Below are positions 1-64,000 of a stretch of DNA of 64,000 bases, one piece after another (within the stretch, counting starts at the first letter, position 1; every line of letters begins with the position of its first letter). Position numbers and translations under genes: made by a program. The notes beneath the pieces are model-generated. The model was not told the origin of the DNA, ran no database searches, and saw nothing but the letters and a program-made list of their open reading frames with translations. The stretch spans positions 64,001 to 128,000 of the IMG/VR virus record IMGVR_UViG_3300042922_000542, one strand, 5' to 3'. The stretch is from a virus.

Positions 1-1059
1 ACGAACATTTTCTTCCTTTATTGATGAAGCTTCATCGATTTCACCTTTAACACGTTTAGGTATACTTTGTTGTAAAATGTCAATAGGTCGCAATCTTGGT
101 AAATATGGTCTAAATATAATATCAGTTACTAAAAACTTAGGGTATTCCTGCATAAATTTTGGTACAAATATACTCAACCATAAATATTGAGACTTCTCAG
201 AATTAATGTATTCAACATTATTTTGACTAATCTTAGAGAAATCCAATGATGAACTATTTGGGTCTAATGATAAAAATTCAAGATTATCTCCAAGAACATC
301 AACTCGAGTATTCCCATCAGTACGAATCGATGGATCCGATATTTTATTAATTGATAATATAACCCTCTGATTATTCTTAATTTTTAAATCCCCTATATGA
401 GAATATGGAATTTGCCAAGACCATTGATTATATAATAATTCTTTACTGATCAATACACGTTTCTGAAAATTAGTATCAAATTTATAAATATATACAGGAT
501 AATTATTATTTGACCATACGCTATTATAATCAAATCTAATAATAACCTCCTGTTCCTGAATATATATCTCATATTCAGAATAGACCTTTTGATTAATAAA
601 TACAAGAATATGCCATTTAAAAATATTCCAATTATTGAGTATATCTTCAACTTTTATCCATTTATTATAAAATTGAGATAGTTTGAATTTATCTCTTTCG
701 CCGGAATATATAAATAGGTCCCAAGGCAATCTAAATTCACATTTAGTTGAATTTGGTATTAATGTCATATGTGACATATATCCTTCCCATTTATAGAAGT
801 GAACATTATCGTTATTATTAGCCATTAATTTATAATATGAATTGTTGTATATATCATCTAAGGTTTTTCTAATATTATTTTCATTAAATGAGTTATTAAT
901 AACAGCGCTGTCATGTATTATTGATGATCTAGATTTATTATTTTTCGGGATTTGAAATCCTAGTCTTTTAATGTCATCTATGTTATCTAATTCTTCACCG
1001 ACGCTTATATAATTATCAAAAGCGTTATCATACCATTTCGGTTTATTTATATTATTCAT
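1..1059 (-). CDS. unknown protein, C-terminus beyond window edge
   Basis: An open frame of 353 codons runs leftward from an ATG at 1059 to base 1 without a stop, so the gene is cut by the window edge. A GGGGA ribosome binding site lies upstream of the ATG. The protein begins MNNINKPKWYDNAFDNYI and is rich in Asn, Ile, Tyr and Trp. I see no signal peptide, membrane segment or catalytic motif. It is divergent to the tail-fibre gene, so a virion or tail role is possible, but this rests on position only. Confidence 0.8.
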   Translation of the reverse strand, partial: MNNINKPKWYDNAFDNYISVGEELDNIDDIKRLGFQIPKNNKSRSSIIHDSAVINNSFNENNIRKTLDDIYNNSYYKLMANNNDNVHFYKWEGYMSHMTLIPNSTKCEFRLPWDLFIYSGERDKFKLSQFYNKWIKVEDILNNWNIFKWHILVFINQKVYSEYEIYIQEQEVIIRFDYNSVWSNNNYPVYIYKFDTNFQKRVLISKELLYNQWSWQIPYSHIGDLKIKNNQRVILSINKISDPSIRTDGNTRVDVLGDNLEFLSLDPNSSSLDFSKISQNNVEYINSEKSQYLWLSIFVPKFMQEYPKFLVTDIIFRPYLPRLRPIDILQQSIPKRVKGEIDEASSIKEENVR

Positions 1060-1192
1060 CGCTAAATAAATCCCCTTTCTGTATTTTGTAATTCAAATCA
1101 TTAATGTTGGGTTCCGATTAAAAACTTAACACCCTTTTAATACAAATGTATACAAATCCTATAAAAATATATCTAAGGAGGATGATTAAATC

Positions 1193-3748
1193 ATGGGGAG
1201 GCAGATAGATACAGTAGTTAAGCCAATTCGTTCTTATTATAATGAGAGCGATAGAGAAAATTCTGATTATGACCAAGTACTGCCAATAACATCATTTGAT
1301 GCAGTGCTAGAAACAGGTGATCCAGAGTCTATGAATTTAACAACATTAAAACAAAATATAGAACATAGACTAAGTTCTCTTGATACAGGTAAACAGAATA
1401 TTATTCAAGCTGGGAATAGTGGTAATATCGCAATATTCACTGGACAAGAAGGGGTATTAAGTGAATTGCTTAAAATAGATAATATTACGACAGAGCCTTT
1501 ATCCGCTTCATCTAACAAAATTATTACGGAGAAGGCAATTGTAAATTACTATCAAGACGTAATACAGCCCGAAATAGGAAACGCTGGGGGTTTGGGCGAA
1601 AAGGTCGAGAGTTTAGAAATAGATCGTACTATAATGCAAGGTGAGCTTGATAACATAGATACTCAGTTATCAACAGTCACTAGCGATTTATTATTGAAAG
1701 CAAGTATATCTGAACTAGATGATGTACGTGTATTAGCTCAAGGTAAAGCTGATGTAACTGAGATCAATGCTATTAAAGCTGATGTAAATCAAACAAAGAT
1801 TGACATACAGGACAGAATTATTAAAAATATACCAATTTTACCAGGTACATATACTAAAGTTATAGTTGATGAGAAGGGACTTATAACATCAGGGAGTAAT
1901 ATTACATTAAATGAATTACCGGATTTTCCTATCTCTAAAATAACGGATTTGGATAATGCTATTAGCGCTAAAGCTAATGTTGAAGATTTAAATTCGTTAC
2001 AAACTGCAGTTAATGGTAAACTTTCAGGTAATAATGCTATAGCCCCAGGTACTGCTACTAAAGTTACATATGATGCTAAAGGTTTAATAACTAATAGCGA
2101 TATATTGACTGAAATAGACTTACCTGCAATTAGTATTGATAAAATTACCGGGTTGAGGGATGCATTGGATGCAGCTGGATCTGAATCATCAATTGAAGAT
2201 ATCCGAACTCAATTAAATAATAAATTAGATAAAAATTTATCTATTGTTGCGGGTACTGCAACTAAGATTACTTATGATGTCAATGGTTTAATAACATCTG
2301 GATCCAACATAACCGCTGCGGACATACCTGTTATTCCTATTTCAAAGGTGGCCGGGTTGGATGATAATTTAATTAGTATAAACAATACCTCGGCCGATCT
2401 GCAAATTCAATTAAATAATAGAGTTATTAAAAATGAGGATATTGTTGCTGCTACCGCTACTAAAGTTACATATGATGCTAAAGGTTTAATTACAGGAAGT
2501 CAATCATTAATTGAATCGGATATACCTGAAATACCTACTTCAAAAGTAACTGGATTAGATGCAGCATTGGCTAATATTGGTGATATTCCGGCAGATATTG
2601 AAACTCAATTAAATAATAAATTAGATAAGAATATCGATGTAGTCGCTGGTACATTTACTAAAATTACCTTTGATATTAAAGGTCTAATAACATCCGGATC
2701 TAATTTAATAGAAGCAGATATACCTGAATTGGGGATTGATAAAATAACAAATCTTCAGGCAACGATTAATGATAAACTATCAAAAAATATCGACATTATT
2801 GCAGGTGTCGGTACAAAAATATCTTACGATACTAAAGGCCTTGTTATAGGTGCTGAAAATCTAACTGCAAATGATATACCTGAAATACCTACTTCAAAAG
2901 TAACTGGATTAGATGAAGCTTTAGCTAATATAGATATACCTGCTGATTTAGAAGCTACATTAAATGCTAAATTGGATAAGAATATTGATATTGTTGCCGG
3001 CACATATCCTAAAATTACTTACGATACTAAGGGATTGATAACAGGCGGCCAAATATTAGTTGAAGCTGATATTCCCACATTACCTACATCAAAAATAATC
3101 GGTCTGGACGATGCATTAGCTAATATAGATATACCTGCTGACTTACAAGCTACATTAAATGCTAAACTAGATAAGAATATTGATATTGTTGCGGGTACTG
3201 CTACTAAAATCACATATGACGTTAAAGGATTAATAATATCCGGTGAAACGTTAGTAGCATCAGATATACCTGAATTGGGGATTGATAAAATAACAAATCT
3301 TCAGGCAACAATTGACGGTAAACTATCAAAAAATATTGCAATAACAGCAGGTACAGCTACTAAAATTACCTATGATGTAAATGGTTTAATAACTGCAAGT
3401 GATATATTAACCGCTGCAGATATACCTGAAATACCTACTTCAAAAATAATCGGTCTGGACGATGCATTAGCTAATATAGATATACCTGCTGATTTACAAA
3501 ATCAATTAGATAGTAAAGTTACTAAGAATGCTGACATCGTAGGTGGGACATTTGCTAAAATCACATACGATGATAAAGGATTAGTTACCAGCGGTCAAGT
3601 TCTGACTGAATCAGATATACCTGAAATAGGAATTGCTAAGGTTACTAATCTTCAAACATCTCTTGATGGTAAAGCTACAGTAGTTGCATCAACCACAGCA
3701 CCAGTAGAAACACTAGCTTCAAATATATTATATTGTGTATATGAGTAG
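1193..3748 (+). CDS. repeat-containing tail fibre protein
   Basis: This 851-residue protein starts at an ATG 8 bases after AAGGAGG. Residues 1-215 form a head region with a heptad-like stretch around residues 140-215. From about residue 217 there are ten copies of a unit of about 60 residues containing a G-T-x-T-K-I-T-Y-D-x-K-G-L-I-T core, followed by DIPEIPTSKVTGLD and a short linker helix. The same core, a beta hairpin plus a short linker, is widespread in phage tail fibres and baseplate fibres. The last residues, ASNILYCVYE, follow a final partial unit. Several units are nearly identical at DNA level (2880-3500), which would allow repeat-number change by recombination. The likely role is host-surface recognition at the tail tip. 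It is followed by two small genes in the same direction. Confidence 0.8.
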   Translation: MGRQIDTVVKPIRSYYNESDRENSDYDQVLPITSFDAVLETGDPESMNLTTLKQNIEHRLSSLDTGKQNIIQAGNSGNIAIFTGQEGVLSELLKIDNITTEPLSASSNKIITEKAIVNYYQDVIQPEIGNAGGLGEKVESLEIDRTIMQGELDNIDTQLSTVTSDLLLKASISELDDVRVLAQGKADVTEINAIKADVNQTKIDIQDRIIKNIPILPGTYTKVIVDEKGLITSGSNITLNELPDFPISKITDLDNAISAKANVEDLNSLQTAVNGKLSGNNAIAPGTATKVTYDAKGLITNSDILTEIDLPAISIDKITGLRDALDAAGSESSIEDIRTQLNNKLDKNLSIVAGTATKITYDVNGLITSGSNITAADIPVIPISKVAGLDDNLISINNTSADLQIQLNNRVIKNEDIVAATATKVTYDAKGLITGSQSLIESDIPEIPTSKVTGLDAALANIGDIPADIETQLNNKLDKNIDVVAGTFTKITFDIKGLITSGSNLIEADIPELGIDKITNLQATINDKLSKNIDIIAGVGTKISYDTKGLVIGAENLTANDIPEIPTSKVTGLDEALANIDIPADLEATLNAKLDKNIDIVAGTYPKITYDTKGLITGGQILVEADIPTLPTSKIIGLDDALANIDIPADLQATLNAKLDKNIDIVAGTATKITYDVKGLIISGETLVASDIPELGIDKITNLQATIDGKLSKNIAITAGTATKITYDVNGLITASDILTAADIPEIPTSKIIGLDDALANIDIPADLQNQLDSKVTKNADIVGGTFAKITYDDKGLVTSGQVLTESDIPEIGIAKVTNLQTSLDGKATVVASTTAPVETLASNILYCVYE

Positions 3749-3813
3749 TAGCGATTTATGCTATATTAAATATAACATAAATAATAAAAAATTATAAAAG
3801 GAGACATTTGAAT

Positions 3814-4239
3814 ATGCAAAAAATAAAATTATCCAATGGCTTGTTTATTGAAAATATACAACAAATAAATGACTATGAGGAAAAAGATGTCACAAATCAA
3901 GATTCTAGAAAAGTGTTGAACATAGTAGTACTCAATACCAACTACGATACTGTATATAATACTTTCTCAAATCCAAATAATTTAGCTGAAATTGAAATTC
4001 ATGGTTTAAAGGATGTCGTAATAGGAACTGACCCTGTAACCGGCGACCCTATAACTGAACAGCAATATGTAAAAGAAGGTTTGCAGCTTGGATATACAAT
4101 ACTAAATAAAATTTCATCTAATTTGCAAACAAATACATTTACAGTACAATTGCATAGAAAATCACAAATTGAACAGCAGTTATTAGATACCCAATTGGCA
4201 TTGGCTGAACTTGGAACACTAATAGGAGGTATGGTTTAA
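3814..4239 (+). CDS. unknown tail-region protein
   Basis: This protein has 141 residues. I chose the ATG at 3814, 9 bases after AAAGGAGA, rather than the in-frame TTG at 3808. It begins MQKIKLSNGLFIENIQQIND and ends in a short helical segment, LLDTQLALAELGTLIGGMV. I do not recognise the family. Its place directly after the fibre gene and its overlap (TAATG) with the next small gene suggest a baseplate or fibre-associated role, by position only. Confidence 0.75.
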   Translation: MQKIKLSNGLFIENIQQINDYEEKDVTNQDSRKVLNIVVLNTNYDTVYNTFSNPNNLAEIEIHGLKDVVIGTDPVTGDPITEQQYVKEGLQLGYTILNKISSNLQTNTFTVQLHRKSQIEQQLLDTQLALAELGTLIGGMV

Positions 4240-4346
4240 TGGCTAAGATATATGCGAATTTAATAAGACAAGATGTATGGACTATGGAGCAGGTACCTGA
4301 TAAATGGAAAGCTGCAACACAAGCTGAATTAGATAAAGACAATTAA
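4239..4346 (+). CDS. CD1375-like small phage protein
   Basis: This is a 35-codon gene whose ATG overlaps the TAA of the previous gene (TAATG). An AGGAGG sits 10 bases upstream inside that gene. The product, MAKIYANLIRQDVWTMEQVP followed by DKWKAATQAELDKDN, has the pattern of the tiny CD1375-type proteins found at the end of tail-fibre operons in clostridial and bacillar phages (MAKIYAxLIR...xxxVPExxR). Their function is not known to me. It is followed at once by a strong terminator, so it ends the fibre operon. Confidence 0.7.
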   Translation: MAKIYANLIRQDVWTMEQVPDKWKAATQAELDKDN

Positions 4347-4349
4347 AAA

Positions 4350-4382
4350 AATAAGCAGGGTTAATTCCCTGCTTATTTTTAT
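4350..4382. terminator. bidirectional terminator
   Basis: An 11-bp stem, AATAAGCAGGG paired with CCCTGCTTATT, is flanked by A-rich and T-rich runs. It can end both the fibre operon and the convergent ATPase gene. Confidence 0.85.
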
Positions 4383-5662
4383 TTTACATATTTTTTCATG
4401 AAATCTTCAAATGATAATTTTAGGAATATTACATCAGTTTGTAATTCTCCAACCTTAATGATATCAGATTTTAATTCGATATCTTTAGGAATTAATTTAC
4501 CATAGAAGTCGTATGTGAATTTTCTAAATACTTCAGCGTTAACTGGTTTTATTTCTAACATTAAATCAACACGTCCTGGACGGAAGAATGTGGGTGAAAA
4601 TCGTTCTATATGATTGGTTGTCATAATTATTATTCTATCTTCTCCACTCATTAATCCATCTAATGCATTCAGCATATGGGCAAACGCTAAATTTTCTTCA
4701 CCTGTAATTTTCTTATCGGGAGCTGTTTCATCATCCTTTTCTTTTTCTGGAACAAATTCATTTATCAGAAATGGATATTTATCAATATCCGATATTAAGA
4801 ATAATGGGTTATTAACTGGATGTGCTGTAATTGCATCAGGTATAAATCTACCATTTTTCCCACCAGTTACATAGTATATGTTTCTGTACCATTCTGATGC
4901 AATAGCCCTTGCTATAGTATCTTTACCAGTAGATGGCATCCCATATAATAATATTTTTAAATTATGCGTAATTCCATGCTGTTTATAATATTCTTTATTA
5001 GCGAAAAACTGATTGACTGCGGTAACGATTGTTGTCTTAGTTTCCGTATCTAAATATACAGTATTCAATCGACGTTTTTGTATTGGTGCCAGCTTATCCC
5101 AATATGTGTAACCATCTGATTCATGAGCATCTTTGTATACATTAACAATCGTTGAATTAGATCGTATCTTTAATAATGAATCTCTATGACTGAGCATATC
5201 GCTTTCAAAATCAGTAACAAATGAATTACTCATTGAAAATGTTCCAACCGTATATTCGCGATTAATTAAACGCGACATACCACCATTTAGATTTGTAAAA
5301 TTATTAGTTTTTATAGTTAAGACGATCTCATAATTACGATAGTTCAAGATATGTGAACCATCGCCAAGTTGAAAATATTCACCAGCTTCAGAATCTCTAC
5401 GGGATGCTTTTAAATTGAGAGATGATTTCTTTTTGATGTCATTGTACTTATACAATATTCCGTATAGTGCTTGTTCCATCCATTCATCATAAAAACCATT
5501 TACTGTAAAAGAGATCATTCTGAAAAATCTATCTTGAATTTTTTTAACAACAAAATTTCCAACGGTAGTTGAAACCGCTAGTACATTTGATTCAACTAAT
5601 TCAACTGTTGGTTTGATAAATAACTTTTGCGCTTCTTCCTTTATAAGTCTTTGTAATGTCAT
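4379..5662 (-). CDS. BCS1-like AAA+ ATPase
   Basis: This protein has 427 residues. Walker A is GMPSTGKDT at 241-249, Walker B is LFLISDID at 287-294, and a sensor/arginine-finger stretch, TTNHIERFSPTFFRPGRVD, lies at 348-366. The N-terminal 220 residues contain no recognisable enzyme motif and resemble the substrate-handling part of BCS1-type AAA proteins. The RPGRVD ending is typical of the BCS1/FtsH/katanin branch. ATP-driven unfolding or remodelling of a partner protein is expected, but the partner is unknown. The gene lies downstream of the tubulin-like gene on the same strand, 72 bases away. The start is supported by AGAGGTGGA upstream of ATG. Confidence 0.8.
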   Translation of the reverse strand: MTLQRLIKEEAQKLFIKPTVELVESNVLAVSTTVGNFVVKKIQDRFFRMISFTVNGFYDEWMEQALYGILYKYNDIKKKSSLNLKASRRDSEAGEYFQLGDGSHILNYRNYEIVLTIKTNNFTNLNGGMSRLINREYTVGTFSMSNSFVTDFESDMLSHRDSLLKIRSNSTIVNVYKDAHESDGYTYWDKLAPIQKRRLNTVYLDTETKTTIVTAVNQFFANKEYYKQHGITHNLKILLYGMPSTGKDTIARAIASEWYRNIYYVTGGKNGRFIPDAITAHPVNNPLFLISDIDKYPFLINEFVPEKEKDDETAPDKKITGEENLAFAHMLNALDGLMSGEDRIIIMTTNHIERFSPTFFRPGRVDLMLEIKPVNAEVFRKFTYDFYGKLIPKDIELKSDIIKVGELQTDVIFLKLSFEDFMKKYVK

Positions 5663-5689
5663 TTTTATAATCCACCTCTGTTTTTTAAT

Positions 5690-5725
5690 ATATGACGATG
5701 GGGATTTAGTTCCCCATCGTCATAT
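5690..5725. repeat. long inverted repeat between tubulin-like and ATPase genes
   Basis: A 15-bp perfect stem (5690-5704 with 5711-5725) has a 6-base loop. In the minus direction of the flanking genes it is followed by A residues, not U, so it is a poor intrinsic terminator there. In the plus direction it is followed by a T run. It could stabilise or process the mRNA between the two genes. Confidence 0.6.
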
Positions 5726-5734
5726 TGTATTTTT

Positions 5735-6889
5735 TTAGAATTTTGAAAATATGTCATTAATCTTAACTTCAGATTTCTGTTTCTTTTCGTCAATGCGTTC
5801 AACGCCAACCATTTTAGAAACTGCTAATGTCGCAGCATCTTCTAATTGTTTATTAGATGTTAATGCGATTCTTAATTTTTCTAAACGTTCATTCATTTTG
5901 GTTATTCTATCTATTATAGGTGATAACCCGCTTGCAATGAAATATAAATAATTCATGCTCTCATCATTTTTGTTTATAGCATTATGATTGAATCTTTCGG
6001 CTTGTGGCACACCTAAGAAGTCTTGAACTTTCTGCAAATCAGATTTATATAAATCTTGAACTTCTTCAGTGAAATAAGTTATTACACCGTAACGTACAAC
6101 ATTTTTATCACGGTTAGTTTCCGCATGCTTAGAAGTCTTTAATGCTTTAATTATAAGATCATCCGCAGTCGTATCTTCCATAGTCTTTTCAGTGAGACCT
6201 TTATTAATCCTAAGTACGATTAAACGTCCAGGGGTAGCAACTATACTCTCCATATCAGCAACGTCTATACTTTCATAAGGTGTAGGATGATTATCAATAC
6301 CTGATATTACACGAATATCTTCTACGATTGATTCATTCACTTCAGTTAACGATTTAGTTGAAGATAGATCAGATGTCGTTTCATTATCATATAGCATGTA
6401 CGTCGTATTACTTGCCAGATTCGTGTATACCTCTTTAAGAAACTCCAATGCATTTTCAGTCTCACCTCTAGATGATTGTAATTGAGGTAGTACTGCAACT
6501 AATATAAAATTTACATCTGGAAACATTTCTTTTAGTACATTTACAAATACAGGTGCCGCACCAGATCCAGTACCCCCAGCTGTAGATGCTGCTACGAATA
6601 CATATTTCTTTTCATTAACAATTGACTGAAATTCGGTATTTCTTAGAATATCGGCTATATCTTGTTTGAAGTATCTTTTCATTCTCTTACGATTTTTACC
6701 ACTACCTTCTAATTCATTCTCCCCTATTTTAAATTTCAATCTAGAATCTCCCACCATTGATAAATCGGCTTCAGATGTATTTATATAAATACAATCAAAC
6801 AATTCTGGATGTTTACGTTCTGCTAGGTATGCAATTTGTCCCCCGCAGTTCCCAATACCGATTATACCAATTTTGCTGTAAAGTTCCAT
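5735..6889 (-). CDS. tubulin/FtsZ-superfamily GTPase (TubZ/PhuZ type)
   Basis: This protein has 384 residues. The N-terminal nucleotide loop GIIGIGNCGGQIA is at 8-20, an FtsZ-like YINTSEADL is at 35-43, and the tubulin signature GGTGSGAAP is at 105-113. These identify a GTP-binding, filament-forming protein of the tubulin superfamily. Large phages and plasmids use such proteins (PhuZ, TubZ) to centre or segregate DNA. The C-terminus is short and basic (SEVKINDIFSKF), and I see no TubR-like DNA-binding partner next to it. The gene has its own candidate promoter at 6991-7000, divergent to that of the primase gene. Confidence 0.88.
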   Translation of the reverse strand: MELYSKIGIIGIGNCGGQIAYLAERKHPELFDCIYINTSEADLSMVGDSRLKFKIGENELEGSGKNRKRMKRYFKQDIADILRNTEFQSIVNEKKYVFVAASTAGGTGSGAAPVFVNVLKEMFPDVNFILVAVLPQLQSSRGETENALEFLKEVYTNLASNTTYMLYDNETTSDLSSTKSLTEVNESIVEDIRVISGIDNHPTPYESIDVADMESIVATPGRLIVLRINKGLTEKTMEDTTADDLIIKALKTSKHAETNRDKNVVRYGVITYFTEEVQDLYKSDLQKVQDFLGVPQAERFNHNAINKNDESMNYLYFIASGLSPIIDRITKMNERLEKLRIALTSNKQLEDAATLAVSKMVGVERIDEKKQKSEVKINDIFSKF

Positions 6890-6990
6890 AAATACTTCCT
6901 CCTATTAAATTAATTAAATTATTTTAAAAATGATATCACTTTTTAAGATTTTTTAATAGAAATCTTCTTTTCTAATATCGTATTATATAA

Positions 6991-7000
6991 ATAATATATA
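6991..7000 (-). promoter_or_regulatory. candidate phage promoter motif for tubulin-like gene
   Basis: An exact TATATATTAT on the minus strand lies 101 bases before the ATG of the tubulin-like gene. It is divergent from the plus-strand copy at 7034. Confidence 0.5.
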
Positions 7001-7033
7001 ATTATAATGTAATAGTGATTTTGTATATTTAGT

Positions 7034-7043
7034 TATATATTAT
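7034..7043 (+). promoter_or_regulatory. candidate phage promoter motif for primase gene
   Basis: An exact TATATATTAT lies 36 bases before the ATG at 7080. The same motif and spacing recur elsewhere in the window. Confidence 0.55.
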
Positions 7044-7079
7044 TAAGATATAATAAAAATTGAATTGGAGTGGTTTTGT

Positions 7080-8066
7080 ATGTCAGACATAATTCAAGTT
7101 AAATATAAAATAATGGATAAACTAAGTGAACTACCAGTTTTTCGTAAAATTTCGAATACACAATATCGTATTAGATGCCCAATATGTGGTGATAGTCAGA
7201 AAAATTTAAACGAAGCCCATATGTATTTAAAATGTATATTAGATGATGATTCACCTATACTCTATAATTGTTTTAAGGGTAATTGTAATGCTCATGGTAA
7301 GATTGATAGTAAATTCCTCAAATTATTAAACATATCTATACCAGAGATGAATATTATTGATAATCGTCTATTTAAAAGAATTCCATCAGTTAAAGATACT
7401 GATATCAATATTTTGAGCGGATCAATTGATATTAATTCAGATCAAGTTGGATATATTGAATATCGATTAGGGAAAGGATTGGCATATGACGATTATGATA
7501 AATTCAAAATTGTTTGGGATATGAATGAGTTGCGAAACTTCATCCCTAATAATAGAATTAAAAATATTCTACCAAACAATAGAGATTCGATATCATTTTT
7601 ATCAGATGATAAGTCTACGCTGTTAACAAGATTTTTTAATAATGATGATTCGCCTGATCGATGGAAAAAGATTAAATTATTTAACACTGATAATAAATCA
7701 TTCTATACAATAAAGAATGTATTAGATTTATTCACGCCCGATCGTATCGTTATTAATATAGCTGAAGGAGTATTTGATATACTTTCAGCATATAAGCATT
7801 TTAATACAGGAGATAATTCAGCGTATATATCTTGCTTGGGTGCTGATTATGAAAGTGCTCTATCGTATGCAATTACTAAAGGATTGATCGGTAGTAATGT
7901 AAGTGTAAATGTATATATTGATTCCGATATAGATGAAAAGCTATTACAACGTAATTTAAAAAAATATAAATGGTTATTTAATTCAATTTCAATATTGAGA
8001 AATGTGATTGAAAAAGATATCGGATTTAGTGAAGATAAAATTCAACTTAAAAAATATGAATTATAG
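7080..8066 (+). CDS. DNA primase-like protein (zinc finger plus Toprim)
   Basis: I chose the ATG at 7080 after TTGGAGTGG; a longer frame would start at a TTG inside that binding site. The protein has 328 residues. An N-terminal zinc-binding module has C33PIC36 and C64 to C69, as in CHC2-type primases. A Toprim module follows, with AEG at 228-230 and the acidic D-S-D-I-D at 281-285. These fit a DnaG/T7-type primase that makes RNA primers at the fork. There is no helicase Walker motif, so the helicase must be separate. Its length is short compared with DnaG. Confidence 0.75.
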   Translation: MSDIIQVKYKIMDKLSELPVFRKISNTQYRIRCPICGDSQKNLNEAHMYLKCILDDDSPILYNCFKGNCNAHGKIDSKFLKLLNISIPEMNIIDNRLFKRIPSVKDTDINILSGSIDINSDQVGYIEYRLGKGLAYDDYDKFKIVWDMNELRNFIPNNRIKNILPNNRDSISFLSDDKSTLLTRFFNNDDSPDRWKKIKLFNTDNKSFYTIKNVLDLFTPDRIVINIAEGVFDILSAYKHFNTGDNSAYISCLGADYESALSYAITKGLIGSNVSVNVYIDSDIDEKLLQRNLKKYKWLFNSISILRNVIEKDIGFSEDKIQLKKYEL

Positions 8067-8083
8067 AATGGAGCGATATTTAT

Positions 8084-8296
8084 ATGATAAAAAATATAGT
8101 AGTTAAAGAGGATACACATCCTGAATTGTATGATAATAAATTGGGTTTGGGTCTTGATATTACAGGCGATATGGTCACGGTTGATACTGATAAAGGATTG
8201 ATATGCAGATATCCGATTACTATGAACTGTATTATTAGTTTATCAGATAATCCGAATTTGCAATATTTATTCGACGAAGTGGAGGCGCATGCTTAA
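8084..8296 (+). CDS. small unknown protein
   Basis: This protein has 70 residues and starts at an ATG 11 bases after TGGAG. It is acidic (for example KEDTHPELYDNKLGLGLDIT) with no recognised motif. It lies 17 bases after the primase-like gene and its stop abuts the next ATG, so the three genes form one operon. A replication-related role is only suggested by position. Confidence 0.7.
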   Translation: MIKNIVVKEDTHPELYDNKLGLGLDITGDMVTVDTDKGLICRYPITMNCIISLSDNPNLQYLFDEVEAHA

Positions 8297-9379
8297 ATGG
8301 AAAATTATATTCCAGGCGTCGGTATTTCTGCAGGATGCCTAATGTTAAAATGGGATCTATTAAATTCCCATATACATAGATATGATAAGATAGAACCTGG
8401 CGACAATGTAAATGTATTTATAAATTTCGAATCAATTTTAAGAAATCTTACAATGAAGAAGAATATTAATGAATCTATTATGTTTCATAAACAGAAAGTT
8501 GTATTGGAACTTGAATCTGCAATATTAAATCTTGTTGCAAATTACAAAATGTATTTTAATAAAGAGAGAACCAATTCGAAGATATATCTCTATTATACTG
8601 AACTTACTAATACTGATCATGAAATGACTACGTATAATAAATTTTATCGTTCATATTATTCTAATAAATATTTACAAAATCCTCAATTTAAATCAATAGG
8701 ACAATTGATGACCGATATAATTATACCTGAGATAGAATTAATATTGTCATATATACCCAATTGTTATTTTATTAAATCTAAGCGATTTGACGGTAGTTTA
8801 ATTCCCGCAATAATTAGTGAATTAGATCCCGAATCAAAAAATGTAATAATAACATCTGATGTATTTGATACACTATATCTATTCAAGGAAAAATTTACGA
8901 CTGTATACATTAAACGACGATATGCAAACTTCAAGGTAATATCTGATGTTGAGAGTTCAGTGCAGTCTATAGTTTCTGAAACAAATCCATTTGATTTAAC
9001 TATATTTAATTCAGAAATGTATTATAAGCTATTATTATCCATCAAAGGTAGTAGAATTAGAAATATAAAGTCTGCAAAAGGATTTGGCTATTGTAAATTC
9101 TTAAATTTATTAACTGATGGGATGGATCGAAATATAGTATTAAAGGATTATGGATCGATTAATTCAGTAATCGATTTATTTCCTGAAAAATATCGAATCG
9201 ATATCAAAACTGCATTCGATTGTACTAATCTTGATATACAACATACACTATTGACTGATTCGGATATTGAATCTATAAAATTACAGATAGTCGATAATAT
9301 CGACACCGGTTCAATAGAAGTACTGAATAATAAACGATTTTTAGATTTTCCTATCAATTTACAAGGACTAATAGGTTGA
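8297..9379 (+). CDS. unknown protein, primase operon
   Basis: This protein has 360 residues and its ATG follows the preceding TAA directly, with GGAGG inside the end of the preceding gene. It starts MENYIPGVGISAGCLMLKWD. No catalytic or DNA-binding motif is evident. The third-gene position after the primase-like gene and the terminator right behind it indicate co-transcription with that gene. Confidence 0.7.
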   Translation: MENYIPGVGISAGCLMLKWDLLNSHIHRYDKIEPGDNVNVFINFESILRNLTMKKNINESIMFHKQKVVLELESAILNLVANYKMYFNKERTNSKIYLYYTELTNTDHEMTTYNKFYRSYYSNKYLQNPQFKSIGQLMTDIIIPEIELILSYIPNCYFIKSKRFDGSLIPAIISELDPESKNVIITSDVFDTLYLFKEKFTTVYIKRRYANFKVISDVESSVQSIVSETNPFDLTIFNSEMYYKLLLSIKGSRIRNIKSAKGFGYCKFLNLLTDGMDRNIVLKDYGSINSVIDLFPEKYRIDIKTAFDCTNLDIQHTLLTDSDIESIKLQIVDNIDTGSIEVLNNKRFLDFPINLQGLIG

Positions 9380-9385
9380 TAAATT

Positions 9386-9420
9386 AAAAGGAGGGAAATA
9401 AATCCCCTCCCTTTATTTTT
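9386..9420 (+). terminator. terminator after primase operon
   Basis: A stem of AAAAGGAGGG with CCCTCCCTTT (one mismatch) is followed by a T run. The left arm looks like a ribosome binding site but no start codon follows. Confidence 0.7.
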
Positions 9421-9482
9421 TTATAAGATTTTATTTTTTGACGATATAATAAGTAAAATATTCAGAGAGTGTGGTGAAAGTA

Positions 9483-12400
9483 ATGTCTACTGCAAAAATT
9501 AGTGCAAAGAACGGATCAATTGCAGCGCCATATATTAAACGTGCATCCGGTTTATTAAAAGGCGCTACAGCGGAATATATTAGAGAATATATGCCAACAT
9601 CAGTATCTACAATTGAATCAATGAAAGATACGATCAAACCATTTTCAGCATCTATATCTAATGCTGGTAGTGTTATAGCTAAAACAAAAGAATTGACCGC
9701 TCAACAAAATTTGCGTAAAATAAATGATTGGTTTTTTGGAATGAATAGTTCATTCGATAATGGAAGTGCTGATTCGGATTTATCATTCGATATAGAAGTT
9801 GGTAATAGTAGTGAAATCATCATGGCGCAATTATCAGCTGAAGAAAGATCGGCTAATCAAATATCTAAAACTGTTGTTGAAACATCCCATAGGATGGTTG
9901 AGGCACAATTGTCTGCAACTGCAAATATACTAACATCTATGGACAAAGTCGGTGCAGCGGTTGTATCAGGATTCGATAATATCAATAATACTCTTAATAA
10001 ATTATTAGAAGTGACTACAAAAAATACAAGTGCATTGATTGCTACATCTGTAGCTGCATCAGTTGGATCGAATAGTAATAATCCAATGTTGAGCTCCGGT
10101 AAATTCAATCTTAATGCATACAAGAAATTGATATCTAGTAATGTCCAAGGTAGTGAATTTGGAATGCTTACTGCGATACTTCCAATATTGACTGGTAGTA
10201 TGGGAAGAGAAATGCTATCCTCTGATAATCTATCAAAGATGGGATTTGCTGCATTAATGAATAAAACAAATCCTAATTTAAAGAAAAACATGGAAGCCCT
10301 TGATAAATCTATAAATGGAATTTTAATGAATTCCCTTATAAGATTAGGTGATAAACGAGATCAGAATAATTTAATAGGAACACTTGGTAGAATTTTTGGA
10401 ATGGATACAAATCAAAAACGTCTATCAACAGGTCGAACAAATCTTGAATTTAAAGCTGTACCATTTGATACAGTTGCTAAAGAATCACTTGTTAGTACGA
10501 TACCTGGATATTTACGACAGATTTTAGTTCAATTAGGTGGACCGGATCAAATATATGATTATAGAAGTAGATCATTTAGAAGTAAGGGTGCAATAGCTCG
10601 TGATTTTAAAGATGCTGCGGCTACTAGTAATTCATTTAGATATGCAAGTGGAAGTGTACGTAATACCGTGGGTAGATATGGTAATAATGATGCTAATTAT
10701 AGTAATTTGCGTGATATGATCCATGATTTAATAATGGAGGATATGGGGGGTTCATCCCGTGATAGAAACCACGTATCGGCCCAACTGAGTAGTGAAGCAA
10801 CAGCCAAAAAATATATAAATTCATTATTGAAAAATAGCGGGATTAATAGAGGCAATGGTAGAGCCATAGGTCAATTGGCTAAGGGATACTCATCACTTGA
10901 TGCACAAGGATTATACGATCTTAGGCAACAATCAATAACATCTTCAATGAAACGTAATGCAAATTTACAGGAATATATTGATAATGCGAATATGTTCGGA
11001 GTAGATTTGTCATATATAAGTAATACGAGAGATGATAATAAAAATGAAATAATTAGACGATATACTGGTAAATCATCGAGTTCCATTATTAATTCCAAAT
11101 CAGGTATATCAACTGGCGGTACTGATTATACTAATTCTGCATTATATGAAATTTATAGACGTCTTAATACAGGCATAAACGTATTTCAAGTTGGGTCATC
11201 AAATGAAAAATCAAATAAATACAAATGGATCGGTAAATTACCGGCGCCATCGAGTCATTCTACCAATAGTGATTCTGAAACGGATAAAAGTTCTAAACCG
11301 TTAGTTTCATCGTTAACTGGCCATACGGATCATACAAATATGCTTCTAGAAGATGGTAAATCCGGTAAAGTTGGTAAATGGGCATCTGCATCTGGTAAAA
11401 ATCTCGTAAACGCATTATTCAATGGCAATGCTGAAGATGTGAGAATTGCATTCGGTCAGATGGTTGGGGACATATCTGAAGTTGCGTCCAAACCTATTAA
11501 AGATTTCTTAATTGGTAACGAATCTGCTAACAAGAAGGGTGTATTTGCGAAAATTAATGATTCATTTGGAAACGTTACAGGCTATTTTAAACATAAATTT
11601 ATGGGTACTGGATATGAATATACCGACGAATCTGGTAAAATGGTTAAAGTCGCTAACAATGAAAAAGGCGGTATAATTGGATATCTTAAAGATAACGTAA
11701 TGGATGTCTTTAAAGGTGGAAAAAATAAAGCAGGAAAATGGCTCAACGATGTTTATAAATATTTTGATTTTGGAAAATCAGAAGGCAACACATCATCGAA
11801 AAAGAGAGCAATAATATCGGCATCGGTTGGAGCTATGGCAGGTTTAGGATTTCTTGGAGGCCCGCTTGGATTGTTAACAGGTGCTATTGCTGGAACTGCA
11901 TTAGATAGTAGCAATTTTGGTAATATTTTAAAAGAAAAATTATTTGGTAAAGATGAATTCGACAAGGATGGTAAATCAAAACACAAAACTGGTATAATTG
12001 AAAAAGTAGTAAATAATATCACTGACCCATTGCGATACCAAATAGGAAAAACATTTGATACTGCTGGTAATGTTTTAAAGAAAAATATATTAGGACCACT
12101 ATCAGATATTGGATTCGCTATCAAGGAAAGGGCTTCAAATGCGGCAGGTAGTGCAGTCGGTAAATTCTTTAGTCAGATATTTAAAGGTGCTGGTTGGATT
12201 GCTAAACAAGCATTAAATATTCCATTGGCACTTGCTGGTATTCCAATAGCATACCAAGGTAATGCTGCAAGAGCTGGAATGCAAGTAGGTGGTGCGGTTG
12301 CTGGGACGGGAATGAATTTTATTGCCGATATGATTTCTGGTAAATCCGGTCGAGAGAAATTAAGAGATCGTCGCAAAGAAAGAGCTGATCAAATTAAAGC

Positions 12401-15400
12401 TGATAAAGATGCAAGTGGATACTATGAGGGCGGAGTATTTGGTAGTTATAAATCTTGGAAGAAGAAACAAGATGAAGCAAGATCAAATAAATCTAATTTA
12501 TCAGATTATATGGCATCCGACAAAACTGTTGTGGATGCTTCAATTAAAACTGAAGAGAATACATCCGCTATGGCAAAGGATATTGGTTCATTAACATATC
12601 ATGCAACACATCATGACCCAATTACGAATTCATCAATATATACTAGCGACAAAGGCGTATATGAAAAGATTACAGATATATTTGATTTACTTAAGAGACG
12701 ATTTGATGGTGGATCAGGATTATCTTCATTATCTGGTGCAGACGGAGTAAATTCAATATTAAGTGCGGCTTCTGGTATTGGAACACAAAGCGGGTTGTCA
12801 ATGGAAGATGTGGAAGATATTAGTTCAATCGCAGATGAATCTAATCGCGGTAAACCCAATAAAAGATCTATACTTTCTAGGTTTAAAAATTTACTTAAAC
12901 GTAATGCCTCAAGTAATAATACTGATGGGGTTAGTGAAAAATCCAAGGGTATGCTGAGTAATATTGCGGGATCAGTTGGTGATTTTATAAAGGACGTATT
13001 ACCAAGTTGGGCAGTCCCATTAGGTGGTTTGATGTTAAGTTTATTATCACCTGCAATCAAATCAATAGTATGGGGTGACGGTGAAAACGAAGGTATCGTG
13101 CCACAATTAGGTGCAGCAATATTAAGCTATATTACTGGTAACACATCTAATGAATCCGGCAGCACATCTTTACCTAAATCTATTGGAGGTATCAATAGTT
13201 CTTTAAATGAAATTGCTACAGGTCCATTACTATCAAATGCTAAAATTGGTGGTATCAATATTACGGGTAGTACAGATCCTATAGGATTATTTGGTACATT
13301 CAATAATAGTAAACGTGCTATATCAGGATTCAAAACATTAAAGAGTTCAGCATCGGCAGCATCTAAAGTTGTCAAAGAGTCAGTTCCATTAGCTCAACGA
13401 TTTGGTGCTAAATTTGCTGTGAAGGCTGCAATGACATCTGGTGCAAAAACTGTAACGCAAACTACATTAAAGGGAACAGCCGCCGGAATATTTAAAGGTG
13501 TTAAAGGATCAATTAAATTTTTATCAAGTTTACTGAGTTTCGCATTAGATAGTATAATAATGCTATTTCAAGGCAATGAAGTATTTGGTAAAGATAAATA
13601 TAGTGCATCATTAGTACAACAAGCATCTCTTATAATTGGAGGTGCATTAAATGGAACTGGTAGTGGATTTGCAGATGGTTTCCAATGGGCTGATATAATT
13701 GATATCGCCGGCAATGCATTAAAATGGACTGCGGTTGGTGCAGCGATGGGTTCTGTAGTTCCTATATTAGGTAACGGCATCGGTGCTGTATTAGGATTTA
13801 TATTAGGTCTTATACTTGGAATGTGGGGCGGTAAAACACTTGCGAAACAAATAGGGAATCTATTTGAAAATAGTGGAGCGTCTAGAGCTACGAATTATGT
13901 AGGTCGAGATTTATATGCAAAGGGTCATGGGTTTGGATCAGATGTATCTAGTTTTGTAAAGGGAATCGGTTCTAAGGCATTAAATTATATTAAGAGTGCC
14001 GCAGGTTCTATTGCAAACTATGTTAGTAGTATGACTGGTAAAGCCAAAGATATATTTAATTTGATGAAAAATTGTAATACAAATTCCGGAGTAAATGGAT
14101 ATTTAAAATTGATATCTGATATATCAAATATAGTATCTAATACTGGATCCGGTGGAGGAAGATCATTTGACTTGTTCTCTACAGCATATCGTGGTCATGG
14201 TTCAATGTATTATCAGGGTAATTACGGATCTGTTTTAGATATGAATCAATCTGGATGTGGACCAATTGCAGCTTCATATATAGCTAACTCATATGGAAGA
14301 AATATTACACCAATGCAGGCCGCTCAATTTTTAAATAATAGCGGCTTCAGAGATAGTTCAGGCGGAACATCTAGTTTAGGTATTGCTGCAATTAATAAAC
14401 AATTAGGAATTCCTATGGCATCTAGCGGTGTAAATATAAATGCGATTGGAAATAAATTATCCAGAGGAGAGCCTGTTGCGCTTCTAGGGAAATCGAATGA
14501 TCCTAATAGTCCATACACCAAATCAGGTCATTTTATTATAGCTGACGGTATGGATAGTTCGGGAAATATTACTGTAATGGATCCATTAAATCCTACGAAA
14601 AGAAAATATGATATCAATAGCATCATGAACGGTGCACAAGAAGCAACATATGCTGATGGTGGAGTTGGGTATGGGGATGAGTCTAAATTAAATAAAGGAA
14701 ATCCTCTCAATAAATCGTTCAGAATAACAAGTCCATTTGGTGATAACTCTCCATTTAGAGGTGGCATATCTCATCGTGGAGTTGATATGGTGCCACAGGA
14801 TGGATCAAAACAAGCACAAGTCGGTGCTGCATATAATGGAACAATAGTCGCAATTAAATCTAATATCCCAGATAGTTTTACTGGAATAAACGATAATACC
14901 AGGAGAAATTCAACTGGTAACTATGTGAGTTATAAAACACCACAAGGTATCACAGTAACTAATATGCATCTGAAAGCAAATAGTATACCATCGAATTTAC
15001 GCATTGGTAGTTCGATAAGACCTGGTGATAAAATTGGAGATATGGGATCGACTGGTATGTCTACAGGCCCTCACTTACATTATCAATTTAAAGATGATAA
15101 AGGAAACTATATTAATCCGACAGCATCAATAACAGGTGGTGCAACTATGAATAATTTCAATAGCTCTGCAAGCCCATACATTGCATCATCCAATGATGGT
15201 GGAATATTCTCGCAATTGAGTAGTATATTAGGTAATACTGCATCTAAGGTAATGAGTTTCTTTGGATTATCTGATTCATCTACAAGTTCATCTATTAATA
15301 CTACAGGTGATGCTAACTCATCAGACATAATATTCTCAAAGGCTAAGAATCTTGATACATCATATACGGACTATCCAGGTAGATCAATGGGAATCGAATC

Positions 15401-16400
15401 ATATCAATTAAATTTTATTCTTAAAGTAGCTCCGTCCGCACAGGCAACGATGGATTCAGGTGTGTTAGCTTCGGTACGTATAGCACAAGCTATTATAGAA
15501 TCAAATTGGGGGCGTTCAAGTCTTACAACAGAGGGTAATAATTTATTCGGTATGAAAGCATTCGCTGGTTGGTCTGGGCGTCGTATAAGTAAACCAACTA
15601 AAGAATGGAGTGCGTCTAGTGGAAATTATCAAACTAATGCTAGTTTTAGAGCATACGGTAGTTGGGATGAGAGTATTGCAGACCAAGCTAATAACTATAC
15701 CAAAGTTTCAGCTTATAAAAGTTCTGGCTTACTTGGAGAAAAAGATTATAGACAAGCCTGTATTAAGATACAAAAATCAGGTTATGCGACAGACCCGGCA
15801 TATGCTAATAAATTAATACAGATGGTTGATCGATATCAATTAACCTATTTCGATCATCCTGTAACTAAAGGTGCAACTGCTAGCAGTCGTTACTATTCCA
15901 ATAGAATGACGATGCAAGACATGGCTGCATTAAATATGTCATCGGATAATAATCCTATGGGTGGTGGTATTCCGTCATATGATAATTCTGGGAGTTCTAT
16001 ATTTACTTCACGTAAATCAAATGTACCGAATGCCGGTTATGGAAATAAATCTTCATCACGTAAAATTAATCGTGGTTATGGAGCTAAGTTCCCTAATGCT
16101 ATAGGTGGATCATTTAGCGATACATATGAATACGATCAAAATATTAAAAGTGCATCAGGTATGGGCATGGGTAATATCAATGAAAAACTAGAATTATTAT
16201 TATCTGCAGCTCTTAATGAATTAAAGGCAATCAATAATAATACGGGTGGTTCTACATCTGCATTGCAAGAATTAGTAAGTGCCAGTGGAAATAATGGTTC
16301 TGGTTCACAAACTAAAACTGCGACACGTAGATCGTCAGCACCCCCATTGAATAATAACTCTAACATATCATCAGTATTATCAATTGTAAAACCTTTATAA
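9483..16400 (+). CDS. tape measure / tail lysin with three cell-wall hydrolase domains
   Basis: This protein has about 2305 residues. I chose the ATG at 9483 over upstream GTG codons at 9471 and 9474. Its size, low complexity and several long hydrophobic glycine/alanine segments (such as at 780-805 and 1410-1450) are typical of tape measure proteins, which set tail length and enter the envelope during injection. The C-terminal third carries three hydrolase-like domains in order. The first is a C39-like cysteine peptidase (SGCGPIA with C1592, SGHFIIADG with H1683, MDPLN). The second is an M23 zinc peptidase (HRGVD with H1764 and D1768, HLH at 1864-1866). The third is a glucosaminidase of the FlgJ/GH73 type (IIESNWGRS with E2006, NNLFGMK). 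Together they could cut peptide cross-bridges and glycan during entry. The tail ends in a Ser/Asn-rich linker and a short helix. The tail structural gene follows after a terminator. Confidence 0.85.
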   Translation: MSTAKISAKNGSIAAPYIKRASGLLKGATAEYIREYMPTSVSTIESMKDTIKPFSASISNAGSVIAKTKELTAQQNLRKINDWFFGMNSSFDNGSADSDLSFDIEVGNSSEIIMAQLSAEERSANQISKTVVETSHRMVEAQLSATANILTSMDKVGAAVVSGFDNINNTLNKLLEVTTKNTSALIATSVAASVGSNSNNPMLSSGKFNLNAYKKLISSNVQGSEFGMLTAILPILTGSMGREMLSSDNLSKMGFAALMNKTNPNLKKNMEALDKSINGILMNSLIRLGDKRDQNNLIGTLGRIFGMDTNQKRLSTGRTNLEFKAVPFDTVAKESLVSTIPGYLRQILVQLGGPDQIYDYRSRSFRSKGAIARDFKDAAATSNSFRYASGSVRNTVGRYGNNDANYSNLRDMIHDLIMEDMGGSSRDRNHVSAQLSSEATAKKYINSLLKNSGINRGNGRAIGQLAKGYSSLDAQGLYDLRQQSITSSMKRNANLQEYIDNANMFGVDLSYISNTRDDNKNEIIRRYTGKSSSSIINSKSGISTGGTDYTNSALYEIYRRLNTGINVFQVGSSNEKSNKYKWIGKLPAPSSHSTNSDSETDKSSKPLVSSLTGHTDHTNMLLEDGKSGKVGKWASASGKNLVNALFNGNAEDVRIAFGQMVGDISEVASKPIKDFLIGNESANKKGVFAKINDSFGNVTGYFKHKFMGTGYEYTDESGKMVKVANNEKGGIIGYLKDNVMDVFKGGKNKAGKWLNDVYKYFDFGKSEGNTSSKKRAIISASVGAMAGLGFLGGPLGLLTGAIAGTALDSSNFGNILKEKLFGKDEFDKDGKSKHKTGIIEKVVNNITDPLRYQIGKTFDTAGNVLKKNILGPLSDIGFAIKERASNAAGSAVGKFFSQIFKGAGWIAKQALNIPLALAGIPIAYQGNAARAGMQVGGAVAGTGMNFIADMISGKSGREKLRDRRKERADQIKADKDASGYYEGGVFGSYKSWKKKQDEARSNKSNLSDYMASDKTVVDASIKTEENTSAMAKDIGSLTYHATHHDPITNSSIYTSDKGVYEKITDIFDLLKRRFDGGSGLSSLSGADGVNSILSAASGIGTQSGLSMEDVEDISSIADESNRGKPNKRSILSRFKNLLKRNASSNNTDGVSEKSKGMLSNIAGSVGDFIKDVLPSWAVPLGGLMLSLLSPAIKSIVWGDGENEGIVPQLGAAILSYITGNTSNESGSTSLPKSIGGINSSLNEIATGPLLSNAKIGGINITGSTDPIGLFGTFNNSKRAISGFKTLKSSASAASKVVKESVPLAQRFGAKFAVKAAMTSGAKTVTQTTLKGTAAGIFKGVKGSIKFLSSLLSFALDSIIMLFQGNEVFGKDKYSASLVQQASLIIGGALNGTGSGFADGFQWADIIDIAGNALKWTAVGAAMGSVVPILGNGIGAVLGFILGLILGMWGGKTLAKQIGNLFENSGASRATNYVGRDLYAKGHGFGSDVSSFVKGIGSKALNYIKSAAGSIANYVSSMTGKAKDIFNLMKNCNTNSGVNGYLKLISDISNIVSNTGSGGGRSFDLFSTAYRGHGSMYYQGNYGSVLDMNQSGCGPIAASYIANSYGRNITPMQAAQFLNNSGFRDSSGGTSSLGIAAINKQLGIPMASSGVNINAIGNKLSRGEPVALLGKSNDPNSPYTKSGHFIIADGMDSSGNITVMDPLNPTKRKYDINSIMNGAQEATYADGGVGYGDESKLNKGNPLNKSFRITSPFGDNSPFRGGISHRGVDMVPQDGSKQAQVGAAYNGTIVAIKSNIPDSFTGINDNTRRNSTGNYVSYKTPQGITVTNMHLKANSIPSNLRIGSSIRPGDKIGDMGSTGMSTGPHLHYQFKDDKGNYINPTASITGGATMNNFNSSASPYIASSNDGGIFSQLSSILGNTASKVMSFFGLSDSSTSSSINTTGDANSSDIIFSKAKNLDTSYTDYPGRSMGIESYQLNFILKVAPSAQATMDSGVLASVRIAQAIIESNWGRSSLTTEGNNLFGMKAFAGWSGRRISKPTKEWSASSGNYQTNASFRAYGSWDESIADQANNYTKVSAYKSSGLLGEKDYRQACIKIQKSGYATDPAYANKLIQMVDRYQLTYFDHPVTKGATASSRYYSNRMTMQDMAALNMSSDNNPMGGGIPSYDNSGSSIFTSRKSNVPNAGYGNKSSSRKINRGYGAKFPNAIGGSFSDTYEYDQNIKSASGMGMGNINEKLELLLSAALNELKAINNNTGGSTSALQELVSASGNNGSGSQTKTATRRSSAPPLNNNSNISSVLSIVKPL

Positions 16401-16405
16401 AAAAT

Positions 16406-16439
16406 AATATAGATGGGGAAATAGACCCCATCTATATTT
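16406..16439 (+). terminator. terminator after tape measure gene
   Basis: A 13-bp stem, AATATAGATGGGG with CCCCATCTATATT, has an AAATAGA loop. The T run is weak (TTAATT). Confidence 0.7.
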
Positions 16440-16497
16440 AATTAAATTGGGAAACCGTTATATTAAATGTCTAACATACGTAAGGAGTGATTTATAT

Positions 16498-18240
16498 ATG
16501 GCACAGGTACAAGGAACGATAGTAGGGAACAAATCATCATCTAATTATACAATGATGGATGAAATGTTATTAAGGGAATTATCGGACATCGATGGTGTGC
16601 GCGGAATTAACCCAGAAACAGGTCGAGATATAAGCGATGGTGGATTATTATCAGGTATGTCTACTAGATTATTTGGTGCGCCATTTCAACTATTAGATTC
16701 AGTAGATCATCGATTCCCGAATATAAATAGATATGTGGGTAATGAATATTTACGAAATTTCTTATTAAATAGCCCTATATTATATATACATCCAGGATTG
16801 CCTAGATACACCGGTGGTAAAGTTAGTGAATTGGCAACTACCGTTATGGATTCATTCAATAGTAATCTAGGACCCGTTCGGTTGATGGTTGGTTTGGCAA
16901 AAGGATCTATATTTGGATCTGGTTCAAAGTTACAAAGAAGAATGTTTGGATTTAAACAAACATATTTAGAATATATGCAATATGTAAATTATATGTGTAG
17001 ATCATCTGCAAGTTATTTAGGATTAACTGATATCATTAATGATAGTAGTACACATAGCAAAAAAATTACTGGCATAGATGGTACATTTGTTTCGGATACT
17101 TCTAAGAGTGGATCAAATAGTTCCAATCCAAAATATGTGCAATTTAGTAAAATTAAATGGCAAAATTACAGATTTTTAGGTGGATACGTACAAACAACAA
17201 AAGAACGTATTGATGAATTAATTAATGCTGCTGGTGGTACCATTAGTGATGGGTTTAAGGGATTATTCGGATTAGATAGCGATGAGAATGGTAATCAATT
17301 TTTTGTTAAAAATATAGATAATATGGATGCATTTGAAAATCTAAATGAGGGCAATATGTCTATAAATGAAACGATGGATATGCAATTAACTTCAGTTGCA
17401 TTTATGGTTGAACCCGTTTCATTTACTGAGAGTTTGGATAATGAAACATCACAATCCATGTTAGAGAGTATAACTGAAAAGATTGATGGGATCGGAAGCG
17501 AAATGGCATTTATTACAGGGTCTAGAGTTGACGTTGGTACGATTGGATCGGTATTGGGATTCTTAGGAAATACTGTAGCTGATGGGGCATCTCAAATAGC
17601 CAGTTTAGTTTCTACAACAACTGGGGGATTTGTGACAAATTTATTTCAAGGTGCTATTGGTGCTCTTAAAGGACAAAAAATGATTTATCCTGAAATATAT
17701 AGATCGTCAAGATCTAGTATGGATTATGAATTTAATGTAACATTGACTTCACCATATGGTGATGCTTATAATTATTACATGCATATAGTGGTGCCATTGC
17801 TTCATTTAATTGGATTGGCTGCACCAAGAATGGTGTCGGCGAACTCAACAGCATCACCATTTTTAGTGCAAGCATATATACCGGGAATGTGTACATGTCA
17901 ACTTGGTATAATCTCGAAAATGACAATAACTAAAAATCCAGATAACGGTCATGTATCGGTTGACGGATTTCCATTAACGGTTAAAGTTAATTTTACGATT
18001 AAAGAGTTATATAATGCATTGGCAATCTCCCCGGCAAATGATCCAGTTTCATTCTTATATAATGAAACCTTAAATGATTACCTTGCAAATATATCAGGAT
18101 TAGTACCATCACTTGCAACATATGAAACTAAGCAAAAAGCATTATTTAAAAATTTAGAAGAATTCTTTACAGTGGATTCATTCGTAAACTCTGCATTATC
18201 AGGTGGATATGAATGGGTTGAAAGCAAGGTTGCACGATAA
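16498..18240 (+). CDS. tail/baseplate structural protein (predicted)
   Basis: This protein has 580 residues. I chose the ATG at 16498, 9 bases after AAGGAG; the frame itself is open further upstream. It begins MAQVQGTIVGNKSSSNYTMM. There is no enzyme motif. It is rich in Gly, Ser and Asn with an amphipathic central region. It directly follows the tape measure gene, where baseplate hub or distal tail proteins are usually encoded in tailed phages, so a virion role is likely. The exact component cannot be named from sequence alone. Confidence 0.7.
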   Translation: MAQVQGTIVGNKSSSNYTMMDEMLLRELSDIDGVRGINPETGRDISDGGLLSGMSTRLFGAPFQLLDSVDHRFPNINRYVGNEYLRNFLLNSPILYIHPGLPRYTGGKVSELATTVMDSFNSNLGPVRLMVGLAKGSIFGSGSKLQRRMFGFKQTYLEYMQYVNYMCRSSASYLGLTDIINDSSTHSKKITGIDGTFVSDTSKSGSNSSNPKYVQFSKIKWQNYRFLGGYVQTTKERIDELINAAGGTISDGFKGLFGLDSDENGNQFFVKNIDNMDAFENLNEGNMSINETMDMQLTSVAFMVEPVSFTESLDNETSQSMLESITEKIDGIGSEMAFITGSRVDVGTIGSVLGFLGNTVADGASQIASLVSTTTGGFVTNLFQGAIGALKGQKMIYPEIYRSSRSSMDYEFNVTLTSPYGDAYNYYMHIVVPLLHLIGLAAPRMVSANSTASPFLVQAYIPGMCTCQLGIISKMTITKNPDNGHVSVDGFPLTVKVNFTIKELYNALAISPANDPVSFLYNETLNDYLANISGLVPSLATYETKQKALFKNLEEFFTVDSFVNSALSGGYEWVESKVAR

Positions 18241-18263
18241 AATTACATGTCGGCATTTATATT

Positions 18264-18273
18264 TATATATTAT
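18264..18273 (+). promoter_or_regulatory. candidate phage promoter motif
   Basis: An exact TATATATTAT lies 36 bases before the ATG at 18310. Confidence 0.55.
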
Positions 18274-18309
18274 TTATATAATATAATAAGAAAAGGAAGG
18301 ATTCTTTAA

Positions 18310-19008
18310 ATGATCGATTGGAATGATAGTAAATATAAGTATTGGATAAAGAATCCAATTGACATAGATCCCGATGAAGATATAAATAAAAACATATCAA
18401 ATAGTCCCGGATATATAATCCGGGACTATCGTTTCTATCCCAAACTGATATCGGTCGATCCAACGGAATATGAGCCTAGAAATGGAATAATTCGCAGACC
18501 CACAAAATTGCAATTATTTTATGCATGGGAATTGAATAATGAACAACAAGCATTAAAAGATCACAAGAAACACGTTAAATACAGGAAGAAGGGTGTTGAT
18601 AAGGATCAAGAGAAAAGATTTACTAAAATGTATATGGATAAAAATAAGGTATATTATATATACAATGATATTGTTCGGGCAGACTATATTAACTTGATCT
18701 CAAATATGATATATTCGAAAAAATATGATGATAATTTAAAATTAGATGCAATGAAACTACTTACTGTGATAGAACATACCCATTTGATAATTTATGATTA
18801 TGATGAATCTATATATAAAAAATTCATTGAGAGATTACTCAATTTAATATATTATATATTTGCGATAAAATTTAATAATTACGATCTAATTGAAATTATA
18901 CTATTACAAAAAAATATAAATTTAAATAAATATTTGATAAGTACTACCAAACCTGATTTGATACTCGATCAATTGATTAATATAAATAATGCTGTAAAAA
19001 TACTTTAA
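18310..19008 (+). CDS. unknown protein
   Basis: This protein has 232 residues and starts 9 bases after AAGGAAGG. It begins MIDWNDSKYKYWIKNPIDID. The second half is rich in Ile, Leu, Asn and Tyr and probably helical, but it has no clear membrane segment. I do not recognise it. Its own promoter motif separates it from the tail genes. The coding sequence contains a perfect 10-bp hairpin at 18401-18429. Confidence 0.75.
   Translation: MIDWNDSKYKYWIKNPIDIDPDEDINKNISNSPGYIIRDYRFYPKLISVDPTEYEPRNGIIRRPTKLQLFYAWELNNEQQALKDHKKHVKYRKKGVDKDQEKRFTKMYMDKNKVYYIYNDIVRADYINLISNMIYSKKYDDNLKLDAMKLLTVIEHTHLIIYDYDESIYKKFIERLLNLIYYIFAIKFNNYDLIEIILLQKNINLNKYLISTTKPDLILDQLININNAVKIL
18401..18429 (+). repeat. GC-rich hairpin inside coding sequence
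   Basis: ATAGTCCCGG pairs perfectly with CCGGGACTAT around a 9-base AT loop, 30 codons into the gene. It is not followed by a T run. Confidence 0.7.
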
Positions 19009-19042
19009 ACAATTATAATTCAATAATAAAGGAGGTAACATA

Positions 19043-19639
19043 ATGTGTTATTCACAAAGAAATTTATTCAAAATGCCTGAAAATAGAAAAATAATATCGG
19101 TCGCATCTAAGACTAAGGAGCCACCGATTGATATATTTAATGATACAATTGTTATTATAGGAGATAATAATAAACCTGCTACCGATCAGCAAATTGGTGA
19201 ATTCACTATAACTGCAGATTTTGGTGAGGAAGAAAGAATTAAAAAGGAAAAAGAGAAACGTAAAGCATTTAAAAAGAATAGACAACGTGCATATGAATTA
19301 TTGGCAAAGCGTGAGTTTATTTTAAATAAGCTTTCTAGTAGTGATTTAAATAAGAAGAAACATATCAACACTGTAGCTAAATTAAATTATGAATTAGAAA
19401 TGATAGATTGGGAATTAAATAAGATTAGAGAAATTAATGGATATGATTATATTGATATGCATAGAACTACTTATATGCAGAGATTTTTAAAGGCTATTAA
19501 AAAGAAATATAAGAAATTTGTAAAATTCTTATCAGCTAATGGTGATACTGTTAAAAATATAATTGCAGGTGTTGCAGGTGTGTTAGTACCAGTTATTATC
19601 GGTATAGTAATTGGTGATAAAAAAACGGCTAGCGCATAA
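19043..19639 (+). CDS. unknown C-terminally membrane-anchored protein
   Basis: This protein has 198 residues and starts 6 bases after AAAGGAGGTAA. A highly charged, probably coiled-coil middle (residues 60-140, Lys/Glu rich) is followed by one hydrophobic segment near residues 170-190 (IIAGVAGVLVPVIIGIVIG) and a short tail. There is no signal peptide, so a tail-anchored inner-membrane topology is likely. The function is unknown. It could act at the host membrane during infection. Confidence 0.72.
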   Translation: MCYSQRNLFKMPENRKIISVASKTKEPPIDIFNDTIVIIGDNNKPATDQQIGEFTITADFGEEERIKKEKEKRKAFKKNRQRAYELLAKREFILNKLSSSDLNKKKHINTVAKLNYELEMIDWELNKIREINGYDYIDMHRTTYMQRFLKAIKKKYKKFVKFLSANGDTVKNIIAGVAGVLVPVIIGIVIGDKKTASA

Positions 19640-19665
19640 TCGATTAAAAATGGAGGTTATGATAT

Positions 19666-19944
19666 ATGCATAATAAACCAGTAGTCCTATGCACATGTAG
19701 ACCAAAAGGTTTTATTAAGTACTATTCATTTATAAAGAAACGTAAACTCGGTCCAGTAATAAACATATTAATGCAATTTAGATTTTCTCGATTCATCTAT
19801 AAATTCTTATTCAAACGGAATCTTGGCATTATAAGCAAAAATCAACGAGTATACGATGAATCATTAATCGCTGATGCAATCAATAATGTGAAAATACCAA
19901 AAGATGTACATTTTGTTGGAGAGATTGATCATCCGTTTGAATAA
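19666..19944 (+). CDS. small basic unknown protein
   Basis: This protein has 92 residues and starts after TGGAGGT. It is strongly basic and aromatic in the first two thirds (YYSFIKKRKLGP, FRFSRFIYKFLFKRN) and acidic at the end. No family is recognised. It is co-directional with the membrane-anchored protein 26 bases upstream. Confidence 0.68.
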   Translation: MHNKPVVLCTCRPKGFIKYYSFIKKRKLGPVINILMQFRFSRFIYKFLFKRNLGIISKNQRVYDESLIADAINNVKIPKDVHFVGEIDHPFE

Positions 19945-19965
19945 TTATTACCATAAATAATAAAA

Positions 19966-20003
19966 ATATGATGGGGTCTATTGTAGACCCCATCTATTAT
20001 TTT
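19966..20003. terminator. bidirectional terminator
   Basis: An 11-bp stem, GATGGGGTCTA with TAGACCCCATC, has a 3-base loop. It is placed between convergent genes. Confidence 0.8.
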
Positions 20004-21229
20004 AGTGCTTGAATATCTTGGATCACACTACGTGACACATTTTCAATATTTTTGAATAATGCATATAGTACATCATCCGAAGTATTGAGGAATTGTGGGA
20101 TCGTATCATCAGTAATAGTAATTACTGCATTAGTTAGATATATTGGTGGTAATAGCGAGAATATGCCATTAGGAATTGAACCAAATAAATCCTTTGAACC
20201 AATATTTCTAGATTGAATTAATGTATCTAATGTTTTTAATAAATCATGATTTGCTTCTGATATTCTTACTTTGTAAGCATCGATTTCAGTTTCATTGGAT
20301 TCGTCTTCATTTATTTTAAAATTATGAAATACCATGCCGTTATTGATTATATTAGATATAGAAGATCTATAAGATATCTTTAAATCTTCTGGATAATATG
20401 ATGCTTCTAGTGTATTCATATAATAAATTGGTAATTGAATAGCAAATTCTAATTCCAACGGTGTTTTTAGTCTTGACATTTGATGCATTTTACTTTCAAT
20501 GTCAGACTTATCAGCATTAAACAAATTACATTTAATTTGACTTCTCGCAATATTATCAAATTTTGAGAAACCGATTAGACCACATTTAAATATCTGATTA
20601 TTCTCAGCTTTTAACGGGAAGTACTTTGTTGTATTTATTAATTTCTCATATTTGTCATTGTATTTAATATCAGCAGTATTCTTTTGGATTGTTATATATA
20701 TTGCGGATTTCAACATAATGAACTTATCTTCATCTGGTATATGATTTAGTGTTGCCGGATAATCTGGTGTAAATAATTCATTAACCTCGTTAGATGACAA
20801 CATATCTAGCACGTCTATAAATGATAACGGTATTTGAATATCATATGTGGATGTAATCATTGGTATAAATAATCTAGGACAACCTTCTTGAATGATATCA
20901 TTATCTGCAACCATTTGTGTAGTCAATGAGATAAATTGTTCGATCGTATCAGATACTTGTTTTACATTTTCAGGTAAAAACAGATCTGCTAATTCAGTTT
21001 CTGGTATTTCTCGTGTAGTATGTATAGGTCTAATACGTAGCTTATTCCTATATAGCTGTGTTAATCTATAAACATCATAAAAATTAACGTTGTCTATATT
21101 AACAAGGAAAAAGAGTTCATCGTTAATAAGACTGGCTAGAGGGGAATGATTTTTCAAGTCAACTTTATTATTTATTGCCCATTTTAACAAATTATTAGAT
21201 CCTGATTCACGTATAGATGATATATTCAT
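19997..21229 (-). CDS. unknown protein
   Basis: This protein has 410 residues and its ATG is preceded by ATGGAGGT. It begins MNISSIRESGSNNLLKWAIN. No catalytic, nucleotide-binding or membrane motif is visible. It is a single minus-strand gene between two plus-strand blocks, divergent to a small acidic-protein operon. A structural role cannot be excluded. Confidence 0.72.
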   Translation of the reverse strand: MNISSIRESGSNNLLKWAINNKVDLKNHSPLASLINDELFFLVNIDNVNFYDVYRLTQLYRNKLRIRPIHTTREIPETELADLFLPENVKQVSDTIEQFISLTTQMVADNDIIQEGCPRLFIPMITSTYDIQIPLSFIDVLDMLSSNEVNELFTPDYPATLNHIPDEDKFIMLKSAIYITIQKNTADIKYNDKYEKLINTTKYFPLKAENNQIFKCGLIGFSKFDNIARSQIKCNLFNADKSDIESKMHQMSRLKTPLELEFAIQLPIYYMNTLEASYYPEDLKISYRSSISNIINNGMVFHNFKINEDESNETEIDAYKVRISEANHDLLKTLDTLIQSRNIGSKDLFGSIPNGIFSLLPPIYLTNAVITITDDTIPQFLNTSDDVLYALFKNIENVSRSVIQDIQALK

Positions 21230-21304
21230 TATTAAACCTCCATTGATAATTGTATATTATATTAAATATATATCAATCATAAATCATAATTTTATTAAGA
21301 AAGG

Positions 21305-21352
21305 AATGAAGAACTAATGATATATTATAATAAAAATAAAGAATTCTTCATT
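21305..21352 (+). promoter_or_regulatory. leader hairpin overlapping a short upstream ORF
   Basis: AATGAAGAA (21305-21313) pairs with TTCTTCATT (21344-21352). The left arm lies just before the start of a 15-codon upstream ORF and the right arm lies inside it. Confidence 0.4.
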
Positions 21353-21364
21353 AGGTTGATTTAA
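21317..21364 (+). CDS. possible 15-residue leader peptide
   Basis: ATG at 21317 follows AAAGGA by 11 bases and encodes MIYYNKNKEFFIRLI then TAA. The stop lies three bases before the ATG of the next gene, which itself has no good ribosome binding site. This arrangement fits translational coupling. It is short enough to be chance. Confidence 0.35.
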   Translation: MIYYNKNKEFFIRLI

Positions 21365-21367
21365 GCT

Positions 21368-21601
21368 ATGAGTGGTAATGAACCAAAAATATCAAAAGAA
21401 GATATGTCTGCTCTAGCAAAACATATAGAAGATTACCTTGAGGTGTTTTTGGAGGTGTTTATAATACCTGAGAACATGCGCAATCAAGAGGATAAAATAT
21501 ATGATTCAATCAATGTAGTAAAAAAATTAATAAAGAAATTACGAAAGGGAGATAAATCGGTTTTTGAGGATGTTGATGATATTGAATTCATAGACGAATA
21601 A
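21368..21601 (+). CDS. small acidic unknown protein
   Basis: This protein has 77 residues, begins MSGNEPKISKEDMSALAKHI and ends VFEDVDDIEFIDE. It is helical and acidic. The start has no clear Shine-Dalgarno sequence. The short ORF immediately upstream may provide translational coupling. The family is unknown. Confidence 0.65.
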   Translation: MSGNEPKISKEDMSALAKHIEDYLEVFLEVFIIPENMRNQEDKIYDSINVVKKLIKKLRKGDKSVFEDVDDIEFIDE

Positions 21602-21633
21602 AATCGATATTATTTATAAGGAGGATTTAAAAT

Positions 21634-22653
21634 ATGTTAGAAAAGTTAAGAATAATCGTATTTCCGAATAGTGATGATGACGAGTGCAAAGATATTGTAA
21701 TGTCGACGGTGGATAAGGTTTACGTAAATAAAACAGGGGACCTATATCATATCGATTATAAGTTGAAAGATTATTTACAATTAAACTTGGATGCATTTGC
21801 AAAAACTGTATCCGAAATGTTTAAGAAAAATGTACCAGGTTCAGTATTTGAATTAGATGTTATAGGGAGAATAGATCCGGATGACATCCCATTAGGTATG
21901 AATTCAACTATAAATCCGACACAAATATTAAAAATTCATATATTACAAAATGCATTTAAACTTAATAGCACAAATATAATTATGAAAAGACATAAACCTA
22001 TTGCGTTGGGTGATACTAATATAACACCATTCACTTTCGAATCTGCTAACACCGAATCATACATTGAAGATGATGAGGATGATTATGAGGATGAAGATGA
22101 TGATTATGAAGATGATTTATCAAGAGACGATCAGTATTTCATGGAAGATGAATTATATGAAGATGCAGATGAAGATGAGACATTAGATACAATTAACAAG
22201 ATACTCGGAATGTCTGGAGATATTGGAAATACATACGATAGTTCCGGATTATTCAATAGTGATAAGATGATATATGAAAAGACTAAGAAGCGCAAATCAT
22301 ATCCATCCTCGAAAATATTGAAATCTGCGAAACATGCCAAAAAAGATATAAAGAACCATGGTATTATTATACAATCCGGAAAATCCCGTGATAAGGATGA
22401 AGAAATAATTAGATCATTCCTAAAGGATTTTATTCCAGGTAAATCCAACTGGATTAAATCATATAGAAAAATCATATTGAAAAGATGGATGAATCAATAT
22501 GCTATAACTAAAAAGGCTGCTAAAAAATATGAAAAGCAAAGTCAATTGGTTAAGAAAACAAATAGAAAGGGTACTGTATCCATTGATACCGCATCAAAGG
22601 TAACACGTAATATATTAAAACATTATAATCCCTTCTACGATACTTCTAAATAA
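21634..22653 (+). CDS. unknown protein with acidic central stretch
   Basis: This protein has 339 residues and starts 8 bases after AAGGAGG. Residues about 146-190 are an almost pure Asp/Glu/Tyr run (DEDDYEDEDDDYEDD). The C-terminal third is strongly basic and rich in Lys (KILKSAKHAKKDIKNHG, KKAAKKYEKQ). Such a bipolar charge pattern is seen in chaperone-like, DNA-mimic and scaffolding proteins, but no family is recognised. It is followed 21 bases later by a polylysine protein. Confidence 0.72.
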   Translation: MLEKLRIIVFPNSDDDECKDIVMSTVDKVYVNKTGDLYHIDYKLKDYLQLNLDAFAKTVSEMFKKNVPGSVFELDVIGRIDPDDIPLGMNSTINPTQILKIHILQNAFKLNSTNIIMKRHKPIALGDTNITPFTFESANTESYIEDDEDDYEDEDDDYEDDLSRDDQYFMEDELYEDADEDETLDTINKILGMSGDIGNTYDSSGLFNSDKMIYEKTKKRKSYPSSKILKSAKHAKKDIKNHGIIIQSGKSRDKDEEIIRSFLKDFIPGKSNWIKSYRKIILKRWMNQYAITKKAAKKYEKQSQLVKKTNRKGTVSIDTASKVTRNILKHYNPFYDTSK

Positions 22654-22674
22654 ATAATTGGAGGAAATAAAGGT

Positions 22675-22941
22675 ATGGACAATAAACCAAAAAACGCATT
22701 GGGTGGAAGACTTACCGATGTCGTATTATCAGCGTTAACAAGTGAAAACATTCAATCATATGTATTGGGTACTAAGAAAAATGGTAAACCTAGATCGATA
22801 TATGATATAATGAGTAAAAGCAGCTTAAAAAAGAAAAAGAAGAAAAAGAAAGCTGATGATGCATATTCTTTATATCGTCAAGTCAAAAAAGGTAAGAAAA
22901 AGAAGAAAAAGAAAAATACTAAACACTGGAAATTTGATTAA
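22675..22941 (+). CDS. polylysine small protein
   Basis: This protein has 88 residues and starts after TTGGAGG. It contains two runs of seven to eight lysines (SLKKKKKKKKADD and GKKKKKKKNTKHW) and is very basic. A nucleic-acid-binding or packaging role is an inference from charge only. It ends the operon before a terminator. Confidence 0.68.
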   Translation: MDNKPKNALGGRLTDVVLSALTSENIQSYVLGTKKNGKPRSIYDIMSKSSLKKKKKKKKADDAYSLYRQVKKGKKKKKKKNTKHWKFD

Positions 22942-22954
22942 TAAAAATAATTAT

Positions 22955-22997
22955 AATAGGTGATGTCAACACCCCCTTACATCACCTATTAATTTTA
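22955..22997 (+). terminator. terminator with C-rich loop
   Basis: A perfect 12-bp stem, AATAGGTGATGT with ACATCACCTATT, has the loop CAACACCCCCTT. It is followed by an AT-rich stretch. Confidence 0.75.
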
Positions 22998-23067
22998 TTG
23001 ATTATTTTTTGTTACCAAGTATTATATAATACTTGTGTTAGAAAATTAATTAAGGATGGATTTTATT

Positions 23068-24945
23068 ATGATATATGGGCATAATCCAATACTATTAAAT
23101 TGCACGTACATTAAACCTGATAAGAAAAAAGGTATTGAGGAACATTTTGAAGTTATTTATAAGAGTGAAGATGGTGTAGTTAGGAGATCAATTGAACCTC
23201 CTGATGTTGATATATATTTTGTAAAACCCGAATTTAGGAATTTTAATTATAACAAACCCGAAGAGAGAATCGAAAGATTGGAAAAACGCCGGGTTAAATT
23301 TAGTAATATTAAATATGAAATTGCTAATGAAATAGGTGAATCAGGTCGTAATTATGTAAAATATTGTTTTGAAAATAAAGATCCCAAAGCTTTAGATAAA
23401 TTATATGCATGGCCATACTCATTTAAAGCAGATTTTCAAGCTGAGTTTTACTATATGCAGGAATGGCAAGAAAAATATGGAACACCTGAGTCCATCAAGT
23501 TAACAAAGTCGTTTATGGATATCGAGACCGATGTTATAGATAATATGATTGATATGGATAATCTTCAATATAGTGCAAATTGTCCAGTTAATGCAGTTTC
23601 AGTTGTAATGGAAGAACAGAAGGAATGTTATTTATTCATTCTAAGACCGTATAAACCATCAAGGATGGGATATACTGAAGCTGAATATAGCGAAAGATAT
23701 AAACTATATGAAAAACAATTAGCAGATCATGAAAAATTAATGGCAGATCCCAAATCATTTATAGATGAACTTCATGAATCATTTGATGCAACATATGGTA
23801 AACTTGATTATCATTTACGCGAATATGAAAAAGAAATTGAATTGATTGCAGATATATTCAGATATATTAATGATAGAAAACCGAATTTCTGCGGTATATG
23901 GAATATGCGATTTGATATTCAGTATCTCATTTATAGAGTAATGAATCTTGGATATAATCCCGCCGATATAATGTGTCATTCCGATTTCAATAATAAAAGA
24001 TGTTATTTCAAAACAGATAAATCCACATTTAAAATAGAGAAACAGTTCGACTATTTCTATTGCAGTAATTATACACAGTTTATTTGTGAAATGAGACTCT
24101 ATGCATCTATACGTAAATCACAACATATGTTGAAATCAGTTAAATTAAATGACATTGCTGAACGTGAATTGAAAGATAGAAAAGTTGAGTATCAAGAAGA
24201 AAGTAATTTTAGAACATTCCCGTATAAAGATTGGCGTAAATTCCTAAAATACAATATAAAGGATACTCTATTATTGATGGGAATTGAGAGAAAGACAAAT
24301 GATATGTTAACATATTATCTTCGATCTTATTCCAACTTAACACCATATGCAAAAATATTTAGAGAAACGCATTTACTGCGTAACGTTCGTGAAATGTACT
24401 TTAATAGAGATGGCTGGGTACAGGGTAATAATATAAACATTATCGGACTGGATGATAATCAAATTGACTTATTTGAAGTAATAGACGATGATGAAGATGA
24501 GGATGAAGAAGAAAAGGTTGAGATAAAAGAATCATCCTTTAAGGGTGCTATTAATGCAAACCCAATATGGAATGATAGAGTTGGAGTCGAAATATTTAAT
24601 AGATTATCCAATATATTATTTGAAAATTGTATAGATTTTGATATGGGTGCGTTTTATCCATCTATTAAAATATTCTCTAATATGGACCCAATCACACTGC
24701 TATATAAAGCTTCATTTGTGAATGATGAATTTATCAATGGTGCCAAAATTAACCGTTCATTGAATACAACATATGTAGAGAAAGATAAAAATAATAATCT
24801 TCGAAATAATGATATCACGGGTGAGGCTATAAATACATATGTTAGTGGTAATATATTAACATTCGGATTCAATTGGTTGGGAATGTGTGATATCACTGAG
24901 TTATATGATAAATGTAAAAAAGCATGTAAATTAAATAAAGAATAA
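23068..24945 (+). CDS. family B DNA polymerase, N-terminal part only
   Basis: I chose the ATG at 23068 after AAGGATGGA. The protein has 625 residues. The proofreading exonuclease motifs are present: Exo I MDIETD with D151 and E153, Exo II WNMRFD with D283, and Exo III YNIKDTL with D399. Polymerase motif A, DFDMGAFYPSIK, has its metal Asp at 525. An acidic linker (DDDEDEDEEEK) lies between the exonuclease and the palm. The protein stops about 100 residues after motif A and lacks motif B (KxxxNSxYG), motif C (YxDTD) and the thumb. Family B enzymes usually have 800-900 residues or more, so this is the first half of a split polymerase, as known for some T4-like phages with gp43A/gp43B. The second half is not in this window, and a terminator follows directly. 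Confidence 0.82.
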   Translation: MIYGHNPILLNCTYIKPDKKKGIEEHFEVIYKSEDGVVRRSIEPPDVDIYFVKPEFRNFNYNKPEERIERLEKRRVKFSNIKYEIANEIGESGRNYVKYCFENKDPKALDKLYAWPYSFKADFQAEFYYMQEWQEKYGTPESIKLTKSFMDIETDVIDNMIDMDNLQYSANCPVNAVSVVMEEQKECYLFILRPYKPSRMGYTEAEYSERYKLYEKQLADHEKLMADPKSFIDELHESFDATYGKLDYHLREYEKEIELIADIFRYINDRKPNFCGIWNMRFDIQYLIYRVMNLGYNPADIMCHSDFNNKRCYFKTDKSTFKIEKQFDYFYCSNYTQFICEMRLYASIRKSQHMLKSVKLNDIAERELKDRKVEYQEESNFRTFPYKDWRKFLKYNIKDTLLLMGIERKTNDMLTYYLRSYSNLTPYAKIFRETHLLRNVREMYFNRDGWVQGNNINIIGLDDNQIDLFEVIDDDEDEDEEEKVEIKESSFKGAINANPIWNDRVGVEIFNRLSNILFENCIDFDMGAFYPSIKIFSNMDPITLLYKASFVNDEFINGAKINRSLNTTYVEKDKNNNLRNNDITGEAINTYVSGNILTFGFNWLGMCDITELYDKCKKACKLNKE

Positions 24946-24982
24946 AATGAGATGGGTTTGATACCCATCCCATTTATTTTTT
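24945..24982. terminator. bidirectional terminator
   Basis: GATGGGT pairs with ACCCATC, extended by AAAT/ATTT around a mismatch, and is followed by TTTATTTTTTT. It is shared by the polymerase and SpoVG genes. Confidence 0.72.
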
Positions 24983-25443
24983 TACATAAATTTAGCGCAT
25001 ACACCTATAGTTTGATATTGTTCAGTTTCACAATTTGCATTCGTAGCAACTGTATTTACAGTTTCTCCTACATCACCTGCGGCATCTATACTTAAATATG
25101 AAGTTACTTGATTATCATCATTGTCGGTAGTTAATTCATTAGCAACTTTATTAACTGGATTGAATTCATCGATATCGAATTTTTCGAATACAGCATTAGT
25201 TATATGCTCACGCAATCTACTTGTAATTGGATTTACTAATGATACAACAACATGCTCACCTCTAGTTTTATTTGGGTTTATCTTCTCTTCAGGAAACACG
25301 ATAAATCGTTTTGAATCTGTAACGATCACTTTAATTCCTGTTATGATGAGCTCCTTATCTAATATGACCTTTGCATATGCTTTTACCTTTTCACTTGATG
25401 GTCTGTTACGTAAATAATTAAATGACACGCTTGTTACTTCCAT
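24982..25443 (-). CDS. SpoVG-family protein
   Basis: This protein has 153 residues. The first 95 match the SpoVG pattern: MEVTSVSF at the start, then LDKELIITGIKVI, a FIVFPEE strand in place of the usual LFVAMPS, and a PITSRLREHITNAVFEKF helix like the HPIN...R.kI..aVl..Y of bacterial SpoVG. SpoVG is a site-specific nucleic-acid-binding regulator in Bacillota and spirochaetes, linked to septation and sporulation. The C-terminal 55 residues are an added low-complexity tail. The gene stands alone on the minus strand between replication genes and could modulate host or phage regulation. Confidence 0.75.
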   Translation of the reverse strand: MEVTSVSFNYLRNRPSSEKVKAYAKVILDKELIITGIKVIVTDSKRFIVFPEEKINPNKTRGEHVVVSLVNPITSRLREHITNAVFEKFDIDEFNPVNKVANELTTDNDDNQVTSYLSIDAAGDVGETVNTVATNANCETEQYQTIGVCAKFM

Positions 25444-25577
25444 GATTAAAATCTCCCTTTTCTATAATAGATTTTTTTAGACTTAACATAATAGTTAGTG
25501 CTATATTATTGAAATAAAACAAAATTATATATTCTAATAATATGGATTGATTATAATATAAGAAGGAGCAATATATT

Positions 25578-28058
25578 ATGGCAAAATTTGTAGACGATAA
25601 ATATCAACATTTAGAGTCAGATGTTGATAAACTTCGACAGAAATTCCGAATGTATATTTCATTTTCAAATGAATTAGCAGCCAAGAGTATAGTATTAGAG
25701 ATTTTATATAATGCTATAGATGAGTGTGAAAACCCTCTATCCCCTGCTGATACTATTCAGGTCGAATATGATGAAAGAAATGACACTATTAAAGTTACCG
25801 ATAATGGTAGAGGTATACCAACAGCACAATTAGAAAAAGTATTAACTACGCTTAATAGTGGATCAAATATTGATTCAGGTGCAAAAGCATCTTTAAAAGC
25901 AAGAACGCTTGGTCGTAATGGAACTGGTACGCTGGCATTTACAGCATTGTCTGAAAGGATGGAAATATTTTCATATAGGGGTGGTACCGAAAATTTATGT
26001 AAACATATGATATTCGAGGAAGGTCGAAAGGTATTCGAAGAAGTAACATCATGTGATTCATCAAAACATGGTTTAACTGTGTATTGCAAACCGTCTAAGA
26101 TATTAGGTAAATCGACTAGAATTGTATGGGATCAGATCTATAACGAGCTTGTCAATTTACAATTTCAAAATAATAAGAAGATAAAAATGTCTTCAATATA
26201 CATCGATAAAAAAGGTATTGTTGAAACAGAGAGATACGTATCACAGCCATTCGAATCAATATTAGTACATAAAAATGATAAATCATCTCTAATAAGTGAT
26301 AAAATAATGATAAATATATCCGGTGATGATATTCAAGAAGAAGTTGGTGGAAAGGTGTATAACAGATTCATTGATATGGATATTGCGTTTGTATACACAA
26401 ATAATATGACACCGTATATCGATAGTTTCTGTAATAGTAATAATACCATTGATAACGGATCACACCTTGATGGAGCATTAGAGGGAATTTGCCGTTATTT
26501 CCAAACAGTTACTAAAAATAGTTTATCCGATCGTGAACGCGATAAATTAGATGTTAAATGGGATGATGTTAAATCAGGATTATCTATCGCAATCAATTTA
26601 GGTACTAATATGGAGGAAATATTCACTTCACAGACAAAACATAAAATCCTTAATGAGGATTTTGAAAAGATGATTAAGGATAAAACTGTGGATTCACTAC
26701 AGAGTTATTTTACCAAGAACCCTAGTCAATTGAGGGAATTAATAAACATTGTCAAAATGAATGCTAAGGTTCGACGTGAAGGTGACAAAATTAGAAATGC
26801 TGTAATTAAAGAGAGTATAACAAACTGGTCATCATATAAAATGGATAACTACGATCCGTGTACTAATAGGGGTAAAGAATATAAAGAGTTATACATCATT
26901 GAAGGTAAATCAGCTAAAGGTTCTCTAAAACAAGCCAGGGATCCAAAATTTCAAGCACTGTTTGCAATACGTGGAGTTTCTGCAAATGTATTCAAAATGG
27001 ATCTAGATGCTATATTGAAAAATACTGAATTTAAAAATCTTATTACAGTTATGGGATGTAATGTTGGATCTAAATTTGATTTATCTAAATTGCAATTCGA
27101 TAAGATTGTTATAGCAACAGATGCCGATGTCGACGGTCTTTTCATACGTTCATTATTATGTAGCTTCTTTATTAAAGTATTTCCTGAGATCATTTTGGAT
27201 GGAAGACTATTTATTGCAGAACCACCTTTGTACCGTGTTGATGATAAGAAAAATCCATTTGTAATAAATAGGGAAGATTACATCAATCGTTACATCACAG
27301 CTGTAGTGAAAGAATATCAATTATCGTTCTATGATAAAAAATTAGCTAAGAAAGGTGAACCTCAAATAGTTTTAGGTAAATCTGAATTAAAACAATTCTT
27401 AGCCGATACTAGTTCATATGTAGAAGATGTATTGTTACTTGCTAGACATTATAAAGTTCATAAACGATTAATTGAAATAATATTTCATGAATTGGCTGGA
27501 CTTATTGATATTGAAAAGGAATATAATACTGATGCCGAAATAAATGATCTATTGAAACAAGTTGATATTCAACATCTGATGACAGTAATAGGTGAAGACT
27601 TTGATGAAATTGTCTATGATGATAATAAAGAAATTATTAAAGGAATTATAGATGGTAAATATCAATCGATGGAATTGTCACAGCGTTTAGTACGTAAGGG
27701 TATAAATATTATCAAAATGATAAGATCATATAGTATGAAGACAATATCCATTATGTTAAAACATACTAAGACTGGAGCTGAACATATTCTGCCATTAATG
27801 ACATCATTAGAAATGTTAAAGAAATTCCAACCAGATATACTTCATAGATTTAAAGGTCTTGGAGAAAATAATCCAGATGATATAAGATTTACATTAATGG
27901 ATGCTAATACTAGAATGTTGATAAAAGTAATGATAAGTGATATCGAAAATGACTTAAAAGTATTTAATGTATTAAGAGGATCATCCCCTCAGGACGCTGC
28001 TGCAAGAAAGGCAATGATGGCAGGTTACCAAATTCCGAGGGAGTTACTTGATACGTAA
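25578..28058 (+). CDS. type IIA DNA topoisomerase subunit B (GyrB/ParE-like)
   Basis: This protein has 826 residues and starts after AAGGAGC. The GHKL ATPase site is EILYNAIDE (E41, N45) with VTDNGRGIP near 73-81. The Toprim metal site is YIIEGKSAKGS near 438-448 and ATDADVDG near 512-519. The C-terminal GLGENNPDDIRFT matches the GLGE motif that contacts subunit A. With the GyrA/ParC-like gene 2 kb downstream it forms an ATP-dependent topoisomerase for decatenation or unwinding during replication. Gyrase and Topo IV types cannot be told apart here. Confidence 0.9.
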   Translation: MAKFVDDKYQHLESDVDKLRQKFRMYISFSNELAAKSIVLEILYNAIDECENPLSPADTIQVEYDERNDTIKVTDNGRGIPTAQLEKVLTTLNSGSNIDSGAKASLKARTLGRNGTGTLAFTALSERMEIFSYRGGTENLCKHMIFEEGRKVFEEVTSCDSSKHGLTVYCKPSKILGKSTRIVWDQIYNELVNLQFQNNKKIKMSSIYIDKKGIVETERYVSQPFESILVHKNDKSSLISDKIMINISGDDIQEEVGGKVYNRFIDMDIAFVYTNNMTPYIDSFCNSNNTIDNGSHLDGALEGICRYFQTVTKNSLSDRERDKLDVKWDDVKSGLSIAINLGTNMEEIFTSQTKHKILNEDFEKMIKDKTVDSLQSYFTKNPSQLRELINIVKMNAKVRREGDKIRNAVIKESITNWSSYKMDNYDPCTNRGKEYKELYIIEGKSAKGSLKQARDPKFQALFAIRGVSANVFKMDLDAILKNTEFKNLITVMGCNVGSKFDLSKLQFDKIVIATDADVDGLFIRSLLCSFFIKVFPEIILDGRLFIAEPPLYRVDDKKNPFVINREDYINRYITAVVKEYQLSFYDKKLAKKGEPQIVLGKSELKQFLADTSSYVEDVLLLARHYKVHKRLIEIIFHELAGLIDIEKEYNTDAEINDLLKQVDIQHLMTVIGEDFDEIVYDDNKEIIKGIIDGKYQSMELSQRLVRKGINIIKMIRSYSMKTISIMLKHTKTGAEHILPLMTSLEMLKKFQPDILHRFKGLGENNPDDIRFTLMDANTRMLIKVMISDIENDLKVFNVLRGSSPQDAAARKAMMAGYQIPRELLDT

Positions 28059-28067
28059 ATCTTAAAA

Positions 28068-28100
28068 AATATATACAGGGATACTTCCCTGTATATATTA
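28068..28100 (+). terminator. stem-loop after topoisomerase B gene
   Basis: AATATATACAGGGA pairs with TCCCTGTATATATT around a 4-base loop. The following T run is weak. Confidence 0.6.
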
Positions 28101-28144
28101 CTACAAATATTCTTTAAATATAAAAATCTCATGGGGGTAAAATA

Positions 28145-28915
28145 ATGAAATCATTTATAAAAAATCAATATCAAACATCAAACGATGATGGTAAAAAACA
28201 TATAATATTATGGTCAGGGGGTTGTGATTCATCACTATTGTTGTATGAACTATTAGATGCGTATGGAAGCGAAAATGTTATAGCTATAAGTTATAAATAT
28301 TCATGGTTAAATTCAACAAAAGCTGAAATCGAACATAACTATAGAGAAGCATTTAAAAATAAGATGAAATTACTCGGATCCAATTTTGCAAATTTTACTC
28401 ATCATGTATTTGAAATAAATGATGTTTGTGACTCAACTGATGTTCAATTACGACCAATGCATGGTCTACCGCAAGCATTAGGATGGTTATTTATGATACC
28501 GATGTATGCTAATGAAAATGCATACATTTACTCTGGATATATTAAAGATGATGACCTTACTACTTCTGGATTTAAAGAATACTATAATGATATATTTGAA
28601 TCAGTTAATAAGTTAATCGGAAGAGATAATATTTCGTTACGACTTCCATATATAGGTAAATCCAAAATTGATATTATCGAGAAACTTATATATCATGGCT
28701 TATATGATGTAGCGTGGTATTGTGAAATACCTAGTGATGATCATAATATGTGCATGAAATGCCATCCATGCAAAACGCACATGGCAGCATTGGTATATTT
28801 ATCGATGTTCAGTGAAGATGAATTAGTTAAGTTAACAGCTATACGTAAACTTGAATATATGAAATCATTACAAAATGAAAATAATAAACATGATGACACA
28901 TTGGAATTTGCATAA
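28145..28915 (+). CDS. queC: QueC-like 7-cyano-7-deazaguanine synthase
   Basis: This protein has 256 residues and starts after ATGGGGG. An N-terminal ATP-pyrophosphatase loop, SGGCDSS (24-30), is followed by a Rossmann-like region. Near the C-terminus a four-cysteine zinc site, C193, C203, C206 and C209, has the spacing and context of QueC (C...CxxCxxC). QueC converts 7-carboxy-7-deazaguanine and ammonia to preQ0 with ATP. Several phages use preQ0-pathway genes to place 7-deazaguanines in their DNA and resist restriction. No partner (QueD, QueE, FolE, DpdA) is in the window, so a tRNA or salvage use is also possible. It sits between the two topoisomerase genes. Confidence 0.75.
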   Translation: MKSFIKNQYQTSNDDGKKHIILWSGGCDSSLLLYELLDAYGSENVIAISYKYSWLNSTKAEIEHNYREAFKNKMKLLGSNFANFTHHVFEINDVCDSTDVQLRPMHGLPQALGWLFMIPMYANENAYIYSGYIKDDDLTTSGFKEYYNDIFESVNKLIGRDNISLRLPYIGKSKIDIIEKLIYHGLYDVAWYCEIPSDDHNMCMKCHPCKTHMAALVYLSMFSEDELVKLTAIRKLEYMKSLQNENNKHDDTLEFA

Positions 28916-28949
28916 TTTTGGTAAAATATAATATTTTGGAGGGTTTGAT

Positions 28950-29165
28950 ATGGGTGCAATAAATAATATCGGTTTTGGGATATATCCAAAACAGAGTGAT
29001 GATCTAGGGAAACGGGTTATCGTTATATACAATTACGATAAAACTAAAATGGATTTCGGAAGAATTATTAGAGATGATATAGAGGATCCATCTAAAACCA
29101 TTATCAAATTGGATGATGATAGAATATTATTATCAACCGAATGTCAGTATAGTTTAGTCGATTAA
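28950..29165 (+). CDS. small unknown protein
   Basis: This protein has 71 residues and its start lies 7 bases after TGGAGGG. It is beta-rich in appearance, with two VIVIYNYDKT / TIIKLDDDRILL segments, and may be a small SH3-like or Tudor-like barrel, but no family is recognised. It is 34 bases after the QueC-like gene. Confidence 0.65.
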   Translation: MGAINNIGFGIYPKQSDDLGKRVIVIYNYDKTKMDFGRIIRDDIEDPSKTIIKLDDDRILLSTECQYSLVD

Positions 29166-29194
29166 ATCTAATTAGTTATATCAATTGAAACGAT

Positions 29195-29204
29195 TATATA
29201 TTAT
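29195..29204 (+). promoter_or_regulatory. candidate phage promoter motif
   Basis: An exact TATATATTAT lies 36 bases before the ATG at 29241. Confidence 0.55.
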
Positions 29205-29240
29205 TATAATGAATACTAAGTAAAAGGAGTTTGATTAATT

Positions 29241-30017
29241 ATGGCTAGAAAACCTAAAGAAGACGAAATAGAATTAAGCGTGCAGAATGTACCTAAGAAA
29301 CAAACATTTGTAACTAGGTGGTTCAATGACAATTGTTCCAATAATGGAGCTGAAATCAGAACTATTTGTGAGCTAACTGCGCGTTCTGCTCAAGAGCAAT
29401 TCGGCATGAGTGTTAAATCATCAAATGTCGAGGTGTATTCAGTAATATTCTTCGCAACATTTATGAGTATACTTGAATTTGTTGCAGAGAAACAAAAGAA
29501 ATATAATAATTATACAATAGAAATCGCGAATTCAATTAATGTCGGTTATACAAATAACGATTCTGAAGAAAATGAAAAATTGGGTAACTTTCAACCGATA
29601 TTAGAATATATCGGTTCAAACAGAAACATTGTTAATTCATCGCATATAGAAGTTGATACAACAACAAAGAACTTTATATTGTGGAAAGAATTAAATATTA
29701 AGAAAAACATAGAACATTATAAAGAGATTCAAGAGAATGCCTATAATAAGTTACTTCAGGATTTTAGAACTGACATAAGAACATCAGAGGGTATCATTCC
29801 ATTATTCTGTATATTCTTAGATAACATGATTGGATTATTAAAAATGAAATATCGTGAAGCTGAAGGTACTGGAGTTTCTGAAGTTTCATTCAATGTACTA
29901 GGTCTATTTGATGCTTATTATTCATTCAATGATGAAGATAATAAAGAAATAATTGAGTATGATCCAAATATTTCTACTAAATTAGCTCTCAAGAATGATA
30001 ATACGGCAGCAAGATAA
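29241..30017 (+). CDS. unknown protein between topoisomerase genes
   Basis: This protein has 258 residues and starts 10 bases after AAAGGAG. It begins MARKPKEDEIELSVQNVPKK. It appears mainly helical, with a hydrophobic stretch near residues 62-78 that is too short and mixed to call a membrane helix. No motif is recognised. Its own promoter motif and terminator make it a single-gene unit. Confidence 0.72.
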   Translation: MARKPKEDEIELSVQNVPKKQTFVTRWFNDNCSNNGAEIRTICELTARSAQEQFGMSVKSSNVEVYSVIFFATFMSILEFVAEKQKKYNNYTIEIANSINVGYTNNDSEENEKLGNFQPILEYIGSNRNIVNSSHIEVDTTTKNFILWKELNIKKNIEHYKEIQENAYNKLLQDFRTDIRTSEGIIPLFCIFLDNMIGLLKMKYREAEGTGVSEVSFNVLGLFDAYYSFNDEDNKEIIEYDPNISTKLALKNDNTAAR

Positions 30018-30023
30018 ATGAAT

Positions 30024-30066
30024 ATAAAGGAGATTTAGTTATAAGCTTATCTCCTTTATTTTTTAA
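30024..30066 (+). terminator. terminator
   Basis: ATAAAGGAGAT pairs with ATCTCCTTTAT and is followed by TTTTTT. The left arm again resembles a ribosome binding site. Confidence 0.8.
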
Positions 30067-30130
30067 AGATGTTATTATGACACCCCTTGTATATTAATGA
30101 CATAAAATACTAATGGAGGGAACATTGTAA

Positions 30131-32476
30131 ATGAATTACAGTGAAAAATTTATTGAAAAAAATATAGCTGAGCTATCACGCGAATACGACAAAATATGCG
30201 GCGCAAATAAGAACTTGGCGCGTGTTGTCCCAACATATATAGATAGCTGTAAGCCTGTTGCAAGACGTCTTTTGTATATAATGTATCTGAAAGATCAAGG
30301 CAAAACCTTTAGAAAGGTTGCAACGATAACTGGTGATGTAATTGGACGTATACATCATCATGGGCCATCTTCAGTATATTCATGCTTAGTGAACTTGGCT
30401 CAATGGTGGAATAATAATATCCCACTAATAACCGGGGATGGTAACTTCGGAACCGTATCTGGTGATGAGGCTGGGGCTGATAGATACATATATGCAAAGC
30501 TGTCTAATTTTGCATTTGATTGTTTCTTTGCAGATTGGAGAGAATCCGCGGTAGATATGGTTTTGGGTGCTGATGAAGAAACTTATGAACCATTATATTT
30601 GCCAGCAAAATATCCGATTATTTTGTTAAATGGTACATTGGGAATAGGATATGGCCTTGGAGCTAATATACCACCATTCAACTTCAAAGATGTTGTAACT
30701 GCTACTATTAAGCTGATGAAAAATCCAGATGCTGACATATTATTGATCCCTGATTCACCAACTGGTTGTGATATTGTAGAAGGTAATTTTAAGAAAACAG
30801 TAGAAACTGGTAGTGGTGTATATACAATGCGATGTAAGTATGAAGTAGATGCAGCTAATAATATTATAACTATTCTTGCGTTACCTTATCAAACTACAGT
30901 TAATTCAGTTCGTGCTAGAATTGCGGATATCAAAGAAAATAATGGATTGCCAGAATTAATCAATATGCAAGACCACTCTGTATCATCTGTTGATTTAAGA
31001 TTGTATATTAGAGATGATGTCAATCCATATAAATTCATGCGAAAACTAATTTCAGAGGTTGCTGGATTGGAAAGAACGTATCCAGTCAATATCACCGTAA
31101 TCGATGACTTCAAATCATATGACTGGTCCATTAAGAAATTATTAATAGAATGGATTAAATATCGTCGTGAACAAAAGAGAATTATTATTAATCATAAACG
31201 TACTAATATATTGGCAGATCAACGAACAAATGACGTTAAAATATTCTTAATGAGTGAGCATAATTTAGATAGAACAATAGCACTATTTAGATCTAGCCGA
31301 AACAGAAAAGATATTGAACAGCGACTAATTGATGAATATAAGAATAGTGAGATCAGAATGGATAGTCTTCAAGCTAAGGCTTTATCTGACATGCGTCTGC
31401 ATGAATTAACAATTGAATCATACGAAAAGTGCGTTGAGTATCGAGGTGAATTGATAAAAGAGCTAGACTATGTTGAGAAAATATTAGATGAAGATGGTGG
31501 CATTGATAGATTGATAATAGATGAACTTAATGAAGGTGTAAAGAAATATGGTGTTGCGAGACGATCTAATGTTGTACCATATCAAATTACAGTTAATACC
31601 GACGTATCAGGTGAATGTATGTTGGAGTTATCATCCGACGGAATGATAATTAGGAGGACATCGACTAATGTTGATGAAGAGCCAGTACCTTCAGACATCA
31701 ATGGTTTTGCTGTGAAAGTTCATAATGATTCATCATTTATAGCAGTTGATACGAAAGGTGATTTCTCGTTTATATCTGTTAAAGAATTACCAGTAGATCA
31801 AGAGGTTCCCCTCCTAAGATATATTAAGAGACCATTAACAGACATCGTTGCATTATTACCATATGATATAGATTCTAATGCATGTTGTACATTAATATCC
31901 AAAAATGGTGTAATTAAGAAATTTAAAATATCAGAAATGAGACCATCCAAAAAGCCATGCATTGATATAACTAAAGATGATAAAATTGTGAGGGGTATAA
32001 TTACAAAGGATATCATAACACATAAAGATATATTGATATTTACTCAAAGGGGATATGGTCAGAGATTAGATCCTAATAATATTAAACTAACATCATTTGC
32101 AGCAAAGGGTATGAATGGATTTAATCTTGATAAAGATGATGAAATAGTTGGATGCTATGCAATAGACCCTAATAACAATTATCTATTATATGTAACTATG
32201 AAAGGTAAAGCCAGATTGAATCTTGCAGAATTCTTACCTGTTAGAGATAGTAAGAGAGATGCAATGGTTCGTTTAATAGCACTTAATGACAGGGACCATC
32301 TGCTATCTGTAATCGGATGTAATCGTAGCGATAAACTTCAGCTATTCTTCAATGATGGTACCGATGAGACTATCAATATTAAGAATATTAGTGAAGGTAC
32401 TATGTCATCACCACCTGAAAAAGTTGTATCTAAAAACATGGTATCAACTTCTGTGCTTAAAGTAAAATTATTATAA
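30131..32476 (+). CDS. type IIA DNA topoisomerase subunit A (GyrA/ParC-like)
   Basis: This protein has 781 residues and starts after TGGAGGG. The N-terminal KPVARRLLY and GRIHHHGPSSVY segments match the winged-helix DNA gate. The catalytic tyrosine is Y119 in GADRYIYAKL, preceded by the conserved Arg. A tower and coiled-coil region follow (about 330-450). The C-terminal 270 residues show degenerate beta-pinwheel-like blades (GFAVKVHNDSSFIAVDTKGD, KGKARLNLAEFLPV). It pairs with the subunit B gene upstream. There is no GyrA box I can identify, so ParC-like activity (decatenation) is possible. Confidence 0.9.
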   Translation: MNYSEKFIEKNIAELSREYDKICGANKNLARVVPTYIDSCKPVARRLLYIMYLKDQGKTFRKVATITGDVIGRIHHHGPSSVYSCLVNLAQWWNNNIPLITGDGNFGTVSGDEAGADRYIYAKLSNFAFDCFFADWRESAVDMVLGADEETYEPLYLPAKYPIILLNGTLGIGYGLGANIPPFNFKDVVTATIKLMKNPDADILLIPDSPTGCDIVEGNFKKTVETGSGVYTMRCKYEVDAANNIITILALPYQTTVNSVRARIADIKENNGLPELINMQDHSVSSVDLRLYIRDDVNPYKFMRKLISEVAGLERTYPVNITVIDDFKSYDWSIKKLLIEWIKYRREQKRIIINHKRTNILADQRTNDVKIFLMSEHNLDRTIALFRSSRNRKDIEQRLIDEYKNSEIRMDSLQAKALSDMRLHELTIESYEKCVEYRGELIKELDYVEKILDEDGGIDRLIIDELNEGVKKYGVARRSNVVPYQITVNTDVSGECMLELSSDGMIIRRTSTNVDEEPVPSDINGFAVKVHNDSSFIAVDTKGDFSFISVKELPVDQEVPLLRYIKRPLTDIVALLPYDIDSNACCTLISKNGVIKKFKISEMRPSKKPCIDITKDDKIVRGIITKDIITHKDILIFTQRGYGQRLDPNNIKLTSFAAKGMNGFNLDKDDEIVGCYAIDPNNNYLLYVTMKGKARLNLAEFLPVRDSKRDAMVRLIALNDRDHLLSVIGCNRSDKLQLFFNDGTDETINIKNISEGTMSSPPEKVVSKNMVSTSVLKVKLL

Positions 32477-32480
32477 ATTT

Positions 32481-32516
32481 AATATGGGGAGAAATATTTC
32501 TCCCCATATTTATATT
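32481..32516 (+). terminator. terminator after topoisomerase A gene
   Basis: A 14-bp stem, AATATGGGGAGAAA with TTTCTCCCCATATT, has a 2-base loop. Confidence 0.78.
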
Positions 32517-32539
32517 GCATTTAAATTGAAATAAATATT

Positions 32540-32549
32540 TATATATTAT
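32540..32549 (+). promoter_or_regulatory. candidate phage promoter motif for ligase
   Basis: An exact TATATATTAT lies 48 bases before the ATG at 32598. Confidence 0.55.
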
Positions 32550-32597
32550 TAAAGAGATACAGTTAAATATAATTTAAGAAAGGAGGAATAATAATTC

Positions 32598-34739
32598 ATG
32601 GCTAGTATAGAAAAGATTTTAGACGATCTTCAATTTAATATAATTGATGCTAATACCGCAGCTAAATATCTATCTGATAGTAAAAATAAGAAAATTGTGA
32701 ATTATTTTATTAATAGAGATAAAATAACAACCGAGCCCATTAGTGAATCTGAATTACCGCAACTGAATGCAATAGTACAGATAGCTCAAATCATTGAAAC
32801 CTCAGGTGGTATATCTCCACTATCCGATGATGATTACGATACATTACAAGAAATGCTTATTAATGAAGGCATCCCAAGATTAACAGGATCGGTTGAGATA
32901 AATGATAATAAAAAAGAGAGTCATAGTTATCAACAATTACGTGGAACCCTTGATAAGGTATATTATCTTAGAGATAGTGAGAAACGTACAAATCGCAGTA
33001 GAAAATATTTATCCGAATGGATTAAACGAATATCATCTAAGTATGAAAAAGCAACGGGTAAAAAAATTAATCTGAATGAGTGTAAGGTTATAGTTACCCC
33101 AAAATTTGATGGGGCATCAGCAATTGTTGAAATATCTGAGGATAATAAATTCTTATGGTTATCTAGGGGGGATACAAAAAATAATAGGGCATCAAATGTA
33201 TCTCACATATTATCTAGATTTAATGATTTATATGTTGACACTCCAAATCATGGTATAAAATTTGAAGTAATGATCAGTGAAGAGAATAAAGATTATATTA
33301 ATCAAGTATACCGTGACAAATATTACAGAAATTCGCGTCAAATAGTTACGGCTATATTAAATTCTAATGATCCGGATTTTAAAGCTGAGTATCTATATCC
33401 AGTTCCATTAAGGATTATAAAACAAGGCGACAAAATTGAAACAATACATCCCGATCTAATTAAGAAGTTTCCATCATTAGCATGTTCGCTTTCTGATATT
33501 GATAGAATATATGAATTTGCAATGTCCCATAGATATATAGAATTAAATAAAATGCGATTTAGAACGGATGGTGCGGTTATAACATTAACAGATCCAATAC
33601 TTCAAGAGATATTGGGCAGAGATGATGATATCAATAATTTCGAAGTTGCATATAAATTTACAGAAGAGAGTGCGTATACAAAGGTAGTGGGAGTCGAGTT
33701 CTATACATCTGTATTCGGATTCATTACTCCAGTATTAGTTGTTGAAAGCGTAATCCTCAAAGGGAATACAATAGACCATATAAGTTTATCAAATAAAGAA
33801 CGATTTGATGAATTAGATCTTCATTACGGTGATATGGTTAAAGTATTATACGATATAATACCATATGTGACTATAGACGATCAGTGTATTAGAAGCAGAG
33901 GTAAACGTATTGAATTTATTGAGAATTGTCCTAGATGTGGGAGTGCTTTAGATTTAAATGTTGTACAGGTTCAATGTAGTAATAAGGAATGTCCATCAAA
34001 AGTTATAGGTCGTATTTTGAATTATTGTGACAATTTGAGAATTCGCAATATCGGTTCTCAAACAATTGAAGCGTTATACAATAATGGCTTTCTAGATAAT
34101 GGGATTCGTAGTTTATATAAACTTAAGAAACATAATTTAGATATAGAAGAGCTTGATGGATTCGGTAGATTAAAAACCCGTAAGATTATTGCTGAAATCG
34201 AATCTAAACGCAAATTACGCGATTATGAATTTTTCGGTGCAATCGGAATTGAATCATTATCAACTAAAACCTTTAAAAGTATATTCTCTAATATTAAATA
34301 TTCTAAATTTGATCAAATGATCTTTACTAAAGAATTTGATGAATTAGAGAATAGTTTAAAACGAATTACCGGCATTGGTGATGCAAAAGCTAAAGTATTG
34401 GTTGATTATTTAAAGGACCCTGTAACTCGTAAAGAATTACCTAAACTATTAAAGGAAATTATAATTCAAGAGACTTATGGTAATAATAATTCCAGTAAAG
34501 GTAAAATCGTATTTTCTGGAATTAGACCAGATGAAACCAATGAACTATTGATAACCAATAAAGGCTGGGAGGTATCAGATGCATGGAATAATAAAGCTAG
34601 TTATCTAGTGATCCCTCATGCAGGATATGAATCAACTAAAGTTGAAAAAGCTAAATCAGCAGGTGTTCCAATCATTCCAATTGGTGATGGTAACAGTCTC
34701 ATGAAGATATTGGAGAAAAATATACCTAATTTAAAATAA
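32598..34739 (+). CDS. ligA: NAD+-dependent DNA ligase
   Basis: This protein has 713 residues and starts after AAAGGAGGA. The adenylation lysine is K169 in TPKFDGASA. An N-terminal Ia-like segment (SDDDYDTLQEML) supplies NMN binding. A four-cysteine zinc finger (CPRCGSALDL...CSNKEC, near 444-467), helix-hairpin-helix repeats (490-620) and a C-terminal BRCT domain (about 635-713) follow in the usual LigA order. It seals nicks using NAD+, consistent with replication in a bacterial cytoplasm. All core domains are present, so it is probably active. Confidence 0.9.
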   Translation: MASIEKILDDLQFNIIDANTAAKYLSDSKNKKIVNYFINRDKITTEPISESELPQLNAIVQIAQIIETSGGISPLSDDDYDTLQEMLINEGIPRLTGSVEINDNKKESHSYQQLRGTLDKVYYLRDSEKRTNRSRKYLSEWIKRISSKYEKATGKKINLNECKVIVTPKFDGASAIVEISEDNKFLWLSRGDTKNNRASNVSHILSRFNDLYVDTPNHGIKFEVMISEENKDYINQVYRDKYYRNSRQIVTAILNSNDPDFKAEYLYPVPLRIIKQGDKIETIHPDLIKKFPSLACSLSDIDRIYEFAMSHRYIELNKMRFRTDGAVITLTDPILQEILGRDDDINNFEVAYKFTEESAYTKVVGVEFYTSVFGFITPVLVVESVILKGNTIDHISLSNKERFDELDLHYGDMVKVLYDIIPYVTIDDQCIRSRGKRIEFIENCPRCGSALDLNVVQVQCSNKECPSKVIGRILNYCDNLRIRNIGSQTIEALYNNGFLDNGIRSLYKLKKHNLDIEELDGFGRLKTRKIIAEIESKRKLRDYEFFGAIGIESLSTKTFKSIFSNIKYSKFDQMIFTKEFDELENSLKRITGIGDAKAKVLVDYLKDPVTRKELPKLLKEIIIQETYGNNNSSKGKIVFSGIRPDETNELLITNKGWEVSDAWNNKASYLVIPHAGYESTKVEKAKSAGVPIIPIGDGNSLMKILEKNIPNLK

Positions 34740-34769
34740 AATAAAAAAATATTAGGAGGGTTATAAAAT

Positions 34770-35135
34770 ATGAAGCCGATACTACATTTTCAAATACCAG
34801 AATATATGATGGGATCATCACATGTTATGTCAATGAAAACATTTATGGCTGCGATAAAAAAGAGATTCTCAAATGATTATGAGCTCATAATTTCACCATG
34901 GATTCTTCAAGGTAATGGAGCCATAAATATTGTAATTACACCAGAGACCGACATAGATGAATTCATGAAGAAACTTGAATCTCTCTCGCAAATTAAAAAT
35001 ACTGAAAATTCAGATGCATTGTATCACGTGGGAATTGATTATGCATCAACCGAGCACCAACCATCCCAATCATATATAGTAAGTAAAGATGCCAGAAAAG
35101 CATATATTCTAGAAAAACAGGAGACTGCAAAATGA
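34770..35135 (+). CDS. unknown protein
   Basis: This protein has 121 residues and starts after TAGGAGGG, 30 bases past the ligase stop. It begins MKPILHFQIPEYMMGSSHVM. No motif is recognised. Its last codons overlap the next start (ATGA), so the two are translationally coupled. Confidence 0.7.
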   Translation: MKPILHFQIPEYMMGSSHVMSMKTFMAAIKKRFSNDYELIISPWILQGNGAINIVITPETDIDEFMKKLESLSQIKNTENSDALYHVGIDYASTEHQPSQSYIVSKDARKAYILEKQETAK

Positions 35136-35677
35136 TACATCAAGATTCAGTTGTACAGTGGATGGATTTAGATACAAAAGAAGTCCATGAGAAAAAAATA
35201 TTTGATATGTTCGGTCAATACATATCAAGATCAATACAACAAGATGATGGGATACTGGAGGTATCTTTTAACTCAAGTAATACTAAAATCGTTGATTGGA
35301 AAGGCTGGAGTGATGTAAAAACATTACAGAGACAAGCCAATATCACAGAATGGATTAAGTTAACAACCGTCCATGGTAAAAGTATAATGGCAACGCCTGA
35401 TACATTAATCATGATATATAACCCTGATAAAATCCGTAAGGGGTTTCATGGGGAAAGTAAATATGAATACAAGATTATACCATTTAAAGAAATTGAAACA
35501 GGTGATATCGTAAGAGTTCGCCATGTTCAAAATGATGATGGGTATGATGTAGATTTCAATGTAATCTCTGATATTGAATTACTAACAACCAGCCCATCAA
35601 TAGGATACCGAGTATTCACTAAATCCGGATTTTTCAATGGTGCCGATTTCTACCTATTCGGAAAAATGGAGTATTAA
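35132..35677 (+). CDS. unknown protein, weak Hint/intein-like pattern
   Basis: This protein has 181 residues and its ATG overlaps the preceding stop (ATGA). The order of short motifs resembles a Hint fold: WIKLTTVHGKSIMATPDTL looks like intein block B (T..G..i..TpdH), KEIETGDIVRVRH looks like the GD loop, and IGYRVFTKSGFFNGADFYLFG looks like block F. The nucleophilic Cys, the block B His and the final HN are all absent, so self-splicing would not be expected. It could be a degenerate Hint domain reused for binding. The call is tentative. Confidence 0.7.
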   Translation: MIHQDSVVQWMDLDTKEVHEKKIFDMFGQYISRSIQQDDGILEVSFNSSNTKIVDWKGWSDVKTLQRQANITEWIKLTTVHGKSIMATPDTLIMIYNPDKIRKGFHGESKYEYKIIPFKEIETGDIVRVRHVQNDDGYDVDFNVISDIELLTTSPSIGYRVFTKSGFFNGADFYLFGKMEY

Positions 35678-35690
35678 TTAATATTCCATC

Positions 35691-35749
35691 GGATAATATA
35701 AATAGAATCTAACTTCCACACCCCCGACTAGTTTCTATTTATATTATCC
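35691..35749 (+). repeat. 17-bp perfect inverted repeat with C-rich loop
   Basis: Bases 35691-35707 pair with 35733-35749 without mismatch around a 25-base loop containing CACACCCCCGAC. It is not followed by a T run. It may end or protect the ligase-operon mRNA. The remaining 120 bases before the next gene are AT-rich, with only a partial promoter motif (GATATATTATAC near 35778). Confidence 0.75.
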
Positions 35750-35869
35750 ATATAAATACATATTTTCAATTTTAATGATATATTATACACATATATGAAT
35801 TAATAATATATTTATGGATTACATGAATATTAACAAAAATCATACATAAACATTAGGAGGTTTCACATT

Positions 35870-36898
35870 ATGTCTAAATCGGAAAAAAAGAAAAAGAAGA
35901 AGATAAAAATTCCGAAGACCGTTCTTCAATTAGAATGGAGTCCTAAAAAGTTTGCGAAAAAACATAATATTAGAGTAAGCGAAAAAGGCATGAATAAGAA
36001 AGAAAAGAAACATGCTAAAAAACGTCTTAACCGCGAATATGGTGATTTCGCAATTGCAAATCTTAATAAGGCTGTAAAAATACTATCTGAAAATCAGATG
36101 GAAGATAATAAGAAAATTGATAAGGTGAAAAATGCAGTTGAATCCATAGTTTCTAATTCTGAAGTTATGAAAACTATTGCTAAACGTTATACAAAAGAAC
36201 GTGACCAATTCCCTAATCTGATCTATCTACCATATATGATAACAAATACAATTCTATACTATAGTCGTGAAGATTTGACTGTAGAAGAAAAAGCAATCGC
36301 AGATAGTTTAAACAAAGAAGAGTTAATCGAATTCTGCGAAACTATACTAAAGAAACAAATCAAAGTTTATCGCAATAATGATTTAAGTAATGAAATTGCA
36401 TTTCAGATTGCAACAGTGATACCTACTGCAAAAAGATTGAAAGGTAATAATCAATGGTATAAACGTTTAATACAAACGCTGTATACAATAGCTGAATATG
36501 ATGATGTTGACGTAGAGCAGGTGTTTAATGCAATTTTAAAGATCGACAAAAAGAAAGTAATTAATAAGAAAGAGTTCTATGAAAATTTCTTCAGTGAATT
36601 TATTATGACCAAGGCATCAAATAAAGTTCACAGCTTTAATGATAAACAAAAGGAATTGCATGAAACATTGTTAGAACAGACAGCTGTATACTTAAACAGC
36701 AGAAAACCTAAACAACTTAAAGAAATATTAAAGAGATATATTAAGCGTAGAAAGACTGCAGAGTCTTATAAAAATGATAACAAGCGCGTTATTAAATTTA
36801 TCGATTTTGCAAATTCCAACTCTGAATATACCAATTTAAAAGCTGTAATCCAAGAGCTGATCGAGGATAATTCTACTAATGAACTTTACTTAGGTTAA
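35870..36898 (+). CDS. lysine-rich unknown protein
   Basis: This protein has 342 residues and starts after TAGGAGGT. The N-terminus is very basic (MSKSEKKKKKKIKIPKTVLQ) and the rest is mostly helical and charged. No enzyme motif is seen. It begins a two-gene operon with a zinc-motif protein. Confidence 0.73.
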   Translation: MSKSEKKKKKKIKIPKTVLQLEWSPKKFAKKHNIRVSEKGMNKKEKKHAKKRLNREYGDFAIANLNKAVKILSENQMEDNKKIDKVKNAVESIVSNSEVMKTIAKRYTKERDQFPNLIYLPYMITNTILYYSREDLTVEEKAIADSLNKEELIEFCETILKKQIKVYRNNDLSNEIAFQIATVIPTAKRLKGNNQWYKRLIQTLYTIAEYDDVDVEQVFNAILKIDKKKVINKKEFYENFFSEFIMTKASNKVHSFNDKQKELHETLLEQTAVYLNSRKPKQLKEILKRYIKRRKTAESYKNDNKRVIKFIDFANSNSEYTNLKAVIQELIEDNSTNELYLG

Positions 36899-36927
36899 TA
36901 AAAAATTAATGGAGGCGCAGAATAATT

Positions 36928-37443
36928 ATGTCAAAGAAGAAGAGTAAAAGAATAGAAAAAGAAACGAGAAAAATTATTGAATCAATATCAGATCTCGTGA
37001 AATATAAAAATGACGGTTACAAGTTTAAAGCAGGTAAGAAGAAGCAGATTCGTGAAATTAAGAAAACATGTGCTCACTGGGTAATTAGAAAAGGTAAAGA
37101 GGTTCCAACTGTATCAGTTGATCCAGAAAATCCGAATAATTGGAAATGCCGTATTTGTGGAAAATCATTCCCAATCAAACCATTATCATATGAAGATTAT
37201 GAAGCAATCTGTAATCAATTTGAAGCAGCTGTTAATCAAGGATTCTTCTACAGTGTGAAGATGGGTGGAGCCGCTGAGGATACCAAAGTATTCTTATCAA
37301 TGAAGAAAATGGTACCAAGATTCAAGAAGATTATTAAGAATGAAATTAAGAATCTTAATAAGCGTCAGGAATATGAAGACCGTAAGGCGAACTCTGATAC
37401 AATGAGTCAGTTCGGCAATTACTCTTCATACTCATATAAATAA
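36928..37443 (+). CDS. unknown protein with CxxC zinc-type motif
   Basis: This protein has 171 residues and starts after TGGAGGC. It is lysine-rich, with KKTCAHW in the first half and NWKCRICGKSFPIKP about 30 residues later, which together could form a C/H zinc site. The C-terminal part is helical and basic. A nucleic-acid-binding role would fit, but the family is not recognised. A terminator follows. Confidence 0.72.
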   Translation: MSKKKSKRIEKETRKIIESISDLVKYKNDGYKFKAGKKKQIREIKKTCAHWVIRKGKEVPTVSVDPENPNNWKCRICGKSFPIKPLSYEDYEAICNQFEAAVNQGFFYSVKMGGAAEDTKVFLSMKKMVPRFKKIIKNEIKNLNKRQEYEDRKANSDTMSQFGNYSSYSYK

Positions 37444-37452
37444 TAGCTGAAA

Positions 37453-37488
37453 TAATAGGAAGGGTTCCCCCTTCCTATTAAATTTTTT
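37453..37488 (+). terminator. terminator
   Basis: TAATAGGAAGGG pairs with the CCTTCCTATTA arm and is followed by AATTTTTT. Confidence 0.78.
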
Positions 37489-37520
37489 ATTATCAATAAT
37501 TTAGGAAGGTGTCATTATTT

Positions 37521-37745
37521 ATGGATGAAGATAAAAGAGCATTATTAATTGCTGTGGTAAGTGGCAATTACCAGATATCAGAAGATGAATCAAAACTAGT
37601 ATCTGAATATTTATTTCAAACGCGAGGTATTATTCAAACTGATTTAAATTATGGAAATAATAGGGCTATTTATGAAAAAGGATTAGAATTAAAAGATAAA
37701 ATGGATTCCGAGTTCAACACTACTTGTAATCAATTAAATATATAA
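37521..37745 (+). CDS. small unknown protein
   Basis: This protein has 74 residues. I chose the ATG at 37521 after AGGAAGG; the frame could also start at a GTG inside that site. It begins MDEDKRALLIAVVSGNYQIS. It appears helical with no recognised motif. It is the first gene of a run of small genes up to 38838. Confidence 0.68.
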   Translation: MDEDKRALLIAVVSGNYQISEDESKLVSEYLFQTRGIIQTDLNYGNNRAIYEKGLELKDKMDSEFNTTCNQLNI

Positions 37746-37757
37746 AGGAGTCCTATT

Positions 37758-38255
37758 ATGATAGAAATACAAAAATCATTAACAGCTGATAGTAGAACAG
37801 CTGGTCATATTGTAAGTAAGCAAGAACTTAAATTGGGAACAGAGCAACATATATCGGATGTTCAAAAAGCACTATCTTGGTTTTCACATCAATTGGAGGA
37901 AGCTGGCGAAAAGCATGATTGGAGTAAAATCGAATACATTGATGAGTTTCATCATGATTTTGCAGAAAGTCAAAAAAATAAGGATTATAAATTCAAAGAT
38001 GGAACATGGTTTCAAAAACATATTCAGGAGCGCCATCATTTAAATGATAGATGCCCCGATGATGTTAATCTCATTGATGTACTTGAACGTATATCTGACA
38101 TTTGTATGGCTGGAATGGGTCGTAGCGGTGTTGTTTATGACGATACATTAAGTAGTGAGATATTACAGAAGGCATTCAAAAATACTGTTGAAATGCTTAA
38201 GAAGGAAATTGTTGTCATTGATGAAGATAAAGATATTCTAGATGAGGAGATATAA
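37758..38255 (+). CDS. DUF5662-like protein
   Basis: This protein has 165 residues and starts after AAAGGAGT. The conserved-looking metal-type residues are HDWSK (about 50-54), EFHHDF and QERHHLNDRCPDDVN. This spacing of His, Asp and paired His resembles the DUF5662 family of phage proteins, which look like HD-type phosphohydrolases. The function is unproven. A metal-dependent hydrolase is a reasonable guess. Confidence 0.65.
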   Translation: MIEIQKSLTADSRTAGHIVSKQELKLGTEQHISDVQKALSWFSHQLEEAGEKHDWSKIEYIDEFHHDFAESQKNKDYKFKDGTWFQKHIQERHHLNDRCPDDVNLIDVLERISDICMAGMGRSGVVYDDTLSSEILQKAFKNTVEMLKKEIVVIDEDKDILDEEI

Positions 38256-38259
38256 AATT

Positions 38260-38517
38260 ATGCCAGAAATGACATTAAGTGGATTATTAAGAATGGGAAA
38301 TTCCGAATTTGCAATAAACGATGCAAATTGGATGATCATAGTGATTGACGGTGTAGGTGTTGCTCCTGAAATTATTATAAACCGTAAAGAAAATTTTAAT
38401 ACTAAATTGGATTATTATTCAAAGGCGTATAATGAAGATTTAACATTAAAAGCAAATCCGAACATTAAAATTATCGATTATGACTTTTTAGAACGGGTTG
38501 AAACATATTTCATGTAA
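38260..38517 (+). CDS. small unknown protein
   Basis: This protein has 85 residues. I chose the ATG at 38260, 9 bases after GAGGAGA at the end of the preceding gene. It begins MPEMTLSGLLRMGNSEFAIN and contains a predicted beta strand WMIIVIDGVGVAPEIII. The family is unknown. Confidence 0.65.
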   Translation: MPEMTLSGLLRMGNSEFAINDANWMIIVIDGVGVAPEIIINRKENFNTKLDYYSKAYNEDLTLKANPNIKIIDYDFLERVETYFM

Positions 38518-38536
38518 TTATCACAAGGAGGATCAC

Positions 38537-38725
38537 ATGTCATTATCGATAATAGTGATAACCACAATTCCAATAATTATAATTGCTAGTGCTATCATGG
38601 CATGGATTCAACCAAAATTTGAGGAATTGAATATGAAAGGAATTATTTTGAGTTCGATTTTTAGTATATTAATAAATACATGGATTCTACTTTTAAGATG
38701 TTATATCGGACCAATGGCATTTTAA
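38537..38725 (+). CDS. small two-helix membrane protein
   Basis: This protein has 62 residues. I chose the ATG at 38537, 6 bases after AAGGAGG. Two hydrophobic helices (residues 2-22 and 33-52) are joined by a short polar loop. It could be a holin-like or accessory membrane protein, but size and topology are the only evidence. Confidence 0.65.
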   Translation: MSLSIIVITTIPIIIIASAIMAWIQPKFEELNMKGIILSSIFSILINTWILLLRCYIGPMAF

Positions 38726-38748
38726 AAAATGAAGGAGGTGAATTAGAT

Positions 38749-38838
38749 ATATCTAAACAATTTGGTGTGAAATTTGTAATATTTGGCATTTTGTGGATTC
38801 TAATAAATATGATTCCTATTTTGGGTAGATTGCTATAA
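38749..38838 (+). CDS. possible 29-residue membrane peptide with AUA start
   Basis: A near-ideal AAGGAGGTGA lies 7 bases before an open frame that begins ATA TCT AAA CAA and runs to TAA at 38838. The peptide, with its core VKFVIFGILWILINMIPILG, is one membrane helix. No ATG, GTG or TTG start lies at proper distance from the binding site in this frame. AUA is a rare start, so this is a weak call supported mainly by the strong binding site. Confidence 0.4.
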   Translation: MSKQFGVKFVIFGILWILINMIPILGRLL

Positions 38839-38884
38839 ACTCCGCAATAATATAAATAAATTAAAGAATAAGGAAGGTATTAAC

Positions 38885-39586
38885 ATGCCATATATGAAAG
38901 ATAGAAATGATGATGAAATTTATATTCCAAGTGCATATGCCAAAGAGGAATTACCAACATGGAATGAGTTTTACAATGAGTTTTATAAACCGCAAGTATT
39001 GACATTTAATCCAACTGATGATAAACAATGTGAATCTGATTTGTATTGGAAATTACCACATCGTAAATTACTACTAGGCTGGGTATGTAATCAATTGAAT
39101 AAAATGTTATTTGAAGATAATATGAAAGAAAATGTATTAGCATTCATTAATAATAAATATTATGAAATATTTGGTGATATTATTAATGATATTCATTTTA
39201 TATTAAAAGATGCAACCGATGATTCATCAACATTGGAAGATATGTTATCATATAACAAATTACCCATAATATATACATGTGAACTTCCAACTACTGGAAA
39301 AAGAAGTATATTTGCATCAGAGATGTCATCTAAAAATATTAAAAATATGCATGGTGTTATCTCATTACAAATGGTGCTCAAATCAGGAAATAACACATTC
39401 ACTATACTCCCATCAATTAATAATAAGGATGTATTTTGGGATATTGTTCGTGATTTAATTATAAGTGTAATAGCATATTTTAGTGATCTAGTTGGGTGGA
39501 AAGATGCTCATGGAAATTTGATTGACAGTGAATATGATATTAGGCCTGGATGTGGATATCAAGCAGGATTCGATGCAGCTATATAA
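38885..39586 (+). CDS. unknown protein
   Basis: This protein has 233 residues and starts after AAGGAAGG. It begins MPYMKDRNDDEIYIPSAYAK. It is rich in Asn, Asp and Ile without a recognisable motif, and no signal peptide is seen. It lies 46 bases after the membrane peptide and is followed by another unknown gene. Confidence 0.72.
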   Translation: MPYMKDRNDDEIYIPSAYAKEELPTWNEFYNEFYKPQVLTFNPTDDKQCESDLYWKLPHRKLLLGWVCNQLNKMLFEDNMKENVLAFINNKYYEIFGDIINDIHFILKDATDDSSTLEDMLSYNKLPIIYTCELPTTGKRSIFASEMSSKNIKNMHGVISLQMVLKSGNNTFTILPSINNKDVFWDIVRDLIISVIAYFSDLVGWKDAHGNLIDSEYDIRPGCGYQAGFDAAI

Positions 39587-39632
39587 TAAAAAATATTAAT
39601 CATAAAATTTCAATAATGAAGGGAATTCAATC

Positions 39633-40142
39633 ATGGATATTATAATCAAAATAGAGGATAATCAAATCGCAGAATTAGTTAATAAAACATCAGAGGAAAT
39701 CGGGACTGAATACTTTGCTGAAGCAATGAAACAGGGATTCGCAAAGTATATTGACAAAGAATTAGAAGCTGCATTTGGGTGTATACATAAAACATATGTA
39801 TCCGATCGGGACCGAAACGCTGATAAAGATAATCAAATTGCTGAGTCATTTATAAGGAATTTATTTGTAAAGGCCAATAAAAATACATACAATCATACTA
39901 CTACATATGAACCGACTGAATATATGAATACGGTAATACGTAACATACCAATGCAAGAAACTCTAGATAAATATAGGGATGATCTCATAGCATCATTACA
40001 TGAGAATATTGATAAATATATAGCTATATTTATTCGTGATATGTTCATAGGTAATATCTTTGATAATCGAACATTCCGTACAGCATTAGCTACCGAAATG
40101 GATATGGCTATTATAAGGCATACTGATTACTCAAAAAAATAA
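39633..40142 (+). CDS. unknown protein
   Basis: This protein has 169 residues and starts after GAAGGG. It begins MDIIIKIEDNQIAELVNKTS. It looks helical and charged, with repeated IREDMF/IFIRD-like stretches near the end. No family is recognised. It ends a plus-strand block at a bidirectional terminator. Confidence 0.7.
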   Translation: MDIIIKIEDNQIAELVNKTSEEIGTEYFAEAMKQGFAKYIDKELEAAFGCIHKTYVSDRDRNADKDNQIAESFIRNLFVKANKNTYNHTTTYEPTEYMNTVIRNIPMQETLDKYRDDLIASLHENIDKYIAIFIRDMFIGNIFDNRTFRTALATEMDMAIIRHTDYSKK

Positions 40143-40158
40143 TTAATGAAATAATTAT

Positions 40159-40199
40159 AAATTATAGATGGCCGATTATGGCCATCTATAATTTTTTAT
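40159..40199. terminator. bidirectional terminator
   Basis: A stem of AAATTATAGATGGC with GCCATCTATAATTT is followed by a T run. It lies between convergent genes. Confidence 0.8.
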
Positions 40200-40204
40200 A
40201 ATTA

Positions 40205-40489
40205 TTATTCCGCTGTGATAACATCACCATTTATTTTAACATCTGTACTTTTATTTGCATCACATATTTTTTTAATTGCAGAATCATCAGCTGTTATTTT
40301 AGCTGAATATGTATTTGGATTGTCGCAAACTGATGGGACAGTTTTTATATCTGATATTTTATCCGATTCACATTTGCATACATCGAACACCTTAGAGAAT
40401 CCTTCATATTTATTATGCATGAAGTCTGTCATTTCCGATTTGTCGTCCGGTAATACCTTACCAAGATATTCCGGTTTATATTTATTCAT
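40205..40489 (-). CDS. small unknown protein
   Basis: This protein has 94 residues. I chose the ATG at 40489, preceded by GTGGTGAG. It begins MNKYKPEYLGKVLPDDKSEM and contains four cysteines (CKC, C, C) spaced too widely for an obvious zinc site. It lies downstream of the frameshift gene and its terminator. The function is unknown. Confidence 0.6.
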   Translation of the reverse strand: MNKYKPEYLGKVLPDDKSEMTDFMHNKYEGFSKVFDVCKCESDKISDIKTVPSVCDNPNTYSAKITADDSAIKKICDANKSTDVKINGDVITAE

Positions 40490-40521
40490 GATTATCTCAC
40501 CACACAATTCAATCGTTTTTT

Positions 40522-40559
40522 TATTAAAAAAGAAAGGGAATATTATTTACTCCCTTTCC
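40522..40559 (-). terminator. minus-strand terminator after frameshift extension
   Basis: GAAAGGGA pairs with TCCCTTTC around an 11-base loop and is followed, in the minus direction, by TTTCTTTTTT. It starts 8 bases past the stop of the -1 frame extension (40566) rather than past the zero-frame stop (40703). Confidence 0.75.
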
Positions 40560-40565
40560 ATCAGT

Positions 40566-40751
40566 TTATAATAATGAAGGATGTTCTGCGTTCCGTTTCC
40601 TTCTTAACTCAACTATCTTTAAAAAATGGGATTTAGGTAAATCATAGATATATTCGAATGTAGGATCTCCCTTAAAGATATTGCCCAATTCTTCTATGAA
40701 TGCTAGGATCTGATCAGTTTGACCTCGCTGCTGTTGAGAGATTGGGCTATT
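40566..40751 (-). CDS. -1 frame extension of the upstream gene (61 codons)
   Basis: Reading in the -1 frame from the slippery run gives NSPISQQQRGQTDQILAFIE and continues to TAA at 40566-40568, for 61 codons with normal codon use. There is no start codon with a ribosome binding site in this frame, so it is most simply the C-terminus of the gene at 40703-42532, reached by a ribosomal frameshift. The pattern resembles the C-terminal helices that follow the zinc segment in tail-assembly chaperones. A one-base homopolymer error would look the same. Confidence 0.65.
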   Translation of the reverse strand, partial: NSPISQQQRGQTDQILAFIEELGNIFKGDPTFEYIYDLPKSHFLKIVELRRKRNAEHPSLL

Positions 40752-42532
40752 AAAAAAAGCAATGTCGACATGTCATCGATATTTATTTCACTCTTAGTAT
40801 GACATTTTGGACAAGATAAATCTTTTAATGTGAATTTAAATTTATAAGGATCAGTCATTAAATCCATTAATTCACTTATAGCTTTGCAATCTAATTCATC
40901 GAGCGTATGTATTACTTTCATAATGTCAGACCCATTGGCTATTTTTCTATACTTGTCACTAGTAATATCAGGTAATAGAATATATTTAATTACAGTTAAA
41001 CAAGATATTTCAAATAGACTTGATATAAATGCAGTTTCACTTTCTTTTACTGACACGATATCAGTTAATCTTGAATTTAAATAATCATAAGCCGAAATAT
41101 GCCCAAAGCAAAGAATAAAACCTGAAGATGGTAATTGCACACTATTTGCCAATTTAAGCATGGAGCCATCATAGTGTTCCATTATAGCATCATGATCCAT
41201 CAATTCGCCAGTAATTTTCATATCTTCCAATGTAACAACTGGAACGCTGCTCATTTGTATTAATGTTTTTGGATCATAAATCCAATCATAAACATTATTA
41301 CAATTCTTACCATGGCAGTCAATAGATACTATTTCTTTATCAAGACATGTTGCACAAAGTATAGCCCATAGCGCATATTCTAAATCGATAAATGATGTCT
41401 TCTTTAAGAAATCTTCAAATGCTGAAACCTTAATAACATTGCCAGTTGCATCTGCATATTCATATTCCTTAAAATCACCAATTGATGGATTCTTTATATG
41501 ATTGAATACTATAGACCACTTCTTTAATTCGCCATCTAAATTATTTAATTCTTGTGAATAAGACAAGTCCAATATTTCAGGATATGATAAACCTGTAAAT
41601 GTCGCACGATATTTTGATGCCGGCATAGACACTCTCATGTCATTCATTTTTCTTGTATATTGTTTTAATATAGCATCAATATTCAATGGACTATCAGCAC
41701 TATTATCTTCTTCTATAATGCTATATTCCATATTTTTTGTTTCAATGATATTTAATGTAACAGATCTAGATTTCTTAATCTTTTCAACTTCTTCTTTAGT
41801 GAAAGATATCTCTGGTACATTAGTTTTATCAATAATAATTTTAGACTCTGCGATTGTGCCATCCACTATTGGTTCGGTCACAACGGCCGCTTTAACTACA
41901 TCATCTGCAACGGCTGGTTCATCTCGATGTATAGCGCTAATCATAGTTGGTTGTATTTCGTTTACATCGGGAGTTACATTAACTTCCTTCTCTTCAATAT
42001 GAATTCTCTCTACAATCGCATCTGGAAATTGCTTAGTAATTGTTGAGATCAAGTCATCTAATCTCTGACCAGCCTTTACGGGATCTATATCTGAAGCAGC
42101 ATCCATTATACGACTATTAAATATAGTAGGTATATTTAAGTGTTTTATACCAAGACGTGTTTTGCTACATTCTATATTATAAACGGCTCTATCCATTTCA
42201 TCCATTTGATCAGCTACATGTTCAGATACTTTATCATCAAGAATATTTTTCAATTCATTTGGTTTTGATTTTTCTTCTAGTTCTTCCTTACTAAGAACAA
42301 CGCCTGTTGAACGTTTCATTTCGGTTAAACCTTCAAGTACACTATCATCCGGAACCCACTCTCCAGTGGATTCATCATTTGTCTTTTTAGGCATTTCCTT
42401 TCTGATAGGGGTCATGACTTCTTTATTTTCCGCATCACTTTTAAATATATCATTATTGGATATATTATGCTGCTCTGCATAATTATTGATCATATCAAAA
42501 ACACCAGAGGATTTATTAATTTGATTATCCAT
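40703..42532 (-). CDS. zinc-motif protein, likely tail/baseplate assembly factor, zero-frame product
   Basis: This frame has 609 residues and its ATG is preceded by AAGGAGAT. The N-terminal 320 residues are acidic and low in structure. A zinc-type segment, CATCLDKEIVSIDCHGKNC, lies near residues 390-410, and a second CPKCHTKSEINIDD lies near residues 573-590. Two CxxC pairs at such places, with a helical tail, recall the T4 gp26-type baseplate/tail assembly proteins, but this is an inference. The last 16 zero-frame codons after the slippery site overlap the longer -1 frame. The predicted shifted product has 655 residues. It follows the gene at 42601-43872 in the same operon. Confidence 0.72.
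   Translation of the reverse strand: MDNQINKSSGVFDMINNYAEQHNISNNDIFKSDAENKEVMTPIRKEMPKKTNDESTGEWVPDDSVLEGLTEMKRSTGVVLSKEELEEKSKPNELKNILDDKVSEHVADQMDEMDRAVYNIECSKTRLGIKHLNIPTIFNSRIMDAASDIDPVKAGQRLDDLISTITKQFPDAIVERIHIEEKEVNVTPDVNEIQPTMISAIHRDEPAVADDVVKAAVVTEPIVDGTIAESKIIIDKTNVPEISFTKEEVEKIKKSRSVTLNIIETKNMEYSIIEEDNSADSPLNIDAILKQYTRKMNDMRVSMPASKYRATFTGLSYPEILDLSYSQELNNLDGELKKWSIVFNHIKNPSIGDFKEYEYADATGNVIKVSAFEDFLKKTSFIDLEYALWAILCATCLDKEIVSIDCHGKNCNNVYDWIYDPKTLIQMSSVPVVTLEDMKITGELMDHDAIMEHYDGSMLKLANSVQLPSSGFILCFGHISAYDYLNSRLTDIVSVKESETAFISSLFEISCLTVIKYILLPDITSDKYRKIANGSDIMKVIHTLDELDCKAISELMDLMTDPYKFKFTLKDLSCPKCHTKSEINIDDMSTLLFLIAQSLNSSEVKLIRS
40751..40757 (-). promoter_or_regulatory. -1 frameshift slippery heptamer T TTT TTA
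   Basis: In the zero frame the codons read CTT TTT TTA, giving the X XXY YYZ heptamer T TTT TTA. This is the same slippery string used in HIV-1 gag-pol. The zero frame stops 16 codons later and the -1 frame runs 61 codons. No strong downstream pseudoknot is evident by eye, only a small CTC/GAG hairpin about 12 bases downstream. Confidence 0.6.
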
Positions 42533-42600
42533 GATTTATAATCTCCTTCATAAAATTATATTTTTTATTATTAATACTAAAGTAATATACGTTGATTTAT

Positions 42601-43872
42601 TTAATTATAATATTTCATCATAAATATAAAATAATTAAATATCCCTCTTCTATAATAAATGATAGTAGCTTCTCTATTATAATCTTGACGAATATCTATA
42701 ATATCATCCATCCAATAATCTAGGGTTTCCTTTATCAACTTATGCTGTTCTATCTTAGATGTGCCGAGTGATCTATATAATGCTAATCCGAAGTTTATAA
42801 ATTCAGCAGAATCTACATCATTACTTGAAAATTTTTCATCTGATTTAAATAAATAAACTACATTTTCAATGAATATATTTAATTTATTTTTTTTATTCGC
42901 GTATATCTTGTTTAAATATCCGACTAAATTATCTTTATTAATGTTTACTGCATCTGCAACTGCTCCTGCAATTGATAAGTTCACTGAGTTTATTAAAAAT
43001 TTATTATATAAATTTTCACTAGTTGCAGCAATATCGGTCATAGTTCCTTCATTATCAACAAATTTACCGTCATCCATTTGATCTACTTGTGAATGCATTG
43101 TTGCATCCTTTTTATAATTATCATAATATTTATTTGCAATATTTTTGAATGCTGAATTTAATTGATTTCTGATACGTACTGTAAAATCTATTAATTCATG
43201 ATCGACTCCGGTTTTAAGTTTTTCTGTATGGAAATCTAATGCCGAATGAGCAATATACTTTAACAAACCAAGTAGATTTTTTTGTTTCTTTATACTAAAT
43301 CTATTTGGTAGATGCTCAATTGTATATTCCATTACATCCGCTTTAACCTCTGCACCGATTTTCCAATATTTTCTAAATACTAATGGGTACTCAGCAAATA
43401 CCGATAAATACTCGCAACACTCTATGATATCAGTATAATTTTTATTAAGACTTTCACTTATCATAGCTGCAATAAATAACTTGTGTATTGCAGATCTTAG
43501 TGTTTGAAATTTACTTTCACCCTGATATGCTACCTTTATCATTTCATCAAACATTTCTATCAGTTCTTTATGGGTAACACCAAACAGATCATACAAAAAT
43601 GCTGTTTCCTTTTCATTAAATGAAAATATATACACCGGTCCGGATGTCAATAATTTAGACGAATTATCATCTATAAATTTACCAATGAAATCTATTATCT
43701 TATCTCGATTTGAAGCTACAGCTAGTGTTGGTGCTATTTTTTTGTCGATAAGATTTTCCTTTAAATAATAACTTTTATTTTTTACCAATGCCTCTAAAAA
43801 TACATTAGATGAATTATTTTCTTCTATAGCATTTTCCATATACGTTTGATATAGCGCCGGGTTCTTATACAT
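42601..43872 (-). CDS. unknown protein in frameshift-gene operon
   Basis: This protein has 423 residues and its ATG is preceded by AAGGAGA. It begins MYKNPALYQTYMENAIEENN. It is helical throughout with no recognised motif. The minus promoter motif at 43939-43948 precedes it, and the frameshift gene follows after 68 bases without a terminator, so the two are probably co-transcribed. Confidence 0.72.
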   Translation of the reverse strand: MYKNPALYQTYMENAIEENNSSNVFLEALVKNKSYYLKENLIDKKIAPTLAVASNRDKIIDFIGKFIDDNSSKLLTSGPVYIFSFNEKETAFLYDLFGVTHKELIEMFDEMIKVAYQGESKFQTLRSAIHKLFIAAMISESLNKNYTDIIECCEYLSVFAEYPLVFRKYWKIGAEVKADVMEYTIEHLPNRFSIKKQKNLLGLLKYIAHSALDFHTEKLKTGVDHELIDFTVRIRNQLNSAFKNIANKYYDNYKKDATMHSQVDQMDDGKFVDNEGTMTDIAATSENLYNKFLINSVNLSIAGAVADAVNINKDNLVGYLNKIYANKKNKLNIFIENVVYLFKSDEKFSSNDVDSAEFINFGLALYRSLGTSKIEQHKLIKETLDYWMDDIIDIRQDYNREATIIYYRRGIFNYFIFMMKYYN

Positions 43873-43927
43873 ATTATTTCTCCTTCTATTTTTTATTTTA
43901 TATTATTGAACAGCTAAAACATCTGTT

Positions 43928-43937
43928 TATATATTAT
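43928..43937 (+). promoter_or_regulatory. candidate phage promoter motif for SbcC-like gene
   Basis: An exact TATATATTAT lies 47 bases before the ATG at 43985. It forms a near-palindrome with the minus-strand copy one base away. Confidence 0.6.
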
Positions 43938-43938
43938 G

Positions 43939-43948
43939 ATAATATATA
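43939..43948 (-). promoter_or_regulatory. candidate phage promoter motif for minus operon
   Basis: An exact TATATATTAT on the minus strand lies 66 bases before the ATG at 43872. Confidence 0.55.
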
Positions 43949-43984
43949 CGTGATAAACTTAGATATACTAGAGGGGACGGACTT

Positions 43985-46558
43985 ATGAAAATTAATCATA
44001 TTAAATTAGAAAATGCTGCCGGCATTTTAGTCGGCCAAAATAAAAGAGTTCTAGATATTGATCTTACAAAATCTCAAAATGCATTAATATCAATTCAAGG
44101 TGATAATGGATCTGGTAAATCTGTATTATTATCATCACTCTCACCATTTGCATCTACCACATCATTAGATGAGCGAAGTTCTATTCCATACATAATCGCT
44201 GGTAAATTGGGTTATAAGGAAATACATTACAATGATATGGGTAAAGATATAATTATAAAGCACTATTTTAAACCTAATACTACTGGCAGTCATTCTGTAA
44301 AAAGTTATTTTCAACTTAATGGCGATGAGCTAAACGAAAATGGTAATGTTACTTCATTCTTATCATTAGTTGAAATTCATATGGGTATTACCCCCGAGAT
44401 GATGAGATTAATACGTTTAGGGACTAATGTCAATTCATTTACATCATTAAAGCCAGCAGATAGAAAGAGTTATGTTGGTAAATTAATTGAAGAGATCGAT
44501 CTATACATGAAAGTATATAAAAAGATAAATGAAGATTTGAGAATCCTGAAAGTACTAATGTCAACTAATGCGAATAATCTCCACAATTGTCATATTACAG
44601 ACATTATTGTAGAAAAAAATAAATTGAAAGATTTAGAAGATGAGATAAATATATATGAAAGTAAAAAATACCAACTTCAATTAAAGATTGATAAAATATC
44701 TGCACTCGAAACTGAAAATAATTTATCCGATCTTATAAATAAACGAAAAGAAATAGAAGTTTCATTATATGATTTTAATAAGACTGAATGTGAGATTAAA
44801 GAAAAATCACTTACCGATACTAGTGTTGATGATTTAATTAAACACAGGTCTAAAATTATTGATAATAAAATAGATTTACAAGCCAATATCAATGCCATGC
44901 GTTTAAGTATTGATGATTCATTAAGCCGCATTGATAATATATCAGCGATTGTGAAAAAGACTATTTCTAATAATGATATTGAATCATTGATCTCATTAAT
45001 TCAGGACTTAAAAGATCGAATTAAAAATACTAATGATATTGTAAAAGGATTTTATCCAACTGGTTGCACATCCGATGATATAACCCGACTTATTAATAGT
45101 CTATCATCATTTAATCAAATAGGATCGATGATGTATACATTTGGCAATAAACCAATATCAATATATTTGAAATTACGTCGAGAGAACATACAAATTGATT
45201 CATTCATAAAGGATCATATCAATCGAAATTTAGCTACAGTCGGTGATAATGAAATAAAGAGATTATTATCTCAGGTATTTCAAAATGATATTATAATTAC
45301 ACCTAATTGTGATACTGAATTTGAGGAATGCCCATATTATAGATTCTCTGAAATGATAAATGATTTTAGAAATAAAGTTGACGATAATGTTTATGATGAA
45401 GAAACTTTACGCTATCTGCGAGTGGTAGCTAACAACGTAGATACTATTTTGAATGAAATCGATTCTTTGATGCGAACAGTTCGTATACCTGACGGGTTAA
45501 AGGACGGTTTATATGAACGAGATATACTAAATCGTCTAGATAGTAAATTGCCCTTATTTGAATTATCATCTATACAAGAATATTTATCATTATTGAAATC
45601 ATATGAATTATATAAAATCGATCTTGAAAGATTAGAGCAATGTGAAGCTCAACTATCAATATATAAATCATCAGGTATCGATAGTCAATTGGCTGAAATT
45701 AAAGTATTGGAAGATAATATATCTAAACATAAATCTAGTATTATGACAAAAGAAAAGGATCTATTGAAATTAGAAGAAGCACTTGATAATATTGAATTTA
45801 ATATAGGACTAATGACTAAATTCAATGATAGTAAAAAATACAAAACTATGATGCAAAACAGTCTAAATGATATAAATAAAATACTAGTCCCATTAGAAGA
45901 ATCTTCTGGACAAAAAATGGAATTGAACTATAAGCTTCGGGAATATAATCATACTATTGATTTATTGAAGTCTGAATCAAAGTATCTTGAAAATCGAATA
46001 AATGAATATCGTAAATTAATAATCGAAAGTGAAAAATTAAAAGATAAATACAATAAGTTGAACATAATCGCAGAATCGGTATCAACTAGAAAAGGTATAC
46101 CGCTAATATATATGAATACATATTTAAGACGAATAGAAAAATTAACTAATGAATTACTGTCAATCATATATGGCGGGGATCTATATATTGATAAATTTAA
46201 TATCACTGCTGATACATTTGAGATTCCGTACGTTAAAAATGGGACGGTGATTCCTGATATTAGATATGCAAGTCAATCGGAATCGGCATTAATGACAATG
46301 GCATTATCATTTGCTCTTGCATATAATGCTACTGGGAAATATAATATATTGCTCCTTGATGAAATTGATTCCGGTTTAGATGAAAGAAATCGTTCTGCAT
46401 TCTTACAAATGCTACGTAGAATAATGCAGAAGATTCAGTCTGAGCAAGTATTTATTATATCTCAAAATGCATCACAAATAGTAAATTTACCAATGGACGT
46501 AATTAAAACAACTGACGTACAGATATCAGGTAAAATGCAGCATGTAATATATGAATAA
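43985..46558 (+). CDS. SbcC/Rad50-like ATPase
   Basis: This protein has 857 residues and starts after GAGGGGAC. Walker A is GDNGSGKS (39-46). A long coiled-coil region spans about 190-700. The ABC signature-like SQSESALMTMALSFAL and Walker B LLLDEIDSGLD lie near residue 795. This is the layout of SbcC/Rad50/T4 gp46, which works with an SbcD/gp47 nuclease in end processing and recombination. I see no clean CxxC zinc hook; the nearest is NCDTEFEECPYY. No SbcD-like gene is in the window. Confidence 0.85.
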   Translation: MKINHIKLENAAGILVGQNKRVLDIDLTKSQNALISIQGDNGSGKSVLLSSLSPFASTTSLDERSSIPYIIAGKLGYKEIHYNDMGKDIIIKHYFKPNTTGSHSVKSYFQLNGDELNENGNVTSFLSLVEIHMGITPEMMRLIRLGTNVNSFTSLKPADRKSYVGKLIEEIDLYMKVYKKINEDLRILKVLMSTNANNLHNCHITDIIVEKNKLKDLEDEINIYESKKYQLQLKIDKISALETENNLSDLINKRKEIEVSLYDFNKTECEIKEKSLTDTSVDDLIKHRSKIIDNKIDLQANINAMRLSIDDSLSRIDNISAIVKKTISNNDIESLISLIQDLKDRIKNTNDIVKGFYPTGCTSDDITRLINSLSSFNQIGSMMYTFGNKPISIYLKLRRENIQIDSFIKDHINRNLATVGDNEIKRLLSQVFQNDIIITPNCDTEFEECPYYRFSEMINDFRNKVDDNVYDEETLRYLRVVANNVDTILNEIDSLMRTVRIPDGLKDGLYERDILNRLDSKLPLFELSSIQEYLSLLKSYELYKIDLERLEQCEAQLSIYKSSGIDSQLAEIKVLEDNISKHKSSIMTKEKDLLKLEEALDNIEFNIGLMTKFNDSKKYKTMMQNSLNDINKILVPLEESSGQKMELNYKLREYNHTIDLLKSESKYLENRINEYRKLIIESEKLKDKYNKLNIIAESVSTRKGIPLIYMNTYLRRIEKLTNELLSIIYGGDLYIDKFNITADTFEIPYVKNGTVIPDIRYASQSESALMTMALSFALAYNATGKYNILLLDEIDSGLDERNRSAFLQMLRRIMQKIQSEQVFIISQNASQIVNLPMDVIKTTDVQISGKMQHVIYE

Positions 46559-46564
46559 TTTTAT

Positions 46565-46599
46565 AATAAAGGGTGGAACTATCCACCCTTTATTTTTTA
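46565..46599 (+). terminator. terminator after SbcC-like gene
   Basis: AATAAAGGGTGGA pairs with TCCACCCTTTATT around a 4-base loop and is followed by TTTTTT. Confidence 0.82.
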
Positions 46600-46626
46600 G
46601 TTAATCGCATATAACTAGTGTTTTAT

Positions 46627-46636
46627 TATATATTAT
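46627..46636 (+). promoter_or_regulatory. candidate phage promoter motif
   Basis: An exact TATATATTAT lies 39 bases before the chosen ATG at 46676. Confidence 0.55.
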
Positions 46637-46675
46637 ATTAATATGAATGATAAGAATAATTTGGAGGTTTTTAAA

Positions 46676-47179
46676 ATGGAAAAGGAAATAAAAACTGTTG
46701 ATATTAAATGCACCGCACATTTTGAAATCGTTGGTGTGGATAAAAATGCTCTTAATCTTAGAATGTATGTCGATGAACTAATTAAAAATGATATGTTTAC
46801 ACTCCAACATCATGGAGGACGATATGCAAAAAATGATGCGAAATTATGTTGTACTAGTAATAGAATTAATATTTTATCTAATCGACGTAATGGCGGTAGA
46901 GTTCATCCGTGTTGCGGGTTTAATTGTGAAGTTGATTTTTCTAAGGAGGAAGCAAGTATTCTCATATCAGCTCATGTTGATAATTATACAACAGGTGAAG
47001 AAATAGATGTTAACTTTAGATTTGTTACATGCATTAGAGGTATGAAAGAAGTAGACAAATATAAGCGAATGCTGGACGAGTTCAATGAAAAAAGAATTAT
47101 TGAGGAGGCCGAAGCTACAAAAAGAGAAATTATTGAAAAAGAAAATGCCGAGAGAATTATGGATTTTCTGAGATCATAA
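46676..47179 (+). CDS. small unknown protein, member of a phage paralogue family
   Basis: This protein has 167 residues. I chose the ATG at 46676, 8 bases after TTGGAGG, over an in-frame ATG at 46643. The N-terminal pattern VDIKCTAHFEIVGVDKNALN and LRMYVDELIKNDMFTLQHH resembles the proteins at 50870 and 51371. It also contains CC and CCGFNC cysteines that its relatives lack. The C-terminus is a charged helix. The function is unknown. Confidence 0.68.
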   Translation: MEKEIKTVDIKCTAHFEIVGVDKNALNLRMYVDELIKNDMFTLQHHGGRYAKNDAKLCCTSNRINILSNRRNGGRVHPCCGFNCEVDFSKEEASILISAHVDNYTTGEEIDVNFRFVTCIRGMKEVDKYKRMLDEFNEKRIIEEAEATKREIIEKENAERIMDFLRS

Positions 47180-47193
47180 AATAGGAGGAATAA

Positions 47194-47568
47194 ATGTGTA
47201 TAAAAATAATAGATACAACTGAATATCGAACTATATGTTTACACACTAAAAACAATGATTGTTTATTTAAGGCCAAGGTCTTTACATTTAATAATCGTAT
47301 TATATTGCGATGCAGTATAAATAAATTCTATTATAGTACGCATTTACTTGAAAATTCTGGCAATATCGAATATATCGAAAAATTTATCCAGGAATATGAT
47401 CGATTTCAAAAAATAAATTGGAATAGTGAATTAGAAAAATGGTATAATGGAATGCCTAAATTTGGAATGAAACTATGTCAAGAATATGATTTTATATTAA
47501 ATAAAATACGTTCTATATTTAATAATATATCAAATGAAATTGATCTTGTTATGGTTGAATATTTATAA
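47194..47568 (+). CDS. small unknown protein
   Basis: This protein has 124 residues and starts after TAGGAGG, 15 bases past the preceding gene. It begins MCIKIIDTTEYRTICLHTKN. The first half is beta-rich and the second half is helical. No motif is recognised. It is co-transcribed with the preceding gene. Confidence 0.68.
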   Translation: MCIKIIDTTEYRTICLHTKNNDCLFKAKVFTFNNRIILRCSINKFYYSTHLLENSGNIEYIEKFIQEYDRFQKINWNSELEKWYNGMPKFGMKLCQEYDFILNKIRSIFNNISNEIDLVMVEYL

Positions 47569-47629
47569 AAAACTATGCAGAAATACAATATGATTTATAT
47601 TAAAAAAATAAAATTATAAGGAGATAATT

Positions 47630-48097
47630 ATGAAAAATATTACAAAGGTATTTATTATTACAATCGTGGCGTTAATGATATCATCACTGTCAATTACTAT
47701 GGCAGCTTCTTCTCCATCATTAGAAAAACCTAAATATACTATAGGTACTGGAGGACCTGTTACACCTGCTAAAGAATATGTTATTGGTACTGGAGGACCT
47801 GTTACACCTGCTAAAGAATATGTTATTGGTACTGGAGGACCTGTTACACCTGCTAAAGAATATGTTATTGGTACTGGAGGACCTGTTACACCAACTAAGG
47901 AATATGTTATTGAGATGGGTCTAATCAATATTAACTATAATGCAGAAGATGATCAAGTATTATTCACATTTGTTGTGGATATCCCTAATATTGGTATGTT
48001 TGAATGTAAAGCAGTTGCAAATGAATTTAAACATAACTCCGAACAAGATACTGTTAATTCAGAAAAATTTATGAAGTATATTAAAAGTCAAAAATAA
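47630..48097 (+). CDS. secreted protein with four 14-residue tandem repeats
   Basis: This protein has 155 residues and starts after AAGGAGAT. A signal peptide covers about residues 1-26 (hydrophobic core VFIITIVALMISSLSITMAA). Residues 36-91 are four tandem copies of YVIGTGGPVTPAKE, exact at DNA level except at the ends. The C-terminal LININYNAEDDQVLFTFVVD matches DLINIVYDPKEDRVLLLCNV of the next gene, so this looks like a shortened paralogue of it. The protein is probably exported by the host Sec system. The function is unknown. Confidence 0.75.
   Translation: MKNITKVFIITIVALMISSLSITMAASSPSLEKPKYTIGTGGPVTPAKEYVIGTGGPVTPAKEYVIGTGGPVTPAKEYVIGTGGPVTPTKEYVIEMGLININYNAEDDQVLFTFVVDIPNIGMFECKAVANEFKHNSEQDTVNSEKFMKYIKSQK
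47735..47902 (+). repeat. four 42-bp tandem repeats in coding sequence
   Basis: Four in-frame 42-base units encode a 14-residue repeat. The middle units are identical, which suggests recent expansion or frequent copy-number change. Confidence 0.85.
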
Positions 48098-48133
48098 AAT
48101 AAGTTAGGGACATTATCCCTAACTTATTTTTTA
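48098..48133 (+). terminator. terminator
   Basis: ATAAGTTAGGGA pairs with TCCCTAACTTAT around a short loop and is followed by TTTTTT. Confidence 0.82.
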
Positions 48134-48240
48134 TATATTGAGGATGATCGTTTATATCCGCAGTATATAATAATTCAAATTCAAGTGTAAAAATTATATT
48201 ACATAATATATTTTAAAAATAAAATTATAAGGAGATAATT

Positions 48241-49218
48241 ATGAAAAATATCACAAAAATATTTATTATCATAATGATCATAATGATGATATCATCACTG
48301 TCAATAGCAATGGCTGCTTCTTTCCCATCATTAGAAAAACCTAAATCTACTATTGATATTGAAATACCAGTTACAACGAGTCAAGCAATATATAATGTTG
48401 GTACTATAGTTACTGGTATTGATGCGGCTAAACAATTAACGATAGATTCAAATAATAATATATACTATATCGATTTCTATAATAATGAGCGTAATAAACT
48501 CATGTGTATCACCGATGGTATTATTGATGTAGTTGCAGATGGTGGAACAGAAAAAGCTCGGGTACTGGATTTAATTAATATTGTATATGACCCAAAAGAA
48601 GATCGCGTATTATTACTATGCAATGTCAATTCAGGATATTATGCTTATAATTCCGAATTCATTGGAACATCTGCGATATATGATGTTGCTGATTTATCTG
48701 CACCGATAGCTACTTTCCAAGAAGGGTATTTTACATCTTTCTCTAATCCTATTATGTTGAATAATGTAATTATTAATAATGGATTAAGATTTGATATTAA
48801 TGCATCCACTACAACAATATTTACTGGTGGATATTATTCAATATATAATAGAATAATTGATAAACAATATATCACATTTGATGGTATATTTCGTAAATTT
48901 AATCTATCATTGAATAAAGAAATTGAAATCTCTGTAGATTTTGACAACATAAAAACTGTAGATTCAATATCATCCTATAATGATAAATTTTATTTATACT
49001 CGAAAGATGATTGTAGTTTCTATGAAATTGATACTAGAAATGATAATCCTAAAGCTGAATTATTTATAGCGGGGGATGAATTGATTATAAATGATTTTCT
49101 ACCATTTAGTAGTGTTGAGGAATTTACATTTATCAATGATGGTGAAATAATATTCTATGATAATATTAATAAAGCTATCAGAACTATATCTGTTCAAGAA
49201 ACAAATGGAGGAATATAA
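48241..49218 (+). CDS. secreted beta-propeller-like protein
   Basis: This protein has 325 residues. The signal peptide (residues 1-26, core IFIIIMIIMMISSLSIAMAA) and the following SFPSLEKPKSTID are near-copies of the previous secreted protein, as is the untranslated leader. The mature part has repeated short blades with Asp/Asn turns (LTIDSNNNIYYIDFYN, YNDKFYLYSKDDCSFYEID), as in NHL/YncE-type beta-propellers. It is probably exported. A surface-binding or surface-remodelling role is an inference. Confidence 0.75.
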   Translation: MKNITKIFIIIMIIMMISSLSIAMAASFPSLEKPKSTIDIEIPVTTSQAIYNVGTIVTGIDAAKQLTIDSNNNIYYIDFYNNERNKLMCITDGIIDVVADGGTEKARVLDLINIVYDPKEDRVLLLCNVNSGYYAYNSEFIGTSAIYDVADLSAPIATFQEGYFTSFSNPIMLNNVIINNGLRFDINASTTTIFTGGYYSIYNRIIDKQYITFDGIFRKFNLSLNKEIEISVDFDNIKTVDSISSYNDKFYLYSKDDCSFYEIDTRNDNPKAELFIAGDELIINDFLPFSSVEEFTFINDGEIIFYDNINKAIRTISVQETNGGI

Positions 49219-49266
49219 GATAACTTGCAATAATTAATATTATATATAAAAATTGAAAGGACGACA

Positions 49267-49863
49267 ATGATTATGAAAGCAAAAGAGTATTTTAAGCAAT
49301 TATGTGATGACAGCTCTCCATTACTTTTTGCGGCTAGGATTAATAATATTCATTCGAGCATGGTCAATGAAATAAAAAATTTAATAGCAGTACGCCATAT
49401 TCAAAGAGATGAAAGTCGATTGAGTGTATTAAAAGAAATGGATAATAAATGGAAGGCTATTGTACGACTTGTACATAAATCATCATACGATATTGATATA
49501 GACGATGATGAATTCATATTATACATGTATGACAATGTACCAGAGTTTAAAAAATTCATCCATGTAGAAAAATGTATTGATGAAAATACCGACGATGGAA
49601 AAGAAAATATTCCTTATGTTCATAAACTTGTACCTCTCAATGAAATAACTGATGATAACATTAAATATGAAATATTAGAATGTATGTATGCAATTGGTAA
49701 GTACAGTGATATGGATATACCATTAAATTCATTAACACCATTAATCCATAGAGTAACGTTATTGCGATACTGGAAGAAAAATGGAATAAACTATGAACAA
49801 ATTGATGAATTTGAAAAAGATCGAGATGAATTTGTGAATAATGTTATTAGACCGATGATGTAA
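49267..49863 (+). CDS. unknown protein
   Basis: This protein has 198 residues and its ATG at 49267 lies 6 bases after AAAGGA; the ATG at 49273 is an alternative. It begins MIMKAKEYFKQLCDDSSPLL. It is helical and acidic with no recognised motif. It lies between two secreted-protein genes but has no signal peptide itself. Confidence 0.7.
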   Translation: MIMKAKEYFKQLCDDSSPLLFAARINNIHSSMVNEIKNLIAVRHIQRDESRLSVLKEMDNKWKAIVRLVHKSSYDIDIDDDEFILYMYDNVPEFKKFIHVEKCIDENTDDGKENIPYVHKLVPLNEITDDNIKYEILECMYAIGKYSDMDIPLNSLTPLIHRVTLLRYWKKNGINYEQIDEFEKDRDEFVNNVIRPMM

Positions 49864-49926
49864 ATTAAATAAAATTAAATAAATAAAATTTCATAAAATA
49901 ATATGGGTGGGGGATATAAATTTAAT

Positions 49927-50760
49927 ATGAAAAATAATTTAAGATTGATTATAATATCGGCGATAATGTTAGTTATAATCATGATTGTACCAGTTTTTGC
50001 TACAACCACTGATTATATTAATCAGTCATTCATAGCTGAATTTCCAGTATTGGAAGACGGATATACTATATTTATCGATGATGATGTTGTGGTCACTGAA
50101 GATTTTATCGGCAATACAATTCAACCATTCTATGTAGAGGGAGTAATGTATTTACCAGTAGATACTGTTGTGCATGCAATGGGTAAAAATATTATTGAAT
50201 GGAATGATTCATATTTAATGACTGAAACATATCGATATGATGACGGTTCCGCTAATGTTAATAATGAATTTATTGATCAATCAAATCAAAATAATATTAT
50301 CAATACTTATGATTCAACTGAAGACCCATACAACTATATACTGGAGAACCTTAATATATTAAATTGGATAGGTGCACCTGAATTACTAGTACTAATTGAA
50401 AATGGGTCTAATGTAAGTGATTTAGTTAATCAAGAATATGTGGATGCATGTATGGGCATCGTAGTACATTGGTATGGGGAAATATTACGGCCGCATCAAA
50501 CAATAATTAGTGTAATGATAGCACTATTAATCATATTTGGAATCGGGAAATTTGTGATTGATACTATAGCGCAGACACGTAATGACAAAAAAGATGCGGA
50601 ATTAAAAGAATCTACAAATGAGTACATATTAAATTTAGAGAAACAAATAAAAGAATTAAAAGTATTTGCAGAACTTGATCAATCGGCTATTAATAAATAT
50701 AAAACCGAAATTGAATCATTAAATAATCAACTGAATATGTATAAATTTAAGATGAAGTAA
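49927..50760 (+). CDS. membrane protein with copper-amine-oxidase-N-like outer domain
   Basis: I chose the ATG at 49927 because it gives a clean signal peptide (MKNNLRLIIISAIMLVIIMI, cleavage near VFA-TT) and follows GGGTGGGGG. The protein has 277 residues. Residues 30-105 contain FIDDDVVVTEDF and EGVMYLPVDTVVHAMGKNI, the pattern of the copper amine oxidase N-terminal-like (stalk) domain common on Paenibacillus and clostridial surface proteins. One membrane helix lies near 190-212 and a coiled coil at about 222-275. The likely topology is outer domain, single helix, cytoplasmic coiled coil. The function is unknown. Confidence 0.78.
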   Translation: MKNNLRLIIISAIMLVIIMIVPVFATTTDYINQSFIAEFPVLEDGYTIFIDDDVVVTEDFIGNTIQPFYVEGVMYLPVDTVVHAMGKNIIEWNDSYLMTETYRYDDGSANVNNEFIDQSNQNNIINTYDSTEDPYNYILENLNILNWIGAPELLVLIENGSNVSDLVNQEYVDACMGIVVHWYGEILRPHQTIISVMIALLIIFGIGKFVIDTIAQTRNDKKDAELKESTNEYILNLEKQIKELKVFAELDQSAINKYKTEIESLNNQLNMYKFKMK

Positions 50761-50773
50761 ACTAAAATTAATT

Positions 50774-50808
50774 ATAAGATAGGGATGTTTCCCTATCTTA
50801 TTTTTTAT
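50774..50808 (+). terminator. terminator
   Basis: TAAGATAGGG pairs with CCCTATCTTA around ATGTTT and is followed by TTTTTT. Confidence 0.82.
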
Positions 50809-50819
50809 TAATAATAATT

Positions 50820-50829
50820 TATATATTAT
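50820..50829 (+). promoter_or_regulatory. candidate phage promoter motif
   Basis: An exact TATATATTAT lies 40 bases before the ATG at 50870. Confidence 0.55.
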
Positions 50830-50869
50830 CAATTTATATAAAATTCAAATAAAACTGGAGGCTGCAAAA

Positions 50870-51352
50870 ATGTCTAAACAAATTACGAAATATCAACAAG
50901 CAGAACCGATCACATTTATGATTAATTGTGAGGCTGATTTCAGAATTGCTAAATTCAATACAATATCACCTAAATTAAAGATGATAATTACTGAGTTAAT
51001 AAATAATAAAAATTTTGAATTAGCATATGGAAATGATGCAATGACTGAAATGTATGGACCACATATAAAATCAAAACTGCAATTTATAAAACTCATTGCT
51101 GGAAATTTATACCCAGGTAATCCATATGGTTATGACGTTACGATTGAAGGTTCATCCGCGTACTTTATTATACCAGTCACTATAGAAGATACATCAAGTC
51201 AAATTGAATCTGAATATTATGATGCCGTATTAAAATTCATTGGAACGATTCCTAATAGAGTTATGCTTAATTACCAAAACGAAATTAATAGATGTAACGG
51301 CACTACTCAACAAATTAATCTTGCAATTGATTATTCAAATTCAATTAAATGA
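50870..51352 (+). CDS. small unknown protein, tandem paralogue A
   Basis: This protein has 160 residues and starts after TGGAGGC. It aligns by eye with the next gene: INCEADFRIAKFNTISPKLK against IKCEGQFKIIDNMENNAPPT, YPGNPYGYDVTIEGSSAYF against YPSIQEGYEIEIKGSDAHF, and FIGTIPNRVMLNYQNE against FSAIIPNDILINFNIA. It is a globular soluble protein of unknown function. The gene at 46676 is a more distant relative. Confidence 0.7.
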   Translation: MSKQITKYQQAEPITFMINCEADFRIAKFNTISPKLKMIITELINNKNFELAYGNDAMTEMYGPHIKSKLQFIKLIAGNLYPGNPYGYDVTIEGSSAYFIIPVTIEDTSSQIESEYYDAVLKFIGTIPNRVMLNYQNEINRCNGTTQQINLAIDYSNSIK

Positions 51353-51370
51353 TACAGGAGATTTTAAATT

Positions 51371-51889
51371 ATGCATAATTACAACTTTTATGAAAGCGAT
51401 ATAATATTTTTAAAAAGACCACATTGCATTGAAATTAAATGTGAGGGTCAATTCAAAATAATAGATAACATGGAAAATAATGCACCACCTACTATAAGAA
51501 TGCGTGTAACAAAATTAATTGATAACGAATTCTTTATGTTAGATTATACAGATTACAATGAGAGCAAGTATGATGTCGGACCTAAACTTGTTCCAGTACC
51601 TGTATTTGTTAAAAATATTGGTAGACCGATATATCCATCTATTCAAGAAGGATATGAAATTGAAATTAAGGGCAGTGATGCTCATTTTACAATAGATTCG
51701 ATTAATTTTGAAATTACATCAGATATTTATAAAAAGGATGTAATCGGTGTCATATTAGACTTTAGCGCAATAATTCCAAATGATATTCTAATCAATTTTA
51801 ATATAGCTACAGATGAATTTAATGCATACGCACTTAAACAAATTGAAGAAGCTAAAAAATTAATGAAATATATTGGAATGGATAACTGA
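51371..51889 (+). CDS. small unknown protein, tandem paralogue B
   Basis: This protein has 172 residues and starts after CAGGAGAT, 19 bases after its paralogue. The N-terminus has about 10 extra residues. The shared core with paralogue A covers most of both proteins. There is no signal peptide, membrane segment or catalytic motif. The pair arose by tandem duplication and has diverged strongly. Confidence 0.7.
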   Translation: MHNYNFYESDIIFLKRPHCIEIKCEGQFKIIDNMENNAPPTIRMRVTKLIDNEFFMLDYTDYNESKYDVGPKLVPVPVFVKNIGRPIYPSIQEGYEIEIKGSDAHFTIDSINFEITSDIYKKDVIGVILDFSAIIPNDILINFNIATDEFNAYALKQIEEAKKLMKYIGMDN

Positions 51890-51927
51890 TATAAATCGAA
51901 CTAATAATATTGTATAATTAAATAAAT

Positions 51928-51966
51928 GATTGAGATGGATTCGATCCATCTCAATCTATTTTTTTA
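51928..51966 (+). terminator. terminator
   Basis: A 13-bp stem, GATTGAGATGGAT with ATCCATCTCAATC, has a TCG loop and is followed by a T run. Confidence 0.85.
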
Positions 51967-52011
51967 TATATGTGATTGTATTAATAATATCGCATGTCTT
52001 ATGATGTATTT

Positions 52012-52021
52012 TATATATTAT
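52012..52021 (+). promoter_or_regulatory. candidate phage promoter motif
   Basis: An exact TATATATTAT lies 31 bases before the ATG at 52053. Confidence 0.55.
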
Positions 52022-52052
52022 AAAGATAATAAATAATTAGGAGGATTAAAAG

Positions 52053-52802
52053 ATGAAAAAAATAAATAAATTTGGTTATATTTTAATAGGTATAATATTT
52101 GCAATGTTTATAGGAACAACGCCGATTTCTGCATCAACAAACTATGTTGCAAAACAGTTAACCGCGTATTTTCTACCGGAGGAAAAAATTATTTCGATAT
52201 TTGCAGATGGTAAACAATTTACACAAGATGCGAATGGTAATAAATATAAACCATTCATTATTGATGGTACTATGTATTTACCAGTTAAAGATGTTGCAAA
52301 TCTGTTGGGAAAAGAAGTACAGTGGTTCGAAGATCAATCATCGCTATCATTTAAAGATACATACTTGGCATCCCCAGATAATTCCGATAATGTAAATGCA
52401 ACACTTACCACAATTATTGACAATAATGGTGATCGTCAAGATAAATTGACTTATAAATTTACATTGGATGAAGAAGCTGTAGGGCAATGGAAAATGTTCC
52501 ATTATTATAATAGCTTAAATGATTTTACACCTGCATTGACACCCATACAAAATTTTGATTGGACTGGTAATACATTACAACCTGATGGAACATTGATAAT
52601 GCATAATAGTCATCCTGAAAGTGGGGACTTTGTCTCGAAATGGACTAATGGCTATTTTGTAAGTGCTCGTGGGATGAGTGGTGTTCCAGCATATAAAATA
52701 ACTACTATCGGTGATAGAATGTTTATGGTATTAGAATGGAAGAGTGGAGATTATGCTAGAAATGGTAGTATAAGTTATTATGTATTTGAAAAAATAAAAT
52801 AG
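52053..52802 (+). CDS. secreted protein with copper-amine-oxidase-N-like domain
   Basis: This protein has 249 residues and starts after TAGGAGG. A signal peptide covers residues 1-28 (YILIGIIFAMFIGTTPISAS). Residues 45-108 have SIFADGKQFTQDANGNKYKP and DGTMYLPVKDVANLLGKEVQ, the same domain pattern as the gene at 49927. The C-terminal 130 residues are beta-rich with several Trp and Tyr residues and could bind a surface polymer. There is no second membrane helix, so it is probably released. It is an isolated transcription unit with its own promoter motif and terminator. Confidence 0.78.
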   Translation: MKKINKFGYILIGIIFAMFIGTTPISASTNYVAKQLTAYFLPEEKIISIFADGKQFTQDANGNKYKPFIIDGTMYLPVKDVANLLGKEVQWFEDQSSLSFKDTYLASPDNSDNVNATLTTIIDNNGDRQDKLTYKFTLDEEAVGQWKMFHYYNSLNDFTPALTPIQNFDWTGNTLQPDGTLIMHNSHPESGDFVSKWTNGYFVSARGMSGVPAYKITTIGDRMFMVLEWKSGDYARNGSISYYVFEKIK

Positions 52803-52832
52803 GTTAGGGCTAATACCCTAACCTATTTTTTT
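52799..52832. terminator. bidirectional terminator
   Basis: AATAGGTTAGGG pairs with CCCTAACCTATT and is flanked by A-rich and T-rich runs. It lies between convergent genes. Confidence 0.83.
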
Positions 52833-52839
52833 ATATAAT

Positions 52840-54657
52840 TTATATTTCAGCCGTATCGTCTTGTGCACCTTCAGCACTATAATCAATGAATATACATTGA
52901 TTTCCAGATATTAATAGTTTAACTAACTCGCTAGCAGCCATTAATACATTAACATCTGTCTCTACTGAAGTTATTACTTTATCACTATATTTAAGGCTTT
53001 CTAAATCGAATACTTTATTAGATTTAATTGATTCACTTATTATTTCAACGCATTTATGATTGATAATATCCACGAGCTGATTTGCATCAGTAAGCTCACT
53101 AACATTAGGAATCATCTTAATTATTCCATTATTTTCAGGACCATGCAATACTTTAGCATATAAATTTGTTGATGCATTTTTTATTAATTGAATTATTTCA
53201 ATTCTTAAAATATCATCCGGTGTTTTAACATCCACTGCATTAGATAATAACTCTTCACATGCTCTAACAATCGAAATTTGACATCCCGGTACAATACCAT
53301 ATTTAGATGCAGATGCAACAGCCTTGATAACATCATCGACCGTATCATATAAAATATTCGCTTGTAATGTTGAATCAGCTCCTACATAATAAATGAAATT
53401 CTCCATCTTCAATTGAGATATTCTTGCATTAATTTTAGCGATATCTGCAGCATATGCTTTTCTATCATTATCGATCTTAGATAATATGCTTTCTAATTCA
53501 ATTTCAGCATTATGTAATTGCTGTTGATATTTTTGATTCTCTGTCAAATCATCGACTGTGAATACAGATCCGTCATAAATTGATAATGAAGCACTTTTAA
53601 TATTACCAAGTATATCAAATTTATTCTCAGTAATTATGTCATATTTATCAATAGTACTAGCTGCCATTAATTCATCATTAATTGTTTTAAATAAATCCAT
53701 TGTAATAGGCTGGCATCCTATTATAACTGATAAATCTTCCATCTGGGATGGAGCCAAGCTACCATATTTATATTGTGTTAATATTAAATTTAAGCCGTTA
53801 TTATTTCTATATTCAGCATTTATGTAATTTTTCAATACAGTTTTAGCTAATAGCTCATCATATGCTGGTGCAAGAATTAATATCTTTTCATTGTTAGGAC
53901 GATAAATCTCATTTACGGTTTTAATAAAATTTGTGAATGTGTCATTATCTATTTTATAATCGAATAATAACACTTTAACATTTTCCTCTGTTGTGCTTAA
54001 ATCTTCATTTTTACAATAAGCTTCATCAATTAGATTAGCCGGAAATTCAAAACCCTTAACTGTTCTAATATAGCTCTTATTAGTAGGGGAATTTTTAAGT
54101 TTAATAACAGGTGATTTAGCAGCATTATAAATCTCCGATATATTTTTACTGATTTCAATATTACCATTGGATGCTATATAAGCTACGTCATAAATCATCT
54201 GATTGTCCTCAATTAAAGTGCCATACGATTTTACTAGCTCGGTGATTTCTTCAATGCTTCTATCCCAAGTGTGTGTGAATGTTCTTGGCAGACGATATAA
54301 TCTATCGAGTGTTTCTTTTCGTTGCATATATTTATTGAATAAAATGTTTGTCATCACTATTGCAGTTGTTGTTGCATCCCCAACTGTGTTATTTAATTTA
54401 ACGCATGGTGCCTTAATTAAATTATAAATCATAGTTTTATATTTATTACGGAATCTCATATTTTTAAATATTGTAAATCCGTCTTTTGTTGCTGATGTAT
54501 AAGCACCATCGATAATTAATGAATGCGATCCCAATGGTCCTAATGATTTACCTAGTGTTTCAGCAATTGTTGAGAAAACTTCTAAAGCTAATGTATTAAA
54601 CTCTTCAGCTTTCATAATATTGGCATTTGTTTTATTACTGTAATCTAAAAAATTCAT
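52840..54657 (-). CDS. GroEL-like chaperonin
   Basis: This protein has 605 residues and its ATG is preceded by AAGGAAGG. The apex and ATP-site motifs of group I chaperonins are recognisable but diverged: SLGPLGSHSLIID at 38-50, TKDGFTIF at 57-64 and VGDATTTAIV at 92-101, where GroEL has GDGTTT with the catalytic Asp in the same place. The middle carries an apical-domain-like region. Some large phages (for example Pseudomonas phage EL) encode a chaperonin that folds phage proteins without GroES. No GroES-like gene is seen nearby. Host GroES could still serve. Confidence 0.82.
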   Translation of the reverse strand: MNFLDYSNKTNANIMKAEEFNTLALEVFSTIAETLGKSLGPLGSHSLIIDGAYTSATKDGFTIFKNMRFRNKYKTMIYNLIKAPCVKLNNTVGDATTTAIVMTNILFNKYMQRKETLDRLYRLPRTFTHTWDRSIEEITELVKSYGTLIEDNQMIYDVAYIASNGNIEISKNISEIYNAAKSPVIKLKNSPTNKSYIRTVKGFEFPANLIDEAYCKNEDLSTTEENVKVLLFDYKIDNDTFTNFIKTVNEIYRPNNEKILILAPAYDELLAKTVLKNYINAEYRNNNGLNLILTQYKYGSLAPSQMEDLSVIIGCQPITMDLFKTINDELMAASTIDKYDIITENKFDILGNIKSASLSIYDGSVFTVDDLTENQKYQQQLHNAEIELESILSKIDNDRKAYAADIAKINARISQLKMENFIYYVGADSTLQANILYDTVDDVIKAVASASKYGIVPGCQISIVRACEELLSNAVDVKTPDDILRIEIIQLIKNASTNLYAKVLHGPENNGIIKMIPNVSELTDANQLVDIINHKCVEIISESIKSNKVFDLESLKYSDKVITSVETDVNVLMAASELVKLLISGNQCIFIDYSAEGAQDDTAEI

Positions 54658-54717
54658 GTGTCGTACCTTCCTTTTATTTTTTATATTTATATTAAATATA
54701 TATAATTGATATATTTT

Positions 54718-55170
54718 CTATGATCCTAATTGGTATAATTCACATATTAACCGTTCATTGTATTCAGGATTAATTGGATCTGAAACGTTAAACCTATTAA
54801 TTAAATCATCCATTACTTTGTAAATAGACCAATTATATATAAACCCAATAGTCATTTGTATGGTTTGACCCAATTTATTAAATCTTTCATATATTTTAAT
54901 ACGCCATCTATTCATATATGTGACTTCGTATGCATGATATATTATGTCATCTGGTGTTGGTACAAGACTATATAAATGTTTATAGTCAGTACAATACTGT
55001 TTAAAATATTTAAAATGTCGCTTCTTTATATCATCACCCTGCCAGTATGGAAATTGATATTGATTAGTTGTCTCTATAAATATATATGGTAAATATTTGA
55101 ATGTTTGTAATAATTTTTTACCATAAATATATTTACTTTTATTGGGATTTAGGTTTATAAATTTATACAT
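54718..55170 (-). CDS. unknown protein
   Basis: This protein has 150 residues and its ATG is preceded by AAAGGATC. It begins MYKFINLNPNKSKYIYGKKL. It is very rich in aromatic residues (Tyr, Phe, Trp) and basic, with no membrane segment clear enough to call. It is upstream of the chaperonin gene on the same strand, 60 bases away. Confidence 0.68.
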   Translation of the reverse strand: MYKFINLNPNKSKYIYGKKLLQTFKYLPYIFIETTNQYQFPYWQGDDIKKRHFKYFKQYCTDYKHLYSLVPTPDDIIYHAYEVTYMNRWRIKIYERFNKLGQTIQMTIGFIYNWSIYKVMDDLINRFNVSDPINPEYNERLICELYQLGS

Positions 55171-55272
55171 ATTACCGATCCTTTCTTATAAGATTTAATT
55201 TCACTAATATCTATTATTTAAGATAGTTAACATTATTATTATATATAATAAAAACAAGGAGTTGGTTATATT

Positions 55273-55857
55273 ATGCGAAAAGAAGATATATTGTATGAAG
55301 CCGAATTTGGAGATATACCTAACGACCAATTAGGTCGTATAAAATACATATTAGGGAAAAGAGCTGATAATGAGAAGTTTAATCAAATGATAGTAAAAGA
55401 AGCTAGACGTTTACAAAAAGTGAAATATAATAAATTATCTTTTGCAATGTGGAAAATCGTTAGACCATCGGCTCGTCCTAGAGTAACACGTCAACAAGGT
55501 TATATGAGAATGTATGTACCTCGGGCTGCTGAAAATGGTAATTGGTTTGAAGAATATGCAAAAGCAAATAATTTACCTCATATTAGTACACCATGTATAT
55601 TAGATATGAAAATATATGAGAAAACACCTAGTTCATTTAGTATAAAAAATAAGATACTGGCTGAAATGGGATTAATAAGACCATGGAGACGTACTGGTGA
55701 CGTTGATAATTATGCTAAAGGTGTTTTAGACATGATCCAACATGGTATGCTTGAAGATGACTGCTTGGTAATATCAAGTAGACAAGATCTGTACTATTCG
55801 ATAAAACCACATGCCGAAATATCAATAGAATATATGAAAGAATTTCCAACTTATTAA
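55273..55857 (+). CDS. RusA-like Holliday junction resolvase
   Basis: This protein has 194 residues and starts after AAGGAGTT. The metal-binding pattern GDVDNYAKGVLDMI (D143, D145, N146, K149, D153) and LEDDCLV (D162, D163) match the D.DN..K...D and DD motifs of RusA. An N-terminal extension of about 55 residues precedes the RusA core (RPSARPR). RusA cuts four-way junctions during recombination and genome maturation. The catalytic residues are intact. Confidence 0.85.
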   Translation: MRKEDILYEAEFGDIPNDQLGRIKYILGKRADNEKFNQMIVKEARRLQKVKYNKLSFAMWKIVRPSARPRVTRQQGYMRMYVPRAAENGNWFEEYAKANNLPHISTPCILDMKIYEKTPSSFSIKNKILAEMGLIRPWRRTGDVDNYAKGVLDMIQHGMLEDDCLVISSRQDLYYSIKPHAEISIEYMKEFPTY

Positions 55858-55860
55858 AAA

Positions 55861-55892
55861 AATAAAGGGGTGTCACACAGACACCTTTATTC
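55861..55892 (+). terminator. terminator after resolvase gene
   Basis: AATAAAGG...GGTGTC pairs with GACACC...TTTATT around ACACA, with a small bulge. Confidence 0.65.
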
Positions 55893-55924
55893 ATAATGAT
55901 TTTATAATTACGTATATTGGTTTT

Positions 55925-55992
55925 TGCTGGGATATATCAACCAGCAATGAATACCTGTCCGTTCGGGCTAACGCAAATGTTATTAAGCGTTA
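55925..55992. other. short structured intergenic segment
   Basis: Two hairpins, TGCTGG with CCAGCA and TAACGC with GCGTTA, flank a CCGTTCGG stretch in a locally GC-richer patch between convergent genes. There is no T run. It could be an RNA 3-prime end structure. Confidence 0.4.
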
Positions 55993-56478
55993 TTACACAA
56001 TTAATCGATCATTCTTACACTTTAAAACTGCTGTGTTAAACTTCTTAAACATTTCCGATGTCTCTAAATTATCAAATTCATATTCATCATCCAATTCTTG
56101 TTGACAGGTTATGTTTAATAATACATTGATTTTGTATGGTAGTGTTATTATGTATGTAAATTTATCTCCGTCTTTGCAATCTTTTATTAGTTGATATGGT
56201 ATGTAATTACATTTATCTCCGACTAAAAAACGTTCCCCCAAATCTTTAATATCTACTGAAATTCCTTCGACTCCTATATTATTACAGTGATCTGTTGACA
56301 TTCGTACTTTAATCAATCTCTGATCATCTAATAATAAGTCGTTTAAATTATAAATATTAAAGAAATCATGACGGTCGTCATATGAATTAATACGACTAAT
56401 ATAACAACCTGTGTACGGTAATACTGAAATACTCACATCCAATTCAACATCAATTGCCAACCCCTTCGCGGTGTCCAT
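55993..56478 (-). CDS. unknown protein
   Basis: This protein has 161 residues. I chose the ATG at 56478 after GGGAAGGGAGA; a TTG two codons upstream is possible. It begins MDTAKGLAIDVELDVSISVL and appears beta-rich. It has scattered cysteines without CxxC pairs. A promoter motif on the same strand lies at 56573-56582. No family is recognised. Confidence 0.68.
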   Translation of the reverse strand: MDTAKGLAIDVELDVSISVLPYTGCYISRINSYDDRHDFFNIYNLNDLLLDDQRLIKVRMSTDHCNNIGVEGISVDIKDLGERFLVGDKCNYIPYQLIKDCKDGDKFTYIITLPYKINVLLNITCQQELDDEYEFDNLETSEMFKKFNTAVLKCKNDRLIV

Positions 56479-56572
56479 TATCAAAATCTCCCTTCCCTAA
56501 TATAATTTTTCTCATTTGTTTTATTAATATTTCCCCACTTTTTTAAATTGATTTCCCACCGATGCTATATGT

Positions 56573-56582
56573 ATAATATATA
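56573..56582 (-). promoter_or_regulatory. candidate phage promoter motif
   Basis: An exact TATATATTAT on the minus strand lies 94 bases before the ATG at 56478. Confidence 0.45.
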
Positions 56583-56629
56583 TCTTCGGGTTTGATATAT
56601 ACGATTATTAAATAAAGGAGCTGAATACT

Positions 56630-57076
56630 ATGTATGGAAACGATATAGAACGAATATTAGTATTGGTATGTGGCATAAATAAAACTGCGATTACAAGATC
56701 TGAAGCTTTAGATAATATCGAAAATTTACCAGTATCAACAAATCCTCATACAAATTCAATTGTATCATATGCTAATATATTACAGGTTGAAGTTAATAAA
56801 ATAAATAAGATTGTAGAAAAAGCCCATACTGCTATAACTAGAATAAATAACAGCTATGGATCACCTTATACCGAAATATACAATCTGCAGAATAAACTTA
56901 ATGCATGTATGAATTTTGCATACAGTCATCCGACTATAGAATATAGTTATGAGAAAAATGAGTTAGTTAATTTAATGCGATCAATATCATTACTTGCAAT
57001 TGATACTAAATACGCTATAATAACATACCAAGATTATCTTCAAAAAGGATATGATTCTATTATAAATAAAAAATAA
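56630..57076 (+). CDS. unknown helical protein
   Basis: This protein has 148 residues and starts after AAAGGAGC. It begins MYGNDIERILVLVCGINKTA. It is almost wholly helical with a heptad-like LQVEVNKINKIVEKAHTAIT region. No motif is recognised. It is a single gene between two promoter regions. Confidence 0.68.
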   Translation: MYGNDIERILVLVCGINKTAITRSEALDNIENLPVSTNPHTNSIVSYANILQVEVNKINKIVEKAHTAITRINNSYGSPYTEIYNLQNKLNACMNFAYSHPTIEYSYEKNELVNLMRSISLLAIDTKYAIITYQDYLQKGYDSIINKK

Positions 57077-57104
57077 ACAAATATTGTGTAATTACATGAT
57101 AAAT

Positions 57105-57114
57105 TATATATTAT
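57105..57114 (+). promoter_or_regulatory. candidate phage promoter motif for small membrane-protein operon
   Basis: An exact TATATATTAT lies 56 bases before the ATG at 57171. Confidence 0.5.
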
Positions 57115-57170
57115 AATTATATGATGCATGATAAAATATAATTGATATTTGTGGGGAGGGTCGTGATTTT

Positions 57171-57374
57171 ATGCTAATTAAGAAAGGGACATTTGTATTT
57201 AACTGCACACCTAAAGGCGGTATACCAATGATCGTCGAGAAATGTCGCAAGTGTAAATTATCAACGGAATGCACAATTCATAATAGTATGGAGCAAATGG
57301 AACGCGAATTAGAACATGAGATGCGTTATGAAACTAGTGAATACATATTTAGAAAATCTATTATAGGGGGATAA
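57171..57374 (+). CDS. small cysteine-motif protein
   Basis: This protein has 67 residues and starts after GGGGAGGG. It contains VEKCRKCKLSTECTIHN, a C-x2-C-x6-C arrangement followed by His that could bind zinc or form a redox site. The rest is a charged helix. It is the first gene of an operon of three small membrane proteins. Confidence 0.65.
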   Translation: MLIKKGTFVFNCTPKGGIPMIVEKCRKCKLSTECTIHNSMEQMERELEHEMRYETSEYIFRKSIIGG

Positions 57375-57379
57375 TGATT

Positions 57380-57619
57380 ATGCAAATATTACAAATGGTT
57401 TTGGTATATATTATTTTGGGGGTATATGTCTGTATAGGTTTATCTATCGGGATAATAATATCCTGTAATAAAAAAGTAAGAGATGGCATCGATGAATTTA
57501 CTGATACTATGATTAATGCGCATCGCATGAATGCAACTGCAGTTAAAACAGTTGCATATGCTACAATGATAATATTGTGTGTTATTGCTTGGGCACCAAT
57601 TAGCATGATTAAAAAATAA
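57380..57619 (+). CDS. small two-helix membrane protein
   Basis: This protein has 79 residues. I prefer the ATG at 57380 (9 bases after GGGGG) to the one at 57374 that overlaps the previous stop. Hydrophobic helices lie at about 5-27 and 56-73, with a charged loop between. The ending CVIAWAPISMIKK resembles IIWLPVMIKKAIDI of the next protein, so the two are likely diverged duplicates. Confidence 0.65.
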   Translation: MQILQMVLVYIILGVYVCIGLSIGIIISCNKKVRDGIDEFTDTMINAHRMNATAVKTVAYATMIILCVIAWAPISMIKK

Positions 57620-57635
57620 TAAAGGAGTAATATAA

Positions 57636-57869
57636 ATGGTAATATTATCAATGATGATATTTATATACCTTGCAATCGGAATAGTTTTTGGTGTTACTAT
57701 ACTATTTGTAAGTATATACAAGGATATGCTTAATGATACATTAATTGAATTAAAATGTAAACGTAAATATTGGCGTACCTTCGTATCAGGATCAATACAA
57801 ATTTTAACAGTTATAATGGCTGCAATCATATGGCTTCCAGTTATGATTAAAAAGGCCATTGATATATAA
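57636..57869 (+). CDS. small two-helix membrane protein, paralogue
   Basis: This protein has 77 residues and starts after AAAGGAG. Helices at about 2-27 and 52-70 flank a basic loop (KCKRKYWRTF). It has the same size, topology and C-terminal pattern as the preceding gene. Holin or other envelope-acting roles are possible, but nothing in the sequence decides. Confidence 0.65.
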   Translation: MVILSMMIFIYLAIGIVFGVTILFVSIYKDMLNDTLIELKCKRKYWRTFVSGSIQILTVIMAAIIWLPVMIKKAIDI

Positions 57870-57894
57870 AATACATATATGAAGGAGTATTAAA

Positions 57895-58101
57895 ATGAAT
57901 ATAATGGAGATTCTTTCAAACGGTGGTTGGATGCTTATATTAACAATCACTATGCTAACAATTAAACATTATCGTATACCAGGTCTTATATTAGTAACCA
58001 GTAAAATTGTAGGAATACCTATATCAGATCGTACACTAATATTGCTAGTTGTAATAGCAATCGTAATTGAATTAGACTATCGATATAAATGCAAAAAATA
58101 A
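57895..58101 (+). CDS. small membrane protein
   Basis: This protein has 68 residues and starts after GAAGGAGT. Two to three hydrophobic segments (GGWMLILTITMLTI, GLILVTSKIVGIPI, LILLVVIAIVIELD) fill most of the protein, and the last residues are basic. It is the last gene before a strong terminator. The function is unknown. Confidence 0.63.
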   Translation: MNIMEILSNGGWMLILTITMLTIKHYRIPGLILVTSKIVGIPISDRTLILLVVIAIVIELDYRYKCKK

Positions 58102-58131
58102 ATGGGCGAATTAACGCCCATTTATTTTTTA
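58096..58131. terminator. bidirectional terminator
   Basis: AAATAAATGGGCG pairs with CGCCCATTTATTT around a short loop and is followed by TTTTTT. Confidence 0.82.
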
Positions 58132-58143
58132 TCGTATATTATT

Positions 58144-58302
58144 TTAATTATTATTAGCGGCTGACGGAGCGTCCCATCTTTGTTCGCGGAGCTTCTTTTC
58201 AATTTCAGCTTGTAACGCTGCTTGTCTCAATGCTTCATCAATCTTAGATTGTTCTTCTGCGCTCCATTTCGCCTTTTTGTCGCTGCCCTTTTGGTTGTCC
58301 AT
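58144..58302 (-). CDS. small gene of higher GC than its surroundings
   Basis: This is a 52-codon frame on the minus strand with ATG at 58302 preceded by GTGGGGTGAT. The product begins MDNQKGSDKKAKWSAEEQSK and continues with a charged helix, KIDEALRQAALQAEIEKKLR. Its GC content is close to one half by eye, against about 30% for neighbours, and its codons (GCG, CGC, CTC, AGC) differ from phage use. It may have been acquired recently. The function is unknown. Confidence 0.6.
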   Translation of the reverse strand: MDNQKGSDKKAKWSAEEQSKIDEALRQAALQAEIEKKLREQRWDAPSAANNN

Positions 58303-58440
58303 ATGTGGATCACCCCACTCTCTATATCATTATTTTTTAATAAAATTAACGAAAATGCACACAATTATATTTGTATATTAGTAAAATATATAATTATTAT
58401 TTAACAATAATTATCATATCGTATATCATGATTTATCATC

Positions 58441-58450
58441 TATATATTAT
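58441..58450 (+). promoter_or_regulatory. candidate phage promoter motif
   Basis: An exact TATATATTAT lies 33 bases before the ATG at 58484. Confidence 0.55.
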
Positions 58451-58483
58451 TATATTATCAATAATGTAAAGGAGATTAATTTA

Positions 58484-58714
58484 ATGAAAAACGAAAAATC
58501 TGTTGAATTAACTACGATGGCAATAATAATGATAAAAGCAATCATTTGTGAATCAGATGGAAAAAGAAGAAAGGATGCTATAATTAGAACTATTATTCGT
58601 AAATCTGATAGTTTATCTAATATAGCTGAAGTTAAATATTGTAATCATAAATTTAAATTCCTAGTGCGTGATTATAATACTCATCGATTAATTGACTTCG
58701 ATCCACGAATATAA
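58484..58714 (+). CDS. small unknown protein
   Basis: This protein has 76 residues and starts after AAAGGAGA. It begins MKNEKSVELTTMAIIMIKAI and is basic in the second half. It has no recognised motif. It has its own promoter motif and is followed 13 bases later by a hairpin terminator, so it is a single-gene unit. Confidence 0.65.
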   Translation: MKNEKSVELTTMAIIMIKAIICESDGKRRKDAIIRTIIRKSDSLSNIAEVKYCNHKFKFLVRDYNTHRLIDFDPRI

Positions 58715-58727
58715 TATATCATTATAT

Positions 58728-58766
58728 AATAGAATATTATAATAATATTCTATTTTTTTATTTTTT
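58728..58766 (+). terminator. terminator before structured RNA
   Basis: A perfect 12-bp stem, AATAGAATATTA with TAATATTCTATT, has a TAA loop and a long T run. It separates the small gene from the downstream RNA region. Confidence 0.85.
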
Positions 58767-58794
58767 TAAATATTAATTAAATATACATATATAG

Positions 58795-59420
58795 ATAATA
58801 AAAGAAATTAATTAAGATGGATTGCGCGATGAAACTTTCTTTTATTATATTCTAAGGACATAGAATTGAAATCTATTGCGATTATAAATGAAATGGTAAA
58901 CCTGCGTACCTCCTCAGATGTATATGCGCTATAAGATTGATTTCATGGGATCATTTAAATGAATGTCCAGACATGCTGCTACTGTAATGAACCGATTGAT
59001 TCACAATATGTTCACCTCCCAGTGTTTAATCATATTAATTAGTGAGCAGCTTATAAGCAATCCGTTAACGTATATGGAATTATTTCTGTATATAAGGATG
59101 ACTAGTAGATACATTCAGATTTATCTACTTCCTGACTATATTGCCGATATGTCAAGGATCAATATAATGAGATCGAGCATAGATATAATGATAAATCCAT
59201 TTGTTGCTACCTGTAGGCACAGGAGAGTGCGAAGAACATAATGGTCAAATAATGATTATAGAGATTCAGGGTAACTGGGTGAAGGGTAGGTAATAGTTGA
59301 CCAACTAACAATGTCATGACTATTGTGTAGATCTCCATAATCATAAGAGTTGTTTCCTTTTATTAAGTGTTTTATACAAAAAAATAGATAGGGGGTGATG
59401 AACCCCCTATCTATTTTTAT
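58795..59420 (+). ncRNA. candidate large structured non-coding RNA, about 630 nt
   Basis: Between two terminators lie more than 600 bases without a credible gene but full of pairing. A perfect 13-bp stem joins 58795-58807 to 58836-58848. Hairpins ATTCTA/TAGAAT (58849-58866) and AGTAGATA/TATCTACT (59104-59129) are local. Longer stems are ATGAAAT/ATTTCAT (58888-58946), GCTGCTACT with AGTGAGCAGC (58975-59050), and a 12-bp stem with one mismatch (59254-59265 with 59331-59342). CCTGT/ACAGG closes 59210-59223. The size and phage setting recall the large ornate RNA classes ROOL and GOLLD. Class membership cannot be decided without a covariance-model search. The upstream AT-rich stretch could hold its promoter. 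Confidence 0.65.
59378..59420. terminator. bidirectional terminator at RNA 3-prime end
   Basis: A 15-bp stem, AAAATAGATAGGGGG with CCCCCTATCTATTTT, has the loop TGATGAA. It can end the RNA on the plus strand and the convergent gene on the minus strand. Confidence 0.88.
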
Positions 59421-59437
59421 TTGTATTTTACTATGTA

Positions 59438-60052
59438 TTATAATAATTTATTTAAACCCCATTGGTGAAAATTATAATTATTAAATGTTCCAGCGAAAAC
59501 GAAAGGTGTACCATCGTTAAAATAACGCAATGTTGCACGTGACACATCAAGATCCGGATATTCTCTTATGAATATTTCAGCCTCGACATCATTTAATCTT
59601 AATGGCTTGTATTTAGCACGTGGAATACGCCTTCTTAATTGACGTGCATTCATTGTTTCATACCCATTAATCTTAAATCGTTTAGCTACAATACGTAAAT
59701 GATCTAGCGTCATATCGTTTAAATGTAGTCTACATAACTGAGCATACAATATTTCTTCAGTAGTTGATGCAATTTCAGACTTAATATTAGAATTATTATT
59801 CATTGTAGTTCCTTCTATGATATCAACTATTGATTCGAGTGTGCGTACAGTATTTTTTATATCTTTAATTAATCGTCGCTCATTATTATGTTCAACTATT
59901 TTATTTAATTCCTTCGTGGTATTATTTAACTCATCACATATATCACGAATTTGCATGATGTTACATTGATAACTATCAGGTTCAAATTGACGTATTTTAT
60001 CCTCATTAGAACCGAATTGACCATATTTGCTGCTCAACACAATTTTTTCCAT
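59438..60052 (-). CDS. unknown protein with SAP/Rho-N-like segment
   Basis: This protein has 204 residues and its ATG is preceded by ATGGAGGAT. The first 75 residues are coiled-coil-like. Residues 115-145 (LDHLRIVAKRFKINGYETMN followed by ARQLRRRIPR) fit the helix-extended-helix pattern of SAP or Rho N-terminal domains, which bind nucleic acids. A promoter motif lies 39 bases upstream of the ATG. The overall function is unknown. Confidence 0.68.
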   Translation of the reverse strand: MEKIVLSSKYGQFGSNEDKIRQFEPDSYQCNIMQIRDICDELNNTTKELNKIVEHNNERRLIKDIKNTVRTLESIVDIIEGTTMNNNSNIKSEIASTTEEILYAQLCRLHLNDMTLDHLRIVAKRFKINGYETMNARQLRRRIPRAKYKPLRLNDVEAEIFIREYPDLDVSRATLRYFNDGTPFVFAGTFNNYNFHQWGLNKLL

Positions 60053-60091
60053 TATTATATATCCTCCATTAATATTTTATCATATAATAAT

Positions 60092-60101
60092 ATAATATAT
60101 A
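60092..60101 (-). promoter_or_regulatory. candidate phage promoter motif
   Basis: An exact TATATATTAT on the minus strand lies 39 bases before the ATG at 60052. Confidence 0.55.
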
Positions 60102-60177
60102 ACTATATTCGATTTAGGCATGTATTTAAATCAATATAAATATAATAAAATTAATTTGTAATTTTATATTAAAAAAA

Positions 60178-60217
60178 TAATAAATAGGAGTGGGGATCAC
60201 CCCACCCCTATTTATTA
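60178..60217 (-). terminator. terminator after RNA polymerase gene
   Basis: AATAAATAGG with AGTGGGG pairs with CCCCAC and CCTATTTATT around ATCA, and T residues follow on the minus strand. Confidence 0.8.
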
Positions 60218-60220
60218 TAT

Positions 60221-60379
60221 TTACATATCACTTAATAATGCAATTGAGATATTCTCAAGTGCAGATACATCTATTTTGATCTCATTGTTTACTCTGTTGA
60301 TGATCATATTTTTAGGATTAAATCCTTCAAACATAAATTCTAATTCGTCTAACTCTCCAGCTAGTGAATTCAGTTCATC
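60221..60379 (-). CDS. RNA polymerase beta-prime N-terminal subunit, exon 2
   Basis: In the frame reached after splicing, this exon encodes DELNSLAGELDELEFMFEGF and continues to TAA at 60221, for 52 residues. Joined to exon 1 it completes the catalytic motif NADFDG|DELN, whose form with E-L-N after the third Asp is also seen in archaeal-type polymerases (NADFDGDEMN). An unspliced reading would instead begin at a GTG at 60406 with an in-frame stop just before it. The subunit ends 52 residues after the motif, so the rest of beta-prime must be another gene, as in the split polymerases of giant phages. Confidence 0.75.
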   Translation of the reverse strand, partial: DELNSLAGELDELEFMFEGFNPKNMIINRVNNEIKIDVSALENISIALLSDM

Positions 60380-61225
60380 CGTTCTATTCACATAAGTTCG
60401 CAACACCTATGCAGTTCTCTTATGAACTTCCCTAACTTTCATTAGGATACTAGACTATATCTTTACTCTACTGAATTAGAGTACATCTCGTTTCCCATTA
60501 CTCTACTATCTTGAAAATAGCAGCCTGTCATTGGCTTACAGGGGTACTCCCATTACTGGGATAGTCGTTGAGGCTGATTCATAATATTAATTGAATTTAT
60601 AATAACTCTGGTAAATTATTATATCTTCGTAATTATTCTGGTAAATTACTATCTGCTTCCCCTAGCGATGTCCCATTCTAAATTGTTTACGTTGTTATTG
60701 GTCTTGTTCCCGTCTATATGACGAACACAAATCCATCCTTCTGGATTAGGGATAAATGTTCTGGCTACTAATTGATGAACTCTGATCTTATGTATAACTC
60801 CTTTGTGTTCAAGTATTACATACAAGGAACCATTTCGGTTGCTACATTGGTCTAATGACTTTCCTGTTATCTTGTCCTTTACATCACCATTTGTACTGAC
60901 TCTATATTGGGATCTCTTACCCTGTAGGTATATATCCCTCCATGATGTTTTATTTTTACCCATTAAGCAATTTATCATTTCTATACCCTCATTTATATTT
61001 TTTACCAGATAATATTTAATATTAATATTATGAAGCTTGCCTGCGGATTTGCAATATATCCTTAACATTTTTACTATACCTTAGGAATTACCCCTTGCCA
61101 TTATAACATCACTGTTATTATTTAGTAGTTAAGGCTTTATGCATCCAATTATCAATTTATAATAATCAGATAGAGTTCAAGTAACTCTGGTCCCCGCATA
61201 TATGAGATGATCGGCGACTCATTCC
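60380..61225 (-). mobile_element. group I intron with HNH endonuclease
   Basis: This is an 846-base insertion inside the RNA polymerase gene. The conserved core is visible on the minus strand: an R-type string CAACGACTA (60570-60562) and an S-type string AAGATATAGTCT (60463-60452) form P7 through GACTA/TAGTC. A 3-prime stem (TTCATAAG with CTTATGTGAA) precedes the splice site. The 5-prime site follows a T (61226), and the exon end GACGGT can pair with GTCGCC just inside the intron to give P1 with a U-G pair. The intron ends in G (60380). No clear P10 was found. Free-standing reading frames inside it include the HNH gene. Confidence 0.8.
60649..60978 (-). CDS. HNH homing endonuclease (NUMOD4 plus HNH)
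   Basis: I chose the ATG at 60978, preceded by TGAGGGT. The protein has 109 residues. An N-terminal NUMOD4 pattern, WRDIYLQGKRSQYRVSTNGD, is followed by an HNH module, VHQLVARTFIPNP...VRHIDGNKTNNNVNNLEW. Such enzymes cut intron-less alleles and drive intron spread. The C-terminus stops soon after NLEW, so it is at the short end for the family. It lies inside the intron, away from the core. Confidence 0.82.
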   Translation of the reverse strand: MINCLMGKNKTSWRDIYLQGKRSQYRVSTNGDVKDKITGKSLDQCSNRNGSLYVILEHKGVIHKIRVHQLVARTFIPNPEGWICVRHIDGNKTNNNVNNLEWDIARGSR

Positions 61226-62449
61226 ACCGTCAAAATCGGCATTCAGTCCAGGAAGTATACCAGATGGAATTGATAATGTCATATCATCGCTATCAATTTT
61301 GACATTACGAATTTTCATCTTTAATATACTACCAAACGTTATTGTCGGATTTCTATTAATTATTTTCCAAGGCTTATATTTTTTAAGTACTAATTGTATT
61401 ATCGAATATATGTATTCATCATATTGAAATTTAGATTTTAAATAATTATGGGCCTTTGTAATAGTCCATCCCCTATCATTCATTATCTCCCTGATGATTT
61501 TTCCTGAATATAAAACAATAAATGTTTTATATGACACATCAATTTCATCCAATTTGAGTGTCGGGTCTAGTACGATTACATTTCTGCCCGTATAGTTAAA
61601 CTGTCCACCTAATACGTTTGCTCTAGCCCATCCATGTTTACCATCGATGAGTGAGAAATTTAAATTCCATAATTCATTGACTCTTTGCTGAGCAGAGTAT
61701 AAGTATAATGGAACTTCTATAGGTGAAGCTGTTTTAAGATTTAATGTAATTGCTGTTAATGGATGCACGTGCTTGTCAATAGGACTGAAATAATATGATT
61801 CTGTAGTAATTCCCTGTGGACGTAATACTGTGCTATACACAGGTATTTTAGATGTCCATAGAGAATCTTTCTCCGCAATTAATGAATCAATTAAATCAGC
61901 CTTCATTTTTCTCTTCTGTCGATAATATAACATAATTTCTTCAAAGTTTTGATAGAACTCATTCAATCCAATATTATGATATTTTAACATTGATTTTTTA
62001 ACTTCGATATCATCACCGTACTTACGTATTACACCAGTAGATGTTATGATATTATCATTAGCGATTATATTCTCCAAATTCTTCTTACTTAAAGCGGATT
62101 GTAGTTTTTGATAATAATATGGATTTATTACTTTATACGGATAGAAGTTTAGCCATCCTGTATACAAAATATCCACATCGGTGTATTCTATCTTTGTATT
62201 ACACTCTGGACATATTTCACCCTCAAGTATAGCTCCGATGTAATGACCGCACTTGCATCTATACCTATCTGAAAATTCATTATTATCGCCATATGTAGTT
62301 CCATATAAGGGTGAGCGTGGCCCACCCATATTTCGTATAGATTTGTCGATATCACTAAACGGTTTATCCGTTATTAAGAAGCCTTTATCATTCATGATAT
62401 CATAGTAACATTCTGTCTCAAAGTTGATTCTTGAAAATTTCATTCGCAT
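61226..62449 (-). CDS. RNA polymerase beta-prime N-terminal subunit, exon 1
   Basis: The ATG at 62449 is preceded by AAGGAGA. Exon 1 has 408 codons. A zinc site, C65KC67 with C80PEC83, lies near the N-terminus. The switch-region pattern GKHGWARANVLGGQFNYTGR and VIVLDPTLKLDEI matches the beta-prime stretch with R..L.GKRVD.SGRSVI..GP.L. NPTITFGSILKMKI and PGLNADFDG (ending at residue 408) lead into the catalytic metal-binding loop. Without splicing the frame would run 18 codons further to a stop and lose the third Asp. It is a phage multisubunit-type polymerase component. Other subunits are not in the window. Confidence 0.85.
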
Positions 62450-62505
62450 TGTTTACCATTCTCCTTGCCAAATCATTATTTATGTTTAATCGGTAATGAC
62501 TACAT

Positions 62506-63183
62506 TTATTTTCCATCAATCTTCATTTTATCAAGTTTCTCAAAACATTCTTTGATTATCATTGTATCAAAGAATGCATTGTGTTTTGATGATGAGAGTT
62601 CAGGTGTTGCAGATATATTGGTATCCATGATATCCTTGTCACCTGCTTTTATACCTGCAAATTCTTCTCTAGATATATCGGGATCAATATCATTAGCCCA
62701 TAACAAGGTCGATAAATCGATTGGAATATAATTTATAAACTTTGGCATACCCATTGCAGATTTATTAACACCATCATCTTTAGATAACAAATCCACAAAT
62801 AGTATCCAGTCATATGCATAACAATCAGTATAGATTTGTACCTGATCAGTATCTAATATTTCTGCTTCAGTTTCCAACCAATGATGCAATTCTTTTTTGA
62901 TATCTTCTCTGGTGCCAACCATTTCTATATTATATTGCTTCACACCACTATGATTATTAGATGCAAGGCTCTTCAATAAATATGAAAAATCTTCGATATT
63001 ACCATGGGAATGAATTAAATGTCCAATAACTTCTTTTTGAATCCAATCATTAACCTGATTTTTATCATAATCTGTAAATTCGGCGTAGAAATAATTACCC
63101 GATTCTGATATAAATGCTAAACTTATATAAGTACTATTGCGATGCAATCCCGTAAACTCGGAATCATGATAAATTCTATTCAT
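62506..63183 (-). CDS. DEDD-type 3-prime to 5-prime exonuclease
   Basis: I chose the ATG at 63183, preceded by TTGGAGGG. The protein has 225 residues. Exo I is IYHDSEFTGL (D7, E9), Exo II is CYAYDWILFVDLL (D125) and Exo III is SSKHNAFFDTMII (H201, D206). This is the DnaQ-like pattern, closest to small 3-prime to 5-prime exoribonuclease-like phage proteins. It could process RNA or DNA ends. It lies directly upstream of the RNA polymerase gene on the same strand. Confidence 0.8.
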   Translation of the reverse strand: MNRIYHDSEFTGLHRNSTYISLAFISESGNYFYAEFTDYDKNQVNDWIQKEVIGHLIHSHGNIEDFSYLLKSLASNNHSGVKQYNIEMVGTREDIKKELHHWLETEAEILDTDQVQIYTDCYAYDWILFVDLLSKDDGVNKSAMGMPKFINYIPIDLSTLLWANDIDPDISREEFAGIKAGDKDIMDTNISATPELSSSKHNAFFDTMIIKECFEKLDKMKIDGK

Positions 63184-63216
63184 ATTAATATACCCTCCAA
63201 TTAGATCCAAATCTCA

Positions 63217-63402
63217 TCATTTATTATCATCAATCTCACCCGGACATGCATTATCATTATATCCATATGGGTTACAGTGGTGACAGAAACAAAATCCACA
63301 TATAATACATTTTGGTCCGTTACAACAACGTCCATCCTCTTCGACTTCATATGCAAAATCATCAATGTCGCCATCTTTATCCAATTGCCATGTATGTTTC
63401 AT
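63217..63402 (-). CDS. small cysteine-rich protein
   Basis: This protein has 61 residues and its ATG is preceded by AAAGGATG. It contains RCCNGPKCIICGFCFCHHCN, with eight cysteines and two histidines that could bind two metal ions. The ends are acidic. Its function is unknown. It is co-directional with the exonuclease gene. Confidence 0.65.
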   Translation of the reverse strand: MKHTWQLDKDGDIDDFAYEVEEDGRCCNGPKCIICGFCFCHHCNPYGYNDNACPGEIDDNK

Positions 63403-63417
63403 ATACGCGCATCCTTT

Positions 63418-63990
63418 CTATACGTTGATTCCAATATTTTGATTTGCTAGAATTAAAAATGTTATTAGCTCATCTATCAATTGCCTTTTATTGAATGTAA
63501 TTTCTTTATCATATATATCGGGATTTTCATATAGTACGAATTTATATTTACTATTAGCAAACGTTATTAAAAATTTCTTAATTATATCATCATTGATATT
63601 GATTATGTTAGAATAATATTTCTTTACCAATGCAACATAATCATCGTTATCCTTTAAATATTTCATATCTTTGATGTACATTTTTTCTCCAACTGGGCGT
63701 TCTTCTATATTGGCAGTTAATATTAAAGGAAGTGCTGAATCACAGAGCGTGTTTTTATCAACATTGAAACGTTTCATAATATCACATCTCATGATTAATA
63801 GCAGTTTATACCAATCGAGATTTCTTAATAGAGCAAATTCTTGAGATGAGCCTGTATAGTTGAAGAAATATATTTCGATCATTAATTGATGGAGTCTCCC
63901 GGGTTTCATATTTCGTCTATAGTATTCAACCTCAGCAATAGATATTTCCTTTTCGTATTTCTTATAGAGGCTTTCAACCAACTGCTTCAT
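63418..63990 (-). CDS. unknown protein, start possibly beyond window edge
   Basis: The frame from an ATG at 63990 gives 190 residues, starting MKQLVESLYKKYEKEISIAE. No ribosome binding site is seen in the 10 bases left before the window edge and the frame stays open to it, so the true start may lie outside. The protein is helical and charged with no recognised motif. It may belong to the RNA polymerase operon by position. Confidence 0.65.
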   Translation of the reverse strand: MKQLVESLYKKYEKEISIAEVEYYRRNMKPGRLHQLMIEIYFFNYTGSSQEFALLRNLDWYKLLLIMRCDIMKRFNVDKNTLCDSALPLILTANIEERPVGEKMYIKDMKYLKDNDDYVALVKKYYSNIININDDIIKKFLITFANSKYKFVLYENPDIYDKEITFNKRQLIDELITFLILANQNIGINV

Positions 63991-64000
63991 ATCGAGACTG

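Follow-up and report, generated by a model that had tools for sequence, protein, structure and literature searches.

A long gene-free region of an AR9/phiKZ-type jumbo phage as a plausible, unproven orphan RNA

Introduction

For large phage RNAs of the ROOL and GOLLD kind, to our knowledge, the shapes are known, that of ROOL being an octameric nanocage, and the jobs are not. Their usual setting is a tRNA cluster (PMC12286853). A different kind of noncoding RNA, RNAIII of Staphylococcus, represses mRNAs by placing C-rich loops on their ribosome-binding sites (PMC2837412). In AT-rich genomes, structured RNAs have been sought through a published signature, long intergenic regions that are rich in GC (PMC8632094). 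Here we analyse such a region in a window of 64,000 nt, which corresponds to bases 64001-128000 of a virus record of 246,147 bases; positions are those of the window unless another record is named. A sequence-only reading of this window had proposed that it encodes a large, ornate phage RNA. We confirm the gene-free region, which stands out in this genome; the large ornate RNA is unproven, the region being a plausible orphan RNA.

Results

The phage and its relatives

The N-terminal part of RNA polymerase beta' is encoded at 61166-62449 and shares just 26-30% identity with Yersinia phage phiR1-37, AR9/PBS1 and phiKZ-like phages. From these matches, the virus is placed among the AR9/phiKZ-type jumbo phages, which have a multisubunit RNA polymerase, at a distance from all those that are named. 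Searches via RNA polymerase genes led to nine distinct records of related phages (G001-G006, G008, G009 and G012), which were compared whole, and the proteins that they have in common with this phage are mostly 30-65% identical. Coding sequence fills 94% of the tightly packed genome, and the whole 246-kb record has no tRNA gene.

Several features of these phages were recorded in passing. The beta' gene is split by a group I intron that carries a gene for a NUMOD4/HNH endonuclease (60407-61165, minus strand); the intron is inserted at the catalytic NADFDGD motif and scores 42.7 bits, the Rfam gathering score being 50 bits; the same gene bears further interruptions in relatives G002, G003 and others. 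A related 292-kb phage carries a tRNA cluster (G006:45000-47240; L074:5000-7240) in which some tRNA genes are apparently split by intron-like inserts. In another relative, a sequence of about 105 nt occurs in two nearly identical copies (G003:67380-68127; L020:7380-8127). Wherever these differ within the aligned block, one of them has an A, a pattern characteristic of the template/variable pair of a diversity-generating retroelement.

The region is noncoding and GC-elevated

The genome has no gene-free stretch longer than 58715-59437. With a dicodon model that was trained on the long ORFs of this same genome, no coding signal is found on either strand over 955 nt (58600-59554), the longest run without one anywhere in the 246 kb, and stop-masked scoring recovered a consistent signal in no frame, unlike the neighbouring gene at 59438-60052. 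A 92-aa ORF (58963-59241) has a negative dicodon score where its real neighbours are strongly positive; no ribosome-binding site lies ahead of it, and searches that included viral contigs returned no relatives. Read-through frames gave nothing above shuffles in six-frame searches of PHROGs, in six-frame BLAST against the ORFs of the relatives or, for the three plus-strand frames, in Pfam. The earlier statement that the region has no credible ORF is borne out by these results. A pseudogene was also considered and is unsupported by the read-through profile searches.

The core of the region (Table 1) is richer in GC than the median intergenic region (22.3%) and than the genes (30.7%). The neighbouring group I intron is equally GC-elevated (242 nt, 33%).

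Table 1. Features of the gene-free region and its upstream gene, in window coordinates
Feature	Position	Strand	Remarks
AR9-type early (virion RNA polymerase) promoter, putative, ATCTATATATTAT	58438-58450	+	predicted start near 58457
76-aa protein gene ahead of the putative RNA	58484-58714	+	dicodon score 69.9; ribosome-binding site
Weak AU-rich hairpin and U tract, possible leaky terminator	58730-58759	+	-6.0 kcal/mol
Core of the putative RNA, free of genes and GC-elevated	58791-59372	+	dicodon noncoding; GC 34.1% for 58816-59372
5' arm of predicted end-closing helix (partner 59348-59365)	58796-58813	+	pair probability 0.73
5' domain, closed by GATGGATTGC / GCAATCCGTT, 10 bp	58816-59066	+	pair probability 0.97
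Perfect 13-bp stem, 3' arm (5' arm 58795-58807), alternative to closing helix	58836-58848	+	
First anti-Shine-Dalgarno-like element, ACCUCCU	58908-58914	+	only UCC predicted unpaired
Second anti-Shine-Dalgarno-like element, UCACCUCCC	59012-59020	+	core predicted unpaired 0.7-1.0
3' domain, closed by GAGATC / GATCTC	59169-59335	+	predicted fold
3' arm of predicted end-closing helix	59348-59365	+	predicted fold
Strong bidirectional intrinsic terminator, common to convergent gene 59438-60052 (-)	59381-59417	both	-24.8 kcal/mol, z about -8

Helices and folding energy

The perfect 13-bp stem named by the sequence-only reading is present (58795-58807/58836-58848) and lies beyond chance, since none of 300 shuffles reached 13 bp. 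Its sequence is rare genome-wide, and the idea of a repeated promoter element was rejected. The second stem of that reading, given as 12 bp over more than 70 bases, also exists, but it has arms of 14 nt with one mismatch that lie 65 nt apart (59252-59265/59331-59344) and would form an alternative pairing at the 3' domain. In the predicted fold, the 5' domain is closed by 58816-58825/59057-59066, the 3' domain by 59169-59174/59330-59335, and the ends of the RNA are joined by an AU-rich helix of 16 pairs. This end-to-end duplex is no better than chance, being matched by 20% of shuffles. The 5' bases 58796-58807 could enter either the end-closing helix or the local 13-bp stem, since TTTCTTTTATTA is found again at 58836 and, altered at one position, at 59354.

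When the terminator is included, the region folds with z = -3.8, a value that is terminator-driven and was discarded as evidence of structure. Once the terminator is removed, the plus strand has z = -1.2, a level reached by 25 of 200 shuffles, and the minus strand z = -1.6. These are ordinary values against shuffles and do not support the description as highly paired, nor does folding energy bear out the word ornate. Real group I introns of these phages give z from -1.1 to -2.8 and coding windows -0.5 +/- 1.4. Since the z of the region overlaps both ranges, folding energy neither proves nor excludes a structured RNA here.

Other gene-free regions of these phages look structured. One of about 950 nt, found in a relative of 289 kb next to a gene for a helicase-like protein (G003:29690-30640; L018:9690-10640), has many strong helices, one of them about 23 bp, and no Rfam match, and it folds much better than its shuffles, with a z of -4.6 without its end hairpin; it is a better candidate for an ornate RNA than 58795-59420. 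A second orphan region, in the same genome as the window (G000:210577-210925; L051:10577-10925), spans about 350 nt including a terminator, adjoins the homologous helicase-like gene and has a z of -2.6 without the terminator.

Promoters, terminators and the transcript unit

AR9 early promoters are described as AAATATATATTAT-N6-G and late ones as AACA-N6-TA/G (PMC5312081). A de novo EM promoter search in this genome returned only ribosome-binding sites and terminators, and the published AR9 motif was used instead. Genome-wide, TATATATTAT is enriched upstream of genes: there are 25 sites in the sense orientation where shuffles give 3.4, and most of them lie 20-60 nt ahead of a start codon. Because of this enrichment, virion-polymerase promoters are recognisable by sequence in this divergent family. 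Among the early motif sites are those at 58438-58450 (plus strand) and 58383-58395 (minus strand) of the window. The 76-aa protein encoded downstream of the former has no relatives in protein searches. No plus-strand early motif of comparable score was found before or within the putative RNA, and no AR9-type late motif, AACA-N6-TR, at 58700-58900.

Of the two strong terminators said to flank the region, only that on the downstream side is strong; the upstream one is a weak hairpin (58730-58752) of almost all A-U pairs followed by a U tract. Because an early promoter precedes the 76-aa gene and none precedes the putative RNA, the region is perhaps the 3' part of a transcript of about 0.96 kb, and the simplest reading may be a single early transcript that combines the small ORF with a noncoding part of about 650 nt. 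The noncoding region with its predicted helices is there, but the promoter analysis suggests that it may belong to the 3' part of an early mRNA and not be the free-standing RNA of about 0.6 kb envisaged earlier, and the RNA unit may extend upstream to take in the 76-aa gene.

Two anti-Shine-Dalgarno-like elements

ACCUCC elements are complementary to ribosome-binding sites and match the tail of bacterial 16S rRNA. The region carries two sense-strand copies of ACCTCC, as many as in 0.04% of 5000 shuffles (P = 4e-4, post hoc). Five intergenic copies exist genome-wide outside the ribosome-binding sites of called genes; by inspection, two of these look like sites for uncalled small ORFs and one lies in a terminator-like hairpin, leaving the two of the region. 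In the predicted fold the second copy is open and the first is half paired. No specific phage mRNA stands out as a target, since the duplexes predicted between the elements and ribosome-binding sites of this phage are no stronger than those with flank-shuffled controls. By analogy with RNAIII, the two elements, which were noticed post hoc, suggest translational control.

Searches for homologues and RNA families

BLASTN against phages and plasmids gave no match. Exact-motif scans returned only chance matches in coding regions for three motifs in viral contigs, and none for one motif in species genomes; the collections searched for homologues may omit close relatives of this record. The nine related phage records yielded no homologue by BLAST or nhmmer, and single-sequence covariance models of both domains, run over 1.55 Mb of related phage, found only the region itself. 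Neighbouring proteins used as queries, viral contigs included, had no relatives among those tested. The syntenic region in relative G003, read directly, is occupied by ordinary genes.

Rfam 15, including OLE, HEARO and raiA, gave only low-scoring, mostly terminator-driven chance matches at gathering and permissive thresholds. The scan is sensitive enough for an intron, because the neighbouring group I intron was detected with the same settings (42.7 bits, E = 2e-9). The ROOL model (RF03087) had no match at E<=10 over 901 nt in the permissive scan, and none genome-wide in 10 records; it also found none in 14 control genomes, which thus provide no positive control. The GOLLD model (RF02032) matched neither the 901-nt scan nor the ten records, its five control matches all being below the family cut-off. 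The sequence-only reading could not assign the RNA to a family, which stands with no Rfam family matched, and the membership in ROOL or GOLLD that it had considered finds no covariance-model match.

Discussion

That the region encodes a functional RNA is a fair hypothesis, with the odds about even. The specific reading that we prefer, at a rough probability of 0.27, is that 58715-59420 is a noncoding region forming the long 3' part of an early transcript, with CU-rich elements that repress translation. It builds on the absence of coding signal, the GC elevation, the strong terminator, the upstream promoter motif and the two ACCUCC elements, all of which were computed. From there we infer a single transcript that would start at the virion-polymerase-type promoter, cross the 76-aa gene, read through the weak hairpin and end at the strong terminator. 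Its untranslated part of about 650 nt would fold into the 5' and 3' domains, and the AU-rich helix would hold the ends together in competition with the local 13-bp hairpin. The elements ACCUCCU (58908) and UCACCUCCC (59012) would then act in trans, pairing with the ribosome-binding sites of target mRNAs and lowering their translation as RNAIII does. We count in favour of this mRNA-tail model the longest gene-free stretch, the GC content, the promoter, the terminator, the 13-bp stem and the two ACCTCC copies. Against it stand the ordinary folding energy, a closing helix at chance level, the lack of a homologue and duplexes no stronger than controls; the anti-Shine-Dalgarno point, in addition, is post hoc, and one copy is half paired.

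It is quite possible, if short of probable, that the region is a spacer with no function, derived from a gene in decay or from DNA that was acquired, and now no more than a long 3' untranslated region whose structure is not under selection. In favour of this reading, the region folds no better than shuffles, has a GC content near the coding average, lacks relatives, lies in a neighbourhood that is not conserved in related phages and contains a few peptide-like stretches in different frames. However, stop-masked dicodon scores leave no residual coding frame, and the read-through searches of Pfam, PHROGs and BLAST did no better than shuffles. The GC content exceeds even the coding average, the 13-bp stem is perfect, and a useless stretch of this length would be unusual in a genome that is 94% coding.

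We consider it doubtful that the region is a free-standing large phage RNA, a scaffold or particle resembling ROOL or GOLLD, transcribed from an unrecognised promoter of its own at about 58760-58795. The size of about 580-650 nt, the ends that pair just before the strong terminator, the possible weak terminator upstream and the GC elevation would all suit such an RNA. However, neither this record nor the nine related ones contains a ROOL or GOLLD match, no early or AR9-type late promoter motif lies in front, the genome has no tRNA cluster, and the folding statistics are plain.

Several unrecognised very small protein genes are very unlikely to account for the region. ORFs of 92, 45, 37 and 30 aa exist mechanically and, by inspection, GGGAGGUGA lies ahead of a short minus-strand ORF that begins with GTG and has about 17 codons, but dicodon scores are negative or marginal, no relatives were found, and the 92-aa ORF has no ribosome-binding site. 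Least credible is a relic of a mobile intron, be it a degenerate group I intron or a homing element. Group I introns are abundant in these phages, with one 1 kb away, but the Rfam settings that find this neighbour give no intron match here, and flanking exons are absent.

The preferred reading of an early mRNA with a regulatory tail would, if extended, define a new class: a large jumbo-phage early RNA made by the injected virion polymerase, in which a small protein gene is followed by a long structured 3' part that mimics the 3' end of 16S rRNA (UCACCUCC) and steers translation at the onset of infection. We regard this as a long shot. An orphan candidate with a recognisable early promoter and complementarity to ribosome-binding sites, in a jumbo phage that uses its own polymerases for transcription, nevertheless amounts to a concrete hypothesis. 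What the evidence shows at present is limited to one significant stem in a long noncoding region that is rich in GC, and the importance of this region is conditional on that hypothesis.

Compared with known systems, the region, known from sequence only, differs from ROOL RNA in having no covariance-model match and no tRNA cluster; like ROOL, it is phage-encoded, of similar length and predicted to have a long-range closing helix before a terminator. GOLLD is likewise a large noncoding phage RNA, but the region is shorter, matches no GOLLD covariance model and has no tRNA nearby. With the group I introns of the same phages it shares the GC elevation in an AT-rich phage genome, in contrast to their intron core, their exons on either side and their Rfam match, none of which it has. 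Staphylococcus aureus RNAIII, a regulatory RNA of about 0.5 kb, has no sequence relation to it and a different ORF, and the CU-rich elements here are only partly exposed in the predicted fold. The likeness lies in these CU-rich elements, of which there are two here, in what would be the long noncoding part after a small ORF; RNAIII itself reportedly also carries a small ORF.
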